NCBI RefSeq assembly: GCF_900156535.1
Contig: NZ_FTNV01000001.1
Span: 1,116,001-1,180,000, forward strand
Direction: 5' to 3'
From: Roseovarius nanhaiticus
Lineage (GTDB): Bacteria; Pseudomonadota; Alphaproteobacteria; Rhodobacterales; Rhodobacteraceae
Length of the DNA stretch: 64,000 bases
Position 1 is the first letter of the stretch. Each line of letters opens with the position of its first letter. Both the position numbers and the translations under genes were made by a program. Positions 1 through 64,000 of the stretch are shown piece after piece. Under the pieces are notes generated by a model. The model saw only the letters and a program-made list of their open reading frames with translations. It had not been told where the DNA came from and did no database searches.

Positions 1-149
1 AAAAATCTGGTGCGATTGCTCGATCGCCTGCCCGCACGGGACGAAAACAAGCCATTTGTGCAAGTTATCTGGCGCCGGAGGCGATTATTTGCGATGATTT
101 GTGCAAAAGACCGACGCAGATCGACAGCACAAACAGGCAGATCATACAC

Positions 150-989
150 GTGCACCATATCCTTGCCCCTCTCGCGGCGGCGCTGCTGCTATGGCCTGCC
201 GCGCCCGCCGTGGCGGATCCGGCCCCGTTTCCCGAGTTTACCTTCAAGATGGGTAAGCCGCCGGCCAAGGGGGCGTCCAAGCGCATCGACGTTCAGATCA
301 AGCCGGGCGATCAACCCGCCCCGGCCCGCAGCACTCCGCGAGTGGATGACGGCGAGACAGCCGCCGCCGCACCCAAGACGCCAGCGCGCACGGCCAGTTA
401 CGGCTGGTTCTGGGAAAAGGTCCCGCCAGGATATGCCGATGCCGGCACGATCCGTTTTGACGAGGCCCTGCGCGTGCTGGCCAAACCGCCCGAGGGGCTG
501 CCCAGCCCGCGCTACCGTTTGCAGGATCTGCAGGAGATTGCCATTGCGCAGGGGCAGAACATCCTGATGGCGACGATTGGCACGGAGGTGTCGCCGGCAT
601 TGGTCCTTGCCGTGATCGCGGTGGAATCGGGCGGCCGCCGCACGGCGGTCAGTGAAAAGGGCGCGCAGGGCCTGATGCAGCTTATTCCCGATACCGCCGC
701 GCGCTTTGGCGTCACTGACAGCCTGTCCGAAGCCGAGAATATCCGCGGTGGTGTCGCGTATCTGGACTGGCTGCTGCGCGAGTTCGAGGGCGATCCCATT
801 CTGGCGCTGGCCGGCTACAACGCGGGCGAGAATGCCGTGAAGGCGAATGAGGGCGTGCCGCCCTATGCCGAGACGCGTGATTACGTCCCCAAGGTGCTGG
901 CCGCCTATGATCTCGCACGTGGGCTTTGCAAGACCCGGCCGGAGTTCATTTCGGACGGATGTGCGCTGAACATGGCGATGGCGAATTGA
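150..989 (+). CDS. Lytic murein transglycosylase, SLT (Slt70/MltC-like) domain
   Basis: Periplasmic enzyme that cleaves the glycan strands of peptidoglycan. The N-terminus is a hydrophobic signal peptide ending near AVADPA, followed by a Pro/Ala/Lys-rich linker and a C-terminal goose-lysozyme-type SLT domain. Visible motifs are the catalytic Glu in AVESGGR (about residue 159), GLMQLIPDTAARFGV and AGYNAG, which are standard for the family. The start is uncertain: an in-frame TTG at 99 would add 17 polar residues, whereas GTG at 150 puts the signal peptide at the very N-terminus, so 150 is preferred. No strong ribosome binding site is seen for either. It stands alone, convergent with the CoA-transferase pair downstream, with a 26-bp palindrome between them. 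Confidence 0.88.
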   Translation: MHHILAPLAAALLLWPAAPAVADPAPFPEFTFKMGKPPAKGASKRIDVQIKPGDQPAPARSTPRVDDGETAAAAPKTPARTASYGWFWEKVPPGYADAGTIRFDEALRVLAKPPEGLPSPRYRLQDLQEIAIAQGQNILMATIGTEVSPALVLAVIAVESGGRRTAVSEKGAQGLMQLIPDTAARFGVTDSLSEAENIRGGVAYLDWLLREFEGDPILALAGYNAGENAVKANEGVPPYAETRDYVPKVLAAYDLARGLCKTRPEFISDGCALNMAMAN

Positions 990-1042
990 CGGCGGCCAAC
1001 TGAAAAGGGCGGCGCCGGATGGCACCGCCCTCTATGTTCAGC

Positions 1043-1068
1043 GCCAAGAAAATTCGAATTTTCTTGGC
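1043..1068. terminator. 26-bp perfect palindrome between convergent genes
   Basis: The sequence GCCAAGAAAATTC is followed immediately by its exact reverse complement. It lies between the convergent transglycosylase and CoA-transferase genes, 54 bp past the first stop and 25 bp before the second. A-rich and T-rich tracts occur in the two arms, so it could stop transcription from either side. A protein-binding palindrome is an alternative. Confidence 0.55.
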
Positions 1069-1092
1069 AAGACCCCGCAAGGAGACTTGGGG

Positions 1093-1716
1093 TTAAACGA
1101 TGGTCGCCTCGGTCGCGGCGCGGATCTCGTCCTCGGTGACGCCGTCAGCGCATTCGACGATCTTCAGACCGCCTTCAACCACGTCGAGCACGCCCAGATT
1201 GGTGATGATCCGGTCGACAACGCCGGTTCCGGTAAGCGGCAGGCTGCATTCCTTGAGCAGCTTGCTGTCGCCATGCTTGCTGGTGTGGTCCATCACGACG
1301 ATGACCTTGCCCACGCCCGCGACCAGATCCATCGCGCCACCCATGCCCTTGACCAGCTTGCCGGGAATCATCCAGTTCGCCAAATCGCCATTCTCGGCCA
1401 CTTCCATCGCACCGAGGATTGCCGCGGCGATCTTGCCGCCCCGGATCATGCCAAAGCTGGTCGCGCTATCGAAATAGGCGGTGCGGTTCAGCTCGGTGAT
1501 GGTCTGCTTGCCGGCGTTGATCAGGTCCGGGTCTTCCTCGCCCTCATAGGGGAAGGCGCCCATGCCCAGCATGCCGTTCTCGGATTGCAGGGTGATTTCC
1601 TTGTCGCCGACATAGTTCGCCACCAGCGTCGGGATACCGATGCCGAGGTTCACATACATGCCGTCTTCCAGCTCCTGCGCGGCGCGCTCGGCCATTTGGT
1701 TGCGGTCCCAGGGCAT
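1093..1716 (-). CDS. scoB: 3-oxoacid CoA-transferase subunit B
   Basis: Beta subunit of a two-subunit CoA-transferase (succinyl-CoA:3-ketoacid or acetoacetate type), which moves CoA between acyl-CoA and a 3-oxoacid in ketone-body, leucine or poly-hydroxybutyrate use. The protein has 207 residues, typical for the subunit. The motif LQSENGMLGMG holds the Glu (about residue 46) that forms the glutamyl-CoA intermediate in this family. The start codon overlaps the stop of the subunit A gene by one base, indicating translational coupling. Substrate cannot be fixed from sequence; a 3-oxoadipate CoA-transferase (PcaJ) is the main alternative, but no aromatic-degradation genes are nearby. Confidence 0.9.
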   Translation of the reverse strand: MPWDRNQMAERAAQELEDGMYVNLGIGIPTLVANYVGDKEITLQSENGMLGMGAFPYEGEEDPDLINAGKQTITELNRTAYFDSATSFGMIRGGKIAAAILGAMEVAENGDLANWMIPGKLVKGMGGAMDLVAGVGKVIVVMDHTSKHGDSKLLKECSLPLTGTGVVDRIITNLGVLDVVEGGLKIVECADGVTEDEIRAATEATIV

Positions 1717-2420
1717 CAGGCTTCCTCCCTCTTGCGTGTCGTGCGCTGCTCGATGCGTTTCTCGTGCTCACCTTGGATCAGGCGGTGCACGTAGATGCCG
1801 GGCAGGTGAATGTGATCGGGGTCAAGGCTGCCGCGCGGGACGATCTCTTCGACCTCGGCGACGCAGACCTTGCCGCACATCGCGGCGGGCGGGTTGAAGT
1901 TGCGCGCAGTCTTGCGGAAAATCAGGTTGCCCGTATCGTCGGCCTTCCACGCCTTGACGATCGAAAGATCCGCCACGATCCCGCGCTCGAGAATATAGGT
2001 CTCGCCGTCGAAATCCTTGTGCTCCTTGCCCTCGGCGACCTGCGTGCCGACGCCGGTCTTGGTGTAGAAGCCCGGAATGCCCGCACCGCCGGCGCGCATG
2101 CGCTCGGCCAAAGTGCCTTGGGGGTTGAACTCGATCTCAAGCTCGCCCGCCAGATACTGGCGCATGAATTCGGCATTCTCGCCCACATAAGAGCTCATCA
2201 TCTTCTTGACCTGTTTGGTCTGCAGAAGGATGCCAATGCCGAAGTCATCCACACCCGCATTGTTGCTGGCAAAGGTCAGATCCTTGGCGCCATGCTCTTT
2301 GATGGCCTGCAGCAGCAGTTCGGGAATACCGCAAAGGCCGAAACCGCCGGCTGCGATGGTGATGCCATCTCGCAGCAAACCCTCCAGCGCCTCGGTTGCA
2401 TTTCCATACACTTTTTTCAT
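1716..2420 (-). CDS. scoA: 3-oxoacid CoA-transferase subunit A
   Basis: Alpha subunit partner of the gene immediately downstream. The 234-residue protein begins [12 protein letters not shown] and carries the glycine-rich [10 protein letters not shown] motif (about residues 25-34), characteristic of the CoA-transferase family I alpha subunit. It is the first gene of a two-gene unit read on the minus strand; the promoter should lie in the 149-bp gap before the L,D-transpeptidase gene. Both subunits are needed for activity: the alpha subunit supplies much of the CoA site and the beta subunit the catalytic Glu. Confidence 0.9.
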
Positions 2421-2528
2421 GAAGATCCCCTCTCAAGCACGGTTCCTGCGGTTGTGCGCAGCCTAGGTGCCAGAGTCAATGCCAGCCCCGCGTGATGGTT
2501 CCGGATATGGGGGTATCAGCCGATACTA

Positions 2529-2555
2529 CGGCCGCCCGAAACGTACGGGCGACCG
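2529..2555. terminator. Imperfect hairpin after the L,D-transpeptidase gene
   Basis: Ten-base arms CGGCCGCCCG and CGGGCGACCG pair with one mismatch around a 7-base loop, just past the stop of the minus-strand L,D-transpeptidase gene. There is no T-run, so it is only a weak terminator candidate. A second small inverted repeat, GTATC-AGCC-GATAC, lies next to it at 2513-2526. Confidence 0.3.
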
Positions 2556-2569
2556 TGAAAGCGCGAGGC

Positions 2570-3139
2570 TCAGATAACGCGAACTTGCATGCCAATAGGC
2601 GTGATCGCAAACAGCTCTTCGATCTTTTGGTTGTAAAGACCGATGCAGCCCGAGGACGAACGGCGCCCGATCTTGCGCGTGTCATGCGTGCCGTGGATCA
2701 GGTAGGCGGGCCATGTCAGATACATCGCATGCGTGCCCAGCGGGTTGTCGGGGCCCGGCGGCATGTAATCGGGCAGGGACGGGTCGCGCGCCTTCATGTT
2801 GGCGGTCGGGGTCCAGTCGGGGCCGACCTTCTTGCGCACGATCTTGGTATAGCCGGTACGCGTCAACTCATCCGTCATCGGAACGGAGGAGGGGTAGACG
2901 CGATAATCGGTGGCGTCCGAATTCCAGTAATGCAGCGCGCGCGAGCCTGTATCGCAGACGATTGCGCCGCTGCCCAGCGTGTCGAAATGATCCTGCCAGT
3001 TCTGCGTGACAAAGCTGGACGCATTTCGCCGCGTGCCCTCGAGATTTTGCGCTTTCACTATGCTGGGCGCGGCCAGACCGCCAAGAGCGGCAGCGCCCCC
3101 GATCAATGCCGCGCGGCGGCTGAGACCTGACTGTTTCAT
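2570..3139 (-). CDS. L,D-transpeptidase (YkuD domain), Tat-type signal
   Basis: Exported enzyme expected to form 3-3 cross-links in peptidoglycan or to attach proteins to it. The preferred start, ATG at 3139, has AAAGGACA just upstream and gives an N-terminus with SRRAALIGG, a twin-arginine-like signal ending near VKAQ. The YkuD catalytic region reads HGTHDTRKIGRRSSSGCIGL; Cys in SSGC is the nucleophile. The common motif is SHGC, so the residue before Gly is Ser here; other L,D-transpeptidases such as E. coli YcbB also use SSGC. The longer frame to 3244 lacks a ribosome binding site. Monocistronic between scoA and topA. Confidence 0.87.
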   Translation of the reverse strand: MKQSGLSRRAALIGGAAALGGLAAPSIVKAQNLEGTRRNASSFVTQNWQDHFDTLGSGAIVCDTGSRALHYWNSDATDYRVYPSSVPMTDELTRTGYTKIVRKKVGPDWTPTANMKARDPSLPDYMPPGPDNPLGTHAMYLTWPAYLIHGTHDTRKIGRRSSSGCIGLYNQKIEELFAITPIGMQVRVI

Positions 3140-3297
3140 GGCACGGTGTCCTTTCGAATAGTATTGGGCGGCATTCCGCCCCCAAGCCTCGTATATGGGC
3201 ATTCTTTGGCGCGTGGCCAATAACAAAGCCGTGCGCAGCGGCAAAAATGCGCCGCCGCTGTTCTATACGACCTGCATTCGGTGCCCCGGCGGCCGGG

Positions 3298-6018
3298 TCA
3301 GTCGGTCCCGGTTTTTTTCGCGGCAGTCTTCTTGGCGGGCGCCTTTTTGGCAGCGGTTTTTTTGGTGGCGGCCTTTTTGGGCGCGGCGGCCTTCTTGGCC
3401 GGCGCCTTCTTGCCCTTGCCCGATTTTGCCGCCTTGGCCGCGATCAGATCAACAGCCATTGCGACGGTCACGTCCTCGGGCTCTGTGCCCTTGGGGATGG
3501 TCGCGTTGACCTTCTCCCATTTAACGTAAGGGCCATAGCGCCCTTCCATGACGGACATCGCGCCGCCGCTTTCGGGATGCTCGCCCAGCTCCTTCAGCGG
3601 TTTGGCTGCCGTGCGCCCGCGTCCGCCGGGATTGGCGCGCTTTTCGGCCAAAAGCTCGACGGCGCGGTTCATGCCCAGCTCGAACACATCCGCCGGATCC
3701 TTGAGGTTGGCGTAGATCCCCTTGGCATCCTCGGGGCCCTTGTGGAAGACATAGGGGCCGAAGCGACCGAAATTGGTGCTGATCATACCGCCCTCGGGAT
3801 GCTCGCCGATCTCGCGGGGCAGGCTGAGCAGGGTCAGCGCCTTTTCCAGATCCATCGCATCCGGCGTCCAGCCCTTGGGCAGGGACGCGCGCGGCGGTTT
3901 CTTGTTCTCTTCGGTCGCCTCGCCGCGCTGGACATACGGTCCGAAGCGGCCCGAGCGCAGGGAAATCTCGTCGCCGTTATCCTCGCCCAGCACCCGGTCA
4001 CCCGCTTCGGCGGCATCACCGCCGATAGGGCGGGTGTAGCGGCACTCGGGATAGCGCCCGCAGCCGACGAAGCCGCCGGACTTTGACGTCTTGAGGTGCA
4101 GCTTGCCTTCGCCGCAAAGCGGGCAGGTGCGCGGATCGGTGCCATCCTCGCGCGGCGGGTAGAGCGTGGGCGCCAGCGCGTCGTCCAGCACGTCCAGCAC
4201 CTCCGAGATCCGCAGCTCGGAGGTCTCGGATATCGCAGCCGAGAAATCGCGCCAGAAGCGGGTCAGAATGTCCTTCCAATCTGCTTCCCCGGCGCTGACA
4301 TGGTCCAGCTCCTCCTCCAGATCGGCGGTAAATTCGTAGCCGACATATTGGCGAAAGAAGTTCAGCAGAAAGATCGTGACGATGCGGCCCTTATCCTCGG
4401 GGATCAGGCGGTTGCCATCCTTGCGCACATATTCGCGGTCCTGGATCGTCGTGACGATGCTGGCATAGGTCGAAGGGCGGCCAATCCCAAGCTCTTCCAT
4501 CCGCTTGACCAGCGTCGCCTCGGTATAGCGGGGCGGCGGCTGGGTATGCGATTGCAGGCCCAGAACAGCGGCATTCTCGGCGAGGATCGCGGCATCATGG
4601 CGGGCCATGCCTTTGGCGCTATCCTCGACAAGGCTATCGGATTTGTCGGCCTTGGCGAATTGATCGCGCAGACCCGACTTGCCGAAGGAGGCCTTGTCGC
4701 CCTCCGCAATCTGCGGGAGGCGCGCGCCGTCCTCATCCCCCTCGACATCGTCGCGGCCTTCCTCGTAGACGCGCAGGAAGCCGTCGAAGAGGACGACCTG
4801 GCCCGTCGCGCGCAAGCCGACCTGCCCGTCATCCGAGCCGATCTCGACCGTCGTGCGCTCCAGCCGGGCGCCCGCCATCTGGCAGGCCAGCGTGCGTTTC
4901 CAGATCAGATCGTAAAGGCGCGCCTGATCGCGGTCGCTGATCTTCAGCGCGGCGGCGTCCTTGGACATTTCGGTAGGGCGGATGCATTCATGCGCCTCTT
5001 GCGCGTTCTTGGCCTTGTTCTTGTAGATGCGCGGCTCTTTCGGCACGTAATCCTTGCCATAGCGGTCCGCGATGGCATCACGCGCAGCGGTCACGGCCTC
5101 GGGCGCCATGTCGATCCCGTCGGTCCGCATATAGGTGATGTACCCCGCCTCATAGAGGCGCTGCGCCGCGCTCATCGTCTGGCGCGCGCCCATGCCGAAC
5201 TTTCGGCTGGCCTCCTGCTGGAGTGTCGAGGTCATGAAGGGCGCGCTGGGGTTGCGGCTGGCCGGTTTTGCTTCGACCGATGTCACTTTCAACGCACGAG
5301 ACGACACCGCCTGCACCGCCATTTCGGCCTGTGTCGCATTTTCCAGATCGAACTTGTCCAGTTTCGATCCCGCAAGCGTGGTCAGCCGCGCCTCATATTC
5401 CTGTCCGCGCGGCGTGGCGAGCAGCGCTTTGACCGACCAGTATTCGCGAGGGTTGAACGCCTCGATCTCCATCTCGCGCTCGACAATGAGGCGCAGACAT
5501 ACCGATTGCACACGGCCCGCCGATTTGGCGCCCGGCAACTTGCGCCACAAAACGGGGCTGAGGTTGAAGCCGACGAGGTAATCCAGTGCGCGGCGCGCCA
5601 GATATGCCTCGACCAGTGGCGCATCGACCTGCCGGGGGTTGGCCATCGCCTCGGTGACGGCAGTCTTTGTGATCGCGTTGAAGACGACGCGGCTGACGGG
5701 TGTGTCCTTCTTGATGGCCTTTCGCTTGCGCAGCGCCTCCTCCAGATGCCAACTGATCGCCTCGCCCTCGCGATCAGGGTCGGTTGCGAGGATCAGCGCG
5801 TTGTCGTCTGCCAGCGCATCGGCGATCGCCTTGACGTGCTTGCGGCTGTCGGCGCCCACTTCCCATTTCATGTCGAATCCGTTGTCGGGATCGACCGAGC
5901 CGTCCTTTGGAGGCAAGTCGCGCACATGGCCGTAGGACGCCAGAACGGTGTATCCTGGGCCAAGATACTTGTTGATGGTCTTGGCCTTGGCGGGGGATTC
6001 GACGACGACGACGGGCAT
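3298..6018 (-). CDS. topA: DNA topoisomerase I (type IA)
   Basis: Relaxes negative supercoils. The protein starts MPVVVVESPAKAKTINKYLG (Toprim domain), with DPDREGEAISWHLEE as the metal-binding acidic motif and the catalytic Tyr in GYITYMRTDG (about residue 296). A zinc-finger-like module (CPLCGEGK...CGRYPECRYTRP) follows, then several repeated TopA C-terminal modules with GRFGPYV, and finally a long Lys/Ala/Thr-rich tail rich in AKKA and KKTAA. The upstream in-frame extension to 6144 is excluded because homologues begin at this MPVVVVES. About 906 residues, normal for alphaproteobacteria. It follows dprA, with 220 bp between them. Confidence 0.97.
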   Translation of the reverse strand: MPVVVVESPAKAKTINKYLGPGYTVLASYGHVRDLPPKDGSVDPDNGFDMKWEVGADSRKHVKAIADALADDNALILATDPDREGEAISWHLEEALRKRKAIKKDTPVSRVVFNAITKTAVTEAMANPRQVDAPLVEAYLARRALDYLVGFNLSPVLWRKLPGAKSAGRVQSVCLRLIVEREMEIEAFNPREYWSVKALLATPRGQEYEARLTTLAGSKLDKFDLENATQAEMAVQAVSSRALKVTSVEAKPASRNPSAPFMTSTLQQEASRKFGMGARQTMSAAQRLYEAGYITYMRTDGIDMAPEAVTAARDAIADRYGKDYVPKEPRIYKNKAKNAQEAHECIRPTEMSKDAAALKISDRDQARLYDLIWKRTLACQMAGARLERTTVEIGSDDGQVGLRATGQVVLFDGFLRVYEEGRDDVEGDEDGARLPQIAEGDKASFGKSGLRDQFAKADKSDSLVEDSAKGMARHDAAILAENAAVLGLQSHTQPPPRYTEATLVKRMEELGIGRPSTYASIVTTIQDREYVRKDGNRLIPEDKGRIVTIFLLNFFRQYVGYEFTADLEEELDHVSAGEADWKDILTRFWRDFSAAISETSELRISEVLDVLDDALAPTLYPPREDGTDPRTCPLCGEGKLHLKTSKSGGFVGCGRYPECRYTRPIGGDAAEAGDRVLGEDNGDEISLRSGRFGPYVQRGEATEENKKPPRASLPKGWTPDAMDLEKALTLLSLPREIGEHPEGGMISTNFGRFGPYVFHKGPEDAKGIYANLKDPADVFELGMNRAVELLAEKRANPGGRGRTAAKPLKELGEHPESGGAMSVMEGRYGPYVKWEKVNATIPKGTEPEDVTVAMAVDLIAAKAAKSGKGKKAPAKKAAAPKKAATKKTAAKKAPAKKTAAKKTGTD

Positions 6019-6238
6019 GGACTTCCTCTTCAGTCTTTCGTCTCGCCCCCAGCCTTGAATGGGCGGGCATGGGCGACACGTGGCGTATCTTGCAGGCGCG
6101 GGCCGAGCCGGTAATCTGGTTGCGAATCCCGTGACCTCCGGCATGGACCGGTCGAGTGGCGCTTATGGCGGGGCACCATGTGGTGGCGCAAGAGGGATTG
6201 TCAATGCGCGGCGCGGACAGGCCGCAGGGCCGTGTCGC

Positions 6239-7384
6239 TTAGTCTGCCAGCGACAAAAGGCCGCCCGCCTGCCGGCGGATCCGCCCGTCGAGCTCCAGAT
6301 CGATGAGGGCGGGTGCGACGCTGCGCACCGGCGCCTGCAAGTCCCGGATCAGCTGATCTTCGGCTAAGGGCGAGGGGCCGAGCCGGTCCAGGATGCGGCT
6401 GTGCAGATCGGCCACTTCGCGCAATCCGCGCTCCTTGGTGGGCTGTGGGGTGGGCAGGTCCAACTGCGGATCGGGTGCATAATCTTCGCGTTCGGCGGGA
6501 AGCGCCTCGATCACATCGGCAGCGCTGCGCACCAGGCGGGCGCCATCGCGGATCAGCATGTTGCATCCTGCCGCGCGTGCATCGAAAGGATGGCCTGGCA
6601 CTGCCAGCACCTCGCGCCCCTGATCCAGGGCGTTGCGCGCGGTGATGAGCGAGCCGGACTTGGCCGCCGCCTCGACGACGACAACGGCGCTGGCAAGGCC
6701 ACTGATAATGCGGTTGCGGCGCGGAAAATGGCGCGCCTGGGGCACCGTGCCCATCGGCATCTCGGAGAGGCGCAGGCCGCAGCGCAGGATCTCGCCCGCC
6801 AACTTGGCGTTCTCGGCGGGGTAAAGCACGTCGACACCCCCGGCCATGATGGCGATGGTGCCACCTTCGACGCTTGCATGATGCGCCGCCGTATCAACGC
6901 CGCGTGCGAGGCCCGACACGATGACATAGCCGGCCTTCGACAGATCGGCGGCCAGTGCGCGCGCCATGCGCGTGCCCAGTGACGAAGCGTTGCGCGCGCC
7001 GACCATGGCCAGCTTGGGCCGCGCCAAAGCGCCCAGATCACCCATCGCCCAGAGGATGGGGGGCGGGTCCGGGATATCGCGCAATGCGTCCGGATAAAGC
7101 GGATCGGTTACGAATAGCAGCTGCGCCCCGGCCATCCGCGCGGCGCGCATCTCGGCAATCACGACGCCCTCGGGGCAAATGGTATAATCGTCGATCCCGG
7201 CGGCGCGAGCCACCTCGGGCAGCGCCTTCAGCGCGGCCTGCGCGGTGCCATGCTCGGCCAGGAGGCGATAAAAAGTTGCCACTCCGACGCGCCGCGAGCG
7301 CAAGAGACGAAGCCACGATACCCGATCATCTTCCGTGGTGGGTGGGAGTGGGGGGTGAGTGGAAGGATGTGTTTCCTCGGACAT
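6239..7384 (-). CDS. dprA: DNA-processing protein DprA (Smf)
   Basis: Loads RecA onto incoming single-stranded DNA in natural transformation and, in Rhodobacter capsulatus, in gene-transfer-agent recipients. The Rossmann-like core is visible: VGARNASSLGTRMA, then VSGLARGVDTAAH (about residues 156-168) and the FPRRNRIISGL motif. A DprA winged-helix domain lies at the C-terminus (LGPSPLAEDQLIRDL). Two adjacent ATG codons (7387 and 7384) exist; AGGCGGAG fits 7384 slightly better. The gene has its own 84-bp upstream gap containing a near-consensus CtrA site, so it is probably expressed apart from the upstream lipoprotein gene. Confidence 0.95.
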   Translation of the reverse strand: MSEETHPSTHPPLPPTTEDDRVSWLRLLRSRRVGVATFYRLLAEHGTAQAALKALPEVARAAGIDDYTICPEGVVIAEMRAARMAGAQLLFVTDPLYPDALRDIPDPPPILWAMGDLGALARPKLAMVGARNASSLGTRMARALAADLSKAGYVIVSGLARGVDTAAHHASVEGGTIAIMAGGVDVLYPAENAKLAGEILRCGLRLSEMPMGTVPQARHFPRRNRIISGLASAVVVVEAAAKSGSLITARNALDQGREVLAVPGHPFDARAAGCNMLIRDGARLVRSAADVIEALPAEREDYAPDPQLDLPTPQPTKERGLREVADLHSRILDRLGPSPLAEDQLIRDLQAPVRSVAPALIDLELDGRIRRQAGGLLSLAD

Positions 7385-7427
7385 CATGGCTCCGCCTGCT
7401 TGCAGAATCATGTGTAGCGCACGGGTG

Positions 7428-7443
7428 GTTAACATAGCGTAAA
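7428..7443 (-). promoter_or_regulatory. Near-consensus CtrA box upstream of dprA
   Basis: Read on the minus strand the site is TTTA-CGCTATG-TTAAC, one mismatch from the alphaproteobacterial CtrA consensus TTAA-N7-TTAAC. It lies 44 bp before the dprA start. In Rhodobacter capsulatus and relatives dprA belongs to the CtrA regulon, which supports the call. The same bases also form a 6-bp inverted repeat GTGGTT...AACCAC at 7425-7448. Confidence 0.5.
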
Positions 7444-7471
7444 CCACATATCTTCCGCACCCGGCTTCCGC

Positions 7472-8698
7472 CTAGCAAAGGGACGGATCGGCAATGCAGG
7501 ACACCGCCGGCGCCCCGCTGAGGGTGCGCCCGTCGCTGGTGACCACGACCCAGTCATTCTTGCGATCCACCCCCGACAGGAATCGCGCGATCTGATCCGT
7601 GATGATCATTCGCCAGCCATCCTCGCCGCGCACGAAGAGTGCCTCGATCTCACCGCGCTGGTTGCCCGAGGCGGCAACATTCGCGATCTGCGCAAATTTT
7701 GTCTGCCGCGATCCGGTTGCGCGATTATAGGCGAAAAGGCTGGTTTCCACGATCAGCTTGCACTGGCGCACGGCTTCGTTTTCGGTCGGCTCGCAAACTG
7801 GCTCGCCTATCGTGGTGATCAGATAGGACGCGTCAGTGCCGGCAAGGCCGAAATTGGCACCGACATCTTCGATCACCACACCGTTTGTCATGGGCCTGGT
7901 ATACCCGTAGAGGTCCAGCGCCTCGCCCAAGCCTTCGGGATACTGCCGCTGCACTTCGCGCACAAGCGCGCGCTGCGCCAGAGCGCGCGGGATGCCGTCC
8001 GTGGCGCCTCCGACAAAGGCGGCAACCTCGGGCATGTCCTTCCCCAGCAGCAGGGCAACCGCGCCGCTATCCTCGATATGATCGTTCCGATCGGTTCGGG
8101 CGATTTTGAAACGCGTATAAAGACCGTTGGACAGGTTGGTCACGTAACCTGGGTAGTAGTCGAGCCAGCAATAGCCTTCGTCGCGATTGCAGCCGCCGAC
8201 CTGAGGGCTCTCGCTGCCCGGATGATAGCCGGCGACATGATATAGCATGAAATCTGCGAGGCCGTCGGCGGACTGGATGCGCAAAAAAGTGAAATGGCGC
8301 GGCTGGACCGCCATTTCGTAATCGCTCCAGACGTCTTTTTTGACGCGCGCGACATGCGAGACGTAATAGCCATGCGACTCCATATCGCAGGCAAGGTTCG
8401 CAAAGCGCTGCGCGGCTCGGTCGTAGATGTAGAGAAGGCGTATCTCGAAGGCGTCACTGCGTCCCGGCGATTGATAGGCGACTTCGCCGCAGGACGAGAC
8501 CTCACGCCATATCGGGGCAAGTTGAGCGCCGATATTATCGAGCGGCAGAAGCTCGTCGCCCGTGCGTTGCCATTCCGCCGGCTCCCAATAGGCCAAGGGC
8601 GCAGCCTCCGGGCGCGGCAGAGCAATCGCGCCATCGGCTTTCGTTTCCTCCTTGCAGGCACATAGCGCAAGCAAGGCTATCAGGAAAAATCGGCGCAT
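7472..8698 (-). CDS. Uncharacterised lipoprotein
   Basis: Function not recognised. The N-terminus MRRFFLIALLALCACKEE is a lipoprotein signal, with the probable lipidated Cys at residue 15. The mature protein (about 394 residues) is soluble, rich in aromatic residues and contains several Cys (SSCGE, LACDME, GGCNRDEGYCW, EPVCEPTE, RQCKL, VSCIAD, PSLC) that could form disulfides in the periplasm. No catalytic motif was identified. It follows tldD on the same strand with a 79-bp gap holding a hairpin, and AAGGAGG sits just before the ATG, so it is clearly translated. Confidence 0.8.
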   Translation of the reverse strand: MRRFFLIALLALCACKEETKADGAIALPRPEAAPLAYWEPAEWQRTGDELLPLDNIGAQLAPIWREVSSCGEVAYQSPGRSDAFEIRLLYIYDRAAQRFANLACDMESHGYYVSHVARVKKDVWSDYEMAVQPRHFTFLRIQSADGLADFMLYHVAGYHPGSESPQVGGCNRDEGYCWLDYYPGYVTNLSNGLYTRFKIARTDRNDHIEDSGAVALLLGKDMPEVAAFVGGATDGIPRALAQRALVREVQRQYPEGLGEALDLYGYTRPMTNGVVIEDVGANFGLAGTDASYLITTIGEPVCEPTENEAVRQCKLIVETSLFAYNRATGSRQTKFAQIANVAASGNQRGEIEALFVRGEDGWRMIITDQIARFLSGVDRKNDWVVVTSDGRTLSGAPAVSCIADPSLC

Positions 8699-8712
8699 TG
8701 CAGAGCCTCCTT

Positions 8713-8738
8713 TGCCAGCGGAATTTGGACCGCTGGCA
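8713..8738. terminator. Hairpin between tldD and the lipoprotein gene
   Basis: Perfect 9-base arms TGCCAGCGG and CCGCTGGCA around an 8-base loop, between two same-strand genes. No T-run follows; the downstream side is the AAGGAGG ribosome binding site of the lipoprotein gene. It may attenuate or protect the tldD message rather than end it. Confidence 0.35.
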
Positions 8739-8777
8739 GGATAACCCGAAATGCCAAGACGACCTAAAAGAAATACA

Positions 8778-10199
8778 TCAGCCGCCCGATCCGCCCACGG
8801 TCAGCCCGCCGATCATCAAGGTCGGCTGGCCCACGCCCACCGGCACCCACTGGCCCGCCTTGCCGCAATTACCCATACCGGGGTCCAGCGCCATGTCATT
8901 GCCGATGGCCCGGATCTGTTGAAGCGCGGTCGCGCCGTCGCCGATCAGGGTCGCACCCTTGACGGGTGCGCCGACGACGCCGTCCTTGACGCGGTAAGCC
9001 TCGGTGCAGCTGAAGACGAACTTGCCGTTGGTGATGTCGACCTGCCCGCCGCCGAAGCCGACGGCATAGATCCCGTCTTTGAGGTCCGCCACGATATCGT
9101 CCGGCGCTGCATCGCCGCCCAGCATGTAGGTGTTCGTCATGCGCGGCATCGGCACGTGGGCATAGCTTTCGCGGCGCCCGTTGCCCGTGGGCTCGACGCC
9201 CATCAGGCGCGCGTTCTGGCGGTCCTGCATGTAGCCCACCAATATACCATCCTCTATCAGGACGTTGCGGTGCGAGGGCGTGCCTTCGTCGTCAATCGAG
9301 ATGCTACCGCGCCGGTCTGGTATGGTGCCGTCATCCAGCACGGTCACGCCCGGCGCCGCGATCCGCTGGCCCATCAGGCCCGCGAAGGCCGAGGCGCCCT
9401 TGCGGTTGAAATCCCCTTCAAGGCCATGCCCGATCGCCTCATGCAGCAGGATGCCGGGCCAGCCGGGCCCGAGCACAACATCCATCACGCCGGCGGGCGC
9501 AGACTCGGCGCGCAGGTTGACCAGCGCGATGCGCAGCGCCTCGCGCGCCTTGCCCTGCCAGCCTTCGGGCGCGATCAGACCGTCGAGGCCCACGCGGCCG
9601 CCGCCTCCAGCCGTGCCTTGCTCGCGGCGGCCATCTTCTTCGACGATGACGGACACGTTGACACGGGTCATCGGGCGCACGTCGCGCAGGTGGGTGCCAT
9701 CGGGGCGCAGTATCTCGACTTCCTGGCAGGAGGCCGAGATGACCGCGGTGACCTGCACCACCCGCGGGTCCAGATCGCGGGCGAAGGCGTCGATCTCGCG
9801 CAGGGTCTCGATCTTGACCGGAAAGGCCGCGCCGGCGATGGGATCGACATCCGTGTAAAGGTGCCGGTTCGTGGCCTGCGGGGCAGGGGCCATGATGCCG
9901 CCGCCATCGCCGACGGCCAGCCGCGCGGTATCCACCGCACGGCCAAGCGCCGCGTCACTTATGTCCGAGCTATGGGCATATCCAACCGCCTCGCCGCGCA
10001 CGGCGCGCAGGCCGAATCCCTCGCCTGCATCATAGCTGGCCGTCTTGACCCGCCCGTCATCGAAAACCAGAGCCTCGCTGCGCGCACGCTCGAAGAACAG
10101 CTCGCCGTCGTCGGCGCCCGCGGTGGCGCGCCTCAGGTGGGACAACGCCGCATCCTTGTCCAGATTGTCCTCGAAGGGGCGAAAGGGGCTGCCGGTCAT
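8778..10199 (-). CDS. tldD: Metalloprotease TldD
   Basis: TldD forms a heterodimeric zinc protease with TldE (PmbA) that degrades unfolded peptides and matures some antibacterial peptides and toxins. The 473-residue protein is full length. The metal site HEAIGHGLEGDFNRKG (about residues 253-268) is intact, including the HExxxH arrangement specific to TldD. No tldE/pmbA gene is in the window, which is usual because the two are often unlinked. It is divergent from the cytochrome oxidase genes; the FNR box at 10328 lies 129 bp upstream of its start, so it could in principle respond to the same signal. Confidence 0.95.
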   Translation of the reverse strand: MTGSPFRPFEDNLDKDAALSHLRRATAGADDGELFFERARSEALVFDDGRVKTASYDAGEGFGLRAVRGEAVGYAHSSDISDAALGRAVDTARLAVGDGGGIMAPAPQATNRHLYTDVDPIAGAAFPVKIETLREIDAFARDLDPRVVQVTAVISASCQEVEILRPDGTHLRDVRPMTRVNVSVIVEEDGRREQGTAGGGGRVGLDGLIAPEGWQGKAREALRIALVNLRAESAPAGVMDVVLGPGWPGILLHEAIGHGLEGDFNRKGASAFAGLMGQRIAAPGVTVLDDGTIPDRRGSISIDDEGTPSHRNVLIEDGILVGYMQDRQNARLMGVEPTGNGRRESYAHVPMPRMTNTYMLGGDAAPDDIVADLKDGIYAVGFGGGQVDITNGKFVFSCTEAYRVKDGVVGAPVKGATLIGDGATALQQIRAIGNDMALDPGMGNCGKAGQWVPVGVGQPTLMIGGLTVGGSGG

Positions 10200-10327
10200 G
10201 GGGTTTTTCCTACTACTAAAGGCATGGGCCGGAAAAACCGGCGCCGCGCACTATGTCTGACGTATTGGCCGCGCCAACGTGGCCGATTTGGAAAAGGTCC
10301 GACCGCGGCGACGCTGCGCCCGCTTTT

Positions 10328-10341
10328 TTGATCTAAATCAA
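10328..10341. promoter_or_regulatory. Perfect FNR/FnrL box upstream of ctaC
   Basis: TTGAT-CTAA-ATCAA matches the FNR/FnrL consensus TTGAT-N4-ATCAA exactly. It lies 149 bp before the ctaC start and 129 bp before the divergent tldD start. FNR proteins bind such sites when oxygen is low, so control of the aa3 oxidase genes (most likely repression) is inferred; the transcription start is unknown. Confidence 0.8.
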
Positions 10342-10489
10342 GCAAAGCGTCTGTTTGCCGCAACCGTCAATCTTGTCTCACCCGAAGATATATGTTTTTA
10401 ACAGCGCCAGATACAACGGGGCCGGTCCCCGGCAGGACGGCGCGGCGCCCGCGCAACGATATATCCGCTTCAACCGATCAAGGTGCCTT

Positions 10490-11365
10490 ATGCGATACAT
10501 TTCTTCTTTGCTTGCCACGATGGCAGCCTTTACTGCCCTTCCCGCGCTGGCGCAGGACAATCTCGAGATCGTGGGCAAGCCGACGCAGGGCGGTATCGGT
10601 TTTCAGCCCGCCGCAACCGAGCTGGCAAGCGATCTGCAGTGGCTGGACGGGATGGTCCTGGTCATCATCACGGCCATCACGGTCCTGGTGACCGGCCTGA
10701 TGCTCTATGCGATCGTGCGTTTCAACCGCAAGGCCAACCCCAACCCGGCCAAGTTCACGCACAATTCGCCGGTCGAGGTCGCCTGGACCGTGGTCCCGAT
10801 CATGATCCTGGTCTTCATCGGGGCCTTTTCGCTGCCCGTCCTGTTCAAGCAGCAGGAAATTCCCGAGGCGGATATCAACATCAAGGTGACCGGCTACCAG
10901 TGGTACTGGGGCTATGAGTACACCGATCACGATTTCGGCTTCCAAAGCTTCATGATCGGCAGCGGCAAGATCCTGAATGACGAAGTCATCGCAGAGCTGC
11001 AGGAGGCAGGCTACTCGAAGGATGAGTTCAAGCTGGCCACCGACACCGCCGTTGTCGTGCCCGTGGGCAAGACCGTGGTGATGCAGGTCACCGGCGCGGA
11101 CGTGATCCACAGCTGGACCATTCCTGCCTTTGGGGTGAAGCAGGACGCCGTTCCCGGCCGCCTTGCGCAGCTTTGGTTCAAGGCCGAGCGCGAAGGCGTC
11201 TATTTCGGCCAGTGCAGCGAGCTGTGCGGCGCCGATCACGCCTATATGCCGATCACGGTCAAGGTCGTCAGCCAGGAGGCCTATGACCAGTGGCTTGAAG
11301 GCGCGATCGAAGAGTTCGCAGGCCTGCCCGTGCAGGAGAGCTACAAGGTCGCGTCGGCGCAATAA
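10490..11365 (+). CDS. ctaC: Cytochrome c oxidase subunit II (aa3 type)
   Basis: Carries the CuA centre that takes electrons from cytochrome c. The start [11 protein letters not shown] with AAGG upstream gives a cleavable signal peptide (ALPALAQ); the in-frame stretch back to 10355 is untranslated leader. Two transmembrane helices follow, then the periplasmic cupredoxin domain. CuA ligands are visible: His in DVIHSW (about 207) and [14 protein letters not shown] with C242, C246, H250 and M253. It is the first gene of ctaC-ctaB-small ORF-ctaG-ctaE. The large subunit I gene is not in this window, which is usual in Rhodobacteraceae. Confidence 0.97.
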
Positions 11366-11477
11366 TTGCCCTAGCGGCACCGCATTTCGCCCGTCCCGCG
11401 CAATCGGGGCGGGCGGATGTCATACGATCCCATCCTGAAGGGCCGCGCGGTTGCGCCGCCCGCGACCGGAGTTCGAC

Positions 11478-12467
11478 ATGAGCGACGCAAGCCTCAACGC
11501 AAGCCAATCGCAGACGGGCACCGCCCAGCCGCAGGATGCCGGATTTTCTGACTTCGTCGCGCTGCTGAAGCCGCGCGTGATGTCGCTGGTCGTCTTTACC
11601 GCATTGGTTGGCCTTCTGGCCGCGCCCGTGGGCGTGCATCCGGTGGTCGGGTTTACCGCGATCCTCTTTATCGCCATCGGCGGCGGGGCATCGGGCGCGC
11701 TGAATATGTGGTGGGACGCTGACATCGACCGCATCATGAAGCGCACGCGCAAGCGGCCCATCCCCTCGGGGCGCATCACCGAAGGCGAGGCGTTCGGCTT
11801 TGGCATCGCGCTGTCGGCGATTTCGGTCATCATGCTGGGCCTCGCGACCAACATGGTTGCGGCGGGCCTTTTGGCCTTCACCATCTTTTTCTACGTCGTG
11901 ATCTATTCGATGTGGCTCAAGCGGTGGACACCGCAGAACATCGTCATCGGCGGTGCCGCAGGCGCCTTTCCCCCGATGATCGGCTGGGCCGCGGCAACTG
12001 GCGGTGTCAGCATCGAATCGGTCCTGATGTTCGCGCTGATCTTCATGTGGACGCCGCCGCATTTCTGGGCTCTCGCGCTCTTCATGAAGTCGGATTACGA
12101 CGAGGCGGGCGTGCCCATGCTGACCTCGACCCATGGTCGCCGCGTTACACGCAACCATATCCTGGCCTATACGGTGCTACTGGTGCCGGTGTCCTTCGCG
12201 CTGCTGGCAACGTCTATCGGTGGTCCGGCCTATCTGATCGCGGCGGTAGCTCTGAATGCGCTCTTCCTGCGCGGGGCTTGGCGTATCTGGCGCCGGGACG
12301 AAACGGCGGCCGAGGCCGATCACTACCGCGTCGAAAAGAAGGTCTTCAAGCATTCGCTTTACTATCTCTTTGGCCTCTTCACCGCGATTCTCATTGACGC
12401 GTCCCTGCGCGGCATGGGCGTTATCGTCGACGGCGGCCTGATGCCGCTGGCAGGTTGGGGCATCTGA
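11478..12467 (+). CDS. ctaB: Protoheme IX farnesyltransferase (heme O synthase)
   Basis: Integral membrane prenyltransferase that adds a farnesyl group to protoheme, the first step to heme A for the aa3 oxidase. The protein has many hydrophobic helices and the UbiA-family Asp motif in [19 protein letters not shown] (about residues 76-94), plus a second acidic site near [13 protein letters not shown]. The start at 11478 (MSDASLNAS) has GGAG seven bases upstream. The stop overlaps the start of the next small gene by one base (TGATG), indicating coupling. Confidence 0.96.
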
Positions 12468-12643
12468 TGGCATTTTTCCGCAAAAGCCACGAGATGCACA
12501 GCCGCAGGTTCAGTCGCAACCTCGGTCTTGGCGTTGTTCTGGCAGCATTTGTCGCATTGGTTTTCGGCCTGACCGTTGCCAAGGTAAGCCAAGATGAGTT
12601 CGTGATCCCCGATACCGCGAAGGGAGCTGGATATGGCGACTGA
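12467..12643 (+). CDS. Small membrane protein of the oxidase operon (CoxF-like)
   Basis: A 58-residue protein starting [14 protein letters not shown] with a basic N-terminus and one transmembrane helix (about residues 20-38). Its start shares one base with the ctaB stop and its end overlaps the ctaG start by 11 bases, so it is translated as part of the operon. Alphaproteobacterial oxidase operons commonly carry such a short ORF between ctaB and ctaG, sometimes annotated CoxF or a small assembly protein. A role in oxidase assembly is inferred from position only. Confidence 0.75.
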
Positions 12644-13268
12644 CAACGAAAACGAAAAGGGCGCGGACATGCCCAGAACGCGCGGTGAGCGCCCCAAAAG
12701 CATGCGCAAGACCGTGTTGCAGCTGGTGGGCGTGGTCGTCACCATGGGCGCGCTGGCATGGGCCTCTGTGCCGTTCTACGACTGGTTCTGCCGCGTCACC
12801 GGCTTTGGCGGTGTGACTGGCGTCGCGCAGGGCGACTCGGATGTCATTCTGGACGAGACGATCAAGGTGCGCTTCGACGGCAGCCTGTCGCGCGACATGG
12901 CATGGTCGTTCAAGCCTATGCAGGTCGAGATGGAAGTCCGCATCGGCGAGACCGGGCTGGCCTTCTACGAGGCCTATAATCCGACGGACCGCCCGATCGC
13001 CGGTCAGGCGTCGTATAACGTGACGCCTTACGAGGCCGGCGGCTTTTTCGAAAAGATCGAGTGCTTTTGCTTTACCGAGCAGGTGTTGCAGCCAGGCGAA
13101 CGGGTCGAGATGCCCGTAACCTTCTTTGTCGACCCCGAGATCGTCAATGACCGCGACGCAAAGTACACGCACACCATCACCCTGTCGTACACATTCTACG
13201 AGATCGACCTGCCCGAGCAGCAGGCGGCACTTGCGAATGACGCGGAAACCGGTAGAACCGTGAACTGA
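12633..13268 (+). CDS. ctaG: Cytochrome c oxidase assembly protein CtaG/Cox11
   Basis: Copper chaperone that delivers copper to the CuB site of subunit I. One N-terminal transmembrane helix ([19 protein letters not shown]) anchors a periplasmic beta-barrel domain. The copper-binding motif is IECFCFTEQ with C144 and C146, and the conserved [13 protein letters not shown] follows the helix. Length 211 residues, normal for the family. It overlaps the small ORF before it and is followed by ctaE after 71 bp. Confidence 0.96.
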
Positions 13269-13339
13269 CACGGCCCGCCCGGCGCCCGCACGGGGCAAGG
13301 CGCCGCCCAATGACAAGCCCGACCACGAGGGAGCCCGAT

Positions 13340-14152
13340 ATGGCACATGAAAAGAACCACGACTACCACATCCTGACTCCCTCTATATGGCCCTTTCTAG
13401 GCGCGGTCGCGGGCTTCATCATGCTGTTCGGCGCAGTGCTTTGGATGTCGCCTGCCGTCGAGAACAACCAGCCTTGGGTGTTCTTGATCGGCTTTGTCGG
13501 CGTTCTTTACGTCATGTATGGCTGGTGGGCTGAAACGGTGGCCGAAAACCAGGCTGGCGATCATACGCCGGTCGTGCGCATCGGCCTGCGGTATGGCTTC
13601 ATCATGTTCATCATGTCCGAAGTCATGTTCTTCGCCGCGTGGTTCTGGAGCTTTTTCAAGCACGCCATGTATCCGATGGGCGAGCTGTCGCCCGGCATTG
13701 ATGGCGTCTGGCCACCCGCTGGTATCGAGACGTTCGATCCTTGGCACCTGCCGCTGATCAACACGCTGATCCTCCTGTGCTCGGGTGCTGCCGCGACATG
13801 GGCGCACCACGCGCTGGTCCATGAGAACAACCGCGAGGACATGAAAAAGGGACTGCTTCTGGCCGTGGCCCTGGGCCTCATCTTCACCGGTTTCCAGGCT
13901 TATGAATACAGCCACGCCGCCTTTGGCTTCTCCGGCAATATCTACGGCGCCAACTTCTTCATGGCGACAGGCTTTCACGGCGCGCATGTCATCATCGGCA
14001 CGATTTTCCTCTTCATCTGCTACCTGCGCACGGTCAAGGGTCACTTCACCCCCGAAAACCATGTCGGCTTCGAGGCGGCGGCCTGGTACTGGCACTTCGT
14101 CGACGTCGTCTGGCTCTTCCTCTTTGCCGCGGTTTACATCTGGGGACAGTAA
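13340..14152 (+). CDS. ctaE: Cytochrome c oxidase subunit III
   Basis: Seven-helix membrane subunit that stabilises the oxidase and its proton uptake. The start [18 protein letters not shown] has GGAG at proper spacing and is preferred over the upstream in-frame ATG at 13310. Typical sequence blocks are seen: [20 protein letters not shown], the [14 protein letters not shown] helix and the terminal [18 protein letters not shown]. It ends the oxidase block proper and is followed by a hairpin terminator at 14170. Confidence 0.97.
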
Positions 14153-14168
14153 AAGCAGGGCGATATGC

Positions 14169-14189
14169 GGATTTTTGAGTAAAAATCCG
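14169..14189. terminator. Hairpin after ctaE
   Basis: Arms CGGATTTTT and AAAAATCCG flank a 4-base loop about 16 bp after the ctaE stop. It resembles the AGATTTTTC/GAAAAATCT hairpin at 23202, so it is probably a recurrent terminator type in this genome. A short GCC-TTC-GGC hairpin and a GAGTATTT repeat follow at once. Confidence 0.6.
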
Positions 14190-14202
14190 ACGCCTTCGGC
14201 GA

Positions 14203-14224
14203 GAGTATTTTTGGAACAGTGAAA
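14203..14224 (+). repeat. GAGTATTT...GAACARTGAAA intergenic motif, copy 1
   Basis: A 22-base sequence reading GAGTATTTTTG then GAACAGTGAAA, preceded by a CGCC-TTC-GGCG mini-hairpin. Two further copies are at 40462-40483 (minus strand) and 45389-45410. It lies in the short gap between ctaE and surf1. Confidence 0.7.
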
Positions 14225-14272
14225 ATGCGGGGGGATGGACCTCCCGCATTTTGCCTTTTGAAGCGGGGTGTC

Positions 14273-14962
14273 ATGCGGCGGATTCTGGTGCCTTTGTTGA
14301 TTGGTGTGGTCGGTGCCGGCATCCTGATCGGCCTCGGCGTCTGGCAGGTGCAGCGCCTGGCCTGGAAAGAAAATATTCTTGCGACGATCGACGCGCGCCT
14401 GTCGGCGGCGCCGGTCGATCTGCCCGAAACCCTTGATCCTGAAGATGACAAATATTTGCCAGTAAGGGTGTCCGGCACGTTGGAGCCGGACGCTCTGCAC
14501 GTTCTAGTGGGGGCCAAAGATCTTGGCGCAGGCTATCGCCTGATCCAGCCACTGGTCCTGGACGGCGGACGCCGGATCATGGTGGACCGGGGTCTGATTC
14601 CGCTCGACGCCAAAGCGGCGGTGCGTGAAACCGGTGAGGTGGGTCTTGTCGGCAATCTGCACTGGCCGGACGAGATCGACGGGTACACGCCCGAGCCGGA
14701 CATCGCGCGCGGCATATGGTTTGCCCGCGACGTGCCTGCCATGGCAAATGCGCTGGGGACCGAGCCGGTACTCGTAGTGGTGCGCCGGCAGGAGGCGGGA
14801 CCGCAAAGCGACGAGATTACCGCATTGCCGGTGGACACCGCTGCAATTTCGAACAATCACCTGCAATATGCGATCACCTGGTTTTCCCTTGCCGCGATCT
14901 GGCTGACGATGACCGGGTATCTGATCTGGCGCGTGACGCGCCGGCAAGAGACGGAAGGCTGA
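14273..14962 (+). CDS. surf1: SURF1-family cytochrome oxidase biogenesis protein
   Basis: Assembly factor for heme-copper oxidase, thought to assist heme a handling. The 229-residue protein starts MRRILVPLLIGVVGAGILIGLGVWQVQRL, one N-terminal helix with the conserved GxWQxxRxxWK pattern of the family, and ends with a second helix (ITWFSLAAIWLTMTGYLIW); the periplasmic loop lies between them. The upstream ATG at 14219 would read through the terminator region and is rejected. It lies only 3 bp from thrC, so the two are probably cotranscribed. Confidence 0.93.
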   Translation: MRRILVPLLIGVVGAGILIGLGVWQVQRLAWKENILATIDARLSAAPVDLPETLDPEDDKYLPVRVSGTLEPDALHVLVGAKDLGAGYRLIQPLVLDGGRRIMVDRGLIPLDAKAAVRETGEVGLVGNLHWPDEIDGYTPEPDIARGIWFARDVPAMANALGTEPVLVVVRRQEAGPQSDEITALPVDTAAISNNHLQYAITWFSLAAIWLTMTGYLIWRVTRRQETEG

Positions 14963-14965
14963 GCG

Positions 14966-16354
14966 ATGAAATACGTATCCACGCGGGGACAGGCCCCGAT
15001 CCTGAGCTTCGAGGAAGCGATGCTGACGGGCCTCGCACGCGATGGCGGGCTGTATCTGCCCGAGAGCATTCCGCAGATGAGCCATGCGGATATCGCCGCG
15101 CTGGCGGGCCTCAGTTATGAGGAGGTCGCGTTTCGCGTGATGCGCCCCTTCATCGGCGATGCCTTCACCGATACCGAATTTCAGGACATCATCGCGCGCA
15201 GTTACGCGGGCTTTGCCCATGCGGCGCGCGCGCCGTTGGTGCAGCTGGCGCCGGGCCATCACCTGTTAGAGCTGTTCCACGGCCCCACGCTCGCGTTCAA
15301 GGATTTCGCGATGCAGCTGATCGGCCAGCTGTTCGAGGCGTCGCTTACGCGCAGCGGCAGCCGCGTTTGTATCGTTGGCGCGACAAGCGGCGATACGGGT
15401 TCGGCCGCGATCGACGCGTTTCGTGGGCTCGAGGCGGTCGACGTCTTTATCCTTTACCCGCATGGCCGCGTCAGCGAAGTGCAGCGCCGCCAGATGAGCA
15501 CGCCCTCCGAGGCCAATGTGCATGCGCTGGCGATGGAGGGGCATTTCGACGATTGCCAAGCCCGCGTGAAGGACATGTTCAACGATTTCGAGTTCCGCGA
15601 TGCGGTCGGTCTTGCGGGTGTCAACTCGATCAACTGGGCGCGGGTGCTGGCGCAAGTGGTTTATTACTTCACTTCCGCCGTTGCGCTCGGCGCGCCGCAC
15701 CGCAAGGTCAGCTTCACCGTGCCGACTGGCAATTTCGGCGATATCTTTGCGGGATACATTGCCAAGCGGATGGGCCTGCCTATCGACAAGTTGGTGGTGG
15801 CGACGAACCAGAACGACATCCTGCATCGCTGCCTCAGTCAGGGTGACTACACCCCCGATGGCGTTATCCCCTCGATCAGCCCGTCGATGGATATTCAGGT
15901 ATCCTCGAATTTCGAGCGCGCCCTCTTCGAGGCCTATGGCCGCGATGGCGCCGCCGTCGCGCAGTTGATGGACGAGCTGAAATCGGGCGGCTTTACCGTC
16001 AGCCAGGGCGCGCTCGAGGCGCTGCGCGAGAGCTTCTCGTCCGGCCGCTGCGACGAGGATCAGACCCGCGCCGCGATCAAGCGGACATGGGACGAAACAG
16101 GCGAGCTTCTCTGCCCGCACAGCGCCATCGGCGTGCATGTGGCCGAGGCGCATCTTGACCCCGACGTACCGATAATCACGCTGGCCACGGCGCATCCTGC
16201 CAAGTTCCCGGCGGCGGTCGAGGAGGCCAGCGGCCAGCACCCCCCCTTGCCGAGCCATATGGCGGACCTTTATGACCGCGAGGAACGCATTACCGAGGTG
16301 CCCAACGATCTGGGTGCCATCGAATCCCTGATCAAAGAACGGACCGCGCATTGA
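14966..16354 (+). CDS. thrC: Threonine synthase
   Basis: PLP enzyme converting O-phosphohomoserine to threonine. The protein begins MKYVSTRGQAPILSFEEAM with GLARDGGLYLPE and the PLP lysine in GPTLAFKDFAMQ (K112). The phosphate-binding GATSGDTGSAAIDAF and TGNFGDIFAGYIAKRMG blocks are present. At 462 residues it matches the long proteobacterial and fungal form. The stop overlaps the TTG start of the M16 peptidase gene (TTGA). The link of oxidase assembly genes to thrC is conserved in Rhodobacteraceae, probably through shared transcription and not function. Confidence 0.96.
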   Translation: MKYVSTRGQAPILSFEEAMLTGLARDGGLYLPESIPQMSHADIAALAGLSYEEVAFRVMRPFIGDAFTDTEFQDIIARSYAGFAHAARAPLVQLAPGHHLLELFHGPTLAFKDFAMQLIGQLFEASLTRSGSRVCIVGATSGDTGSAAIDAFRGLEAVDVFILYPHGRVSEVQRRQMSTPSEANVHALAMEGHFDDCQARVKDMFNDFEFRDAVGLAGVNSINWARVLAQVVYYFTSAVALGAPHRKVSFTVPTGNFGDIFAGYIAKRMGLPIDKLVVATNQNDILHRCLSQGDYTPDGVIPSISPSMDIQVSSNFERALFEAYGRDGAAVAQLMDELKSGGFTVSQGALEALRESFSSGRCDEDQTRAAIKRTWDETGELLCPHSAIGVHVAEAHLDPDVPIITLATAHPAKFPAAVEEASGQHPPLPSHMADLYDREERITEVPNDLGAIESLIKERTAH

Positions 16355-17613
16355 GCGTCAATCTCACCACACTTCCTAACGGCTTTCGCATCGTGACCGA
16401 GAACATGCCGGGGCTGCAATCGGCGGCCATCGGCGTCTGGGTTCTGGCCGGCGCGCGAAATGAGCTGCCGCAGCAGAACGGCATCGCCCATTTCCTCGAG
16501 CATATGGCCTTCAAGGGCACCGGGCGCCGTAACGCGCTGCAGATCGCCGAGGCGATCGAGGATGTGGGCGGCTATATCAACGCCTATACCAGCCGCGAAG
16601 TGACCGCCTATTACGCGCGGGTGCTGAAAGAGGACGTCCCGCTGGCGCTGGACGTCGTGGGGGATATCCTGCGCAATTCGGTCTTTGACGTGGCCGAGAT
16701 CGAGACGGAGCGCGGCGTTATCCTGCAGGAGATCGGACAGGCGCTGGATACGCCGGACGACATCATCTTCGACTGGCTGCAGGAGAAAGCCTATCCCGAT
16801 CACCCCCTTGGCCGCGCCATTTTGGGCCAGCACGAGGGTGTTGCGCGGTTCAGCCGTGATGATCTGACCGGCTTTGTCGATCAGCATTACAACCCTGGCC
16901 AGATGGTGCTGTCTGCGGCGGGCGCGGTGAATCACGACGCGCTGGTCAAGGCAGCCGAGGCGATGTTCGGCGACATGACCCCCAAGGAAGTGCAGGTCGC
17001 GCCCCGCGCGCAGTTCCGCGGCGGCGAGAGCCGGACCGTCAAGGTGCTGGAGCAGGCGCATATGGCGCTGGCCTTCGAATCGCCCGACTACGGCGATCCG
17101 GCCATTCACGCGGCGCAGATCTATTCCACCGCGCTGGGCGGCAGCATGTCCTCACGCCTTTTTCAGGAGATCCGCGAGAAGCGGGGCCTGTGCTACACCA
17201 TCTACGCGCAGGCGGGCGCCTATGCCGATACGGGCATGATGACGATCTATGCGGGCACCTCGGGCGATTCGATGGCGGGCCTCGCCGAGATCACCATCGA
17301 CGAGATGAAGCGCGCCGCAAGCGACATGCGCCCCGACGAGATCGAGCGCGCGCGCGCCCAGATGAAGGCGGGACTTCTGATGGGTCTGGAAAGCCCGTCG
17401 AACCGGGCCGAGCGTCTGGCGCGGATGATCCAGATATGGGGCCGCGTGCCCGGCGTCGAGGAGGTGGTCGAGAAGATTGACGCCGTGACGCTGGCCGACG
17501 TGCGCGCCATTGCCGAGCAGACGGCGTCCCGTGCGCCTGCTGCGCTGGCCCTTTATGGCCCGGTCGAGGATGCGCCGTCGCTGGAGACCCTGCAAACCCG
17601 GCGCGCCGCGTGA
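16351..17613 (+). CDS. M16-family zinc peptidase (processing-peptidase type)
   Basis: Related to the mitochondrial processing peptidase beta subunit and to bacterial PqqL-like enzymes. The inverted zinc motif HFLEH (H47, E50, H51) is intact, with the distal Glu in the ETERGVILQEIG region. C-terminal M16 features such as GGSMSSRLFQEIREKRGLCYTIYA are present. It starts with TTG overlapping the thrC stop, which marks translational coupling; no ATG gives a better N-terminus because MSVNLTTLPNGFRIV aligns with family starts. Natural substrates in bacteria are poorly known. Confidence 0.93.
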   Translation: MSVNLTTLPNGFRIVTENMPGLQSAAIGVWVLAGARNELPQQNGIAHFLEHMAFKGTGRRNALQIAEAIEDVGGYINAYTSREVTAYYARVLKEDVPLALDVVGDILRNSVFDVAEIETERGVILQEIGQALDTPDDIIFDWLQEKAYPDHPLGRAILGQHEGVARFSRDDLTGFVDQHYNPGQMVLSAAGAVNHDALVKAAEAMFGDMTPKEVQVAPRAQFRGGESRTVKVLEQAHMALAFESPDYGDPAIHAAQIYSTALGGSMSSRLFQEIREKRGLCYTIYAQAGAYADTGMMTIYAGTSGDSMAGLAEITIDEMKRAASDMRPDEIERARAQMKAGLLMGLESPSNRAERLARMIQIWGRVPGVEEVVEKIDAVTLADVRAIAEQTASRAPAALALYGPVEDAPSLETLQTRRAA

Positions 17614-18200
17614 TGCTGCTGACGCGGCGCAAAATCCGGATCGAGACCGAGCGGATGAGCCTGCGCCAGCCGGTGATGACCGACTTTCGCGACTGGTCGC
17701 ATCTGCGCCGCAACAGTGCCGACTTCCTCACCCCGTGGGAGCCGACTTGGGCCGCCGACCATCTGTCGCGCAAGGGGTTTACCAATCGCGTCTACTGGGC
17801 GCAGCGCAGCATTGCCGGGGGCACCGCACTGCCGCTCTTTTTGATCCGCCGCGAGGATGAACGCCTGATCGGCGCGATCACGCTGGACAATATCCGGCGC
17901 GGGCCCAGCCAGTCAGGGACGCTGGGCTATTGGATCGGCGAGGATTACGCGCGCCAAGGCTATATGCGCGAGGCGATTCCGGCGGTTGTGCATTATGCTT
18001 TCGACCGGCTGGACCTCAGCCGGATCGAGGCGGCGTGCCTGCCCTCCAACACCGCCTCGCGCGGTCTTTTGGAAAAATCCGGCTTCAAATACGAGGGCGT
18101 CGCGCAAAGCTATCTGCAGATCGGCGGGCGCTGGCGCACCCATGTGCTTTATGCCGCGCTGCGTAGCGACAGGCGCGGGCGTAGCGACGCAGGTCTCTAA
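17613..18200 (+). CDS. GNAT N-acetyltransferase (RimJ/RimL-like)
   Basis: Likely acetylates an N-terminal amino group of a ribosomal or other protein using acetyl-CoA. The sequence has the RimJ pattern: RMSLRQPVMTDFRDWSHLR near the start, GTLGYWIGEDYARQGYMREAI (acetyl-CoA loop) and ASRGLLEKSGFKYEGVA at the end of the fold. Its ATG at 17613 shares one base with the M16 stop; a GTG one codon earlier is also possible. Substrate not determinable. Confidence 0.88.
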   Translation: MLLTRRKIRIETERMSLRQPVMTDFRDWSHLRRNSADFLTPWEPTWAADHLSRKGFTNRVYWAQRSIAGGTALPLFLIRREDERLIGAITLDNIRRGPSQSGTLGYWIGEDYARQGYMREAIPAVVHYAFDRLDLSRIEAACLPSNTASRGLLEKSGFKYEGVAQSYLQIGGRWRTHVLYAALRSDRRGRSDAGL

Positions 18201-18248
18201 GCGGCTTTTGCCATTTCCGGCGCGCTCCCCCGGCGCTAGATTACCCGC

Positions 18249-19658
18249 ATGACTGATCCTGACGAATTTCTCACCCGTCTTTCCGCCGCTTTGCCAGCGC
18301 CCGCGCTGCGCGAGGTGGCCCCGCATTACCTGGCTGAGCCGCGAGGCCGCTGGCAGGGGCGGGCGCTGGCCGTGGTGGTACCGGGTAGCGCCGAGGAAGC
18401 CGCAATTGCGGTCCGTCTGGCATCGGAGGCGAGCGTGCCGGTTATTCCCTATGGGGGCGGCACGGGTCTTGTCGGCGGGCAATTGGCCGAAGGCGGCGCC
18501 GCGCCGCTGCTGATCAGCCTCGAGCGGATGACGCGCATCCGCGAGGTCTATCCAGACGAAAACGTGATGATCGTCGAGGCGGGGGCAATCCTGTCGGATG
18601 TGCATGACGCGGCCGAGAAGGTTCAGCGCCTGTTTCCGCTCAGCATCGCGGCCAAAGGCAGCGCGCGGATCGGCGGGCTATTGGCCACCAATGCGGGCGG
18701 CGTCAACGTGCTGCGCTACGGCAACGCGCGCGATCTGTGCCTCGGGCTGGAGGCGGTGATGCCCTCGGGCGACATCTGGCACGGGCTGAAACGGTTGCGC
18801 AAGGACAACACGGGCTACGATCTGCGCAATCTTCTGATCGGGTCCGAAGGCACGCTGGGCCTGATCACCGCCGCCACGCTGAAGCTCGCCCCGAGGCCGG
18901 CGGGCGAGGGCACGGCGCTGATGGTGGTGCACGGGCCGGGGGCGGCGCTGCGCCTTTTGTCCATGGCGCGCGACCATATGGGCGAGGGCGTCAGCGCGTT
19001 CGAGTTGATGCACCGCGAGGGCCTTAATTTTCTGGTCGAGACGATGCCGCAGGTGCGTCAGCCCTGGCCCGAGCCGCCCGAGTGGTTCGTTCTGATCCAC
19101 GTGGGGCTCGCCCGCGGCCTGGATCCGGCGGGCGCGCTGGAGGCTCTGTTCGAGGCGGCGCTGGACGAGGGGCTGGTCAGCGACGGCATGATCGCCCAAT
19201 CCGAAGCGCAGCGCAGCGAGTTCTGGAACATTCGCGAGACAATTCCCGAGGCGAACCGCCATATCGGGGCCATCTGCTCGCATGACGTGTCGCTGCCCTT
19301 GGGCGCGGTGGCGGATTTCGTGGCGGCGGCGCCGGGCGCATTGGCGCGCATCGGCCAGTTCCGCATCAACTGCTTCGGCCATCTGGGCGATGGCAATCTG
19401 CATTACAACGTCTTCCCTATGCCGGGCGGGAATCGCGCCGATCATGCGGGCCAGCGAGAGGCGGTCACCGCCTGCGTCCATGATCTGGTCCACGCGATGG
19501 ACGGCTCGGTCAGTGCCGAGCACGGGATCGGGCGGCTGAAGGTGGCCGATCTGGAGCGTTATGGCGATCCGGCCAAGCTGTCGGCGATGCGCGCCATCAA
19601 GGCAGCACTGGACCCGAAGGGCATCATGAATCCCGGTGCCGTCCTGCGGGCGGAGTAG
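18249..19658 (+). CDS. FAD-binding oxidase/dehydrogenase of the GlcD/D2HGDH type
   Basis: Flavoprotein of the vanillyl-alcohol-oxidase fold that oxidises a D-2-hydroxy acid (glycolate, D-lactate or D-2-hydroxyglutarate). FAD-binding motifs are PYGGGTGLVGGQL and GGLLATNAGGVNVLRYGNARD; the C-terminus has NCFGHLGDGNLHYNVFP and HGIGRLK...GIMNPG as in this family. A single-gene GlcD-like form without glcE/glcF neighbours suggests a D-2-hydroxyglutarate or D-lactate dehydrogenase using a separate electron acceptor. 469 residues, full length. Confidence 0.9.
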   Translation: MTDPDEFLTRLSAALPAPALREVAPHYLAEPRGRWQGRALAVVVPGSAEEAAIAVRLASEASVPVIPYGGGTGLVGGQLAEGGAAPLLISLERMTRIREVYPDENVMIVEAGAILSDVHDAAEKVQRLFPLSIAAKGSARIGGLLATNAGGVNVLRYGNARDLCLGLEAVMPSGDIWHGLKRLRKDNTGYDLRNLLIGSEGTLGLITAATLKLAPRPAGEGTALMVVHGPGAALRLLSMARDHMGEGVSAFELMHREGLNFLVETMPQVRQPWPEPPEWFVLIHVGLARGLDPAGALEALFEAALDEGLVSDGMIAQSEAQRSEFWNIRETIPEANRHIGAICSHDVSLPLGAVADFVAAAPGALARIGQFRINCFGHLGDGNLHYNVFPMPGGNRADHAGQREAVTACVHDLVHAMDGSVSAEHGIGRLKVADLERYGDPAKLSAMRAIKAALDPKGIMNPGAVLRAE

Positions 19659-19668
19659 GACGCGCATG

Positions 19669-19692
19669 AAAAAAGCGGGCCCGAAGGCCCGC
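19669..19692 (-). terminator. Rho-independent terminator of the fbpA-like gene
   Basis: GCGGGCC-CGAA-GGCCCGC hairpin with a run of six A on its left, which reads as a T-run on the minus strand. It lies about 30 bp past the stop of the iron-binding protein gene and also sits just after the convergent FAD-oxidase gene. Confidence 0.85.
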
Positions 19693-19721
19693 CTTGATAT
19701 CGTTTCGATCAGCGCGATCGC

Positions 19722-20744
19722 TTACTGCCAGTCGACCTCGTTGAAGATCGCCTGCGCCTCCTTGGCATTGGCCGAGAAGGCTGCCGTAGGCGTCGTGCTG
19801 TCGGCCTTGAATTCGCCCAGACGCTCGGTCACCTCATTGGCGGGCACGCCCTCGACCGCAGGGTATTCGTTGTTCTGGTTGGCGAAATGCGCCTGTGCGA
19901 AATCGCTGACCAGGAATTCCAGCAGCGCCTTGGCCTCTTCGGGGTTGGGCGCCGCTGCGGCCATCGCCGCGGCGGTCAGGTTGACATGCGTGCCGCGCCC
20001 GTCCTGATTGGGCCAGACCCAGCCGATGCTGTCGATGTCCGAGGACAGGCCTTCGACATCCTCCTGATAGGCGCGCAGGAAATAGTAATGGTTGGCGACC
20101 GCGATGTCGCACTCGCCCGAGACAAGGCCGCGCAGCTGATCGGTGTCGCCGCCCTGCGGCGCACGCGCCAGGTTGCCGACGACGCCCGCCGCCCATTCCT
20201 TGGCCGCCTCGGCGCCATCCGCCTCGATGATCGAGGCCAGCAGCGATTGGTTATAGACGTTTGAGGAGGAGCGGATGCAGATCTGCCCCTCATAGGCAGG
20301 ATCGGCCAGCGCCTCGTAGGTCTGAGGCGGGTTTTCGACGCGCTCCTTGTCGTAGAAGATGATGCGCGCGCGCTGGCTGACGCCGAACCACAGATCGTCC
20401 GGGTGGCGCAGATACTCGGGCACCGCGCCGTTGATGGTGTCCGAGGCGTAAGGCTGCAGGATGCCGGTTTCTTCGGCGCGGGCCATGCGGCCTGCATCCA
20501 CGGTGATGAACACATCCGCCGGGCTGTTGTTGCCCTCGGCCTCGAGGCGCGCGATCAGCTCGTCGGCCTTGCCCTCGATGCGGTTTACGGTGATGCCGGT
20601 CTCTTCGGTGAACTTGTCATAGAGCGCATCGTCGCTGTCATAGTGGCGCGAAGAATAGACATTGACCTCGGCCGCCATGGCGGTTCCGGCGATGGCGATC
20701 AACGATGTTGCGGCGGCAAGCCGCGCTGCGAATCTGGGTGTCAT
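19722..20744 (-). CDS. fbpA: Periplasmic Fe(III)-type ABC transporter substrate-binding protein
   Basis: Member of the FbpA/FutA/SfuA family that binds ferric iron for ABC uptake. It has a signal peptide ending AGTAMA-AEVN, then NVYSSRHYDSDDALYDKF, which supplies early Tyr/His ligands. The ligand-rich VANHYYFLRAYQ segment, with paired Tyr, is typical of the iron site. 340 residues, normal length. No permease or ATPase gene is adjacent, so it is an orphan here or works with a transporter elsewhere. Its promoter region contains the palindrome GACTAAATTAGTC, suggesting iron or Fe-S-dependent control. Confidence 0.9.
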   Translation of the reverse strand: MTPRFAARLAAATSLIAIAGTAMAAEVNVYSSRHYDSDDALYDKFTEETGITVNRIEGKADELIARLEAEGNNSPADVFITVDAGRMARAEETGILQPYASDTINGAVPEYLRHPDDLWFGVSQRARIIFYDKERVENPPQTYEALADPAYEGQICIRSSSNVYNQSLLASIIEADGAEAAKEWAAGVVGNLARAPQGGDTDQLRGLVSGECDIAVANHYYFLRAYQEDVEGLSSDIDSIGWVWPNQDGRGTHVNLTAAAMAAAAPNPEEAKALLEFLVSDFAQAHFANQNNEYPAVEGVPANEVTERLGEFKADSTTPTAAFSANAKEAQAIFNEVDWQ

Positions 20745-20797
20745 GGACGAGGGATCCTTTTATCCGACAAAAATGATAGGTTACCTTTGAATATCCC

Positions 20798-20810
20798 GAC
20801 TAAATTAGTC
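20798..20810. promoter_or_regulatory. Palindrome GACTAAATTAGTC upstream of fbpA
   Basis: A perfect 13-base palindrome 53 bp before the fbpA start, in a stretch unusually A+T-rich for this genome. On the minus strand it overlaps a -35-like TTGACT. Its place before an iron-uptake gene in a Rhodobacteraceae-like genome suggests the Iron-Rhodo-box bound by IscR, but I recall that consensus only loosely, so the regulator is inferred. Confidence 0.55.
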
Positions 20811-20905
20811 AAGTGGTGATCTGGGGCTGCTTCGCCTTGCACGATCCGTCATTCGCGCCCATCCTGCCCGCGGTGCCGGGCTCGGCACGGGCGAGGGAGG
20901 CCAAG

Positions 20906-22816
20906 ATGACATTTGCCGTGCGTCAGGACGCGCTTGATATCCAGGAGGAAATGCCGTGGTCGGCGCGGGACGTGCCAAAAACGATCCACGCCATGCTGGC
21001 TGCGACCGCGCGGGCGCATCCCGAACGGCCCGCCATCAGCTATCAGTTGACCGCAGGCGCGCGCGACCCGGCCAAGACACTTAGCTGGGCTGAATTCCAT
21101 GCGGATGTCTGCCGTGCTGCGAATCTTTTTCGCAGTCTTGGCGTGCGTGAAAGCGACGCCGTGGCGCTGGTTTTGCCCAACAGCCTCGAGACGGCGTCGG
21201 CCACGCTGGGCGCCATGATCGCGGGCATCGTCGCGCCGATCAATCCGCTGCTCGAGCCCGAGCAGATCGCGGCCCTCCTGCGCGAGACAGGCGCGCGCGT
21301 GGTCGTGACGCTGAAGGCGTTTCCCAAGACCGATATCAGCGCCAAGACGGCCGAGGCGGTGCGACATGCGCCCAAGGTGGGCACGGTGCTGGAGATCGAC
21401 CTCAATCGCTATCTGAGCTTTCCGAAAAGCTGGATCGTGCCGTTCATTCGCCCGCGCGACACGAGCACCCACCGCGCCGATGTGCTGGATTACGCGGCCG
21501 AGACGGCCCGCCAGCCCTCGGAGTTGAATTTCGAAGAGACGGCCGAGGACCGCGTCGCGGCCTATTTCCACACGGGCGGCACCACCGGCATGCCCAAAAT
21601 GGCGCAGCACCGCTATTCAGGCATGGTCTATAACGGCTGGCTGGGCGCCACGCTGCTCTTCGATGAGACGGACGTGCTGATGTGTCCGCTACCGCTTTTC
21701 CATGTGTTCGCCTGTCATGTTGTGCTGATGTCCGCGCTGAAATCCGGCGCGCACGTGATCCTGCCCACCCCTGCCGGCTATCGCGGCGAGGGTGTGGTCG
21801 CCAATTTCTGGAAGCTGTGCGAGCGTTGGGGCGTGACCTTCGTCATCACTGTGCCCACCGCCGTCGCCGCGCTGATGCAGCGCAAGGTGGACGCGGATAT
21901 CAGCCGGGTGAAAAACGCGTTCTCCGGCAGCGCGCCCATGCCGCTTGAGCTTTTCAAGCGGTTCGAGAGTGCGACGGGCATGAAGGTGATCGAGGGATAT
22001 GGCCTGACCGAGGTGACGTGCCTCGTGTCCTGCAATCCGCCGGAAGGGGCCAAGAAAGTCGGCTCGGTCGGCATTCCCCTGCCTTACACGGATGTGCGCA
22101 TCATCCACGCCACCGACGATGGCCCGATGACCTGCGGGCCGGACGAGGTGGGCGAGATCTGCATCAGCAATCCGGGCGTGGCGGTGGGTGCGACCTATAC
22201 CGATCCGGCCCGCAACGCGCAGCTCTTTCATGGCGACTACCTGCGCACCGGTGATCTGGGCCGGATCGACGCCGATGGCTATCTTTGGATCACCGGCCGC
22301 GCCAAGGATCTGATCATTCGCGGCGGTCACAACATCGACCCCGCTGATATCGAGGAGGCACTGATGGCCCATCCCGCTGTCGCCGGCGCGGGCGCCATCG
22401 GGCAGCCCGACGCCCATGCGGGCGAGCTGCCTTGCGCCTATGTCGAACTGGTCGAGGGCGGCGAGGCGAGCGCCGAGGAGCTGCTGGAGCATTGCCGCCA
22501 GCGCGTGCGCGAGCGGGCCGCGATCCCGAAGCATATCGAGGTTCTGGAGGAACTGCCCAAAACCGCCGTGGGCAAGGTGTTCAAGCCGGATCTTCGCAAA
22601 CGTGCGATCACCCGCGTTTACGATGCCGCGCTCGAGACGGCAGGCAGCAGCGCGCGTGTGGCGCAGGTGGTCGATGACAAGAAACGTGGATTGGTCGCGC
22701 AGATCGACGGGGACAGGAAAGATGCCAAGGTCGCAAAGACATTGGGCGAATTTACCCGGCCATGGGAGTGGGCAGACGGCGCGCAAGAAACATCTGGCAA
22801 GGAAACCCGAGAATGA
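20906..22816 (+). CDS. Acyl-CoA synthetase (AMP-forming)
   Basis: Activates a carboxylic acid to its CoA thioester through an acyl-AMP. The start MTFAVRQDALDIQEEMPWS has GAGGGAGG just before it; the longer frame from 20813 is rejected. The ATP motif YFHTGGTTGMPKMAQH, GYGLTEVT, and the hinge and lysine region TGDLGRIDADGYLWITGRAKD followed by KTAVGKVFKPDLR are all intact. About 636 residues, longer than most because of an N-terminal stretch and a Lys-rich C-terminal tail. The stop overlaps the next cupin gene (ATGA). Substrate unknown. Confidence 0.9.
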   Translation: MTFAVRQDALDIQEEMPWSARDVPKTIHAMLAATARAHPERPAISYQLTAGARDPAKTLSWAEFHADVCRAANLFRSLGVRESDAVALVLPNSLETASATLGAMIAGIVAPINPLLEPEQIAALLRETGARVVVTLKAFPKTDISAKTAEAVRHAPKVGTVLEIDLNRYLSFPKSWIVPFIRPRDTSTHRADVLDYAAETARQPSELNFEETAEDRVAAYFHTGGTTGMPKMAQHRYSGMVYNGWLGATLLFDETDVLMCPLPLFHVFACHVVLMSALKSGAHVILPTPAGYRGEGVVANFWKLCERWGVTFVITVPTAVAALMQRKVDADISRVKNAFSGSAPMPLELFKRFESATGMKVIEGYGLTEVTCLVSCNPPEGAKKVGSVGIPLPYTDVRIIHATDDGPMTCGPDEVGEICISNPGVAVGATYTDPARNAQLFHGDYLRTGDLGRIDADGYLWITGRAKDLIIRGGHNIDPADIEEALMAHPAVAGAGAIGQPDAHAGELPCAYVELVEGGEASAEELLEHCRQRVRERAAIPKHIEVLEELPKTAVGKVFKPDLRKRAITRVYDAALETAGSSARVAQVVDDKKRGLVAQIDGDRKDAKVAKTLGEFTRPWEWADGAQETSGKETRE

Positions 22817-23166
22817 CCCAAACGACATTCCGCATTGATCCCGATCCCGCCATGGAGCCATCGGCCCTGACGGGCGAAGGCGCCTTCACGACCGGCGATC
22901 ATTCCGAGGGAAACCACACGCATTTTGAGGCGCCGGACGAGAGCATATCCGTCGGCACCTGGGAATGCGCGCCCTGCCGCGAGGTGGTGCCGTCCTGGCC
23001 CGTGCATGAGATGATGACGGTGGTCGAGGGCGCCGTGACCCTCACCCACAACGATGGCCGCAGCGAGAGTTTCGGCCCCGGCGATACATTCTACATCGCC
23101 AAGGGCCAGCATGTCGTGTGGGAGATCACCGAGAAACTGCGCAAGATGTACATGATCGTCGGTTAG
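22813..23166 (+). CDS. Small cupin-domain protein
   Basis: A 117-residue single-domain cupin of the DUF861 (cupin_3) type. The start MTQTTFRIDPDPAME overlaps the acyl-CoA synthetase stop by four bases, so the two are translated together. Cupin motif 1 is replaced by the SVGTWECAPCREVV...WPVHEMMTVVEGAVTL pattern, and motif 2 by FGPGDTFYIAKGQHVVWEI. Such proteins often bind small organic molecules without a metal. Coupling to the synthetase suggests a role in the same unknown acyl-CoA pathway. Confidence 0.85.
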   Translation: MTQTTFRIDPDPAMEPSALTGEGAFTTGDHSEGNHTHFEAPDESISVGTWECAPCREVVPSWPVHEMMTVVEGAVTLTHNDGRSESFGPGDTFYIAKGQHVVWEITEKLRKMYMIVG

Positions 23167-23172
23167 GTGCGA

Positions 23173-23222
23173 CCCAAGGGTTTCAACCAAAACCCTTGGG
23201 CAGATTTTTCATCGAAAAATCT
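23173..23222. terminator. Double hairpin between convergent cupin and leuA genes
   Basis: Two hairpins stand side by side. The first has 11-base arms CCCAAGGGTTT/AAACCCTTGGG with a 6-base loop (23173-23200); the second has arms AGATTTTTC/GAAAAATCT with a 3-base loop (23202-23222). They fill the 64-bp gap between convergent stops, so a bidirectional terminator is likely. The second resembles the hairpin after ctaE. Confidence 0.75.
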
Positions 23223-23230
23223 CGAGCGGC

Positions 23231-24796
<1,566 letters not shown>

Positions 24797-24811
24797 GTCA
24801 GTTGTTCCGTC

Positions 24812-25168
24812 TCAAATATGGTCTTTGGCGGCCGCAGGTGCGCCGCTATTGCCGGTGTTGGGCTCGCCCTTGGGCTCGATCAGCAGGACATGCGCCTCGT
24901 CCTCGGCGCGGGGGCGATGCACGGTCCCCGCGGGCACGATCACCAATTCGCCGGGGCCGAAGGTCACGCTTTCGGCGCCCTCGTAATCCATGGTCACGTC
25001 ACCTGCGAGCACGAGAAAGAAATCGTCCGTGTCCGCGTGGCTGTGATAGGGAAATGCGCCCTGAAATTTGACGACCATCACGTCATTGCCATTGTAGCTG
25101 GCCACGACCTTGGGATCCCAATGGGTGTCAAATTGCGCCAGCTTGGCGGCAAGATTGATCTTTTGCAT
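24812..25168 (-). CDS. Small cupin_2 protein upstream of leuA
   Basis: A 118-residue single-domain cupin with potential metal ligands in FPYHSHADTDDFFLVL and VPAGTVHRP, followed by a short polar tail. The start MQKINLAAKLAQF at 25168 is preferred over the in-frame ATG at 25222. Only 15 bp separate it from leuA, so the two probably share a transcript. Function is not recognised; small metal cupins of this type range from isomerases to dioxygenases and sugar-binding proteins. Confidence 0.85.
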   Translation of the reverse strand: MQKINLAAKLAQFDTHWDPKVVASYNGNDVMVVKFQGAFPYHSHADTDDFFLVLAGDVTMDYEGAESVTFGPGELVIVPAGTVHRPRAEDEAHVLLIEPKGEPNTGNSGAPAAAKDHI

Positions 25169-25433
25169 GGTCTTCGGTCCTGATGCTAATCCGGGTGAAA
25201 TTTCCGGCGCGCTATGGCACATCCCCTGAGCGTTCGCGCCGGACCGGCACGCTCAGAGGCGGCTTAGCAACAGGCGTGCAGCAACCGGCGCATGGCGGGG
25301 GCCATGTGCGAAGGGGGTGATATGCTGCGTCATCGTCATGTGCGGCACGTTACGCAAAGCGCGGCGCGATGAAAAGGCGCTTTTTTGCCTTGGCGCCGTT
25401 GAAGGCGGGGGCGCGGCCTCTACCATCCAACCC

Positions 25434-26102
25434 ATGACACATAGATCCCTCATCATCGGCGCCTCGGGCGGCATCGGCAGCGCGATCACCGCGCGGCTTA
25501 AGGAAAACGGCAGTGACGTGACCACGATCTCGCGCAGCGAGGATGGCCTCGACGTGACTGACGAGGCCAGCGTTGCCGAGTGTATGAAGAAGGCAGAGGG
25601 CGAATTTCAGCTGATCTTCGTCGCCACCGGGGCGCTGGAAATCGACGGCGCCGAGCCTGAAAAGGCGCTGAAGGACGTCAGCGCCAAGGCGCTAGCCGAT
25701 CAGTTCGCGGTCAATTGCATCGGACCGTCACTGATCATGAAGCACGCGCTGCCGATGCTGCCGCGCAAGGGGCCTTCGTGCTTTGCCGCGCTTTCGGCGC
25801 GTGTCGGCTCGATCGGTGACAACCAGATCGGCGGTTGGTACTCCTACCGCACCGCCAAGGCGGCGCTGAATCAGATGGTCCACGGCGCCGCGATCGAGTT
25901 GAAACGGACCCACAAGGAGGCCGTCTGCGTCGCGCTGCACCCCGGCACCGTCGCCACGGATTTCACCGCGAAATACGCGGGCCGCCACAAAACGGTCGAG
26001 CCGAGCGAGGCCGCGCACAACCTGCTGTCCGTGCTCGAAGGTCTGGGCCCGGATGACACCGGCCTCTTCTTTGACTGGCAGGGCGAGCGCGTCGCGTGGT
26101 AG
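25434..26102 (+). CDS. Short-chain dehydrogenase (CsgA/C-factor-like)
   Basis: NAD(P)-dependent SDR of 222 residues. It has the Rossmann motif GASGGIGSAI at the N-terminus, the catalytic Ser in SALSARVGSIGDN and the Tyr-Lys pair in WYSYRTAKAALNQ. The start MTHRSLIIGASGG is chosen because the cofactor motif should sit about ten residues in. Its stop overlaps the cryB start, so it is the first gene of a two-gene unit with the FeS photolyase. SDR-cryB pairing recurs in alphaproteobacteria; the substrate is unknown. Confidence 0.88.
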   Translation: MTHRSLIIGASGGIGSAITARLKENGSDVTTISRSEDGLDVTDEASVAECMKKAEGEFQLIFVATGALEIDGAEPEKALKDVSAKALADQFAVNCIGPSLIMKHALPMLPRKGPSCFAALSARVGSIGDNQIGGWYSYRTAKAALNQMVHGAAIELKRTHKEAVCVALHPGTVATDFTAKYAGRHKTVEPSEAAHNLLSVLEGLGPDDTGLFFDWQGERVAW

Positions 26103-27628
26103 CGCCGCGCCTCATCTTGGTGCTGGGCGATCAGCTGAGCGAGGGTCTGTCGGCGCTGCGCAAGGCCGACAAGGACCGCGATGTCGTCGTCATGGCCGAG
26201 GTCACGGACGAGACCGGTTATGTCCCGCACCACCCCAAGAAGATCGCGCTGATCCTGTCGGCCATGCGCCATTTCGCAGAGCAATTGAGCGGCGATGGCT
26301 GGACCGTCGAGTATTCCAAGCTGGACGCCGAAGATAACAGCGGCTCGATCCCCGGCGAGCTTCTGCGCCGCGCGGATGCGCACGGCGCCAGCGAAGTGAT
26401 CTGCACCCGACCCGGCGAATGGCGCCTGATCGAGGCGCTGAATGACATGCCGCTGGACCTGACGACGCTGGCCGATGACCGCTTTATCGCGTCGCTTGAC
26501 GAGTTCAACGACTGGGCAGAGGGCCGCAAAGAGCTGCGAATGGAGTATTTCTACCGCGACATGCGGCGCAAGACCGGCCTCATGATGGAGGATGGCGAGC
26601 CGGCGGGCGGCAAGTGGAACTACGATCACGACAATCGCAAACCCGCGCAATCCGACATGCTGCGCAGCGCGCCGATGTCCTTCACGCCCGACGAGATCAC
26701 CGAAGAGGTGCTCGACCTCGTGGAGCGCCGGTTCGACAACAATTTCGGCACGCTGCGCCCGTTCAATTTCGCCGTCACGCGGGGGCAGGCGCTTCGTGCG
26801 CTCGATCACTTCGTGAAATACCTGCTCGAAGGCTTCGGCGACTATCAGGACGCGATGCTGACGGGCGAGCCTTTTCTCAATCACTCGCTCCTCTCGCCCT
26901 ACATCAATCTCGGCCTCCTCGGCCCGCTTGAGGTATGTCAGCGGGTCGCAGAGGCGTGGCAGGACGGCGACGCGCCGATCAACGCTGCCGAGGGGTATAT
27001 CCGCCAGATCATCGGCTGGCGCGAGTACATGCGCGGGATCTACTTCCGCGAGGGGCCGGACTACACGTCGCGCAACATCCTGAGGCACGACCGCAAACTG
27101 CCGTGGATGTATTGGGGCGGCGACACCAAGCTGGCCTGCATGGAGGCCGCCATCGGCCAGACGCGGGATGAGGGATATGCCCACCATATCCAGCGTCTGA
27201 TGGTCACCGGGAATTTCGCCCTTCTGGCCGGGATCGCGCCCGAAGAGGTGCACGAGTGGTATCTGTCGGTCTATGTCGACGCTTACGAGTGGGTCGAGGC
27301 GCCCAATGTCATAGGGATGAGCCAATGGGCCGACGGCGGCATCATCGCGTCTAAGCCTTACGTGAGTTCCGGCAATTACATCAACAAGATGTCCGATTAT
27401 TGCAAAGGCTGTCACTACTCGGTGACGCAAAAGACGGGCGAGGGATCGTGCCCGTTCAACACGCTCTACTGGCAGTTTCTGGATCGGCACCGCCAACGGT
27501 TCGAGGGCAATCACCGCATGGGCATGGTGTTTCGAACGTGGGACAAGATGGATGCCGAAAAGCGCCGCGATGTTCTGGACACCGCCGAGGCGTTCCTCAA
27601 GCGGATGGATGAGGGCGAGGTGGTTTAG
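26096..27628 (+). CDS. cryB: FeS-type bacterial cryptochrome/photolyase (CryB/PhrB family)
   Basis: Flavin-binding photoreceptor or (6-4) DNA photolyase of the FeS-BCP group, like Rhodobacter sphaeroides CryB and Agrobacterium PhrB. The N-terminus APRLILVLGDQLSEGLSAL starts the alpha/beta antenna domain; the C-terminal half is the helical FAD domain (INAAEGYIRQIIGWREYMRG, WYLSVYVDAYEWVEAPNVIGMSQ). Four Cys for a [4Fe-4S] cluster are visible: about C348, then C436, C439 and C452 in CKGCHYS...GSC, with the same spacing as PhrB. GTG start at 26096 overlaps the SDR stop. 510 residues, full length. Confidence 0.95.
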   Translation: MVAPRLILVLGDQLSEGLSALRKADKDRDVVVMAEVTDETGYVPHHPKKIALILSAMRHFAEQLSGDGWTVEYSKLDAEDNSGSIPGELLRRADAHGASEVICTRPGEWRLIEALNDMPLDLTTLADDRFIASLDEFNDWAEGRKELRMEYFYRDMRRKTGLMMEDGEPAGGKWNYDHDNRKPAQSDMLRSAPMSFTPDEITEEVLDLVERRFDNNFGTLRPFNFAVTRGQALRALDHFVKYLLEGFGDYQDAMLTGEPFLNHSLLSPYINLGLLGPLEVCQRVAEAWQDGDAPINAAEGYIRQIIGWREYMRGIYFREGPDYTSRNILRHDRKLPWMYWGGDTKLACMEAAIGQTRDEGYAHHIQRLMVTGNFALLAGIAPEEVHEWYLSVYVDAYEWVEAPNVIGMSQWADGGIIASKPYVSSGNYINKMSDYCKGCHYSVTQKTGEGSCPFNTLYWQFLDRHRQRFEGNHRMGMVFRTWDKMDAEKRRDVLDTAEAFLKRMDEGEVV

Positions 27629-27656
27629 AGGTTTTGCTGGGGGCACAGCGATCGCT

Positions 27657-27814
27657 GGATGAGCGGCTGCCCGTGGGGCGGCGCTGCAACGGCTGAACGG
27701 CGCAGTTTATACCTGCAATGCAACTACAATATTTGCGGCGCACATCCTTGCCAAAGCGCCAGCCCGCCCGAACGGGCAGGCGCTCGTCCGGCGCGTTCGG
27801 CGCTATTCGGACGA
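27657..27814 (+). repeat. Dispersed intergenic repeat, copy 1
   Basis: Two conserved blocks: 27657-27688 (32 bp) and 27746-27814 (69 bp), matching 42680-42711 and 42772-42840 with 27 of 32 and 66 of 69 identical bases. The right block folds into two hairpins: AGCGCC-A-GCCCG paired with CGGGC-A-GGCGCT, and CGTCCG...CGGACG enclosing GCGC-GTTC-GGCGC. It lies between the convergent cryB and baiN genes, and the TAG stop and last three codons of baiN come from it. A REP-like element or recurrent terminator is likely. Confidence 0.8.
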
Positions 27815-29017
27815 CAAACAGCCTTCTGCCTTGCCATCGTTGCGCGCCTCCAGCCACGCTGCTGCACCGCGCCCGGCATGCAGGCCCGTCGCAAGGCAGG
27901 CGGTGATCAGATAGCCGCCTGTCGGCGCCTCCCAGTCCAGCATCTCGCCCGCGGCGAAGGTGCCGGGGCGATCCCTCAGCATCAACGTGCCGTCCAGCGC
28001 ATCGAGGCGCAGACCGCCCGCCGTGGAGATCGCCTGATCCATCGGCAGCGGGCCTTGATGCGTGACGGGCAGGGCCTTGATCAAAGGCGCCAGATCGGCG
28101 GGCAGGGGGCGCACGAACTCCATCAGCAGGGCTTGCTTTTCCGGCGTCCATTTCAGCGCCTTTCGCAGGTGGTTCGCCATGCTTTGCTTGCCCCGCTTGC
28201 GGGTGAGGCGCTGGCGAATCTCCTCGGTGGTCAGATCCGGCATGAGGTCCAGCGTCAGCGGCGCGCCGCCCCGCACAGCGCGCGAGACCTCATAAATGCC
28301 GCCGCCCTCGATGCCCGCGCGGCTGATCACGATCTCGCCGCGCGAGGCCGTGTCTTTGGCGTGCAGCGCGATGCCCTTCACGGGCTGGCCGATATGCCGC
28401 TCCATATGGGCCGACCAATCCACCGCAAAACCCATATTCGCCGGCTGAAACGGCACCACCTTGTCCAGCAGATGCGCGGCCCAGGCGCCGTCCGATCCCA
28501 GCCGCGCCCAACTGGCCCCGCCGCAGGCCAGCACCGTCGCGCGTGGCGTCAGGCGCCGCAGCCCCTCGGGCGTTTCCATCAGCACCGCATCGCCGTCCCA
28601 ACCCTGCCAGCGCCAGCGCCGCATGATGCGCACGCCCAAACCGTCCAGCCGCGCGAGCCATGCGCGCAAAAGGGGCGATGCCTTCATGGCTTCGGGGAAA
28701 ACGCGGCCCGTCGAGCCGGTAAAAAGCGGCTGGCCCAGACCGCGGGCCCAGTTTTGGACGTCTTCGGAATCGAATGCGCGCAAGACCTCCTCAAGAGGCG
28801 CCGCGCAATCGCCATAAGCGGTTAGAAAAGCCTCAATCCCTTCGGCCTTCGTCAGGTTCAGGCCCGACTTGCCAGCCATTAGGAATTTGCGGGCGGGCGA
28901 GGGCTTGGCCTCGGCCACCAGCACCGAATGGCCCGCGCCTGCCAGCGCCTCGGCGGCCATCAGCCCGGCGGGGCCCGCGCCGATCACCAGCGCGTCGGGT
29001 GCGTTTTCAGCTGTCAT
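27803..29017 (-). CDS. BaiN/HI0933-type flavoprotein (TIGR03862-like)
   Basis: FAD-dependent oxidoreductase of the HI0933/YhiN family. The start MTAENAPDALVIGAGPAGLMAAE has GGAGG upstream and begins straight into the dinucleotide-binding motif; the 73-residue extension to 29236 is rejected. Family motifs KFLMAGKSGLNLTKAEG and GGYLITACLATGLHAGRGAA (second FAD contact) are present. 404 residues. The reaction is unknown; BaiN relatives in gut bacteria reduce bile-acid intermediates. The last codons and the stop fall inside the dispersed repeat, and it is divergent from the HNH gene. Confidence 0.9.
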   Translation of the reverse strand: MTAENAPDALVIGAGPAGLMAAEALAGAGHSVLVAEAKPSPARKFLMAGKSGLNLTKAEGIEAFLTAYGDCAAPLEEVLRAFDSEDVQNWARGLGQPLFTGSTGRVFPEAMKASPLLRAWLARLDGLGVRIMRRWRWQGWDGDAVLMETPEGLRRLTPRATVLACGGASWARLGSDGAWAAHLLDKVVPFQPANMGFAVDWSAHMERHIGQPVKGIALHAKDTASRGEIVISRAGIEGGGIYEVSRAVRGGAPLTLDLMPDLTTEEIRQRLTRKRGKQSMANHLRKALKWTPEKQALLMEFVRPLPADLAPLIKALPVTHQGPLPMDQAISTAGGLRLDALDGTLMLRDRPGTFAAGEMLDWEAPTGGYLITACLATGLHAGRGAAAWLEARNDGKAEGCLSSE

Positions 29018-29037
29018 ATCCTTGCCTCCGCGCGGCG

Positions 29038-29382
29038 TTGCGCCACCCTCTTGGACCGGAGCCGCCAGAGGAGCAAGCGATAGAGGACACCATCCCAATA
29101 TGCCCGATCTGCCTGCGGCCCATCCCGCCGGACGCCAAGCAGAGCCTGCATCACCTGACGCCCAAGTTGAAGGGCGGCAAGGGCGGGCCGGTCGTGCTGG
29201 TCCATCAGATCTGCCATAACGAGATCCACGCGACACTCAGCGAGGCGGAATTGGCGCGCGAGTACAATACGCCCGAAGCACTGCGCGCGCATCCGCGTCT
29301 TGCGAAATTCATCGCCTGGGTGCGCAAGCGCCCGCCGACGTTTCATTCAAAGACGCCCAAGCGGCTGCGCAAGCGCAAGTGA
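29038..29382 (+). CDS. HNH-type protein
   Basis: A 114-residue protein with an HNH-nuclease-like core: CPICLRPIPP...SLHHLTPKLKGG...HQICHNEIHATL, that is, two Cys pairs and the His-His/Asn-His elements that bind zinc and a catalytic metal. It has a basic C-terminus (KTPKRLRKRK). The start is uncertain: TTG at 29038 is the best in-frame candidate without overlapping the divergent baiN coding region, and no clear ribosome binding site is seen. It ends one base before the convergent hemE stop. Homologues are common single genes in Rhodobacteraceae; target unknown. Confidence 0.75.
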   Translation: MRHPLGPEPPEEQAIEDTIPICPICLRPIPPDAKQSLHHLTPKLKGGKGGPVVLVHQICHNEIHATLSEAELAREYNTPEALRAHPRLAKFIAWVRKRPPTFHSKTPKRLRKRK

Positions 29383-30438
29383 TCAATCGCCGCGCGCGCC
29401 TTCCCGGACGGTGTCGATCATCAGCTGCACATTCGCAGGATCCGCATCCGGCGTGATGCCATGCCCGAGGTTGAAGATATGCGGGCCGCCCCGAAGGGCG
29501 CGGGTGATGGCCCGCGTCTCGCGCACCAGATCGTCGCCGCCCGTGACCATGTGCCGCGAGGCCAGATTGCCCTGCACACAGCCGCCGGTCTGCACATTTT
29601 CGGCCACCCACGCCGCATCGACCGAGTCGTCGACCGCAACGCAATCGGCGCCCGTGGCCGCATGAAAGCCGATGTAGTTGTCCCCTGCCTGACGCGGGAA
29701 GGCGATGATGGGTGTATCCGGATGACGGGCCTTGAGCGCCGCGATGATCTCGCGCGTCGGCTCCAGCGCATAGCGTTGGAAATCGGGGCCTTTCAGCGAT
29801 CCCGCCCAGCTGTCGAAAATCTTGACGACTTCGGCGCCTGCTTCGATCTGCGCACTCAGATATTCGATCGTTGCCGCCGTGATCCGCGTCATCAGTTCAT
29901 CGAACACCTCGGGGTGCGTGCCCTTCAGCGCGTGCGCCGGACCTTGATCGGGCGTGCCCTTGCCCGCGATCATGTAGGTGGCCACGGTCCAGGGCGCGCC
30001 GGCAAAGCCGATCAGCGTCGTCTCCTTCGGCAGGGCCGAGGCCAGGTTGCGCACCGTCTGGTAGATGGGCGAGAGCGTCTCGTGGATGTCTTCCACCGGG
30101 CGCAGCTGTGCCAGCTCGGCCTCGCCGGTGATCGTGCTCAGGCGCGGGCCCTCGCCGGTGACGAACCACAGATCCGCACCCAAAGCCTGCGGCACCAGAA
30201 GGATATCGGCAAAGAGGATCGCGGCATCAAAGCCATAGCGCCGGATCGGTTGCAGCGTCACTTCGGTTGCCAGATCCGGGTTGTAGCAAAGCGACAGGAA
30301 ATCCCCGGCCTCGGCGCGTGTCGCCTTGTATTCGGGCAGGTAGCGGCCCGCCTGCCGCATCATCCAGATCGGCGGCGTCGGCAGTGTCTCGCCCGCCAGG
30401 GCGCGCAGAATCGTCTTGGTAGGTTTGGGGCTGGCCAT
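29383..30438 (-). CDS. hemE: Uroporphyrinogen decarboxylase
   Basis: Decarboxylates uroporphyrinogen III to coproporphyrinogen III in heme and (if present) bacteriochlorophyll synthesis. The start [17 protein letters not shown] has GAGGACG upstream. The N-terminal motif [15 protein letters not shown] and the [14 protein letters not shown] block are diagnostic. 351 residues, full length. It is divergent from hemC across a 99-bp gap, so two consecutive pathway genes may share regulation. Its stop abuts the stop of the HNH gene with no spacer. Confidence 0.97.
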
Positions 30439-30537
30439 GATACGTCCTCTTCTTTGCAAGTTTGGTCGCGTCCGAGGCCGCAGAAGTCAAGCGCGGCGTC
30501 TATTGCCCTGCGCGAAAAGCCTGATTACACGTGGCTT

Positions 30538-31485
30538 ATGACATTGCAATTGCCCACTCCGATGGCCCCGCTGAAACTGGGCACGCGCGGCTCGCCGCTC
30601 GCGCTTGCCCAAGCCAATGAGACGCGCGCGCGTCTTGCTGGTGCTTTCGATCTGCCCTTCGAGGCGTTCGAGATCGTGGTGATCAAGACGACCGGGGATC
30701 GCATCATCGACCGCCCGCTGAAAGAGATTGGCGGCAAGGGCCTTTTCACCCGCGAGATCGAGGACGCGCTTCTGTCCGGTGGGATCGACATTGCGATCCA
30801 TTCGATGAAGGACATGCCGACGCTGCAGCCCGAGGGGCTGCTGCTGGACACCTACCTGCCGCGCGAGGATGTGCGCGACGGGTTCGTCTCGCCCGGCTAT
30901 GCCACGCTGGCCGACCTGCCCGAAGGGTCAAAGGTGGGCACTTCTTCCTTGCGGCGCCGCGCGCAGGTGCTGGTGGCCTATCCGCATCTGGAAGTCGTTG
31001 AATTTCGCGGCAATGTGCAGACCCGCCTGAAGAAACTGGAAGAGGGTGTGGCCACCTGCACCTTCCTCGCCATGGCGGGGCTCAATCGACTGGACCGCGC
31101 GGATGTGGCGCAAAGCGCGCTCGACCCGTCGGTGATGCTGCCCGCCATCGCGCAGGGCGCCATCGGGATCGAGCGGCGCAGCGATGACAGTCGCGCCGCC
31201 GAGATGCTGAGCGCGCTGCATCACAAGGAGACGGGCCAGCGCCTTGCGGCGGAGCGCGCGTTTCTGGCCGCGCTCGATGGCTCGTGCGAGACGCCCATCG
31301 CGGGCCTCGCCGAGCTGGACGGCGGCACGCTGCACCTGCGCGGCGAAGTGCTGCGCCCCGACGGCTCGCAATCCATCAAGGACGCGCGCAGCGCGCCCAT
31401 CGAGGATCGCGCCGAGCTGGGCCGTGCGATGGCGGCGGACATGCTGCGCGAGGCCGGGCCGGGGTTCTTCGACTGGCGTGAGTAG
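30538..31485 (+). CDS. hemC: Porphobilinogen deaminase (hydroxymethylbilane synthase)
   Basis: Joins four porphobilinogen units into hydroxymethylbilane. Motifs seen: LKLGTRGSPLALAQ, IHSMKDMPT, SSLRRRAQ and FRGNVQTRLKKL; the dipyrromethane-cofactor Cys lies in GSCETPIAG (about C250). The start at 30538 (MTLQLPTPM) is used; an ATG at 30562 just before PLKLGTRGSP is possible. 315 residues. The gene is divergent from hemE and its stop abuts the LysE-family stop with zero spacing. Confidence 0.97.
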   Translation: MTLQLPTPMAPLKLGTRGSPLALAQANETRARLAGAFDLPFEAFEIVVIKTTGDRIIDRPLKEIGGKGLFTREIEDALLSGGIDIAIHSMKDMPTLQPEGLLLDTYLPREDVRDGFVSPGYATLADLPEGSKVGTSSLRRRAQVLVAYPHLEVVEFRGNVQTRLKKLEEGVATCTFLAMAGLNRLDRADVAQSALDPSVMLPAIAQGAIGIERRSDDSRAAEMLSALHHKETGQRLAAERAFLAALDGSCETPIAGLAELDGGTLHLRGEVLRPDGSQSIKDARSAPIEDRAELGRAMAADMLREAGPGFFDWRE

Positions 31486-32112
31486 CTACTGGGCTGGCCG
31501 CATGTCCTTGAGCGCGAGTAGCGCCGCGGCGGCCAGCATCAGGGTGCCGCAAATCTTGTTCACCAGACCGAAACGCGCGCCGCGCAATGCGCCCGCCGAC
31601 CGCGCGCCCAGCCAGCCCCAGAGCATCAGTATCACGCCATCCACGACCAGATAGGTCGCGCCGAGAATGGCCAGCTGTGGCAGCACCTGCGCGGCGGGGT
31701 CGATGAATTGCGGGAAAAGCGCGCCGAAGAACACGACGGCAAACGGGTTGGCCATCGAGGTGAGGAAGCCTTGGCGGTAGAGCCGCGCGGCGCTGTTCTT
31801 TGCTGGTTTCGCATCCATCGAGCTCTCTTTCGACAGGATCAGTTGCAGCCCGATCCACGCCAGATAGGCGACGCCCAGCCATTTGATCAGGGCAAAGGCC
31901 GTGGCCGAGGTGGCGATGATTGCGGCAAGACCGAAGGCTGCCGCGGTCATCTGGATCGCATTCGCGCTCAGATCGCCGAATACCGTCCAGAGGCTGCGCC
32001 GCACCCCGTGCCGGATGGAATTCGAGATGATCAAGAGCTGGCTCGTGTCAGGCGGCGTGGCAAAGAAAACGGCGACGGCAGCGAGATAGAGCAGGTAGGT
32101 CTCGAGGCTCAT
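31486..32112 (-). CDS. LysE/RhtB-family exporter
   Basis: Inner-membrane exporter of amino acids or homoserine lactones. The 208-residue protein is highly hydrophobic with about six helices. It has the family N-terminus TYLLYLAAVAVFFATPPDTS (the usual PGP is here PPD) and the TSMANPFAVVFFGALFPQFID segment that ends the first repeat half. Substrate cannot be told from sequence. It follows the DUF2794 gene by 19 bp, so they may be cotranscribed. Confidence 0.9.
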   Translation of the reverse strand: MSLETYLLYLAAVAVFFATPPDTSQLLIISNSIRHGVRRSLWTVFGDLSANAIQMTAAAFGLAAIIATSATAFALIKWLGVAYLAWIGLQLILSKESSMDAKPAKNSAARLYRQGFLTSMANPFAVVFFGALFPQFIDPAAQVLPQLAILGATYLVVDGVILMLWGWLGARSAGALRGARFGLVNKICGTLMLAAAALLALKDMRPAQ

Positions 32113-32131
32113 CGCAGATATCCTTTCCGGA

Positions 32132-32470
32132 TCACTCCACCGCGCGGATCAGCTTGCGCTCCAATACCCGCAGCACCTGGCGCAGATCGGCGCCGCGCTT
32201 CAATATCTGCCCGTCCATGCCGATCACGGCGTATTGGCCCTGTTTGCAACGCAGCTTGGGGCGCTTTTCGATGCGGTAAAGCGGGTGCTCGGCGGTGCGG
32301 CGGAACACGGAAAAGACCGCGACCTCGCGCAGGCTGGAGATGCCGTAGTCGCGCCATTCGCCCGCCGCCACCATGCGCCCGTAGAGCGACAGGATCACGC
32401 CCAGCTCGGTGCGGTGAAACGCGACCTGATCGGGCGCGGCAAAGCTGGGGGAGGGCGATTGGTAACTCAT
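32132..32470 (-). CDS. DUF2794 domain protein
   Basis: A 112-residue protein almost entirely covered by the alphaproteobacterial DUF2794 domain, recognised from FHRTELGVILSLYGRMVAAGEWRDYGIS and the EKRPKLRCKQGQYAVIGMDG stretch. No function is established for this family and no catalytic residues are evident. It is soluble with no signal peptide. It lies between imuB upstream (49 bp away) and the LysE-type gene downstream on the same strand. Confidence 0.88.
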   Translation of the reverse strand: MSYQSPSPSFAAPDQVAFHRTELGVILSLYGRMVAAGEWRDYGISSLREVAVFSVFRRTAEHPLYRIEKRPKLRCKQGQYAVIGMDGQILKRGADLRQVLRVLERKLIRAVE

Positions 32471-32519
32471 ACTTTCAGAGTTGCGCCGAAATCAGTCCAG
32501 ATCAAGCCTTAAGCCCGGA

Positions 32520-34190
32520 TCATGCGAATTGCCCCTGGCAGAACCAGCCCGAGCTGAGCGCCGCGCCATGCGCGTAAAAGAGCCACAGCCGCGCGCCACC
32601 TTGCGTCACCACATGCCAATAGTCGCGCACGCCGCTGCGCCATTCGGGATCATCGAGCCACCATTCGGGCGCGATCCGCTCGGGGCCTGTCGCATCCGCC
32701 AGCGCGTGATCCTGCCCGCGCCAGCGAAACGTGGCAGGCGGGCGGGGCGTGTCGGGCGCCGTGACCAGCTCGGGCCGCCACAGCAGCAGGGGGCGCGGGC
32801 CGGGGGGCAGGGGCCAGGCGCCTGCCGCGGCAGGCTCGGACCAGGCGGCGGGCTGCACCGTGCTGCATTTCTCGGGGATATGGCTGCTGGCAGGATGGCG
32901 CCGTGTGATGGCATCAAGACCCACACGCGCGCCGATCCGCCCAATCAGATCCTCGAGCGCGGTGTCGCGGCCCGCCCGCTCGCGCGCGGCGCGGCCCGCG
33001 TCCAGATGCCCAGCGGGGCGGGCCGCATAGATCGGCTCGACCTGCGTGGCCTCCAATCGCAGGATGTCGATGCCGTATCCTGCGTCCAGATCGTCCAGTT
33101 TCATCGCCAAGAGGGGCGTGATGCGGTCCGGCTGATCGGCGGGGCGCGCAAGGCCGATCTGCACCCAGCCTGCCGTGCCGTCCGCGCGGTATGCCTCCAG
33201 CCGGATGGCGCGCGCGCCTTGCCCCTTGGCGCGCAAGAGATCGCACAGGCGCGGGATGAGGCGCGCCAGCGCCGCCTCGACATCCTCGCGCAGGCCGATC
33301 GGGTCCGGCAGGCTGAGCCGCGTGGCAAAGCGCGGCGGCGCGGCCTGGGGCGAGACAGGCTCGGGCACCGCGCCCAGGGCCTGATCCATCCGCATCAGCA
33401 GACCCTTGCCAAAGCGCCGCGCCAGCGGCCCGCGCGGTTGGCCCGTCAGATCGCCGATGCGGCGCAGGCCAAGCCGCGCCAGCGCCGCCGCCGTATCGCC
33501 ATCGAGGCGCAGCGCGGTGACGGGCAGGGGGGCCAGCGCCTGCCGCGTCATGCCGGGCGCGGCGATGCGCGGCGCGCTGCCTTGGCCCTGCGTGCCCGGG
33601 GAATTGCCGGGCGCGGTGCCGCCCCGCTCCCAATGGCGGCGCTTGGCGGCGCGGGACCGGGTCGCGCGCGCCTCCTGGTCGATCGCATCGCCCGAGCGGT
33701 CATGCACCACGCCGCGCCCGGCATAGCGCGCCAGCGCCCAGGCCGCGCCGGGCGTATCGGCCAGGCCGCATTCCGCATGCACGCCCAGATCGGCGGCATC
33801 CTGCAGCACCGTAGCCATCAGCGCCGCCTCGCCGCCGAAAAGATGTGTGCAGCCGGTGACATCCAGCATCAGCGCATCGGGCGGCTGCGCGGCGACCCAG
33901 GGGCTGTAGCGCCCGGCCCAGCGGGTCAGCGCATTCAGAAACGACGCCTCGGCATGCGGGTTCTGTACCCGCGTGATCAGCCCCGCGCACATCGCATGCG
34001 CATCGCGCGCGGGCTGTCCCACCCTCAGCCCCGCCGCCGTGGCCAGCGGGCAGAGCGATGAGATCACCTGCATCTGCCCCGTCTCCTCCAGCACGGCAAA
34101 AGGCGCGCCGTGCTGGTCGCCAAGACGGCGCAGCAGGCGGTCGGCCCCGAGGCGGGGAAACCAGACGGAGAGGATTCGGCGGGCGGGCAT
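32520..34190 (-). CDS. imuB: ImuB, Y-family polymerase-like SOS mutagenesis protein
   Basis: ImuB is a catalytically inactive Y-family relative that links the beta clamp to DnaE2 in damage-induced mutagenesis. It starts MPARRILSVWFPRLGADRLLRRLG, typical of the family, and keeps the palm and little-finger outline (DALMLDVTGCTHLFGGE, LGLRRIGDL). A Ser/Arg/Ala-rich low-complexity insert lies near residues 185-215. A LexA-type box sits 12 bp upstream. The usual partners imuA and dnaE2 are not adjacent, which is atypical. No Shine-Dalgarno is seen before the ATG. 556 residues. Confidence 0.88.
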   Translation of the reverse strand: MPARRILSVWFPRLGADRLLRRLGDQHGAPFAVLEETGQMQVISSLCPLATAAGLRVGQPARDAHAMCAGLITRVQNPHAEASFLNALTRWAGRYSPWVAAQPPDALMLDVTGCTHLFGGEAALMATVLQDAADLGVHAECGLADTPGAAWALARYAGRGVVHDRSGDAIDQEARATRSRAAKRRHWERGGTAPGNSPGTQGQGSAPRIAAPGMTRQALAPLPVTALRLDGDTAAALARLGLRRIGDLTGQPRGPLARRFGKGLLMRMDQALGAVPEPVSPQAAPPRFATRLSLPDPIGLREDVEAALARLIPRLCDLLRAKGQGARAIRLEAYRADGTAGWVQIGLARPADQPDRITPLLAMKLDDLDAGYGIDILRLEATQVEPIYAARPAGHLDAGRAARERAGRDTALEDLIGRIGARVGLDAITRRHPASSHIPEKCSTVQPAAWSEPAAAGAWPLPPGPRPLLLWRPELVTAPDTPRPPATFRWRGQDHALADATGPERIAPEWWLDDPEWRSGVRDYWHVVTQGGARLWLFYAHGAALSSGWFCQGQFA

Positions 34191-34201
34191 GGCAGTGCTT
34201 T

Positions 34202-34216
34202 GTTCGCTATTTGTTC
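34202..34216. promoter_or_regulatory. LexA (SOS) box upstream of imuB
   Basis: GTTC-GCTATTT-GTTC matches the alphaproteobacterial LexA box GTTC-N7-GTTC exactly. It lies 12 bp before the imuB start on the minus strand. SOS induction of imuB cassettes is established in alphaproteobacteria such as Caulobacter, so DNA-damage control is expected. A TATAGA sequence just upstream (minus strand) could be the -10 element. Confidence 0.85.
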
Positions 34217-34310
34217 ACTTTTCTATAGCGAGGGAAAAGCCGAGTCGAGTCCGCGCAGCGCCCATTGCCACGTCACCATGTCACGACATCACATCACGGA
34301 CGCGCTGAAC

Positions 34311-34619
34311 TCACCCGCACCAGATGCGCGTGATCCGGCCTCGGCCATCCGTATCCACGTTCAGCCGGGCGGGATTGTAATCCATCGTCATCGCCATATC
34401 CGGCCCGATGATGCGCACCGCGCGCCCCGGTGCGCTGAAATCGAACGCGCTCTGCGCCTTGCCGATGCGGTCCGAATAGCCCGTCGCGCCGCAGCTGTCG
34501 GAGGCCGCCGGTGTAAAGACCGCCTGCGCGCCGCGCGGCCCGTCCGGCGCACCGCCGCCGCATGCGGCCAGTGCCAGCGCAGCGGGCAGGATAAAGGTGG
34601 AAAGATTCGGGCGAGGCAT
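34311..34619 (-). CDS. I78-family peptidase inhibitor-like lipoprotein
   Basis: A 102-residue protein with a lipoprotein signal (ALALAACGGG; Cys about residue 20). The C-terminal half reads VRIIGPDMAMTMDYNPARLN followed by VDTDGRGRITRIWCG, the hallmark of the I78 inhibitor family (Aspergillus elastase inhibitor type), and the SCGATGYSDRIG segment supplies the second Cys. Such proteins bind serine proteases in the periplasm or outside the cell; inhibition is inferred from similarity only. Single gene on the minus strand, divergent from adhC. Confidence 0.82.
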   Translation of the reverse strand: MPRPNLSTFILPAALALAACGGGAPDGPRGAQAVFTPAASDSCGATGYSDRIGKAQSAFDFSAPGRAVRIIGPDMAMTMDYNPARLNVDTDGRGRITRIWCG

Positions 34620-34755
34620 GGCATCCTCCTGAGATTGCGAAGCCCAGCGTCGCCTACTGGCCCCAAGGTTTCAAGCCCCTTGCCTTTGGCGCATTGAAAC
34701 ACCCGGCCATTTCGCCCAAACTCTGCACAACCGACAAAACAGCAAGGACAGCATC

Positions 34756-35868
<1,113 letters not shown>

Positions 35869-35896
35869 AGCTCCGCCCGAATTGCTCTGATTTCAG

Positions 35897-35918
35897 GGGC
35901 GGCCCGCAATGGCCGCCC
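35897..35918 (+). terminator. Hairpin after adhC
   Basis: GGGCGGCC-CGCAAT-GGCCGCCC, 8-base perfect arms, about 29 bp past the adhC stop. Only a weak T-rich tail (TTGGTGTTT) follows, so it is a probable but not strong terminator. Confidence 0.6.
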
Positions 35919-36023
35919 TTGGTGTTTCAAAGCGCAGGAGGATGAAGGAAAAATACGGGTCAATCTCCGCTTTCAGCCCTTGATGCCAGAGCGGCGCCTT
36001 GCGCAACGGCCCGCTCTCACGGG

Positions 36024-36275
36024 TCAGCCGCTTACCATGCCAGCAATCATTGCACCGAGCGCAACGAGATGGACCAGCATCAGGGCCTTGTCGTTCCACA
36101 TGGCGCCGACGGCAAACCATCCCAACACGCCGATGATGAACAGGTACAGGTTCCACGGCGTCCATCCGAACCCTGTCGCCGTGTAGCCCATGATCTGGAT
36201 GATCGATGCGCCCCATTTGACCAAGAAAACCATGCGGTCAAATTGAGGGCGTGCGACGATCGCATCACACGGCAC
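36024..36275 (-). CDS. Small hydrophobic membrane protein (DUF6552-like)
   Basis: Up to 83 residues with three likely transmembrane helices (KWGASIIQIMGYTATGFGW, WNLYLFIIGVLGWFAVGAMW, LVHLVALGAMIAGM). Two starts are possible: GTG at 36275, which overlaps the end of the upstream SDR gene by 11 bases and has GGGGGA ahead of it, or ATG at 36233 without a clear binding site. Resemblance to the short DUF6552 proteins of Rhodobacteraceae is from memory. Overlap with the SDR implies cotranscription. Function unknown. Confidence 0.7.
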   Translation of the reverse strand: MPCDAIVARPQFDRMVFLVKWGASIIQIMGYTATGFGWTPWNLYLFIIGVLGWFAVGAMWNDKALMLVHLVALGAMIAGMVSG

Positions 36276-36969
36276 GGGTCAATCCCCCGTCAATACGCAG
36301 GTTTTGGCCCGTGATGTAGCCGCCACCGTCTGAGGCCAGAAGTGAAATCACCGACGACACTTCCTGCGCGCGCCCATACCGTCCCAACGGAATGCGCGCG
36401 CGGCGATCTTCGGTTTCGGGGAGGCTGTCGATAAATCCCGGCAAGACGTTGTTCATGCGGATGTTGTCAGCCGCGTATTTATCGGAATAAAGCTTGGTGA
36501 ATGCGGCAAGACCCGCCCGGAAGACGCCCGAAGTCGGGAAGAGCGGATCAGGCTCAAACGCGGCAAAAGTCGAGATATTGATGATCGTGCCGCCGCCCTG
36601 CGCCTGCATGAGAGCGGTGACAAGCCGCGTCGGCCGGATGACGTTGAGCAGGTAGACTTCCATGCCCGCATGCCAATCTTCATCCGAGATTTCGAGCACC
36701 GGCCCTTTGGGTCCATGGCCTGCGGAGTTGACCAGAACGTCGACACGGCCCCAGCGGTCAACGGCGCCCTGAACCAATGCGGACACGTCATCGGGGTTGG
36801 TGTTGGACCCGGTGACGCCAAAGCCGCCTAACTCAACGCCGAGCGCTTCGCCTTTGCCCGACGAAGAGAGGATGCCCACAGCGAATCCGTCGGCGGCCAG
36901 CTGGCGGGCGGCCTCTGCGCCCATTCCACTGCCGCCTGCGGTAATTAGTGCTACTTTTTCTACTGACAT
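36265..36969 (-). CDS. SDR-family protein lacking the usual Tyr-Lys catalytic pair
   Basis: NAD(P)-binding Rossmann protein of 234 residues with the motif ITAGGSGMGAEAARQ and the NSAGHGPKG segment. GGAGAG precedes the chosen ATG. Where SDRs carry YxxxK, the sequence is FPTSGVFRAGLAAFTK: the Tyr position reads Ser and the Lys position Arg. So it may be a non-classical SDR or use other residues. It is divergent from a LysR regulator across 98 bp, suggesting direct control by it, and overlaps the small membrane protein gene downstream. Confidence 0.87.
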   Translation of the reverse strand: MSVEKVALITAGGSGMGAEAARQLAADGFAVGILSSSGKGEALGVELGGFGVTGSNTNPDDVSALVQGAVDRWGRVDVLVNSAGHGPKGPVLEISDEDWHAGMEVYLLNVIRPTRLVTALMQAQGGGTIINISTFAAFEPDPLFPTSGVFRAGLAAFTKLYSDKYAADNIRMNNVLPGFIDSLPETEDRRARIPLGRYGRAQEVSSVISLLASDGGGYITGQNLRIDGGLTRAV

Positions 36970-36995
36970 TTTTCTCTCCATCTCTACTTTGATCT

Positions 36996-37013
36996 ATTAT
37001 TACCAGAAATAAT
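36996..37013. promoter_or_regulatory. Candidate LysR operator
   Basis: ATTATT-ACCAGA-AATAAT, a perfect inverted repeat with 6-base arms, in the 98-bp gap between the divergent SDR and LysR genes. It contains the T-N11-A core typical of LysR sites. It is 54 bp before the lysR start and 27 bp before the SDR start. Confidence 0.5.
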
Positions 37014-37067
37014 CGGATCCATCTCCTGAGAATTCATGCTTCATGCCTGTAGGAAATCTATCGCCAA

Positions 37068-37955
37068 ATGTCACAACTCCCTCCCCTCAACGGTCTGCGC
37101 GCATTTGATGTGGCTGGCAGGTTCCTGAATTTTCAAGCTGCTGCCGATGAACTGGGTGTCACCCAAGGTGCCGTCGCACAACAGGTGCGCCAGCTTGAGG
37201 CGCATTTGGGAGTGCCCTTGTTCGAAAGACTGCCCAAGGGATTGGCGTTCACGTCGGCGGGGCGGAGCTATCACATGAATGTCGCAACCGCGTTCGAGGC
37301 GCTTCGCAGTGCAACAAGCCAACTCAAGCCAGAACATGGCAAAGTCCTTGTCAGTGTCACCCCGACATTCGCCGCAAAATGGCTGATTCCCAATTTGCCT
37401 GACTTCTCTGCCAGGCACCCCGAGATCGACCTGCGCATTCTGGCAACCGAAAAGGTTTCAAGCTTTCACGGTGACGGGATTGACTTGGCGGTAAGGCAGG
37501 GAAAGCCACCCTTTGGTGCCTCCCTCGACGCCCACCTTCTGTTTCGTCAGGAGGTGATCGCAGTGGCGTCGCCAAGGTTTGTGGACGGGCACAGTTTACC
37601 CGTCAGCCCAGAGGTTTTGTCATCCGTTCTCAAGCTGCACGATTCGCATGATCTGTGGCCAGACTTTCTGAGACTGCTGAACATCGAGGATAAGGCAGGT
37701 CGTGGACTGCGCCTAAGCCAAACGTCCCTGGCTGTGGATGCGGCCCTATTTGGTCAAGGCGTGGCGCTGGTAAGCCGCTTTCTTGTTGCTGCGGAACTCG
37801 AAGCCGGGCGATTGGTCCAGGTTACTCCGCAAATCCTGCCCGGCGAACAGAATTTCTACCTGCTTGCCGGGCGCAAATCCAGGCAGAACCCCGCGATCGA
37901 TGCAGTGGTGGCGTGGTTTCTGGAGCGAGCTGAAAAAGCGCCCTGTCCTGACTGA
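37068..37955 (+). CDS. LysR-family transcriptional regulator (GcvA-like)
   Basis: A 295-residue regulator with the N-terminal winged HTH: LNGLRAFDVAGRFLNFQAAADELGVTQGAVAQQVRQLE (read in parts), then a periplasmic-binding-like effector domain. The start of the effector domain (VLVSVTPTFAAKWLIPNL) and FHGDGIDLAVRQGK follow the GcvA/AmpR subgroup. It probably regulates the divergent SDR/membrane-protein pair and itself. The effector is unknown. Slightly lower G+C than its neighbours. Confidence 0.92.
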   Translation: MSQLPPLNGLRAFDVAGRFLNFQAAADELGVTQGAVAQQVRQLEAHLGVPLFERLPKGLAFTSAGRSYHMNVATAFEALRSATSQLKPEHGKVLVSVTPTFAAKWLIPNLPDFSARHPEIDLRILATEKVSSFHGDGIDLAVRQGKPPFGASLDAHLLFRQEVIAVASPRFVDGHSLPVSPEVLSSVLKLHDSHDLWPDFLRLLNIEDKAGRGLRLSQTSLAVDAALFGQGVALVSRFLVAAELEAGRLVQVTPQILPGEQNFYLLAGRKSRQNPAIDAVVAWFLERAEKAPCPD

Positions 37956-38204
37956 GCCGACGCAAGGCCACCGATGGCGACCGACGGGGCAATTGCTATC
38001 AAGATGCCTTTTGTCACGCAGAGCCGATGTCCCCACCTCGCAGTATCAACGCCAAGCACTTCGTCCCGACGCGGCATTATGCCGTCTCCCTGACTGCGCA
38101 AGGCGTGTCCTCGTTCAACTCTGCGTCCGAGTCGATCATCCCTTGTGCCACGCCCGGAAAGGCATAGTTTCCCAGCCAAGCGCATCGCAAAAGGAGCGAC
38201 CGAC
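37956..38204. other. 249-bp non-coding gap
   Basis: Between the LysR gene and the YghU-type GST gene on the same strand. No conserved ORF, clear hairpin or repeat was seen; it should contain the GST promoter. AAGGAG directly precedes the GST start. Confidence 0.6.
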
Positions 38205-39077
38205 ATGACCGACGATACCTACACGCCGCCGAAAGTCTGGACATGGGACGCCGAGAGCGGCGGAAAATTTGCCTCGACGAACCGCCCCATCGCGGGCGCC
38301 ACCCATGACAAGGAACTGCCAGTGGGCAAGCATCCTTTTCAGCTTTATTCGCTGGCGACCCCGAATGGCGTCAAGGTCACGGTGATGTTCGAAGAGCTGC
38401 TCGAGGCCGGCCATGACGCCGAATATGACGCGTGGCTCATCGACATCGGCGAGGGCGACCAATTCGGCAGCGGCTTTACCGAGATCAACCCGAACTCCAA
38501 GATCCCCGCGCTGCTCGACCGCTCGCGCGAGACGCCCGTGCGGGTGTTTGAATCGGGTTCGATCCTGATGCACCTGGCCGAGCGCTACGGCGCCTTCCTG
38601 CCCGCGTCAGGCGCGGCGCGCACCGAAGTGCTCAACTGGCTTTTCTGGCAGATGGGTAGCGCGCCCTATCTGGGCGGCGGATTTGGCCATTTCTACCACT
38701 ACGCGCCTGAAAAATGGGAATACCCCATCAACCGCTTCGCGATGGAGACCAAGCGCCAGCTCGACGTGCTGGACCGCCAACTGGCCACGCGCGAGCATAT
38801 TGCCGGCGACGCCTACAGTATCGCCGACATCGCCATCTGGCCTTGGTACGGCAATCTCGCGCTTGGTCGGCAATATGGCGATGCCGGGACGTTTCTGGAT
38901 GTCGAAAGCTACGAGAACGTCCAGCGATGGGCCAAGGCGATCGACGCGCGCGCCGCCGTTCAGCGGGGCCGCATGGTCAACCGCAGCTTTGGCGAGCCGG
39001 AGAGCCAGCTGCACGAGCGGCACAGCGCCGCCGATTTCGAGACGCAGACTCAGGACAAGATCGGCAAGAGTGGCTGA
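38205..39077 (+). CDS. yghU: YghU-type glutathione S-transferase family protein
   Basis: Glutathione-dependent disulfide-bond oxidoreductase/GST of the Nu class. The start MTDDTYTPPKVWTWDAESGG has AAGGAG upstream; the 20 residues before it in the frame are rejected. Nu-class features are the long N-terminal extension with FASTNRPIAGATHDKELPVG, a thioredoxin-like domain (FQLYSLATPNGVKVTVMFEE) with NPNSKIPALLD and ESGSILMHLAERYG, and the helical C-domain. Nu-class enzymes bind two glutathiones and act on disulfides or peroxides. 290 residues. Confidence 0.92.
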   Translation: MTDDTYTPPKVWTWDAESGGKFASTNRPIAGATHDKELPVGKHPFQLYSLATPNGVKVTVMFEELLEAGHDAEYDAWLIDIGEGDQFGSGFTEINPNSKIPALLDRSRETPVRVFESGSILMHLAERYGAFLPASGAARTEVLNWLFWQMGSAPYLGGGFGHFYHYAPEKWEYPINRFAMETKRQLDVLDRQLATREHIAGDAYSIADIAIWPWYGNLALGRQYGDAGTFLDVESYENVQRWAKAIDARAAVQRGRMVNRSFGEPESQLHERHSAADFETQTQDKIGKSG

Positions 39078-39080
39078 TCG

Positions 39081-39656
39081 TCAGCCATCGGCGCGGGTCA
39101 ATGTCACGCCCGCGCCGCGCTTGCGTACGGGCACATCGGCCCGCAGCTTCCAATTATACTTGGTATCGCTGCGCACGTGGTCCCAATGCAGCGTGCCGCC
39201 CGTGCGCCACGGATCCAGCACGATGCCCGTGCGCCAATCGGCGCCGCGCGCGTAAACGACGGCGGTCGAGTGCTCCAGAAGGAATGGATTGTCGGCATTG
39301 GCCACCAGCCGATTGAACTGCAGCGTGGCGAAACGGGCGTGGGTCATGCGGGTCTGGATATCGCGTGCCCAGTGATAGCAGAGGCCGCGCTCTTTCAAAC
39401 CGACATTGACCTTGGCGTTATGCACGAGCGGGGGATCGACGATCTCGTATTCGCGCGCCAGATCCGATGACACCGAATAGGCCAGGCGCGCGGCCCGCGC
39501 CGCCTCGGCCGGGTCCACATTCGGCCCCAGTGCCATAAGAGCGGCCTCCAGACTCTCGGGTCCGTTTTGGGTGCCGATCCGCGCGGGGGCGCCGCCGCAA
39601 GCGGACAGGAGCGTCGTCGCGCCCAGCCCCAGGATCATTGCCCGACGTGTCGTCAT
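39081..39656 (-). CDS. Lipoprotein with a possible Cys-His-Asp triad
   Basis: A 191-residue protein with lipobox LLSAC (lipidated C20). No named family was recognised with certainty. The mature part contains GLCYHWARDI (C93), EHSTAVVYARG (H129) and GIVLDPWRTGG (D148), an order and spacing like the papain/transglutaminase-like cysteine hydrolase fold. This suggests a periplasmic peptidase, transglutaminase-like enzyme or amidase, but it is only inference. It is convergent with the GST gene (3-bp gap). Confidence 0.78.
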   Translation of the reverse strand: MTTRRAMILGLGATTLLSACGGAPARIGTQNGPESLEAALMALGPNVDPAEAARAARLAYSVSSDLAREYEIVDPPLVHNAKVNVGLKERGLCYHWARDIQTRMTHARFATLQFNRLVANADNPFLLEHSTAVVYARGADWRTGIVLDPWRTGGTLHWDHVRSDTKYNWKLRADVPVRKRGAGVTLTRADG

Positions 39657-39811
39657 CGCTGCCTCGCTCGTTTGCGCCGTCTCTTTTGCGGTGAAAATAG
39701 CGGTGGCGCATGGTCATGGCCAGCCCCCGCTTTCGGCCTTCGCACATCCCCTAGTGCGTTCGGCGCATTTTCGCGATATGCTGCGACGCAGCGACAATCG
39801 CGGAGGCAGGT

Positions 39812-40447
39812 ATGACCGGCACGGTACTTACGGTGGCACAGCAAAAGGGCGGCAGCGGCAAGACAACGCTGACGGCAAACCTGGCGGTCGAATTGGTGGC
39901 GCGCGGCTACAAGGTGGCGATTATCGACACCGACCCGCAAGGCAGCCTTGGGCGCTGGTTCATGACCCGGCGCGAGGCATCGGGCGATGCGGGACTGGAA
40001 TTCTCGACCTCCTCCGCCTGGGGGGTCGATTACGAGGCGGGCAAACTCGCCGATGCGCATGACTTCGTGCTGGTCGACACGCCCCCCAAGGCCGACAGCG
40101 ATTTGCGCCCGGCGCTGCGCAAGGCTGATCTGGTGCTGGTGCCCGTTGCCACCAGCCATGTCGATCTCTGGGCCACCGAAAGCGTGCTGGACCTTGCGCG
40201 CCGCGCCGATACACCCGCGATGATCGTCCTCAACCGCACCCGCGCGGGCACCCGTCTTGGCGCCGAAATCGCCGAGGAAGCGGCCAAGGTCGATGCCGCG
40301 CTCGCAACCGCCGTTCTGGCCAATCGCATCGCCTATGCCGAGACGCTGGGCCGCGGGCAGGGCGTGCGCGACACCGCGCCCAAAGGTCCCGCCGCCGCCG
40401 AGGTGGCGGCGCTTACCGCCGAAATCCTTGCGCATCTTGGCCGCTAG
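39812..40447 (+). CDS. ParA-family ATPase without a ParB partner
   Basis: A 211-residue Walker-type ATPase of the ParA/MinD group. The deviant Walker A is VAQQKGGSGKTT (residues 8-19), followed by IIDTDPQGSLGRW and LVDTPPKADSDLRPAL (Walker B region). Small ParA proteins lacking an N-terminal HTH often position cellular structures (chemoreceptors, carboxysomes, pili) and not plasmids. No parB or centromere-like repeats are adjacent, so the cargo is unknown. GGAGGCAGGT precedes the ATG. Confidence 0.9.
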   Translation: MTGTVLTVAQQKGGSGKTTLTANLAVELVARGYKVAIIDTDPQGSLGRWFMTRREASGDAGLEFSTSSAWGVDYEAGKLADAHDFVLVDTPPKADSDLRPALRKADLVLVPVATSHVDLWATESVLDLARRADTPAMIVLNRTRAGTRLGAEIAEEAAKVDAALATAVLANRIAYAETLGRGQGVRDTAPKGPAAAEVAALTAEILAHLGR

Positions 40448-40461
40448 GCGCCGCGCGCGGC

Positions 40462-40483
40462 TTTCATTGTTCTAAAAATACTC
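40462..40483 (-). repeat. GAGTATTT...GAACARTGAAA intergenic motif, copy 2
   Basis: On the minus strand the bases read GAGTATTTTTA then GAACAATGAAA, two substitutions from copy 1. It lies in the gap between the ParA and NYN genes, opposite in orientation to both genes. Confidence 0.65.
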
Positions 40484-40548
40484 AATCCTGCCGTGCCGCT
40501 TTCGCCGCGCCCGCGGATAGGGCATGTAAGGCGACAAAGGAGACACCC

Positions 40549-41247
40549 ATGCGCGACAGCACCCCTCTTCTCGCCGTCCTCATCGACGCGGACAACACAT
40601 CGCCCAAATGGACCAAGGCGATCTTCGACGAGATCGCCGGTATCGGCGAGGCCTCGGTGCGCCGCTGCTACGGCGATTTTTCGTCCCAGCAGATGAGCGG
40701 CTGGAACAAGGTGCAGGCCGAGTTCGGCCTCGTGCCGCATCACCAGCCGGCCAATACCGTGGGCAAGAACGCCAGCGACATCGCGCTGGTCATCGATGCG
40801 ATGGACCTGATGCATTCGGGCCGCTTCGACGGCTTTGTGCTGGTCTCGTCGGACAGCGATTTCACCCGTCTGGCTAGCCGCATCCGCGAACAGGGGCTGG
40901 ATGTGTTCGGCATCGGCGCCAAGAAGACGCCCGAGGCGTTCCGGCAGGCATGCAAGCGGTTCATCTACCTCGAAAACCTCGGCGGCGCGCCCGAGGATGC
41001 GCCCAGCAAGCCATCTGGGCAGAACATCAACGAGGCCCGCGACCTGCTGTTCAAGGCGATGGACAGCATCGATCAGGACAGCGACTGGTATGCGCTGGGC
41101 CGTCTGGGTCAGCAGATCACTACCGCCAACCCCGATTTCGACACGCGCAGCTACGGCCACAAGAAGCTGAGCGATCTCATTGCCGCCATCAAGGTGCTGG
41201 AAACGCGGCGCGAGGGCAATCAGCTGATGGTGCGCCGGATGGATTGA
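40549..41247 (+). CDS. NYN-domain (PIN-like) protein with C-terminal OST-HTH/LOTUS domain
   Basis: A 232-residue protein with an N-terminal NYN/DUF88 (LabA-like) nuclease fold: LLAVLIDADNTSPK with D13 and D15, KNASDIALVIDAMDLM and VSSDSDFTRLASRIRE, giving the conserved acidic residues of a PIN-type RNase site. The C-terminal part (INEARDLLFKAMDSI...YGHKKLSDLIAAI) resembles an OST-HTH/LOTUS RNA-binding domain. So it is probably an RNA-processing or RNA-decay enzyme. AAGGAGA precedes the ATG. Target RNAs unknown. Confidence 0.88.
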   Translation: MRDSTPLLAVLIDADNTSPKWTKAIFDEIAGIGEASVRRCYGDFSSQQMSGWNKVQAEFGLVPHHQPANTVGKNASDIALVIDAMDLMHSGRFDGFVLVSSDSDFTRLASRIREQGLDVFGIGAKKTPEAFRQACKRFIYLENLGGAPEDAPSKPSGQNINEARDLLFKAMDSIDQDSDWYALGRLGQQITTANPDFDTRSYGHKKLSDLIAAIKVLETRREGNQLMVRRMD

Positions 41248-41326
41248 GGCGCGCCGCCCGGCCGGCCCAATCTGGACAAGCGCCGCCCCCTGTGACACAT
41301 CCTGCGCCACCCAAGGAGCGCCGCCA

Positions 41327-42652
41327 ATGACCATCACCCGTTTCGCCCCATCGCCCACCGGCTATATCCATGTCGGCAATCTGCGCACCGCGCTGATGAA
41401 CTGGCTTATCGCGCGCAAGGCGGGCGGCACCTTCATCCTGCGCATCGACGATACCGATCCCGTGCGCTCCAAAGAGGAATATGTCGACGGTCTGAAATAC
41501 GACCTCGAATGGCTGGGCCTGACCTGGGACCGGGTCGAGCGCCAGTCCGAGCGCCTGGACCGCTATCACGAGGCCGCAGACAAACTGCGCGAGATGGGAC
41601 GGTTCTACGAGGCGTTCGAGACTCCGACCGAACTCGATCTCAAGCGCAAAAAGCAGCTGAACATGGGCCGCCCGCCGGTTTACGACCGCGCGGCGCTGGC
41701 GCTGGACGAGGCCGAGAAGGACCGTCTGCGCGCCGAGCGCGGCCCCGGCGTCTGGCGTTTCAAGCTGCATCAGGAGCGGATTGAGTGGGCCGACGGCATC
41801 CTTGGGCCGATCAGCATCGACGCGGCGTCGGTCAGTGATCCGGTTCTGATCCGCGGCGACGGTCAGGTGCTCTATACGCTCGCCTCGGTCGTCGACGATA
41901 CCGAGATGGGCGTGACGGATATCGTGCGCGGCTCGGACCATGTGACCAACACCGCGACCCAGATCCAGATCATCGAGGCGCTGGGCGGTCATGTCCCGAA
42001 CTTTGCGCATCACTCGCTGCTGACCGGCCCGCAGGGCGAATCGCTATCGAAACGCCTCGGCACGCTCAGCTTGCGCGATTTGCGCGCGGCGGGCATCCAG
42101 CCCGCAGCGCTGCTGAGCCTCATGGCGCGTCTCGGCTCGGCTGACCCGATCGAGCTGCGCACGGATATGCAAAGCCTGCTCGATGGCTTCGACATCTCGC
42201 GCTTCGGCTCGGCGCCGACGAAATTCGACGTGAATGATCTCTACCCGCTGACCGCGCATTACCTGCAAGGGCTCGATTATGCGTCGGTCAAGGACCGCAT
42301 CGCCGAGCTGGGTGTGCCCGAGGATGTGGCGCCGCTCTTCTGGCAGGTGACGCGCGACAACATCACCACTCTGGGCGATCTCGATGCCTGGTGGACGATG
42401 TTCCGCGACGGGGCCGAGCCTGTGATCGACGATGAGGATGCCGAGTTCATCGCCGTTGCGATGACCCTGCTGCCCGAAGGCCCGTTGGACGAGACCAGCT
42501 GGGGCACCTGGACCACCGCCGTCAAGGAAGAGACCGGGCGCAAGGGCAAGGGCCTCTTCATGCCGCTGCGCAAGGCGCTGACAGGTCAGGCGCACGGGCC
42601 GGAGATGGCACAGGTTCTGCCACTTTTGCAAGTGATCCGCGCGCGGGGGTGA
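41327..42652 (+). CDS. gltX: Glutamate--tRNA ligase
   Basis: Class I aminoacyl-tRNA synthetase charging tRNA-Glu (and perhaps tRNA-Gln for later transamidation). The start MTITRFAPSPTGYIHVGNLRTALMN shows the HIGH-type motif as HVGN. The KMSKS loop is degenerate (SLSKRLG). At 441 residues it is the short alphaproteobacterial form; many such genomes carry two GltX copies with different tRNA specificity. AAGGAGCG precedes the ATG. Followed by the second dispersed repeat. Confidence 0.96.
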   Translation: MTITRFAPSPTGYIHVGNLRTALMNWLIARKAGGTFILRIDDTDPVRSKEEYVDGLKYDLEWLGLTWDRVERQSERLDRYHEAADKLREMGRFYEAFETPTELDLKRKKQLNMGRPPVYDRAALALDEAEKDRLRAERGPGVWRFKLHQERIEWADGILGPISIDAASVSDPVLIRGDGQVLYTLASVVDDTEMGVTDIVRGSDHVTNTATQIQIIEALGGHVPNFAHHSLLTGPQGESLSKRLGTLSLRDLRAAGIQPAALLSLMARLGSADPIELRTDMQSLLDGFDISRFGSAPTKFDVNDLYPLTAHYLQGLDYASVKDRIAELGVPEDVAPLFWQVTRDNITTLGDLDAWWTMFRDGAEPVIDDEDAEFIAVAMTLLPEGPLDETSWGTWTTAVKEETGRKGKGLFMPLRKALTGQAHGPEMAQVLPLLQVIRARG

Positions 42653-42679
42653 GGGGCGATCAAACCCGAAACCGGAGCC

Positions 42680-42840
42680 GGACGAGCGCCTGCCCGTGGG
42701 ATGGCGCCGCACCACAGCTTCCGAGCGATTCATGCTGGCAAGGTCATTGCGTCAGTCCCGTGGTTGCGCTCCCTTGCCAAAGCGCCAGCCCGCCGGGACG
42801 GGCAGGCGCTCGTCCGGCGCCTTCGGCGCTATTCGGACGA
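42680..42840 (+). repeat. Dispersed intergenic repeat, copy 2
   Basis: Second copy of the two-block repeat seen at 27657-27814. The ends form a perfect 16-base inverted repeat: ACGAGCGCCTGCCCGT at 42682-42697 and ACGGGCAGGCGCTCGT at 42798-42813. The right block (42772-42840) again folds into two hairpins. The middle 60 bp is not similar to copy 1. Like copy 1 it lies between convergent genes (gltX and the gamma-glutamylcyclotransferase-like gene). Confidence 0.82.
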
Positions 42841-42891
42841 AAGCATCACCACGCGAATAGCTTGGTCTGGCGAGATTGACGCCAAAACCCT

Positions 42892-43473
42892 CTAAGCCCG
42901 CTTCATCCGCACCGGCAAGCTCGCCAGCCCCGCATCGACCACATCCGTCTCGCCTTGCGTCAACGTGCAGGCGCGCGGATACCGTGGCGCGGCGCGGTCG
43001 TCGATGACGTCCACCTCCCAGCCATCGGTCGTGTCGAAGAAATGCTGCGCGCCGGCAGGGCCGAATTCGCGCAAATAGCCTTGGATCACGACGTCGATAT
43101 AGCTCAGCAGCAGGTGATACCCGCGCTCCTCCACTGCCGCGCGCGTGCCGTACCCGGGTACCGCATAGACGGCGATCTGCGGGCGGTGGGGCAGGGGATG
43201 CTCGACCATATGCTCGGCCGGAACGCGGTCATAGGCCCCCTCGCGCAGATCGAGCGCATGCCAATCCGCATCGGGCACCGGCGCGATCAGACCGTCGATA
43301 ATGGTGCCGGTGTCCTCGACGACCGACAGGAACGCCACCTCGCGCAGATTGGTGGGCCGCCAGCGCCGCCGCCAGCCTTTCAGCCGAGCGGGATGCGCCG
43401 CCGTGAAGTCATGCGTGCCCCGATTGACGAGGCTGCCATACCCAAAGAAATAAGCGTGCGGTGCGGTCTCCAT
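42892..43473 (-). CDS. Gamma-glutamylcyclotransferase-like protein
   Basis: A 193-residue protein with the GGCT/ChaC/AIG2-like fold, recognised from AYFFGYGSLVNRGTHDF (the glycine-rich YGSL loop near the N-terminus), then a beta-rich barrel with the DLREGAYDRVPAEHM segment, where ChaC-type proteins keep a catalytic Glu. It may remove gamma-glutamyl groups from glutathione or from small peptides. The start METAPHAYF at 43473 is used since the extension to 43626 runs into the riboswitch region. Divergent from the gcv operon. Confidence 0.83.
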   Translation of the reverse strand: METAPHAYFFGYGSLVNRGTHDFTAAHPARLKGWRRRWRPTNLREVAFLSVVEDTGTIIDGLIAPVPDADWHALDLREGAYDRVPAEHMVEHPLPHRPQIAVYAVPGYGTRAAVEERGYHLLLSYIDVVIQGYLREFGPAGAQHFFDTTDGWEVDVIDDRAAPRYPRACTLTQGETDVVDAGLASLPVRMKRA

Positions 43474-43564
43474 ACCGCTTTTCTGCCTCAGGCCGACGCC
43501 GAGCGCAACGGGCGGAGATGTCCCCGCGCAGCACGCGCAAAAACCCTTGCCGCGCGAGGGCCGG

Positions 43565-43570
43565 TATACT
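43565..43570 (+). promoter_or_regulatory. -10-like element of the gcv operon
   Basis: TATACT, 19 bases before the first glycine aptamer. A convincing -35 at normal spacing was not seen; a TTGCCG lies only 12 bases upstream, too close for a standard sigma-70 promoter. Confidence 0.4.
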
Positions 43571-43588
43571 ACCGTCCACCTTGATTGA

Positions 43589-43748
43589 ATCGGGAGAACT
43601 GGCAGCAGCCGGTGCCGAAGGAGCAACCGCCCCGGAAACTCTCAGGCGACAGGACCTTTTCGATCGACAGACTCTGGAGAGATCCGCGTTCGGGCCCGCC
43701 CCGGACAAGGGCGCCGAAGGGATAGCGATCTCAGGCGAAAGGACAGAG
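43589..43748 (+). ncRNA. Tandem glycine riboswitch (two aptamers)
   Basis: Classic two-aptamer glycine sensor ahead of gcvT. Aptamer 1 (about 43589-43664) has ATCG/CGAT closing bases, GGGAGAACTGG, CCGAAGGAGCAACC and CTCTCAGGCGACAGGACC. Aptamer 2 (about 43672-43748) is closed by CTCTG/CAGAG and contains CGCCGAAGGGATAGCG and ATCTCAGGCGAAAGGACAGA. These are the conserved cores of the family. Glycine binding usually turns expression on for the cleavage system. A large stem-loop (43751-43799) follows directly and is the likely expression platform. Confidence 0.93.
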
Positions 43749-43750
43749 GG

Positions 43751-43799
43751 GGCATCGTGGCGCATCCTGTTTTTCAGGTATTTGCGCCTTTGCGATGCC
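43751..43799 (+). promoter_or_regulatory. Stem-loop 3' of the glycine aptamers
   Basis: Nested pairing of GGCATCG with CGATGCC, GGCGCA with TGCGCC and CCTG with CAGG around a TTTTT loop. It begins two bases after aptamer 2 ends and stops about 49 bases before the gcvT ATG. It may couple aptamer folding to ribosome access at GGAGG (43837-43841). No terminator-like T-run follows it, so translational control is the simpler guess. Confidence 0.5.
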
Positions 43800-43847
43800 G
43801 CAGTTGATTTCCCGAATCGACCCGGCAGCCATGGCAGGAGGGCCGGT

Positions 43848-44972
43848 ATGAGCGATCTGAAGGTGACGGTGCTGAACGCGCTGCATCGCGAGTTGGGGGC
43901 CAAGATGGTGCCTTTTGCGGGCTATGAGATGCCCGTGCAATATCCGATGGGCGTGATGAAGGAGCATCTGCACTGCCGCGCGCATGCCGGTCTGTTTGAT
44001 GTCAGTCATATGGGCCAGGTCATCATCCGTGCGCCGGGCGGTTATGCCGAGGTGGCGGGCGCGATGGAGCGCCTTGTGCCCGTTGATGTGGCGGGCCTTG
44101 CCGATGGGCGCCAACGATATGCGATGTTCACCAACGATCAGGGCGGGATCGAGGACGATCTGATGGTGGCGCGCCGGGGGGAGGATCTCTTCGTCGTCGT
44201 CAACGCCGCCTGCAAGGAGGCCGATATAGAGCGCATGACCAAGGGCATGCCCGGATGCGACGTGCTGCCAGTGGCCGAGCGCGCACTCCTGGCGCTGCAG
44301 GGACCGGCGGCGGCGCTGGCGCTCGAGGCTGTCGCGCCGGGCGCCGCGGGCATGCGCTTCATGGACATCGCCAAGCTGGACTCGGACTGGGGCGAGCTGT
44401 GGCTCTCGCGCTCGGGCTACACGGGCGAGGATGGCTACGAGATTTCGGTCGAGGAAGGCCAAGCCGAGGCCTTCGCCCGCGCGCTGCTCGATCAGGAGGC
44501 GGTCGAGCCTATCGGCCTGGGCGCGCGCGACAGCTTGCGTCTCGAGGCGGGGCTTTGCCTTTATGGCCATGACATCGACAGCGGCACCACCCCTGTCGAG
44601 GCCAGCCTCGGCTGGGCTATTCAGAAGGTGCGCCGCAGCGGCGGGGACCGCGAGGGCGGATTTCCCGGCGCGGACGTAATCCTGCCGCAACTGCGGGATG
44701 GCGCGGCGCGGCGCCGCGTCGGCCTGCGCCCCGAAGGCCGCGCGCCGATGCGCGAGGGTACCGCGCTGTACGAAAGTGAAGAAGGCGGTGAGGCGATCGG
44801 CCAGATCACATCGGGCGCCTTCGGACCGACGATCGAAGGACCGATGTCGATGGGCTACGTGCCGACCAATCTGGCAGGCTCGGGGACGACGGTATATGGA
44901 GACGTCCGGGGCAAGCGCATGGCCGCGACTGTCACGGCGCTGCCTTTCACACCCGCCAATTTCAAACGCTGA
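43848..44972 (+). CDS. gcvT: Glycine cleavage T protein (aminomethyltransferase)
   Basis: Transfers the methylene group of glycine from the H protein to tetrahydrofolate, releasing ammonia. The start [19 protein letters not shown] has AGGAGGG upstream; the 129-residue in-frame extension crosses the riboswitch and is not coding. Motifs: [38 protein letters not shown] and [20 protein letters not shown]. 374 residues. First gene of gcvT-gcvH-gcvP under glycine riboswitch control. Confidence 0.96.
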
Positions 44973-44994
44973 CTTCCAAGGGAGAGATCCGAAC

Positions 44995-45354
44995 ATGAAA
45001 TACACCGAAGAACATGAATGGCTGCGCGTCGAGGATGACGGCATTGTGGTCGGCATCACCGAGCATGCGGCCGAGCAGCTGGGCGATATCGTCTTTATCG
45101 AACTGCCCGAGGTTGGCACCGAAGTGGCCAAGGATGACGAGGTGGTCGTGATCGAAAGCGTCAAGGCCGCAAGTGACATCCTCGCGCCCATCGATGGCGA
45201 GATTATCGAGGTGAACGAAACGCTCGCCGACGCGCCCAGCACCGTGAACGACGACGCCATCGGCGACGGCTGGTTCTTCAAGATCAAGACGGACGACATG
45301 AGCCAGCTCGATGACATGATGGACGAGGCCGCCTACAAGAAATTCATCGGCTAG
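44995..45354 (+). CDS. gcvH: Glycine cleavage H protein
   Basis: Lipoyl carrier that shuttles the aminomethyl group between the P, T and L proteins. 119 residues, starting [16 protein letters not shown]. The lipoylated lysine is K57 in [18 protein letters not shown] precedes the ATG. It lies 22 bp after gcvT. The GAGTATTT motif copy 3 occupies the gap to gcvP. Confidence 0.97.
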
Positions 45355-45388
45355 GCGCCCTTGGCCCGCTGGGGGACGCCTCCGGCGG

Positions 45389-45410
45389 GAGTATTTGCGG
45401 AACAATGAAA
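45389..45410 (+). repeat. GAGTATTT...GAACARTGAAA intergenic motif, copy 3
   Basis: Reads GAGTATTTGCG then GAACAATGAAA, preceded by a CGCC-TCC-GGCG mini-hairpin at 45377-45387, just as copy 1 is preceded by CGCC-TTC-GGCG. It lies inside the gcv operon between gcvH and gcvP. Confidence 0.7.
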
Positions 45411-45464
45411 GACGGGCGGGGCGCGCGGTTGCCCTGCCTGGCATCCTCAATGATGGAGTGTGAC

Positions 45465-48314
45465 ATGGCGTTCGAGCCCACCGACTATCTGCCCTATGAT
45501 TTCGCCAACCGGCGCCATATCGGCCCCTCGCCCGAGGAAATGGCCGAGATGCTGAAGGTGCTGGGGGCGGATAGCCTCGATGCGCTGATCGACGAGACGG
45601 TGCCGAAGGCGATCCGCCAGAAGGAGCCGCTGGATTTCGGCAAGGCCAAGTCCGAGCGCGAGCTTCTCCATCACATGCGGCGCGTGGCGGGCAAGAACAA
45701 GGTTCTGGTGAGCCTGATCGGGCAGGGCTATCATGGCACGGTCACGCCGCCCGCGATCCAGCGCAACATCTTTGAGAACCCCGCCTGGTACACGGCCTAC
45801 ACGCCCTATCAGCCCGAGATTTCGCAGGGTCGCCTTGAGGCGCTCTTGAACTTCCAGACGATGATTTCCGACCTGACCGGCCTCGAGATCGCGAACGCCT
45901 CGCTGCTGGACGAGGCGACGGCCTGCGCCGAGGCGATGACCACTGCGCAGCGCGTGGCCAAATCGAAGGCCAAGGCGTTTTTCGTCGATCGCGACTGCCA
46001 TCCACAGAACATCGCGCTGGTCCAGACCCGCGCGGCGCCGCTGGGGATCGAGGTGATCGTCGGTAATCCGGACAAGATGGAGGCGGACAAGGTCTTTGGC
46101 GCGCTCTTCCAGTATCCTGGCACTTACGGTCATGTGCGCGATTTCACCGATCACATCGCCGAGCTGCACAAGCATGGCGCGATCGGCATCGTCTCGGCCG
46201 ATCCGCTGGCCCTGACCCTGCTGAAAGAGCCGGGCGCGATGGATGCCGATATCGCCGTAGGCTCGACCCAGCGCTTCGGTGTACCTTTGGGTTATGGCGG
46301 CCCGCACGCGGCCTACATGGCCTGCCGCGACGATTACAAGCGCGCGATGCCGGGCCGGATCGTGGGCGTCTCGATCGACAGCCACGGCAACCGCGCCTAT
46401 CGCCTGTCGCTCCAGACGCGCGAACAGCATATTCGCCGTGAGAAAGCCACCAGCAACGTCTGCACGGCGCAGGCGCTGCTCGCTGTCATGGCGTCGATGT
46501 ATGCGGTGTTCCACGGGCCGAAGGGCCTCAAGGCCATCGCGCAGCGCATCCACCGCAAGACGGTTCGCCTTGCCAAGGGGCTGGAGGCGGCGGGCTTTGC
46601 CGTCGATCCCAAGGCGTTTTTCGACACGATCACCGTGGATGTGGGACCGCTGCAATCGGCGGTGATGAAGTCGGCGGTCGATGAGGGCATCAACCTGCGC
46701 CGTGTGGGCGAGACGCGTGTGGGCATCTCCTTGGACGAATGCACGCGCCCCGAGAATATCGAGAGCGTCTGGCGCGCCTTTGGTATCACCGATCATGACG
46801 ACGATTTCACGCCCGAATACCGTGTGCCCGACAACATGCATCGCACGTCCGATTACCTGACGCACCCGGTCTTTCACATGAACCGGGCCGAGACGGAAAT
46901 GATGCGTTACATGCGTCGCCTTGCGGACCGCGATCTGGCATTGGACCGCGCGATGATCCCGCTGGGGTCCTGCACGATGAAGTTGAACTCGGCGGCCGAG
47001 ATGATGCCGGTCAGCTGGCGCGAATTCAGCCGTATCCATCCGTTTGTCCCCAAGGATCAGGCGGAAGGCTATCATGAGCTGATCGACGATCTGAGCGCCA
47101 AGCTGTGCGACATCACCGGCTATGACGCGATCTCGATGCAGCCCAACTCGGGCGCGCAGGGGGAATATGCAGGCCTTTTGAGCATTGCCGCCTATCACCG
47201 CGCGAATGGCGATAACGATCGCAACGTGTGCCTCATCCCGAACAACGCACATGGCACCAATCCCGCCAGCGCGCAGATGGTCGGCTGGAAGGTTGTGCCC
47301 GTCAAATGCGACGATCGCGGCGATATCGATCTGGAGGATTTCCGCGCCAAGGCCGACAAGTATAGCGAGACGCTGGCCGGCTGCATGATCACCTATCCCA
47401 GCACGCATGGCGTGTTCGAGGAGACGGTGATCGAGGTCTGCCGCATCACGCACGAGCATGGTGGTCAGGTCTATATCGACGGGGCCAACATGAACGCTAT
47501 GGTGGGCCTGTCGCGCCCCGGCGATCTGGGCGGCGACGTGAGCCACCTCAACTTGCACAAGACGTTCTGCATCCCGCATGGCGGCGGTGGTCCCGGCATG
47601 GGGCCGATCGGCGTCAAGGAACACCTGATCCCCCATCTGCCCGGCCATCCGCATACCGGCGGCACCGAGGGGCCGGTGTCTGCGGCGCCCTTCGGCTCGC
47701 CCTCGCTTTTGCCGATCAGCTGGGCCTATATCCTGATGATGGGCGGTGAGGGTCTGACGCAGGCGACGCGGGTGGCAATCCTCAACGCCAACTACATAGC
47801 TAAGCGGCTGGAGGGCGCGTATGACGTGCTCTACAAGGGTCAAAATGGGCGCGTGGCGCATGAATGCATCCTCGACACGCGGCCCTTTGCCGAAGGTGCG
47901 CATGTAACGGTGGACGATATCGCCAAGCGCCTCATCGATTGTGGCTTCCACGCCCCGACGATGAGCTGGCCGGTCGCCGGCACGCTGATGGTCGAGCCGA
48001 CCGAGAGCGAGACCAAGGCCGAACTGGACCGCTTCTGCGACGCGATGCTGGCGATCCGCGACGAGATCCGCGACATCGAGGACGGCAAGATCGACGGCGA
48101 GAATAACCCGCTCAAGAACGCGCCGCATACGATGGAAGACCTCGTGCGCGACTGGGATCGCCCCTACAGCCGCGAGCAGGGCTGCTTCCCGGCGGGGGCG
48201 TTCCGGGTCGACAAGTACTGGCCGTCGGTCAACCGCGTCGACAACGTCTATGGCGACCGGAACCTCGTCTGCACCTGCCCGCCGATGGAGGAATATGCCG
48301 AAGCCGCCGAATAG
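45465..48314 (+). CDS. gcvP: Glycine dehydrogenase (decarboxylating), P protein
   Basis: PLP enzyme that decarboxylates glycine and loads the aminomethyl group on GcvH. The single-chain form of 949 residues starts [26 protein letters not shown]. The PLP lysine is in [20 protein letters not shown] (about K699). The frame extends 20 residues upstream but homologues begin at this Met. Two internal halves with aminotransferase folds are present. Followed by a strong terminator. The L protein (lipoamide dehydrogenase) is not in the window and is usually shared. Confidence 0.97.
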
Positions 48315-48336
48315 GCAGCATCGGAAATGAGAGGGA

Positions 48337-48366
48337 AAAGCGGGCCGATTGCGGCCCGCTTTTTTC
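48337..48366. terminator. Bidirectional terminator after gcvP and ybbP
   Basis: AAAAGCGGGCCG-ATTG-CGGCCCGCTTTTTT: 12-base arms with an A-run on one side and a T-run on the other, so it ends transcripts from both the gcv operon and the convergent ABC permease gene. Strongest terminator in the window. Confidence 0.9.
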
Positions 48367-48374
48367 ATGACCGC

Positions 48375-50885
48375 CTATTCGCGGGCGCGCAGCACCTGGG
48401 CCGGACGCGCGCCCAGGGGGCGCAGCGCAAAGGCCAGCGCCGTGAGCAGCGTCACCAAAACACCCGCGCCGATGATGATCAGCGCCGATGGCCAGAGGAT
48501 GCGGTACTCCACTTCCATCACGAAATGGCTGACGGCCCACCCACCCAGCGCACCGGCGCCAAGGGCCACGGCCCCCGCAGCGGCGCCCAGGAGGATCGCG
48601 CGCAGCGCAAGGCTGGCCAGGATGCGCGTCCGCGAGGCACCCAGCGTTTTCAGAACCGCCGCCTCGAAGACGCGGGCGTTCTGATCCGCCGCCGCCGCGC
48701 CGATCAGCACCAGAAACCCGGTCAGAAGCGTTGCGGACGCGCCCCACGAGGTGGCCGCCGCAAGCCCCTTGAGCAGTTCGGCCACCCGGTCGATTGCCTC
48801 CTTGACGGGGATGCCGGTGACGTTGGGATAGGTGTTCGACACCTCGCGCAACAGACGGGCCTCGGCGCCTGCGTCGGCATAGACCGTGGCGATCACGCTA
48901 TGGGGCGCGCCCATCAGGGCGCCGGGGTTCATCACCATGATGAAGCCGATGCCAGCGGTCGAAAAATCGACCTCGCGCAGGCTGGTGATGGGGGCGGTGA
49001 TGTCGCGGCCGAGGATGTTGACGGTGATCTCGTCGCCCAGATCAAGGCCCAGCTCCATCGCCTCTTCTTCGGCAAAGCTGATCTGAGGCGGTCCGTTGTA
49101 ATCCTCGGGCCAGAAGGTGCCTTTGGTGACGGGATCGGGGGAGGCGGCGGCATAGCTGAGGCCGCGATCCCCATCCAGCACCCAGTGCGACTCGCTGACC
49201 TCGCTGGGATCGCGGCCATTGATGGCCGTGATCATCCCGCGCAGCATCGGCGCGCTGTCGACACGGCTGACATCGGGATCGGCTTCGGTCAAATCCCGAA
49301 AGCCCTCCATCTGGTCGGCCTGCAGATCGACAAAGAAGAAGGACGGCGCGCGGTCCGGCAGATTGCCGGTGATTGCGCCGCGCAGCGTGCCGTCGATCTG
49401 CCCGACAGCGGCGAGTACCGTGAGGCCAAGGCCCAGCGCGAGCATTGTCGGTGCTGCCGTGCTGCGCGGCCCGCCTATCGCGGCAAGTGCCCAGCCGACG
49501 GCCGGGCGCCCCCGTCCGAGGGGCCGCGCGAGGCGCGCCAGCGCCTGTACACCCCAGGCCGCCAGCCACAGCAGGGTCAGCGCACCAAGGATGCCGCCCG
49601 CCGTCCAGAGCGTCAGGCGCAGATCGCCCGAAAATGCAGCCGCCGCCAGCATGAGAAGCGCCGTCAGCGCGCCGATCACTGCCAGCATCGGCCAGCGGGG
49701 CAGGCGGCGCCCATCGCTGCCCCCGTCCCGGAAGAGGCTGGCCGCGCGGATCTCCTCGATCCGCGACAGCGGCGCGATGGTGAAGATCAGCACCGCGAGC
49801 GCGCCGTAGATTGCCGCCTCGGCCATGGGGCGCGCGTAGAAGGCAAACTGGGCCGGCACCGGCAGGCGCGCCTCGATGATGGGCGAGAGGGCCACGGGCA
49901 CGCCCGCGCCCAGCAGGATCCCAAGAACAAGGCCAAGCCCGCCCAGAGCGCCGATTTGCAGAAAATACGTGGCCATCACCGTGCCGCGATCCGCGCCCAA
50001 AGTGCGCAGGGTTGCGATGGTGGCCGTCTTGCGCGCCAGATAGGCCCGCACGGCCGAGGATATGCCGACACCGCCCACCGCAAGGCCACTCAGCCCGACC
50101 AGCACCAGGAACGCCCCCAGCCGGTTCACGAATTCAGAGATGCCCGGCGCGCCCTCGCGCGCGTCCCGCCACTCGATTCCGCTGGTGCCCAGCGCCTCTT
50201 CGGCCTCGGATTTGAGCGCGGCCAGATCGGCGCCCTCTGGTAGATTCAGCCGGTAGTCAGTGGAAAAGAGCGTTCCCTCCTGCAAGAGGCCCGACGCCTG
50301 CAGCGCCGTGGTACGCACCAATGTGCGCGGGCCAAGCGCGAAGCCTGCGGCGGCGCCGTCAGGCTCGTCCACCAGCGCAGCCATCAGCACGAAGTCCTGC
50401 GTGCCAAGGCGAACCACATCCCCCGGCTCAAGCGCAAGGCGCGCGATCAGGGCAGGCGCCATGACGGCGCCCGGCAGTTCCCCCTCGCCGTCAAGCGCCG
50501 CACCGAGCGGCATGGCCGGATCGAGGCCAACATCGCCCAGAAGGGGATAGGCGCCATCGACCGCCTTGACCTGCGTCAGTGCCCGCTCGTCCCGGACCAC
50601 GGCCATGGAGCGAAAGTCGACGACCTCGGACACCGTATCCGCCTGCGCGTCCATCCAAGCGCGCTCGTCCTCGGTGGCAAAACGGTAGGTCAGGCCGATC
50701 TCGGCATCGCCGCCCAAAAGCTCGGCGCCTTTTTCGCTCAGCCCCGCCTCGATACTGGCGCGGATCGTGCCTACGGCGGCGATGGCGGCGACACCCAGAA
50801 TGATACAGCCCAACAGAATACGAAATCCGGCCAGACCGCCGCGCAATTCGCGCCCGGCCAGACGTGCGGCAACTTTGAAATTCAT
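48375..50885 (-). CDS. ybbP: ABC transporter permease, YbbP type (FtsX domains)
   Basis: Large inner-membrane protein (836 residues) with an N-terminal helix, a periplasmic domain and two FtsX-like permease modules, ending SALIIIGAGVLVTLLTALAFAL. It pairs with the YbbA-type ATPase whose gene overlaps its start (ATGA). Such MacB/LolC-like complexes work by mechanotransmission; the YbbA-YbbP cargo is not established. The link to a divergent tesA-type gene is conserved, as in E. coli ybbA-ybbP-tesA. Confidence 0.92.
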   Translation of the reverse strand: MNFKVAARLAGRELRGGLAGFRILLGCIILGVAAIAAVGTIRASIEAGLSEKGAELLGGDAEIGLTYRFATEDERAWMDAQADTVSEVVDFRSMAVVRDERALTQVKAVDGAYPLLGDVGLDPAMPLGAALDGEGELPGAVMAPALIARLALEPGDVVRLGTQDFVLMAALVDEPDGAAAGFALGPRTLVRTTALQASGLLQEGTLFSTDYRLNLPEGADLAALKSEAEEALGTSGIEWRDAREGAPGISEFVNRLGAFLVLVGLSGLAVGGVGISSAVRAYLARKTATIATLRTLGADRGTVMATYFLQIGALGGLGLVLGILLGAGVPVALSPIIEARLPVPAQFAFYARPMAEAAIYGALAVLIFTIAPLSRIEEIRAASLFRDGGSDGRRLPRWPMLAVIGALTALLMLAAAAFSGDLRLTLWTAGGILGALTLLWLAAWGVQALARLARPLGRGRPAVGWALAAIGGPRSTAAPTMLALGLGLTVLAAVGQIDGTLRGAITGNLPDRAPSFFFVDLQADQMEGFRDLTEADPDVSRVDSAPMLRGMITAINGRDPSEVSESHWVLDGDRGLSYAAASPDPVTKGTFWPEDYNGPPQISFAEEEAMELGLDLGDEITVNILGRDITAPITSLREVDFSTAGIGFIMVMNPGALMGAPHSVIATVYADAGAEARLLREVSNTYPNVTGIPVKEAIDRVAELLKGLAAATSWGASATLLTGFLVLIGAAAADQNARVFEAAVLKTLGASRTRILASLALRAILLGAAAGAVALGAGALGGWAVSHFVMEVEYRILWPSALIIIGAGVLVTLLTALAFALRPLGARPAQVLRARE

Positions 50886-51550
50886 GCGATACGCCCGTCC
50901 GAGAGGGATACTGTCCGGTCGCAGCGCGCGGCGAGGTCGTGGTCATGTGTGACCATGATCAACGTCGCGCCATGTTGCGCACGCAGATCAAAGAGCAGAT
51001 CCATGATCGCGCCGCCGCTGGCGCTGTCCAGATTGCCCGTCGGCTCATCGGCGAGGATGAGACGCGGAGCGGGCGCGGTGGCGCGGGCCAGCGCGGTGCG
51101 CTGCTGCTCGCCGCCAGACATCTGCGAGGGGTAATGCCCGGTCCGGTGCGCAAGACCGACAGCCTTCATTTGAGCCTCGGCCCGCTCGGCCGCATCGGGC
51201 ACGCCCGATAGCTCCAGGGGAACGGCGACATTTTCCAGCGCGGTCAGGGTTGGAATGAGGTGGAAGGATTGAAACACCACGCCCATATGCCCGCGCCGCA
51301 GCCGCGCCAGCGCATCCTCGCCCAGCGCGCCCAGATCCTCGCCCAATGCAGTCACCGTGCCGGAGGTCGCGCGCTCAAGCCCGCCCATCAGCATCAAGAG
51401 GGACGATTTGCCCGAACCGGACGGGCCGACCAATGCGAGGGTTTCGCCCTCGGCGACATCCAGCGAGATTTCGTGAAGGATGTCGACGTCGCCGGTGCCG
51501 GATCTAAGTGTTAGACCAGCATTCTTGAGCGACACTATGGGAGATGACAT
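50882..51550 (-). CDS. ybbA: ABC transporter ATP-binding protein, YbbA type
   Basis: ATPase of the LolD/MacB subfamily, 222 residues. The start MSSPIVSLKNAGLTL is chosen; the ORF extends far upstream but only as antisense of tesA. Walker A GPSGSGKSS, signature MSGGEQQRTALARA and Walker B LILADEPTGNLDS are intact, plus the switch His in MVTHDHDLA. Its stop overlaps the ybbP start by four bases. Divergent from tesA, whose start is within about 65 bp. Confidence 0.94.
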   Translation of the reverse strand: MSSPIVSLKNAGLTLRSGTGDVDILHEISLDVAEGETLALVGPSGSGKSSLLMLMGGLERATSGTVTALGEDLGALGEDALARLRRGHMGVVFQSFHLIPTLTALENVAVPLELSGVPDAAERAEAQMKAVGLAHRTGHYPSQMSGGEQQRTALARATAPAPRLILADEPTGNLDSASGGAIMDLLFDLRAQHGATLIMVTHDHDLAARCDRTVSLSDGRIA

Positions 51551-51614
51551 GAATATGCGCCTGCTTTTTGGAACTTGCCTGCAATATGGGGCCGCGCGCG
51601 CCCGGAGCAAGCCG

Positions 51615-52298
51615 ATGATTGCCGCCCTCGGCGCCATCGCCCTGCTGTTGGCCGCGCCCAACCCCGCCATGACGCAAGAGGCGCAGCCCGGCGAGGTCCG
51701 TGTCATGCTTTTCGGCGACAGCCTGACAGCCGGATACGGTCTCAAGCGTGAAAACGGGTTTGCGGCGCAGATGTCGACGTGGCTACAGCAGAACGGCACG
51801 CCGGAGGGCGTACCTGTGCGGATTCTGAATTCCTCTGTCTCGGGCAGCACTACGGCGGGTGGTGTGCGGCGCCTTGACTGGGCGCTGGGCGATGCGCCCG
51901 ACGCGATGGTTCTGGAGCTTGGCGGGAATGACTTGCTGCGCGGGACGGATCCATCCGAAACGCGCGCCAATCTGGATACCATTCTGGCCCGCGCGACCGA
52001 CGAAGAGATTGAGGTGCTGCTGGTCGGCCTCGTCGCCAAGGATAATTACGGGCCCGAATACCGCGAGGCGTTCAACGCCATCTACCCGGAACTTGCCGAG
52101 AAGTACGGCACGCTGCTGCAGGTGGATTTCTTTGGCGCCTTGCCCGAGAAAAATGCCGATCAGGTGCCCTACCTGCAAAGCGACGGAACGCATCCCAACG
52201 CCGAGGGCATTGCAAAGGTCGTGGCCGATATGGGCCCGCGCGTGCAAGCATTGATCGAGCGAGTGCTGGAGGATCGCGCGGAAGCGGTGCAGAACTGA
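51615..52298 (+). CDS. tesA: Arylesterase / thioesterase I (GDSL, TesA type)
   Basis: Periplasmic SGNH hydrolase acting on acyl-CoA, aryl or lysophospholipid esters. A signal peptide (MIAALGAIALLLAAPNPAMTQ) is followed by block I FGDSLTAGYGL with the nucleophile Ser, the block III Asn in GGNDLLRG and the C-terminal SDGTHPNAEG with Asp and His. Starts at 51549 and 51537 are also in frame with a GGGAG site, but they would overlap the divergent ybbA start; 51615 has GGAG and a clean signal peptide. 227 residues. Confidence 0.92.
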   Translation: MIAALGAIALLLAAPNPAMTQEAQPGEVRVMLFGDSLTAGYGLKRENGFAAQMSTWLQQNGTPEGVPVRILNSSVSGSTTAGGVRRLDWALGDAPDAMVLELGGNDLLRGTDPSETRANLDTILARATDEEIEVLLVGLVAKDNYGPEYREAFNAIYPELAEKYGTLLQVDFFGALPEKNADQVPYLQSDGTHPNAEGIAKVVADMGPRVQALIERVLEDRAEAVQN

Positions 52299-52333
52299 TC
52301 GCCGCGCGCAACATGCTCTGCTGAAACGAAAAA

Positions 52334-52351
52334 GGGGCCCCGCGGGGCCCC
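52334..52351 (-). terminator. Terminator of cspA
   Basis: A perfect 18-base G/C palindrome (GGGGCCCCG and its complement), with five A on its left that read as a T-run on the minus strand. It lies 25 bp past the cspA stop and also follows the convergent tesA gene. Confidence 0.85.
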
Positions 52352-52375
52352 GATTTACCACATGTCTCGAAAGGC

Positions 52376-52582
52376 TTACGCCAGAACGATGTTCGATGCC
52401 GACTCGCGGCCGTCACGGCCTGCTTCGATGTCGAAAGTCACTTTCTGGTCGTCTGCCAGGCCGGTCAGGCCAGCGCGCTCAACAGCGGAAATGTGGACGA
52501 AAACGTCCTTGCCGCCGCCATCGGGTGCGATAAAGCCGTAGCCTTTTGTCGAGTTGAACCATTTCACGGTGCCAGTGGCCAT
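52376..52582 (-). CDS. cspA: Cold-shock-family RNA-binding protein
   Basis: A 68-residue single cold-shock domain: MATGTVKWFNSTKGYGFI with the RNP1 motif KGYGFI, then DVFVHIS (RNP2). It acts as an RNA chaperone that melts structure in messages. AAGGAG precedes the start. A possible promoter, TTGCAA-N17-TAAACG on the minus strand (52701-52729), would give a 5' leader of about 110 nt, as is common for cold-shock genes. Not all family members are cold-induced, so induction is uncertain. Confidence 0.96.
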   Translation of the reverse strand: MATGTVKWFNSTKGYGFIAPDGGGKDVFVHISAVERAGLTGLADDQKVTFDIEAGRDGRESASNIVLA

Positions 52583-52703
52583 ACCGTAGTCTCCTTGTCT
52601 TATGCTGCCCGCGTCAGTGCGGCAGCTCGGCTAGTCAGTGCAAGATCGAGTGCCTGAGCCGTAAGGAGCAGTTGGTCGATAGTGGTAACGTCGCGCGAGT
52701 CGT

Positions 52704-53936
52704 TTACCCCGGTTTGCGCCTTTTTGCAAGTGTCTTGCCGGATTCTGCCTGCGTCTCGGCGCCGCGCCTGTGCCGCCAAAGCGCACCGGGCATGCGCCAA
52801 AGCGCCCGCCTGCAGAGCGCGGGATATTCGGCCCGCCCGGCCAAAAGGTCCAGATACATCGCCTTGAGAACCGATGACGCGGCAAAGGCGCGCAGGACGG
52901 GCGCGCGTGTGCGCCGCCCGTAAAGGAGGGGGCGCAGCCAGCGCGCGAGGCGCAATGATCGGTGCAGGGGCCGCAGCGCGCGCCGGTAGGCGGGCAGCGC
53001 AGCGGCGGTGTTGCCGCGCGCCAGTGCCGCGCTTGCGGCATCTGCGGCGGCGGCGCCCGATTGCATGGCATGGGCGATGCCCTCGCCAGTGATCGGATCG
53101 ACTAGGCCCGCGGCATCGCCCACCAGCAGGATCGCGCCGCGCCCCGGCACGTGTCGCACCTCCCCGAACGGCAGGTGATGGCCTTTGACCGGCACTACGC
53201 TCTGCTCGTCCAAGACGCGGCGATAGTCGGTGAGACGCGCCCGCATATCAGGGTTTGCGCATGCGATGCCGCCGACGCCGATGGTCGTGCTGGACGCCTT
53301 TGGAAATTGCCAGCCATAGCCCCAGTCAGCGGCGCCCAGATCGATGCGGATCGTGGTGCGCTCGGCCTTGGGCAGGGGCGGGGCCTCAACCTCCATCGCA
53401 AAGCCAACGCGCGCCGGGTTGTAGGCCCGCCCATAGAGCGCACGCGCCACCATGCTGTTGACGCCGTCGGCGCCAATCAGGATCCGGCCCATGACGCACC
53501 TGCCATCGGCAAGTCGCGCGGACGGGATGCCCTCAAGCTCGAGCGCCTCGATCCGATGGCCGGTCAGATCGACCGCCCCGGCGGCAATGGCCAGTGACAA
53601 CAGATGCGCGTCCAGATCGCAGCGCATCGACAGGAACATTTCCGGACTTTCTACTGCTGAGCCCAGAGGCGCGCCGCCTGCGTGAAAAGAAATCCGCGTG
53701 CGCGGCTCAAAAAGGTTTGGGTCCAGTGCGCCGCCGAAAATCTGAGCGTAGAGCGTGGCGGCGCGTCCGCTGATCAGTCCGCCGCAGAGTTTGGAACGGG
53801 GAAAGCGCGCCTTGTCGATGATCGCTGTGCTGAGGCCCGCGCGCGCAGCTGTTATCGCGGCGGCGGTTCCAGCGGGACCGGCGCCGATGATGAGAATATC
53901 GAAGATGTGACGTTCAGGGCATGTGGGCGTCGGCAT
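52704..53936 (-). CDS. Geranylgeranyl-reductase-family FAD oxidoreductase
   Basis: Flavoprotein of 410 residues in the geranylgeranyl reductase family (TIGR02032), which includes ChlP/BchP and many enzymes of unknown substrate. The N-terminus has ILIIGAGPAGTAAAITAARAG; PRSKLCGGLISGRA is the family motif; VGDAAGLVDPITGEGIAHAM is the second FAD contact. No photosynthesis genes are nearby, so a role in bacteriochlorophyll is not supported and quinone or lipid isoprenoid reduction is an alternative. Ends with a basic tail. Confidence 0.88.
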   Translation of the reverse strand: MPTPTCPERHIFDILIIGAGPAGTAAAITAARAGLSTAIIDKARFPRSKLCGGLISGRAATLYAQIFGGALDPNLFEPRTRISFHAGGAPLGSAVESPEMFLSMRCDLDAHLLSLAIAAGAVDLTGHRIEALELEGIPSARLADGRCVMGRILIGADGVNSMVARALYGRAYNPARVGFAMEVEAPPLPKAERTTIRIDLGAADWGYGWQFPKASSTTIGVGGIACANPDMRARLTDYRRVLDEQSVVPVKGHHLPFGEVRHVPGRGAILLVGDAAGLVDPITGEGIAHAMQSGAAAADAASAALARGNTAAALPAYRRALRPLHRSLRLARWLRPLLYGRRTRAPVLRAFAASSVLKAMYLDLLAGRAEYPALCRRALWRMPGALWRHRRGAETQAESGKTLAKRRKPG

Positions 53937-53976
53937 GTGGTCCGTCTACGCGCTTTGCGATCCCTGCAAAAGAAAA

Positions 53977-54002
53977 ACGCGCAGCCGGGCCGGGCTGCGC
54001 GT
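53977..54002 (-). terminator. Terminator of ettA
   Basis: ACGCGCAGCC-GGGCCG-GGCTGCGCGT with 10-base perfect arms, an A-run on the left and a T-run on the right, between ettA and the next gene on the minus strand, about 28 bp past the ettA stop. On the minus strand it ends with a TTTTTC tract. Confidence 0.88.
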
Positions 54003-54029
54003 CTTTTTTCCGCATCACAATCCGGCGCG

Positions 54030-55679
54030 TCAGCGCGCGAACTTCTTGTGCTTGGATTTCGACGGCTCGATATCGCCCATGCGGCGGATCTTGTCCTCTT
54101 CGTAGTCCTCGAAGTTGCCCTCGAACCATTCGACATGCGCGTCGCCCTCGAAGGCCAGCATATGCGTGCAGATCCTGTCGAGGAAGAAGCGGTCGTGGCT
54201 GATGACGACGGCGCAGCCCGCGAAATCGACCAGCGCATCCTCGAGCGCGCGCAGCGTCTCGACGTCCAGATCGTTCGTCGGCTCGTCAAGGAGCAGAACG
54301 TTGCCGCCGGACCTCAGCAAACGGGCCATATGCACGCGGTTCCGCTCACCGCCCGACAAGAGAGAGACCTTCTTTTGCTGGTCGCTGCCCTTGAAGTTGA
54401 AGGCGCCGCAATAGGCGCGCGCGTTCACTTCGGCGTCGCCCAGCTTGATGATGTCCTGACCGTCGGCGATGGCTTCCCAGACGTTCTCGTCGGGTTTCAG
54501 ATCATCGCGCGACTGGTCGACATAGCTGAGATCGACGGTGGTCCCCAGCTCGATCGTGCCCTCGTCGGGCTGCTCCTGCCCGGTGATCATCTTGAAAAGC
54601 GTCGATTTGCCCGCACCGTTTGGGCCGATCACGCCCACGATGCCGCCGGGCGGCAGCGAGAAGCTGAGATTGTCGATCAGCTTGCGCCCGCCATAGGATT
54701 TGCTGAGGTTCTCGACCTCGATCACCTTCGAGCCGAGCCGCTGACCGTTCGGGATGACGATCTGCGCCTTGGTCAGTTTCTCGCGCTCGGACTGGTCCGC
54801 CAGTTCGTTATAGGATTTGATCCGGGCCTTGGATTTGGCCTGACGGGCCTTGGCGCCTTGGCGCATCCATTCGAGTTCGCGCTCAAGCGTCTTTTGCTTG
54901 GACTTGTCCTCGCGCGCTTCCTGCAGCAGGCGCTTGGCCTTCTGCTCGACCCAGCTGGAATAGTTGCCCTCGTAGGGAATGCCGCGGCCACGGTCCAGCT
55001 CGAGGATCCAGCCGGTGATGCTGTCGAGGAAATAGCGGTCGTGCGTGACGATCAGGATAGTGCCCTTGTAGTCGATCAGGTGCTGTTGCAGCCATGCAAT
55101 CGTTTCGGCGTCGAGGTGGTTGGTCGGCTCGTCCAGCAGCAGCATGTCGGGCGCTTCCAGCAGCAGCTTGCAGAGCGCGACGCGGCGACGCTCACCGCCC
55201 GACAGGCCGTCGATGGTCGACTCGCCCGGAGGGCAGCCGAGCGCTTCCATGCTGACCTCGACCTGGCTGTCCAGATCCCACAGGTTGTCGCTGTCGATCT
55301 CGTCCTGCAGCGCCGCCATCTCGTCGGCGGTGTCGTCGGAATAGTTCATCGCCAGCTCGTTGAAGCGATCCAGCTTGGCCTTCTTGGCCGCGACGCCCAG
55401 CATGACGTTTTCCCGCACGGTCAGGTTTTCGTCCAGATGCGGCTCCTGCGGCAGGTATCCGACGGTGGCGTCCTTGGCGGCCCATGCCTCGCCCGAGTAA
55501 TCCTTGTCGAGGCCTGCCATGATCTTCATCAGGGTCGACTTACCCGAGCCGTTGACGCCGACGACGCCGATCTTGACGCCGGGCAAGAAGCTGAGATGAA
55601 TGTTTTCAAAGCATTTCTTGCCGCCGGGATAGGCTTTGGAGACGCCTTGCATGTGATAGACGTATTTATTGGCTGACAT
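54030..55679 (-). CDS. ettA: ABC-F protein EttA (translational throttle)
   Basis: Soluble ATPase that binds the ribosomal E site and gates the first peptide bond according to the energy state. The 549-residue protein has two ABC domains: GVNGSGKST / LSGGERRRVALC / LLLDEPTNHLD and GPNGAGKST / LSGGERNRVHMARLL / LLLDEPTNDLD, with the inter-domain P-site linker (RELEWMRQGAKARQAKSKARI). MSANKYVYHMQGVSKAYPGG is a typical EttA N-terminus. The 163-bp gap before it should hold its promoter; no clear motif was seen. Confidence 0.96.
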   Translation of the reverse strand: MSANKYVYHMQGVSKAYPGGKKCFENIHLSFLPGVKIGVVGVNGSGKSTLMKIMAGLDKDYSGEAWAAKDATVGYLPQEPHLDENLTVRENVMLGVAAKKAKLDRFNELAMNYSDDTADEMAALQDEIDSDNLWDLDSQVEVSMEALGCPPGESTIDGLSGGERRRVALCKLLLEAPDMLLLDEPTNHLDAETIAWLQQHLIDYKGTILIVTHDRYFLDSITGWILELDRGRGIPYEGNYSSWVEQKAKRLLQEAREDKSKQKTLERELEWMRQGAKARQAKSKARIKSYNELADQSEREKLTKAQIVIPNGQRLGSKVIEVENLSKSYGGRKLIDNLSFSLPPGGIVGVIGPNGAGKSTLFKMITGQEQPDEGTIELGTTVDLSYVDQSRDDLKPDENVWEAIADGQDIIKLGDAEVNARAYCGAFNFKGSDQQKKVSLLSGGERNRVHMARLLRSGGNVLLLDEPTNDLDVETLRALEDALVDFAGCAVVISHDRFFLDRICTHMLAFEGDAHVEWFEGNFEDYEEDKIRRMGDIEPSKSKHKKFAR

Positions 55680-55842
55680 GATGCTATTCTTTCCTGTGAC
55701 CGGGTGCGGGCGTGCGAGATTTGGCGCCGGTACGGGCTCCGGCTATGCGTTCAAGGGCCATGTAACCGCCCGGCGCGCCGAATTCAATTGGATCTGTGGG
55801 AAGGACATGCCAGCGCCGGACCCGATGCCGGGGTCACGCGGG

Positions 55843-57828
55843 CTAGGCCCGGCTGATGCCGTCCACATCCGTGTTGCCAGCAGGGTCGTCGACATCTGTG
55901 TCGGCTCCGTTTGGCGTGTCGGGCAGGACCAGCGGCCCGTCCAACGATGCCCTTGCGCGCAGCCATTCCACCATCGCGGACGGGTCCATGGGCCGCGCGA
56001 GGCCAAAGCCCTGAACCTGAGGACATTTCGCACGGCGCAGTACCTCCACCTGGGTCTGTGTTTCGACCCCTGACGCAATCACATCCATCCCGAGCACGGC
56101 GCAAAGACGAATGATTGCGCGCGTGACGACCCGCGCCCGCGGGTCGCGTCCGAGCCGGCAGACCATGGTGCGGTCCAGCTTGATCGCGTCGATCTCGACC
56201 GAGGACATATGCGTAAGTCCGGCATAGCCCGACCCGAAATCATCCAGCGCCACGCGGACGCCCAGCGCGCGCAGGCGGGTGATGGCGCCCGTCACATCCA
56301 GCGCGCCGCCCATCATCATCGCCGTCTCCAGTACCTCTATGCAGATGGCGTGCGCAGGCAGATCGCGCGACTGAAGCGCCCAATCGAGCAGCGCGGGGTA
56401 ATCCGCATCGACCAGGATCGAGCTGGACACGTTGAGCGACATGCCCAGATCCGCAAAGCCCTGCGCGTGCAGATCGGCCAGCGCATCCAGCGCGGCGTTC
56501 ATCGCCAGATAATCGATCTCGCTCAAAAGCTGGGTCTGATGCGCGGCCGGCAAAAATGTGGCCGGGTGCAGCAAACCGCGCGTGGGATGGCGCCAGCGCA
56601 GCAACGCTTCGCATCCGGTGATGCGGTTCGTGCCCAGATGCGCGATGGGCTGAAGGTGGACACAAAGCTGCTCGTGCTCGACCGCTGCGCTCAGATCGCG
56701 GCTGATCTGCTGTTCGTCCCGGTGCCGCCGCCCCAATTCGGGCGTGTAGAGGATGGCGCGCCCCCGGCCTGCCTCCTTGGCGCTGTAGAGGGCCTGATCG
56801 GCCTGCCGGATCAAGGTCTCCCCATCCAGCGTTGCGGGCGTTTCCATTCCATCGGTGCTGGATCCGGACCCCTCGTGGCCAGGCATGCTGGCGCCGATCG
56901 AGATACCCGGCATGATGGTCTGGTCGCGCCAGCGCAGCGGGCGGCTGGCCCCCGTCAGAATCGCCTCGGCGCGGCGCACAAGGCTGCTGCGACTGCCAAT
57001 ATCGGGACAGATCAGCACAAACTCGTCGCCACCCATCCGGCAGGCCAGATCGTCTTCGCCCGCCGCCTCGCGAAGGGCGGCAGCGACATGGCGCAGCACC
57101 GCATCGCCTGCGTCATGGCCCAGCGTGTCGTTGATCTCCTTGAAGCGGTCCATGTCCAGTTGCAGCACGCCCATGCAGCCCCTGCGCAGGCTGTCGCGTG
57201 CGGTACCCGAGGCCAGGAACTGCGACAGTTTCTTGCGGTTGCCGAGGCCGGTCAGGTCGTCGTGATGGGCCGCATGCTCCAGATCGTCCTTCACCCTGCG
57301 CAAATCCGTCTGCACCTCGATCTCGGTCGAGATGTCGCGGCAAGTGACCACCACCATCTTTTCCGAGTCGGAGGGGCCCAGATCTATCAGTGCGTGGCTT
57401 TGCTGATTCCAAAAGCGGCTGCCGTCGCGCCGCATGTGTCGCGTGACGCGGTACGTGTCGAATATCGGGCTGCCGGGCGCATAGCGAAACCGTGCCAGCG
57501 CCTCGGGCGCGGGGCGCGTCTCGGGCGGCATGATCATCTCGGACGGATTGCGCCCGCGCATCTCGGCCAGGCTCCAGCCCAGCATCCGCTCCAGCGCCGG
57601 GTTCATCCAGCGCATCCGCCCGGCCATGTCCAGCACCGCAATTCCGTCGCGCGCGTGGTCAAGGATGAGCTGGCTCAGCCATGGCTCGGACCAGCGGCCG
57701 GCCTCCTCGTGCGCAGCCCCGCCACCCCGCGCGTCCGCGTGGCCCGACACCGCAGCGCGGCAAGATTGGCCGCGCGCATCATCATGGTCCTGTCTGCCGG
57801 GGCTCACGCCGTCACCTACCTGTTGCAT
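55843..57828 (-). CDS. PAS-GGDEF-EAL cyclic-di-GMP protein
   Basis: Signalling protein of 661 residues: a PAS sensor domain (about 55-175; ILDHARDGIAVLDMAGRMRWMNPA), a GGDEF domain with intact MGGDEF active site (about 270), and an EAL domain with GCEALLRW, SLNVSSS, CIEVLE, ALDDFGSGYAGL, IDAIKLDRTM and GVETQTQ. All residues expected for phosphodiesterase activity appear present, so it may make and break c-di-GMP. No membrane helix was seen, so it is cytoplasmic. The first 50 residues are low in predicted order. Divergent from nadD. Confidence 0.92.
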   Translation of the reverse strand: MQQVGDGVSPGRQDHDDARGQSCRAAVSGHADARGGGAAHEEAGRWSEPWLSQLILDHARDGIAVLDMAGRMRWMNPALERMLGWSLAEMRGRNPSEMIMPPETRPAPEALARFRYAPGSPIFDTYRVTRHMRRDGSRFWNQQSHALIDLGPSDSEKMVVVTCRDISTEIEVQTDLRRVKDDLEHAAHHDDLTGLGNRKKLSQFLASGTARDSLRRGCMGVLQLDMDRFKEINDTLGHDAGDAVLRHVAAALREAAGEDDLACRMGGDEFVLICPDIGSRSSLVRRAEAILTGASRPLRWRDQTIMPGISIGASMPGHEGSGSSTDGMETPATLDGETLIRQADQALYSAKEAGRGRAILYTPELGRRHRDEQQISRDLSAAVEHEQLCVHLQPIAHLGTNRITGCEALLRWRHPTRGLLHPATFLPAAHQTQLLSEIDYLAMNAALDALADLHAQGFADLGMSLNVSSSILVDADYPALLDWALQSRDLPAHAICIEVLETAMMMGGALDVTGAITRLRALGVRVALDDFGSGYAGLTHMSSVEIDAIKLDRTMVCRLGRDPRARVVTRAIIRLCAVLGMDVIASGVETQTQVEVLRRAKCPQVQGFGLARPMDPSAMVEWLRARASLDGPLVLPDTPNGADTDVDDPAGNTDVDGISRA

Positions 57829-57923
57829 CCGCGGATGACCTTGCCCTCAGCGCCGTTAATATCCGGTGGCCTTCACCACGCTTTCTCGTTAGAAAAATCA
57901 GCGAATTTTAGGAGAACTTGGGG

Positions 57924-58535
57924 ATGGCCAACGCCGCGCGCCAACTGGTCCTGCCGCCCGCGCGGCCGGGCCGCGTGATCGGGCTGCTGGGCGGGTCGTT
58001 CGATCCGCCGCATATGGGTCATGTGCATATTACGCGCGAGGCGCTCAAGCTCTTTGGCCTTGATGCGGTCTGGTGGCTGGTCAGCCCCGGCAATCCCCTG
58101 AAGGCGCGCGGCCCCGCGCAGCTGGAGCGGCGCATGGCGGCGGCGCGCGAGATCATGCAGCATCCGCGCGTTCATATCAGCGACGCCGAGGCGCAGATCG
58201 GGGCGCGCTACACCGCACGGACGCTGGCGGCGCTGCAAACGGCGCGGCCGGACGTGCATTTCGTCTGGCTGATGGGCGCGGATAACATGGTGCAATTCCA
58301 CCTCTGGCAGGACTGGCGCCAGATCATGCAAACCGTGCCCATTGGCATTCTGGCCCGTCCGGGTGCCCGTCTGGCCGCGCGGGCCTCGGTCGCGGCGCGC
58401 GTCTATGAGCATGCGCGCGTTCCATTGGGCAAGGCGCGCATGCTGGGCCGGATGGAGGCGCCGGCCTGGTGTTTCGCAAATGTGCCAATGATGGCCCTGT
58501 CGTCGACCCGTCTGCGCGCATCGGGCGCCTGGTAG
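57924..58535 (+). CDS. nadD: Nicotinate-nucleotide adenylyltransferase
   Basis: Converts nicotinate mononucleotide to deamido-NAD in NAD synthesis. The nucleotidyltransferase motif [17 protein letters not shown] and the C-terminal SSTRLRASG are intact. AGGAGA lies 9 bp before the ATG at 57924; a TTG two codons earlier is less likely. 203 residues, typical. In many alphaproteobacteria nadD is followed by rsfS; here the next gene is dacB. Confidence 0.95.
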
Positions 58536-58631
58536 CACGCCCACCTCCTGCGCCGCGCCCCCACGCATATGTCATCGCTGCGCCCGCAGAAGGCGATTGC
58601 GGCGCGCGCTCCGCTGCGGTTAAATCCGCGC

Positions 58632-60116
58632 ATGATACATTCTTTCTCGCGCCGCTTTTTCCTTGGCTCCGGCATTGCCGCCCTCGCGGGCTGTGCGCAG
58701 GCCGGTGCGCCTGCCGTATCGCTGCGTCCGCAACTGCGCCCTGGCGATCTGGGCCAGCTGCCAGATGCCAGCAAACTGATCGAGGCGGCCCGCCTCGGCG
58801 GGGATGTGGGCTTTGCGGTGATCGACATGACCACCGGCCAGGTGCTGGAGGCCCGCGAGGGGACCCGCGGGTTCCCCCCCGCCAGCGTGACCAAGGCGAT
58901 CACGGCGCTTTATGCGCTGGATGCGCTGGGGCCGACCTATCGGTTCCGCACGCAACTGGTGGCCACGGGCCCTGTGTCGAACGGGATCATCCAAGGCGAT
59001 CTGGTGCTGGTTGGCGGAGGCGATCCAGTGCTGGATACGGATGCGCTGGGCGATATGGCGGCCAATCTGCGGGCCGCAGGTGTGCGCGGCGTCACGGGCG
59101 CCTTCCGCGTCTATGGAGGCGCGCTGCCCTATGAGCGGGTGATCGACCGCAGCCAGCCCGATCAGGTGGGCTATAATCCGGCGCTGTCTGGCCTCAGCCT
59201 CAATTTCAATCGGGTGCATTTTCAGTGGGAGCGCGGATCAGGCGGTTACGCGGTAACGATGGATGCCCGCTCGTCCCGCTTCCGCCCCGAAGTGCAGGTG
59301 GCGCGGATGAGGATCGCGGACCGCGCGGCGCCGCTTTATACCTACACTGATGGCGGAGATCACGATCAATGGAGTGTGGCGCGCGGGGCGCTGGGCAAGT
59401 CCGGCTCACGTTGGCTGCCCGTGCGCCGCCCCGCGAATTACGCGGGCGAGGTCTTTGCCAGCCTTGCACGGGCGCAGGGCATCACTCTGGGACCGGCACT
59501 GACGCAGCAGGGCGCCCCCGGCGGCACGGCTCTGGTCAGCCATTTCAGCGATCCGCTGCCTCAGCTGCTGACCGGCATGCTGAAATTCTCCAACAACCTC
59601 ACGGCCGAGCTGATCGGGATGACGGCCACACGCGCCCGCATGGGCGGCGTGGCATCGCTCGCCGCATCCGCGCGCGAGATGACGGGCTGGGCGCAACGCG
59701 ATCTGGGGCTTGAGGGCGCGCGTCTGGTCGATCATTCGGGGCTGGGCGACGCCTCGCGCGTCTCGGCGCTTTCGCTGGCGAAGGTGCTGACCCTTGCGCA
59801 TCGCAGCGCGGCGCTGCGCCCAATGCTCAAGCCGTTTCGCATGCGTGGATCGAACGGCAGCTTTGATGACAAACACCCCGTCCGGGTCGAGGCCAAGACA
59901 GGCACGCTGCATTTCGTCAGCGCGCTTGCGGGCTACGCGACCGGCCCGTCGGGCCGCCCGCTGGCCTTTGCCATCTTCACCCAAGAGCCTGCGCGCCGCG
60001 CCGCCATCGCTGGCATGCAGAGCGACTCGCCCCCTGGTGGGGCTGACTGGAACCGGCGCGCAAAGGGTTTGCAGCAAGCCTTGATCGAACGCTGGAGTGC
60101 GGCATACGGCGGATAG
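58632..60116 (+). CDS. dacB: D-alanyl-D-alanine carboxypeptidase/endopeptidase, S13 (PBP4)
   Basis: Low-molecular-weight penicillin-binding protein that trims or cleaves peptidoglycan cross-links. The N-terminus SRRFFLGSGIAALAGCAQ looks like a Tat or lipoprotein signal. Catalytic motifs: SxxK in PASVTKAIT (S85, K88), SxN in KFSNNLTAE, and KTG in VEAKTGTLHF. The family-typical domain insertion between SxxK and SxN is present. 494 residues. The in-frame extension to 58569 is rejected. It is the last chromosomal gene before tRNA-Cys. Confidence 0.93.
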   Translation: MIHSFSRRFFLGSGIAALAGCAQAGAPAVSLRPQLRPGDLGQLPDASKLIEAARLGGDVGFAVIDMTTGQVLEAREGTRGFPPASVTKAITALYALDALGPTYRFRTQLVATGPVSNGIIQGDLVLVGGGDPVLDTDALGDMAANLRAAGVRGVTGAFRVYGGALPYERVIDRSQPDQVGYNPALSGLSLNFNRVHFQWERGSGGYAVTMDARSSRFRPEVQVARMRIADRAAPLYTYTDGGDHDQWSVARGALGKSGSRWLPVRRPANYAGEVFASLARAQGITLGPALTQQGAPGGTALVSHFSDPLPQLLTGMLKFSNNLTAELIGMTATRARMGGVASLAASAREMTGWAQRDLGLEGARLVDHSGLGDASRVSALSLAKVLTLAHRSAALRPMLKPFRMRGSNGSFDDKHPVRVEAKTGTLHFVSALAGYATGPSGRPLAFAIFTQEPARRAAIAGMQSDSPPGGADWNRRAKGLQQALIERWSAAYGG

Positions 60117-60255
60117 GACGCAAGCGTTTTCATGCACTGGATAAACGTCGTTATGACCGGGGACATCCCTAAGCTGCGAGCATTCTGACACGCCCCGCGA
60201 AACCACCCTTGCACCGCGCCGCGCCATCCACTAATTGAACTCTACCACCACGGCA

Positions 60256-60329
60256 GGCGAGTTGGCGGAGTGGTGACGCAACGGATTGCAAATCCGTGTA
60301 CACCGGTTCGATTCCGGTACTCGCCTCCA
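60256..60329 (+). tRNA. tRNA-Cys (anticodon GCA)
   Basis: The cloverleaf is complete: acceptor GGCGAGT pairs with ACTCGCC; anticodon stem ACGGA/TCCGT encloses TTGCAAA with anticodon GCA; the T arm is CCGGTTCGATTCCGG. The discriminator T and an encoded CCA end are present. 74 nt. A tyrosine integrase gene begins 68 bp downstream pointing toward it, so the 3' end is the probable insertion site of an integrated element. Confidence 0.97.
60296..60329. other. Putative attachment site (attL) at the tRNA-Cys 3' end
   Basis: Elements that integrate with tyrosine recombinases often use the 3' half of a tRNA gene and rebuild it intact. The exact crossover cannot be set because the matching direct repeat (attR) should lie beyond the window. 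The T arm and acceptor 3' side are the natural core. Confidence 0.5.
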
Positions 60330-60397
60330 ATACTTTCAAGCACTTGCGTCACCCTGCTTGTCCTTTCCCTTGAAATTTGAAACAGCCGTTGAAACTT

Positions 60398-61426
60398 TCA
60401 CGTTCTGGGCTTGTTCTGTTCCGTGCGGTCTCTAGCTTCCTGTGCGCGCGTCGCGAGCACTTTTTGGCGTACACGTCCACCATATTTCTTAAGCATTTCG
60501 ACACCAGAGTGCCCCGTTACCGCCTTAACCATTTCGTCGTCGCAGCCCGCTAAGTAGAGCTCAATCGTAGCGTTTTTGCGCAGGCCGTGCGTCACGTACG
60601 TTGGTGCTTCCGGATGTTGCATTGCCGCCTTCACCTTGCGCATTTCCTGCGAAATTGCACGGTAGCTTGCTGGGCGTCCTCCAGCTGCTGTGACCACGGT
60701 GAGGCCCTTTTTTTCTAGCGTCGCAAGATAGGTGGTGAGACGCGCGGTGAGCGGGATCCACATTGGCTTTTGACCTTTGCCCTGCGTCATATCCCAGTAG
60801 CCATCCTTAAAGTGGTCCCATCGCATGGTGATAACGTCACCGATCCGCTGCCCGGTCCCCACACACAGTTCATAAACGAGTCTGGCTCGAGCAGGCGCGA
60901 TCAACTCGAACTCCCTCCGCACTTCCTCTGGCCAAGGTTCCCAGCCATCGCCGGGTTGCTTGAAGAGAGGTATGCCCCGCGCAGGGTTGCCGTCCTCTTT
61001 CTTGAGGAACCCAATCAGGCGCGCGTGGTTCATGAGTACTACCATGACCTGCACTAGGTAGTTCGCGCGGCGCCAGCTGTCAGCATTCGCTCGGTGTAGT
61101 TGATAAATATGCTGCGTCTCGATCTTAGCTGGGTCTTTCTCCCCCCAAATCTTCCGAATGTGCTCCATGTACCTGCGATAGTCTGCCTTGGTGCGCGGCT
61201 TCTTAGCGCGATAGGCATCGCTCTCGTAGTAGCTAAGTATCAACGTTTCGAAGGTACGTTTTCCGGGCTGTCCCTGCCGGACCTTAAGAAGCCGGTGATA
61301 GTGCTCCCAGAATTCTGCAGTGCCAAACTCTTCCTTAATCATCACAGACTGCCCTCTGGAGCGCCTGATGAAACGAAGATAACCGCGGTCCTCGTAGACA
61401 TACTTTGGCAGATGTTTTCGCGTCAT
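60398..61426 (-). CDS. int: Tyrosine recombinase/integrase of a mobile element
   Basis: Site-specific integrase, 342 residues, with a SAM-like core-binding domain and a complete catalytic set: R194 (GTGQRIGDV), Lys in the beta-hairpin (GKGQKP, about 218-220), H280 and R283 (VTHGLRKNA), H306 (TGHSGVEM) and Y315 (LKKYGGRV). It resembles the phage-type integrases of alphaproteobacterial prophages and islands. It reads toward tRNA-Cys, 68 bp from it. The preceding small ORF overlaps its start by one base. Confidence 0.93.
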   Translation of the reverse strand: MTRKHLPKYVYEDRGYLRFIRRSRGQSVMIKEEFGTAEFWEHYHRLLKVRQGQPGKRTFETLILSYYESDAYRAKKPRTKADYRRYMEHIRKIWGEKDPAKIETQHIYQLHRANADSWRRANYLVQVMVVLMNHARLIGFLKKEDGNPARGIPLFKQPGDGWEPWPEEVRREFELIAPARARLVYELCVGTGQRIGDVITMRWDHFKDGYWDMTQGKGQKPMWIPLTARLTTYLATLEKKGLTVVTAAGGRPASYRAISQEMRKVKAAMQHPEAPTYVTHGLRKNATIELYLAGCDDEMVKAVTGHSGVEMLKKYGGRVRQKVLATRAQEARDRTEQNKPRT

Positions 61427-61614
61427 CAGCGCATCCGTAGATCGTTTTCAAGGAAATCGTCCAAGGGCTCGGCGTCGCTCATCGCGGCATCTATGGTCAC
61501 GCTACCGTCCGGCTTGATCTCAAATTTGGCTCTCACCCAACCAGCTTCACGAGTTTCGCGAAGAAGGGCGGCAACTGCACGCTTAGCTGCTGTTTGTGGT
61601 CGCGGTTCGGGCAT
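61426..61614 (-). CDS. Small hypothetical protein of the mobile element
   Basis: A 62-residue protein, MPEPRPQTAAKRAVAALLRE at its N-terminus, ending in a short acidic segment (LDDFLENDLRMR). It has an amphipathic helix then beta-strand-like FEIKPDGSVTIDAA. It resembles the small proteins that sit between excisionase and integrase genes in alphaproteobacterial prophages; function unknown. GGTGGAG lies just before the ATG at 61614; an upstream GTG (61656) lacks a binding site. Its stop shares one base with the int start. Confidence 0.7.
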   Translation of the reverse strand: MPEPRPQTAAKRAVAALLRETREAGWVRAKFEIKPDGSVTIDAAMSDAEPLDDFLENDLRMR

Positions 61615-61718
61615 GGGCTCCACCTTAACTAATTCGCGCCAGCCTGATCCTAGCACTGGGGTAGGTTACCGGCGGCAGTAGACACTGCCGTCGTGAGTTC
61701 TTGCATCGGGTCGCGAGC

Positions 61719-61937
61719 TCAATCTGGCCCCTCCACTTGCTCCTGGTCCCGGCCGTCGGGAACCACCATGTTGCGCTCGACAAAGTCCGCTATGGCGTCT
61801 TCCGGCAGATAGAACGTGCCGCCTATCTTCAGATGCTTGATCTGCTTGGCAGCAATCAAGCTTCGGATCCGTCGCTCCGGCCAGCCACTGCGCTCTGCCA
61901 GCTCCCTAGGAGAAAAAAGGGCACAATCGGACATCAT
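61719..61937 (-). CDS. Excisionase-like helix-turn-helix protein
   Basis: A 72-residue MerR/HTH_17-type DNA-binding protein: SPRELAERSGWPERRIRSLIAAKQIKHLKIGGTFYL, read in two parts, is the winged helix of phage excisionases (Xis/AlpA group). It could direct excision by binding near the attachment site or regulate int. It lies upstream of the small ORF and int on the same strand, and is divergent from the XRE regulator across 88 bp that hold GTTACC repeats. Confidence 0.85.
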   Translation of the reverse strand: MMSDCALFSPRELAERSGWPERRIRSLIAAKQIKHLKIGGTFYLPEDAIADFVERNMVVPDGRDQEQVEGPD

Positions 61938-61959
61938 TCTTCCCTTATCCGTTCAAATA

Positions 61960-62025
61960 GGTAACAATGCAGCAAGAAGCGGCACAAGTGCTCGTTTGTT
62001 ACCAGATTGAGGCACATTCGTTACC
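61960..62025. promoter_or_regulatory. Repeated GTTACC operator-like sites between xis-like and XRE genes
   Basis: Three similar octamers: GGTAACAA (61960-61967, inverted), TTGTTACC (61996-62003) and TCGTTACC (62018-62025), the last abutting the XRE start codon. The two direct copies are 22 bp apart, two helical turns, and the first two form an inverted pair. Typical of an operator set for a phage-type repressor controlling both divergent promoters; the binding protein is inferred. Confidence 0.55.
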
Positions 62026-62451
62026 ATGTCAAGCCAAGTCGCCTATGTTGGTCAAAGAATGCGTGAGGTTCGCGAAGAACTCGGCCATTCGCAGGCGAAA
62101 CTTGCCGCGATGCTTGAGCTATCGGACCGGGCCTACAAAAACTACGAACTCGGGAAGCGCGAGGCACCCTTATCAGTCATCGCTGAATTTTCTTCGAAAT
62201 TTAATGTCGATCTGCGCTGGTTGGTCTTCGGCTCTGATAGGCAGTCTTTTGATACCGCATTGGTGGAGCTTGCCTGCGAAACGAGCGCCATAACGTTTTC
62301 CATGGCCATATCAGAATCCAAGGCAATTCTGACTGATAAAAAATACGATAAATTTTATCGATACGTTTTGGATCAATGTATGATCAAGGGAACATCACCC
62401 GAGCATGAAGCTAAAGCGGTCTTTGATCTTATGAGAGGTGACGATGAATAG
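62026..62451 (+). CDS. XRE-family transcriptional regulator
   Basis: A 141-residue protein with an N-terminal HTH_XRE domain (VGQRMREVREELGHSQAKLA then AMLELSDRAYKNYELGKREAP) and a C-terminal region of unknown type rich in Lys and acidic residues. Probable lysogeny-type repressor of the integrated element or a controller of the methyltransferase module downstream. Its start abuts the last GTTACC site. It overlaps the next gene by 8 bases. Lower G+C codon use than the core genes. Confidence 0.88.
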   Translation: MSSQVAYVGQRMREVREELGHSQAKLAAMLELSDRAYKNYELGKREAPLSVIAEFSSKFNVDLRWLVFGSDRQSFDTALVELACETSAITFSMAISESKAILTDKKYDKFYRYVLDQCMIKGTSPEHEAKAVFDLMRGDDE

Positions 62452-62728
62452 AGTCCCCAATAGGCCCTCATTCTGCCCGGAACATCGGGAAAGCCTTGAT
62501 CGACACCTTGGTCAACTAGCGAACAGAATTCGGTTGGCTGGCTTTGTTGTGGCATCTATTGCAGTAGCCGCCAAAATCGGAACGCTGGCTTCGCCAGAGG
62601 TTCTCGGCGGAGCTCTCTCATGGTTCTTTCCGATTATCGCATCAGCTGGCTTCGGTGCTGCGATAGCGGGTGAAATATTCTGGCGCACACTCTTGCGACT
62701 CACTTCGGTTGACTCTTCGGACTTCTGA
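62444..62728 (+). CDS. Small membrane protein of the mobile element
   Basis: A 94-residue protein with a polar N-terminus (MNRVPNRPSFCPEHRESLDRH) and two likely transmembrane helices (RLAGFVVASIAVAAKIGTL and LGGALSWFFPIIASAGFGAAIAGEIF). GAGG precedes the ATG at 62444, which overlaps the end of the XRE gene, so it is cotranslated with the regulator. No family recognised. Small two-helix proteins occur in toxin, holin or defence contexts, but nothing here proves any of these. Confidence 0.7.
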   Translation: MNRVPNRPSFCPEHRESLDRHLGQLANRIRLAGFVVASIAVAAKIGTLASPEVLGGALSWFFPIIASAGFGAAIAGEIFWRTLLRLTSVDSSDF

Positions 62729-62777
62729 AGTTCCCAGAACTCAACGCCCATAAACACACCATGGCGATCATAGCGCT

Positions 62778-63998
62778 GTGAGGAGAATCGAAAGTCAGAA
62801 CGTGAGTAAGTTTGGAAAGTCTAAGCATACTGTGGTGAGTCTGTTCTCTGGCTGCGGAGGGTTAGACCATGGCTTTCAAGAGACTGGTTTTGACATACTT
62901 GGCGCCTTTGATAGCAACTCCGCCGCCATGGACTGCTATCGCAGTAACAACAAAACACCGACAAAGATCGCCTTGATTTCCGAACAATTCGAGATCCCTG
63001 GCAATGTCGACGTCATCCTGGCTGGCCCTCCATGCCAGGGCTTTTCCACTGGCGGTGGATATAAAGAAAATGACGAACGAAATGACTTGCTGTTGGTGAC
63101 ATGCCGATTGATAGCCAAGTACCGACCGAAGCTGGCTGTTATCGAAAACGTGGCTGCCTTGACCAACAAAAAGAATGTGTCCTATTTTAGGGCTGCGCTC
63201 TCCATCCTGTCGGAGGCGGGTTATTATTGCACGGCCAAGGTATATTCCGCCGATGAATTTGGAGTCCCGCAGCGTCGAAAGCGGACAGTGATAGTCGCGA
63301 GATCAAATGGAGCACTAATCACTGATCTAAGCCCGCAATCCCTAGGGCGTGCAACTGTCCGAACCGCTCTTGAAGGTATCAATTTTGACGCTCAAGCTCA
63401 TTCTCCAACTTATCCAGAGCAAGGTGGCAAACACGATATTATTGCTAAGAAAATCAAGCCAGGTCAAAAACTCTGCAATGTGCGCGCTAGCGCTGCCAGC
63501 GTCGCTACATGGGAAATTCCTGAATGGTTCGGCGCAGTGAGCGCTGCCGAACGAGTAACGCTAGAAACCATTAGGACGCTGCGAAGAAGAAATCGCAAGC
63601 GCAGCTTTGGGGATGCCGATCCGGTTTCGCTTGATGAGATAAATCAGCAGAATTCGAGTATAACTTCGGAATGCCTTAGCTCCCTCCAAAAAAAGGGATA
63701 TCTAAGGAAAGTTGGCGACCTCTACGACCTTCGAGATACCTTCAACGGAAAGTATCGACGTCTTTCGCTCGATGATGTGTCGCCCACCGTAGACACGAGA
63801 TTTGGAGATGTGCAGCTGTTCTTGCACCCTTTGGAGAATCGTGGACTAACCATACGAGAGGCCGCGAGGCTACAAGGATTTCCTGATGAGTATTCATTCC
63901 CCGAGCGAATGAAGGATGCATTTCGTATGATAGGGAATGCTGTTCCGCCGCCGATGTCCAGACAAATAGCAGAGTACTGCAGGGAAATTCTCGCATGA
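62778..63998 (+). CDS. DNA cytosine-5 methyltransferase (Dcm family)
   Basis: Methylates cytosine at C5 within a short recognition sequence. Conserved motifs in order: I VVSLFSGCGGLDHGF (about 19-33), IV GPPCQGFS with the catalytic Cys (C86), VI ENV (123-125), VIII QRRKR (165-169), a variable target-recognition region (about 200-340) and X GNAVPPPM near residue 390. The GTG start at 62778 is uncertain; GTG at 62802 is an alternative. The stop TGA overlaps ATGACG, a possible next start. It may be the methylase of a restriction-modification pair. Confidence 0.9.
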   Translation: MRRIESQNVSKFGKSKHTVVSLFSGCGGLDHGFQETGFDILGAFDSNSAAMDCYRSNNKTPTKIALISEQFEIPGNVDVILAGPPCQGFSTGGGYKENDERNDLLLVTCRLIAKYRPKLAVIENVAALTNKKNVSYFRAALSILSEAGYYCTAKVYSADEFGVPQRRKRTVIVARSNGALITDLSPQSLGRATVRTALEGINFDAQAHSPTYPEQGGKHDIIAKKIKPGQKLCNVRASAASVATWEIPEWFGAVSAAERVTLETIRTLRRRNRKRSFGDADPVSLDEINQQNSSITSECLSSLQKKGYLRKVGDLYDLRDTFNGKYRRLSLDDVSPTVDTRFGDVQLFLHPLENRGLTIREAARLQGFPDEYSFPERMKDAFRMIGNAVPPPMSRQIAEYCREILA

Positions 63999-64000
63999 CG

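What the first reader, a model, noticed from the sequence alone, without database searches (positions are those of the whole stretch)
60256..64000. Left end of an integrated element in tRNA-Cys carrying a cytosine-methyltransferase module
tRNA-Cys is followed by an integrase reading toward it, a small ORF, an excisionase-like gene, a divergent XRE regulator, a two-helix membrane protein and a DNA C5-methyltransferase. Base composition shifts visibly to more A+T past the tRNA. Known: tRNA 3' ends are frequent integration sites. Inferred: a genomic island or prophage whose cargo begins with a regulated methylation/defence module. The small membrane protein between regulator and methyltransferase is not part of the usual R-M layout.
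Basis: partly seen in the sequence, partly recalled or inferred. Interest (0 to 1): 0.75.

Follow-up and report, generated by a model that had tools for sequence, protein, structure and literature searches.

The report
Mobile island carrying methylase-linked defence operon
A 13.6-kb mobile DNA island sits in a cysteine tRNA gene of a bacterium and carries a rare four-gene operon, a DNA methylase followed by three proteins of families predicted to act in anti-virus systems, which probably protects the cell by attacking nucleotides rather than by cutting DNA.

Summary
tRNA-Cys (60256-60329) is followed by a tyrosine integrase, a small ORF, an HTH_17 excisionase-like gene, a divergent XRE gene, a small two-helix protein and an intact C5-methyltransferase. 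The predicted attR exists outside the window: an exact 49-bp copy of the tRNA-Cys 3' end, 13,567 bp downstream. A relaxase, MobC/NikA, a VirB6 pair and a replication protein make the element an integrative mobilizable element, not a prophage. The methylase is not a normal R-M module: no restriction endonuclease was found. It opens a tight four-gene operon: C5-MTase, PRTase-CE, ORC-CDC6-like ATPase, CARF6-type protein. All 5 relatives found with flanks keep these four genes in order, in differing surroundings. Other ORC-CDC6-like loci show a more general layout: effector (PRTase-CE, HD-CE or metallophosphatase), ORC, CARF6; only 1 of 9 has a C5-methylase next to it. Best reading: a methylase-coupled variant of a predicted nucleotide-targeting immune system, carried as cargo. 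Defence is untested, and the two most relevant papers were not held. The XRE/two-helix pair also precedes an unrelated methylase in another element of this chassis, so it probably belongs to the chassis.

The parts
60256..60329 (+). tRNA-Cys (gca), integration target, left intact
   Evidence: ARAGORN
60281..60329 (+). attL core: 49 bp of the tRNA 3' end, repeated exactly at L003:13848-13896 (attR, outside the window, 13,567 bp downstream)
60384..60402 (+). possible integrase arm-type site; 17 of 19 bases repeated at L003:13764-13782 just inside attR (exact 12-mer at 60388); function inferred
60398..61426 (-). tyrosine integrase, 342 aa
   Evidence: PF00589 E 1.1e-16; 66-76% identical integrases in the 18 loci fetched from the family
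61426..61656 (-). 76-aa ORF abutting the integrase start; a relative lies next to the integrase in 15 of 18 fetched loci of this chassis and in L007
61719..61937 (-). excisionase-like HTH_17 protein, 72 aa
   Evidence: PF12728 E 2.1e-6; PHROG excisionase models
61960..62025 (.). three GTTACC-type half-sites (61960, 61996, 62019) between xis and XRE; probable XRE operator (inferred)
62026..62451 (+). XRE-family regulator, 141 aa
   Evidence: PF01381 E 3e-11
62438..62728 (+). small protein with two hydrophobic stretches (96 aa from GTG; ATG at 62444), overlapping the XRE gene
   Evidence: positional equivalents in L007, L009, L010 and L137
62778..63998 (+). C5-cytosine DNA methyltransferase, 406 aa
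   Evidence: PF00145 E 1.5e-61; motifs
63995..64000 (+). start of the PRTase-CE gene (L003:3995-4945, 316 aa), ATGA overlap with the methylase stop. It continues outside the window, followed by the ORC-CDC6-like ATPase (L003:4945-6933), CARF6-type protein (L003:6937-7974), then on the minus strand VirB6/TrbL (8973-10034), 136 aa (10031-10441), 106 aa (10457-10777), MobA relaxase (10755-12401), MobC/NikA (12269-12757), rep (12751-13620), and attR (13848-13896)
   Evidence: window position = L003 position + 60000

Best explanation
The window shows the left end of a 13.6-kb integrative mobilizable element in tRNA-Cys. Its main cargo is a four-gene immune operon. Shown: the element ends, the gene order, the domain families, and conservation of the operon. 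Inferred: (1) the C5-methyltransferase marks resident DNA; (2) the ORC-CDC6-like AAA+ ATPase assembles on DNA and senses invading DNA or its lack of the mark; (3) this releases the PRTase-CE protein, which attacks nucleotides or their glycosidic/PRPP chemistry and stops phage replication, possibly with the cell; (4) the CARF6-type protein binds a nucleotide ligand and sets the threshold or the off-switch. The XRE protein and the small membrane protein control the element or the timing of cargo expression. The relaxase operon with its own VirB6 pair lets the element move through a helper's type IV secretion system.
For: attL/attR exact 49 bp. Relaxase MbeA-like E 1e-44 though under that model's cut-off, NikA-like/MobC, TrbL/VirB6 E 2e-33, replication-initiation PHROG E 2e-21. 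Core families: PRTase-CE E 4e-36 and ORC-CDC6-like E 3e-38; CARF6 E 6.5e-119. The four genes overlap or abut. All four occur in the same order in 5 of 5 relatives with flanks, and their pairwise identities co-vary, r 0.93-0.99 over 10-15 non-independent pairs. Folds: the confident part of the CARF6 model (residues about 16-150) matches Csa3, Card1 and ring nuclease Sis0811 among others; the PRTase-CE model matches uracil phosphoribosyltransferases, best E 1.0e-3. Walker A and B are kept in 6 of 6 ATPases and the PRTase loop LLEDFxGSG in 6 of 6. Elsewhere the slot before ORC holds other nucleotide-active domains: of 9 loci with long ORC matches, PRTase-CE in 4, HD-CE in 1, metallophosphatase in 1; CARF6 follows ORC in 6 of the 9. 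PRTases are effectors of type III-A retrons (PMC12548924, passages), and a DprA-PRTase pair protects against T7 and lambda (PMC9122126, passage; same family not tested).
Against: No phage-resistance data. Mechanism steps 1-4 are inferred from domains. Of the 9 ORC loci, 6 (L047, L049, L050, L052, L053, L055) show no C5-methylase hit in the fetched stretch, 1 (L048) has one adjacent, and 2 (L051, L054) have two each that are not adjacent to ORC, so the methylase may be an add-on. The NCBIfam anti-phage PRTase model (DS32_1) matches only at 18.7 bits against a cut-off of 250. In the methylase's putative recognition region conservation is mixed: residues 226-275 are kept (61-73% mean pairwise identity), 176-225 and 276-300 vary (29-45%). 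Motif I in its strict form is missing in 1 of 6 methylases (L010). Both models have low mean pLDDT (49.6 and 59.6; [quoted passage not shown] Universal-stress and Dot1L-type Rossmann folds score about as well as CARF folds. No PRTase fold match reaches E below 0.001. No clean empty site was found.
Confidence: 0.62

Rival explanations
1. The immune core is only effector + ORC-CDC6-like + CARF6. The methylase is a passenger that protects the element's own DNA from other restriction systems during transfer, and takes no part in self/non-self recognition.
For: Effector-ORC-CARF6 without a C5-methylase hit in the fetched stretch in L049, L052, L053 and L055. Orphan methylases are common on mobile elements (recalled).
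Against: The methylase is first in the operon in 6 of 6 loci including the window, overlaps PRTase-CE by 4 bp here, and co-diverges with the core. A C5-methylase also overlaps an HD-CE gene before ORC-CARF6 in L048.
Confidence: 0.3
2. An ordinary type II restriction-modification cargo with an XRE control protein.
For: XRE gene upstream of a C5-methylase; PADLOC Control_protein hits for the XRE gene (E 2.5e-4).
Against: No restriction-endonuclease family in the 15 scanned proteins of the element; one 88-aa ORF at L003:8562-8828 was not scanned. The XRE/two-helix pair was not seen in 2 of 6 loci that keep the core (L008, L011).
Confidence: 0.04
3. The four-gene operon serves the element itself (replication licensing, copy control or superinfection exclusion) rather than the host.
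For: ORC/CDC6 proteins are replication ATPases elsewhere (recalled); most of these loci carry mobile genes; XRE control.
Against: The same core sits in differing surroundings: L011 beside another relaxase type, L009 with a different ORF in the integrase position, L008 with no hit to the element's other genes. The chassis occurs without the core in 18 of 18 fetched stretches.
Confidence: 0.15

Closest known systems
Predicted nucleotide-targeting systems with PRTase-CE / HD-CE / ORC-CDC6-like components (Pfam PF24390, PF24391, PF24389; Nicastro et al. 2023, doi 10.1093/nar/gkad879, title seen in reference lists, paper not held, content recalled)
   Same: Same effector and ATPase families, adjacent in one operon.
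   Different: Here a C5-methylase is a constant first gene and the set travels in a tRNA-Cys mobilizable element. Whether that paper already lists this exact four-gene form could not be checked.
CARF6 family (PADLOC-DB models; I recall the name from the CARF classification of Makarova et al. 2020, not held)
   Same: 345-aa protein matches model PDLC01923 at E 6.5e-119 over residues 4-323.
   Different: No CRISPR or CBASS family stood out among the scanned proteins of the element apart from CARF-type matches; ligand unknown.
Type III-A retrons (PRTase effector)
   Same: PRTase of the same broad class (PADLOC PRTase_III-A E 2.5e-30); PRTase is the typical effector (PMC12548924 passages).
   Different: No reverse transcriptase among the scanned proteins; an ORC-CDC6-like ATPase and CARF6 take the sensor positions (inferred).
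SGI1-type integrative mobilizable elements
   Same: Integrated element that carries its own copy of a mating-pore part; SGI1 TraGs reshapes its helper's pilus (PMC11389934 passage).
   Different: SGI1 integrates at trmE (PMC8409611, abstract in the listing), not at a tRNA gene; cargo differs; the pore part here is VirB6 plus a 136-aa partner, not TraG.

Membership tests
Integrative mobilizable element (definition in PMC11389934: integrates, encodes oriT with or without relaxase, lacks a mating-pair formation system) | Integrase and direct-repeat ends at an integration site | tested here: met
Integrative mobilizable element (definition in PMC11389934: integrates, encodes oriT with or without relaxase, lacks a mating-pair formation system) | Relaxase and accessory mobilization protein | tested here: met
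   MbeA-like E 1.4e-44 (153 bits, curated cut-off 500) and Pfam Relaxase 21.1 bits (cut-off 24.6), both under cut-off; NikA-like and MobC above cut-off
Integrative mobilizable element (definition in PMC11389934: integrates, encodes oriT with or without relaxase, lacks a mating-pair formation system) | No complete mating-pair formation system | tested here: met
   Only VirB6 plus a 136-aa partner; the genome's single VirB4 match is on contig C5
Integrative mobilizable element (definition in PMC11389934: integrates, encodes oriT with or without relaxase, lacks a mating-pair formation system) | oriT, excision and transfer in cells | not testable with these tools
   needs PCR and mating; oriT was not sought
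Prophage | Capsid, portal, terminase or tail genes between the att sites | tested here: not met
   none among the 15 element proteins scanned against Pfam; 10 proteins went to PHROGs
Type II restriction-modification system | Cognate restriction endonuclease beside the methylase | tested here: not met
   no restriction-endonuclease family in the element
PRTase-CE / ORC-CDC6-like / CARF6 immune system | PRTase-CE, ORC-CDC6-like and CARF6 proteins in one operon | tested here: met
PRTase-CE / ORC-CDC6-like / CARF6 immune system | Anti-phage activity | not testable with these tools
   needs phage challenge
CARF domain protein | CARF Rossmann fold | tested here: inconclusive
   Profile match strong. 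Fold matches include Csa3/Card1/Sis0811, but universal-stress and Dot1L folds score about as well, and only residues about 16-150 are modelled with confidence

The most novel reading that the evidence does not exclude
A restriction-modification analogue without a nuclease: DNA methylation by a dedicated C5-methylase licenses resident DNA. An ORC/CDC6-like ring reads the methylation state. When it meets unmarked replicating DNA it unleashes a phosphoribosyltransferase-fold enzyme on the nucleotide pool, under control of a CARF nucleotide sensor.
Probability: 0.25. Interest if true: 0.75.

Novelty: new variant of a known kind. Interest (0 to 1): 0.5.

Why it matters
If the methylase is coupled to the PRTase effector, self/non-self discrimination by DNA methylation would be linked to nucleotide attack instead of DNA cleavage, a pairing that can be tested with one small operon. 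The element also shows how such systems may spread: one integrase chassis at tRNA-Cys carries mobilizable elements with methylase-led cargo of different kinds and, in other genomes, elements with terminase and capsid genes.

Tried and rejected
Prophage: rejected, no virion genes. R-M pair: rejected, no restriction endonuclease. Two-helix protein as part of the immune core: disfavoured. It (with XRE) is present in the four loci with a MobA hit (window, L007, L009, L010; XRE of L010 judged by eye) and was not seen in the two others (L008, L011). In L137 an 89-aa ORF with two hydrophobic stretches starts 5 bp after the XRE stop, ahead of an unrelated methylase (26% identity). By the same hydropathy threshold (1.4) L007's protein shows one stretch and L010's one long one. 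Because a methylase follows in every case, a link to methylases in general is not excluded. Plasmids: tblastn with CARF6 and with the ATPase found nothing. Viral contigs: CARF6 gave one contig-edge partial (L005, not used for gene order), the ATPase none. CARF6 in genomes: only the own genome in 198 of the family and in 385 of the class. Empty site: the downstream neighbour (topoisomerase IB) is in 5 of 40 relatives including the own genome; its loci were not checked for dacB or tRNA-Cys, so no clean empty site was shown. PDB by sequence: nothing meaningful for PRTase-CE, CARF6 or the ATPase, nor for the integrase-position ORFs of L061 and L009. Literature: the listings (some capped, e.g. 20 of 148 and 10 of 29 papers shown) did not show this four-gene operon; gkaa635 and gkad879 are not held. 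Only passages were seen of PMC10853773, PMC12839542, PMC13092281, PMC12548924, PMC9122126, PMC11389934, PMC9503650, PMC12265719 and PMC4012209.
Full report
Observation. The window is bases 1116001-1180000 of contig C1 of a 3.7-Mb genome in 14 contigs, so the stretch past the window could be read (L003; window position = L003 position + 60000).

Ends of the element. The last 49 bases of tRNA-Cys (60281-60329) recur exactly at L003:13848-13896, giving an element of 13,567 bp (start to start) with the intact tRNA at the integrase end. A second, 19-base repeat lies just inside each end (60384-60402 and L003:13764-13782, 17 of 19 bases alike); I take it as a possible arm-type integrase site. Beyond attR, GC returns to 0.63-0.68, and the 3' end of a topoisomerase IB gene on the minus strand lies about 17 bp on.

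Kind of element. On the minus strand behind the cargo lie, overlapping or nearly so, a replication protein (PHROG replication initiation E 2e-21), MobC/NikA, an MbeA-like relaxase (NCBIfam E 1e-44 and Pfam 21.1 bits, both under their curated cut-offs), a 106-aa and a 136-aa protein, and a TrbL/VirB6 protein. No virion family was found among the 15 element proteins given to Pfam, and no VirB4 lies in the element: the genome's one VirB4 match and its second VirB6 are on contig C5, 78 kb. The element's VirB6 is 42% identical to the C5 one over 268 aa, and the 136-aa gene before it has a weak relative in the same position on C5 (27% over 44 aa, E 4e-4). This fits an integrative mobilizable element that brings its own version of a pore part, as SGI1 does with TraGs (PMC11389934 passage); use of C5 as helper is inferred.

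Cargo. The methylase is followed, with a 4-bp overlap, by a 316-aa PRTase-CE protein (Pfam E 4e-36), then with a 1-bp overlap by a 662-aa ORC-CDC6-like ATPase (E 3e-38), then 3 bp on by a 345-aa protein matching a PADLOC CARF6 model (E 6.5e-119); junctions. A scan of the genome-contig collection (84,980 species) with a two-sequence CARF6 alignment gave 279 pattern matches and 5 confirmed relatives. All 5 have methylase, PRTase-CE, ATPase and CARF6 in the same order and strand: Mangrovicoccus MAG (L007), Ruegeria (L008), Aliiroseovarius (L009), a Verrucomicrobia MAG (L010; CARF6 broken by a frame change) and Roseobacter insulae (L011). Identities to the window are 51-62% (methylase), 50-72% (PRTase-CE), 51-76% (ATPase) and 48-68% (CARF6); L010's CARF6 is left out of the co-variation figures. 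Across loci the four proteins co-diverge (r 0.93-0.99, 10-15 non-independent pairs). The surroundings differ. L007 has the same chassis in tRNA-Cys with its own 49-base repeat pair at 3457 and 14788, one mismatch between the two. L009 lies at tRNA-Cys with a 371-aa ORF in the integrase position that matches neither our integrase nor the PDB in any meaningful way. L011 lies beside a 991-aa relaxase of another type (nicking-enzyme match E 5e-34) and, by eye, phage tail-like genes. L008 shows no hit to the element's other genes.

Wider family. PF24389 exceeds its cut-off in 14 of 398 genomes of the phylum, own included. I read the neighbourhoods of the 13 others; 9 have long matches and 4 only a short P-loop match. 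In the 9, the gene just before the ATPase is PRTase-CE in 4 (L047, L052, L053, L055), HD-CE in 1 (L048, itself preceded by a C5-methylase) and a metallophosphatase in 1 (L049). L050 is a near copy of L049 (99.98% over the three genes) and was not scanned; for L051 and L054 none was found. CARF6 follows in 6 (L048, L049, L051, L052, L053, L055); it was not found in L047 and L054, and L050 was not scanned. A C5-methylase hit lies next to the operon in 1 (L048) and farther off in 2 (L051, L054); the other 6 have none in the fetched stretch, though L047 has an N6-methylase-like gene about 0.8 kb downstream. So the constant pair is ORC-CDC6-like plus CARF6, with exchangeable nucleotide-active effectors and an optional methylase.

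Structures. The CARF6 model is confident only for residues about 16-150 (mean pLDDT 49.6). Foldseek hits include Csa3, Card1 and the ring nuclease Sis0811, with universal-stress and Dot1L proteins scoring about equally. The PRTase-CE model (mean pLDDT 59.6) finds uracil phosphoribosyltransferases, best E 1.0e-3 and none below 0.001. These support the family names but not a substrate.

XRE and the two-helix protein. Small ORFs with hydrophobic stretches sit between XRE and methylase in the window, L007 (101 aa), L009 (80 aa) and L010 (207 aa), and were not seen in L008 and L011. In L137, an element with the same integrase module, an 89-aa ORF with two hydrophobic stretches starts 5 bp after the XRE stop, and then come an unrelated C5-methylase (26% identity), a 987-aa and a 551-aa gene and relaxase pieces. 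The pair therefore goes with the mobile chassis, or with methylase-led cargo in general, more than with the four-gene core. Three GTTACC-type half-sites between xis and XRE (61960, 61996, 62019) are a plausible operator.

Chassis. An integrase search of 295 family genomes at E 1e-60 or better gave 28 genomes, own included. I fetched the loci of 18 of the other 27: the best 18 hits, with 66-76% identical integrases, two of them (G183, G006) partial matches with stops. tRNA-Cys lies beside the integrase in 13 of 18, and a second copy of its last 30 bases was found in 4 of those 13. In the fetched stretches (some cut by contig ends) PRTase-CE, ATPase and CARF6 have no tblastn hit in 18 of 18 and the methylase one hit, the L137 relative. 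Four (L123, L124, L126, L127) encode terminase, portal or capsid proteins.

Mechanism, and what is shown. Shown: mobile element, ends, operon, families, conservation. Inferred: methylation as self-mark, ATPase as DNA sensor, PRTase-CE as nucleotide-attacking effector, CARF6 as ligand-gated regulator. Part of the methylase's putative recognition region is conserved and part varies, so its target cannot be called fixed or diversified.

Novelty. Every core domain is in public libraries, and PRTase-CE, HD-CE and ORC-CDC6-like carry neighbouring Pfam numbers, so the general system has very likely been predicted before (Nicastro 2023, recalled; not held). The methylase-first four-gene form on a tRNA-Cys mobilizable element is the part I could not find in print within. 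I class it as a new variant of a known kind.

Noticed in passing
L123, L124, L126, L127 (and L125 by similar ORFs): The same integrase module at tRNA-Cys also goes with roughly 10-11-kb elements with terminase, portal or capsid genes (att repeats 9.9-11.0 kb apart in L123, L124, L126): they look like capsid-encoding phage satellites sharing a chassis with mobilizable elements. L125 shows no tRNA-Cys in the fetched stretch.
   Followed up: partly
L137 (reverse complement):2159-9725: Same chassis with XRE, small two-helix ORF, an unrelated C5-methylase, a 987-aa protein and a 551-aa protein: another methylase-led cargo in the same slot.
   Followed up: partly
L093 (G000:C5):14459-20000: Next to the VirB genes on contig C5: a class-V aminotransferase (cysteine desulfurase-type) gene, DUF4007 and a large ORF with a P-loop by eye, resembling a phosphorothioation or BREX-related defence set (the label is recalled).
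   Followed up: no
L052, L053, L055: ORC-CARF6 loci with PRTase-CE; neighbours include a PfkB-family kinase (Pfam, L053), a HAD-type hydrolase domain (Pfam, L055) and YbiA/NADAR-looking ORFs (by eye, not scanned), suggesting nucleotide or sugar chemistry.
   Followed up: no
L010:5321-6353: CARF6 gene of the Verrucomicrobia MAG is broken by a frame change; real decay or assembly error not decided.
   Followed up: no
L061 (G590): In a same-genus genome the dacB-tRNA-Cys site is followed by a different 430-aa ORF that reads like a tyrosine recombinase by eye (no PDB match), so the site may be an integration hot spot.
   Followed up: partly
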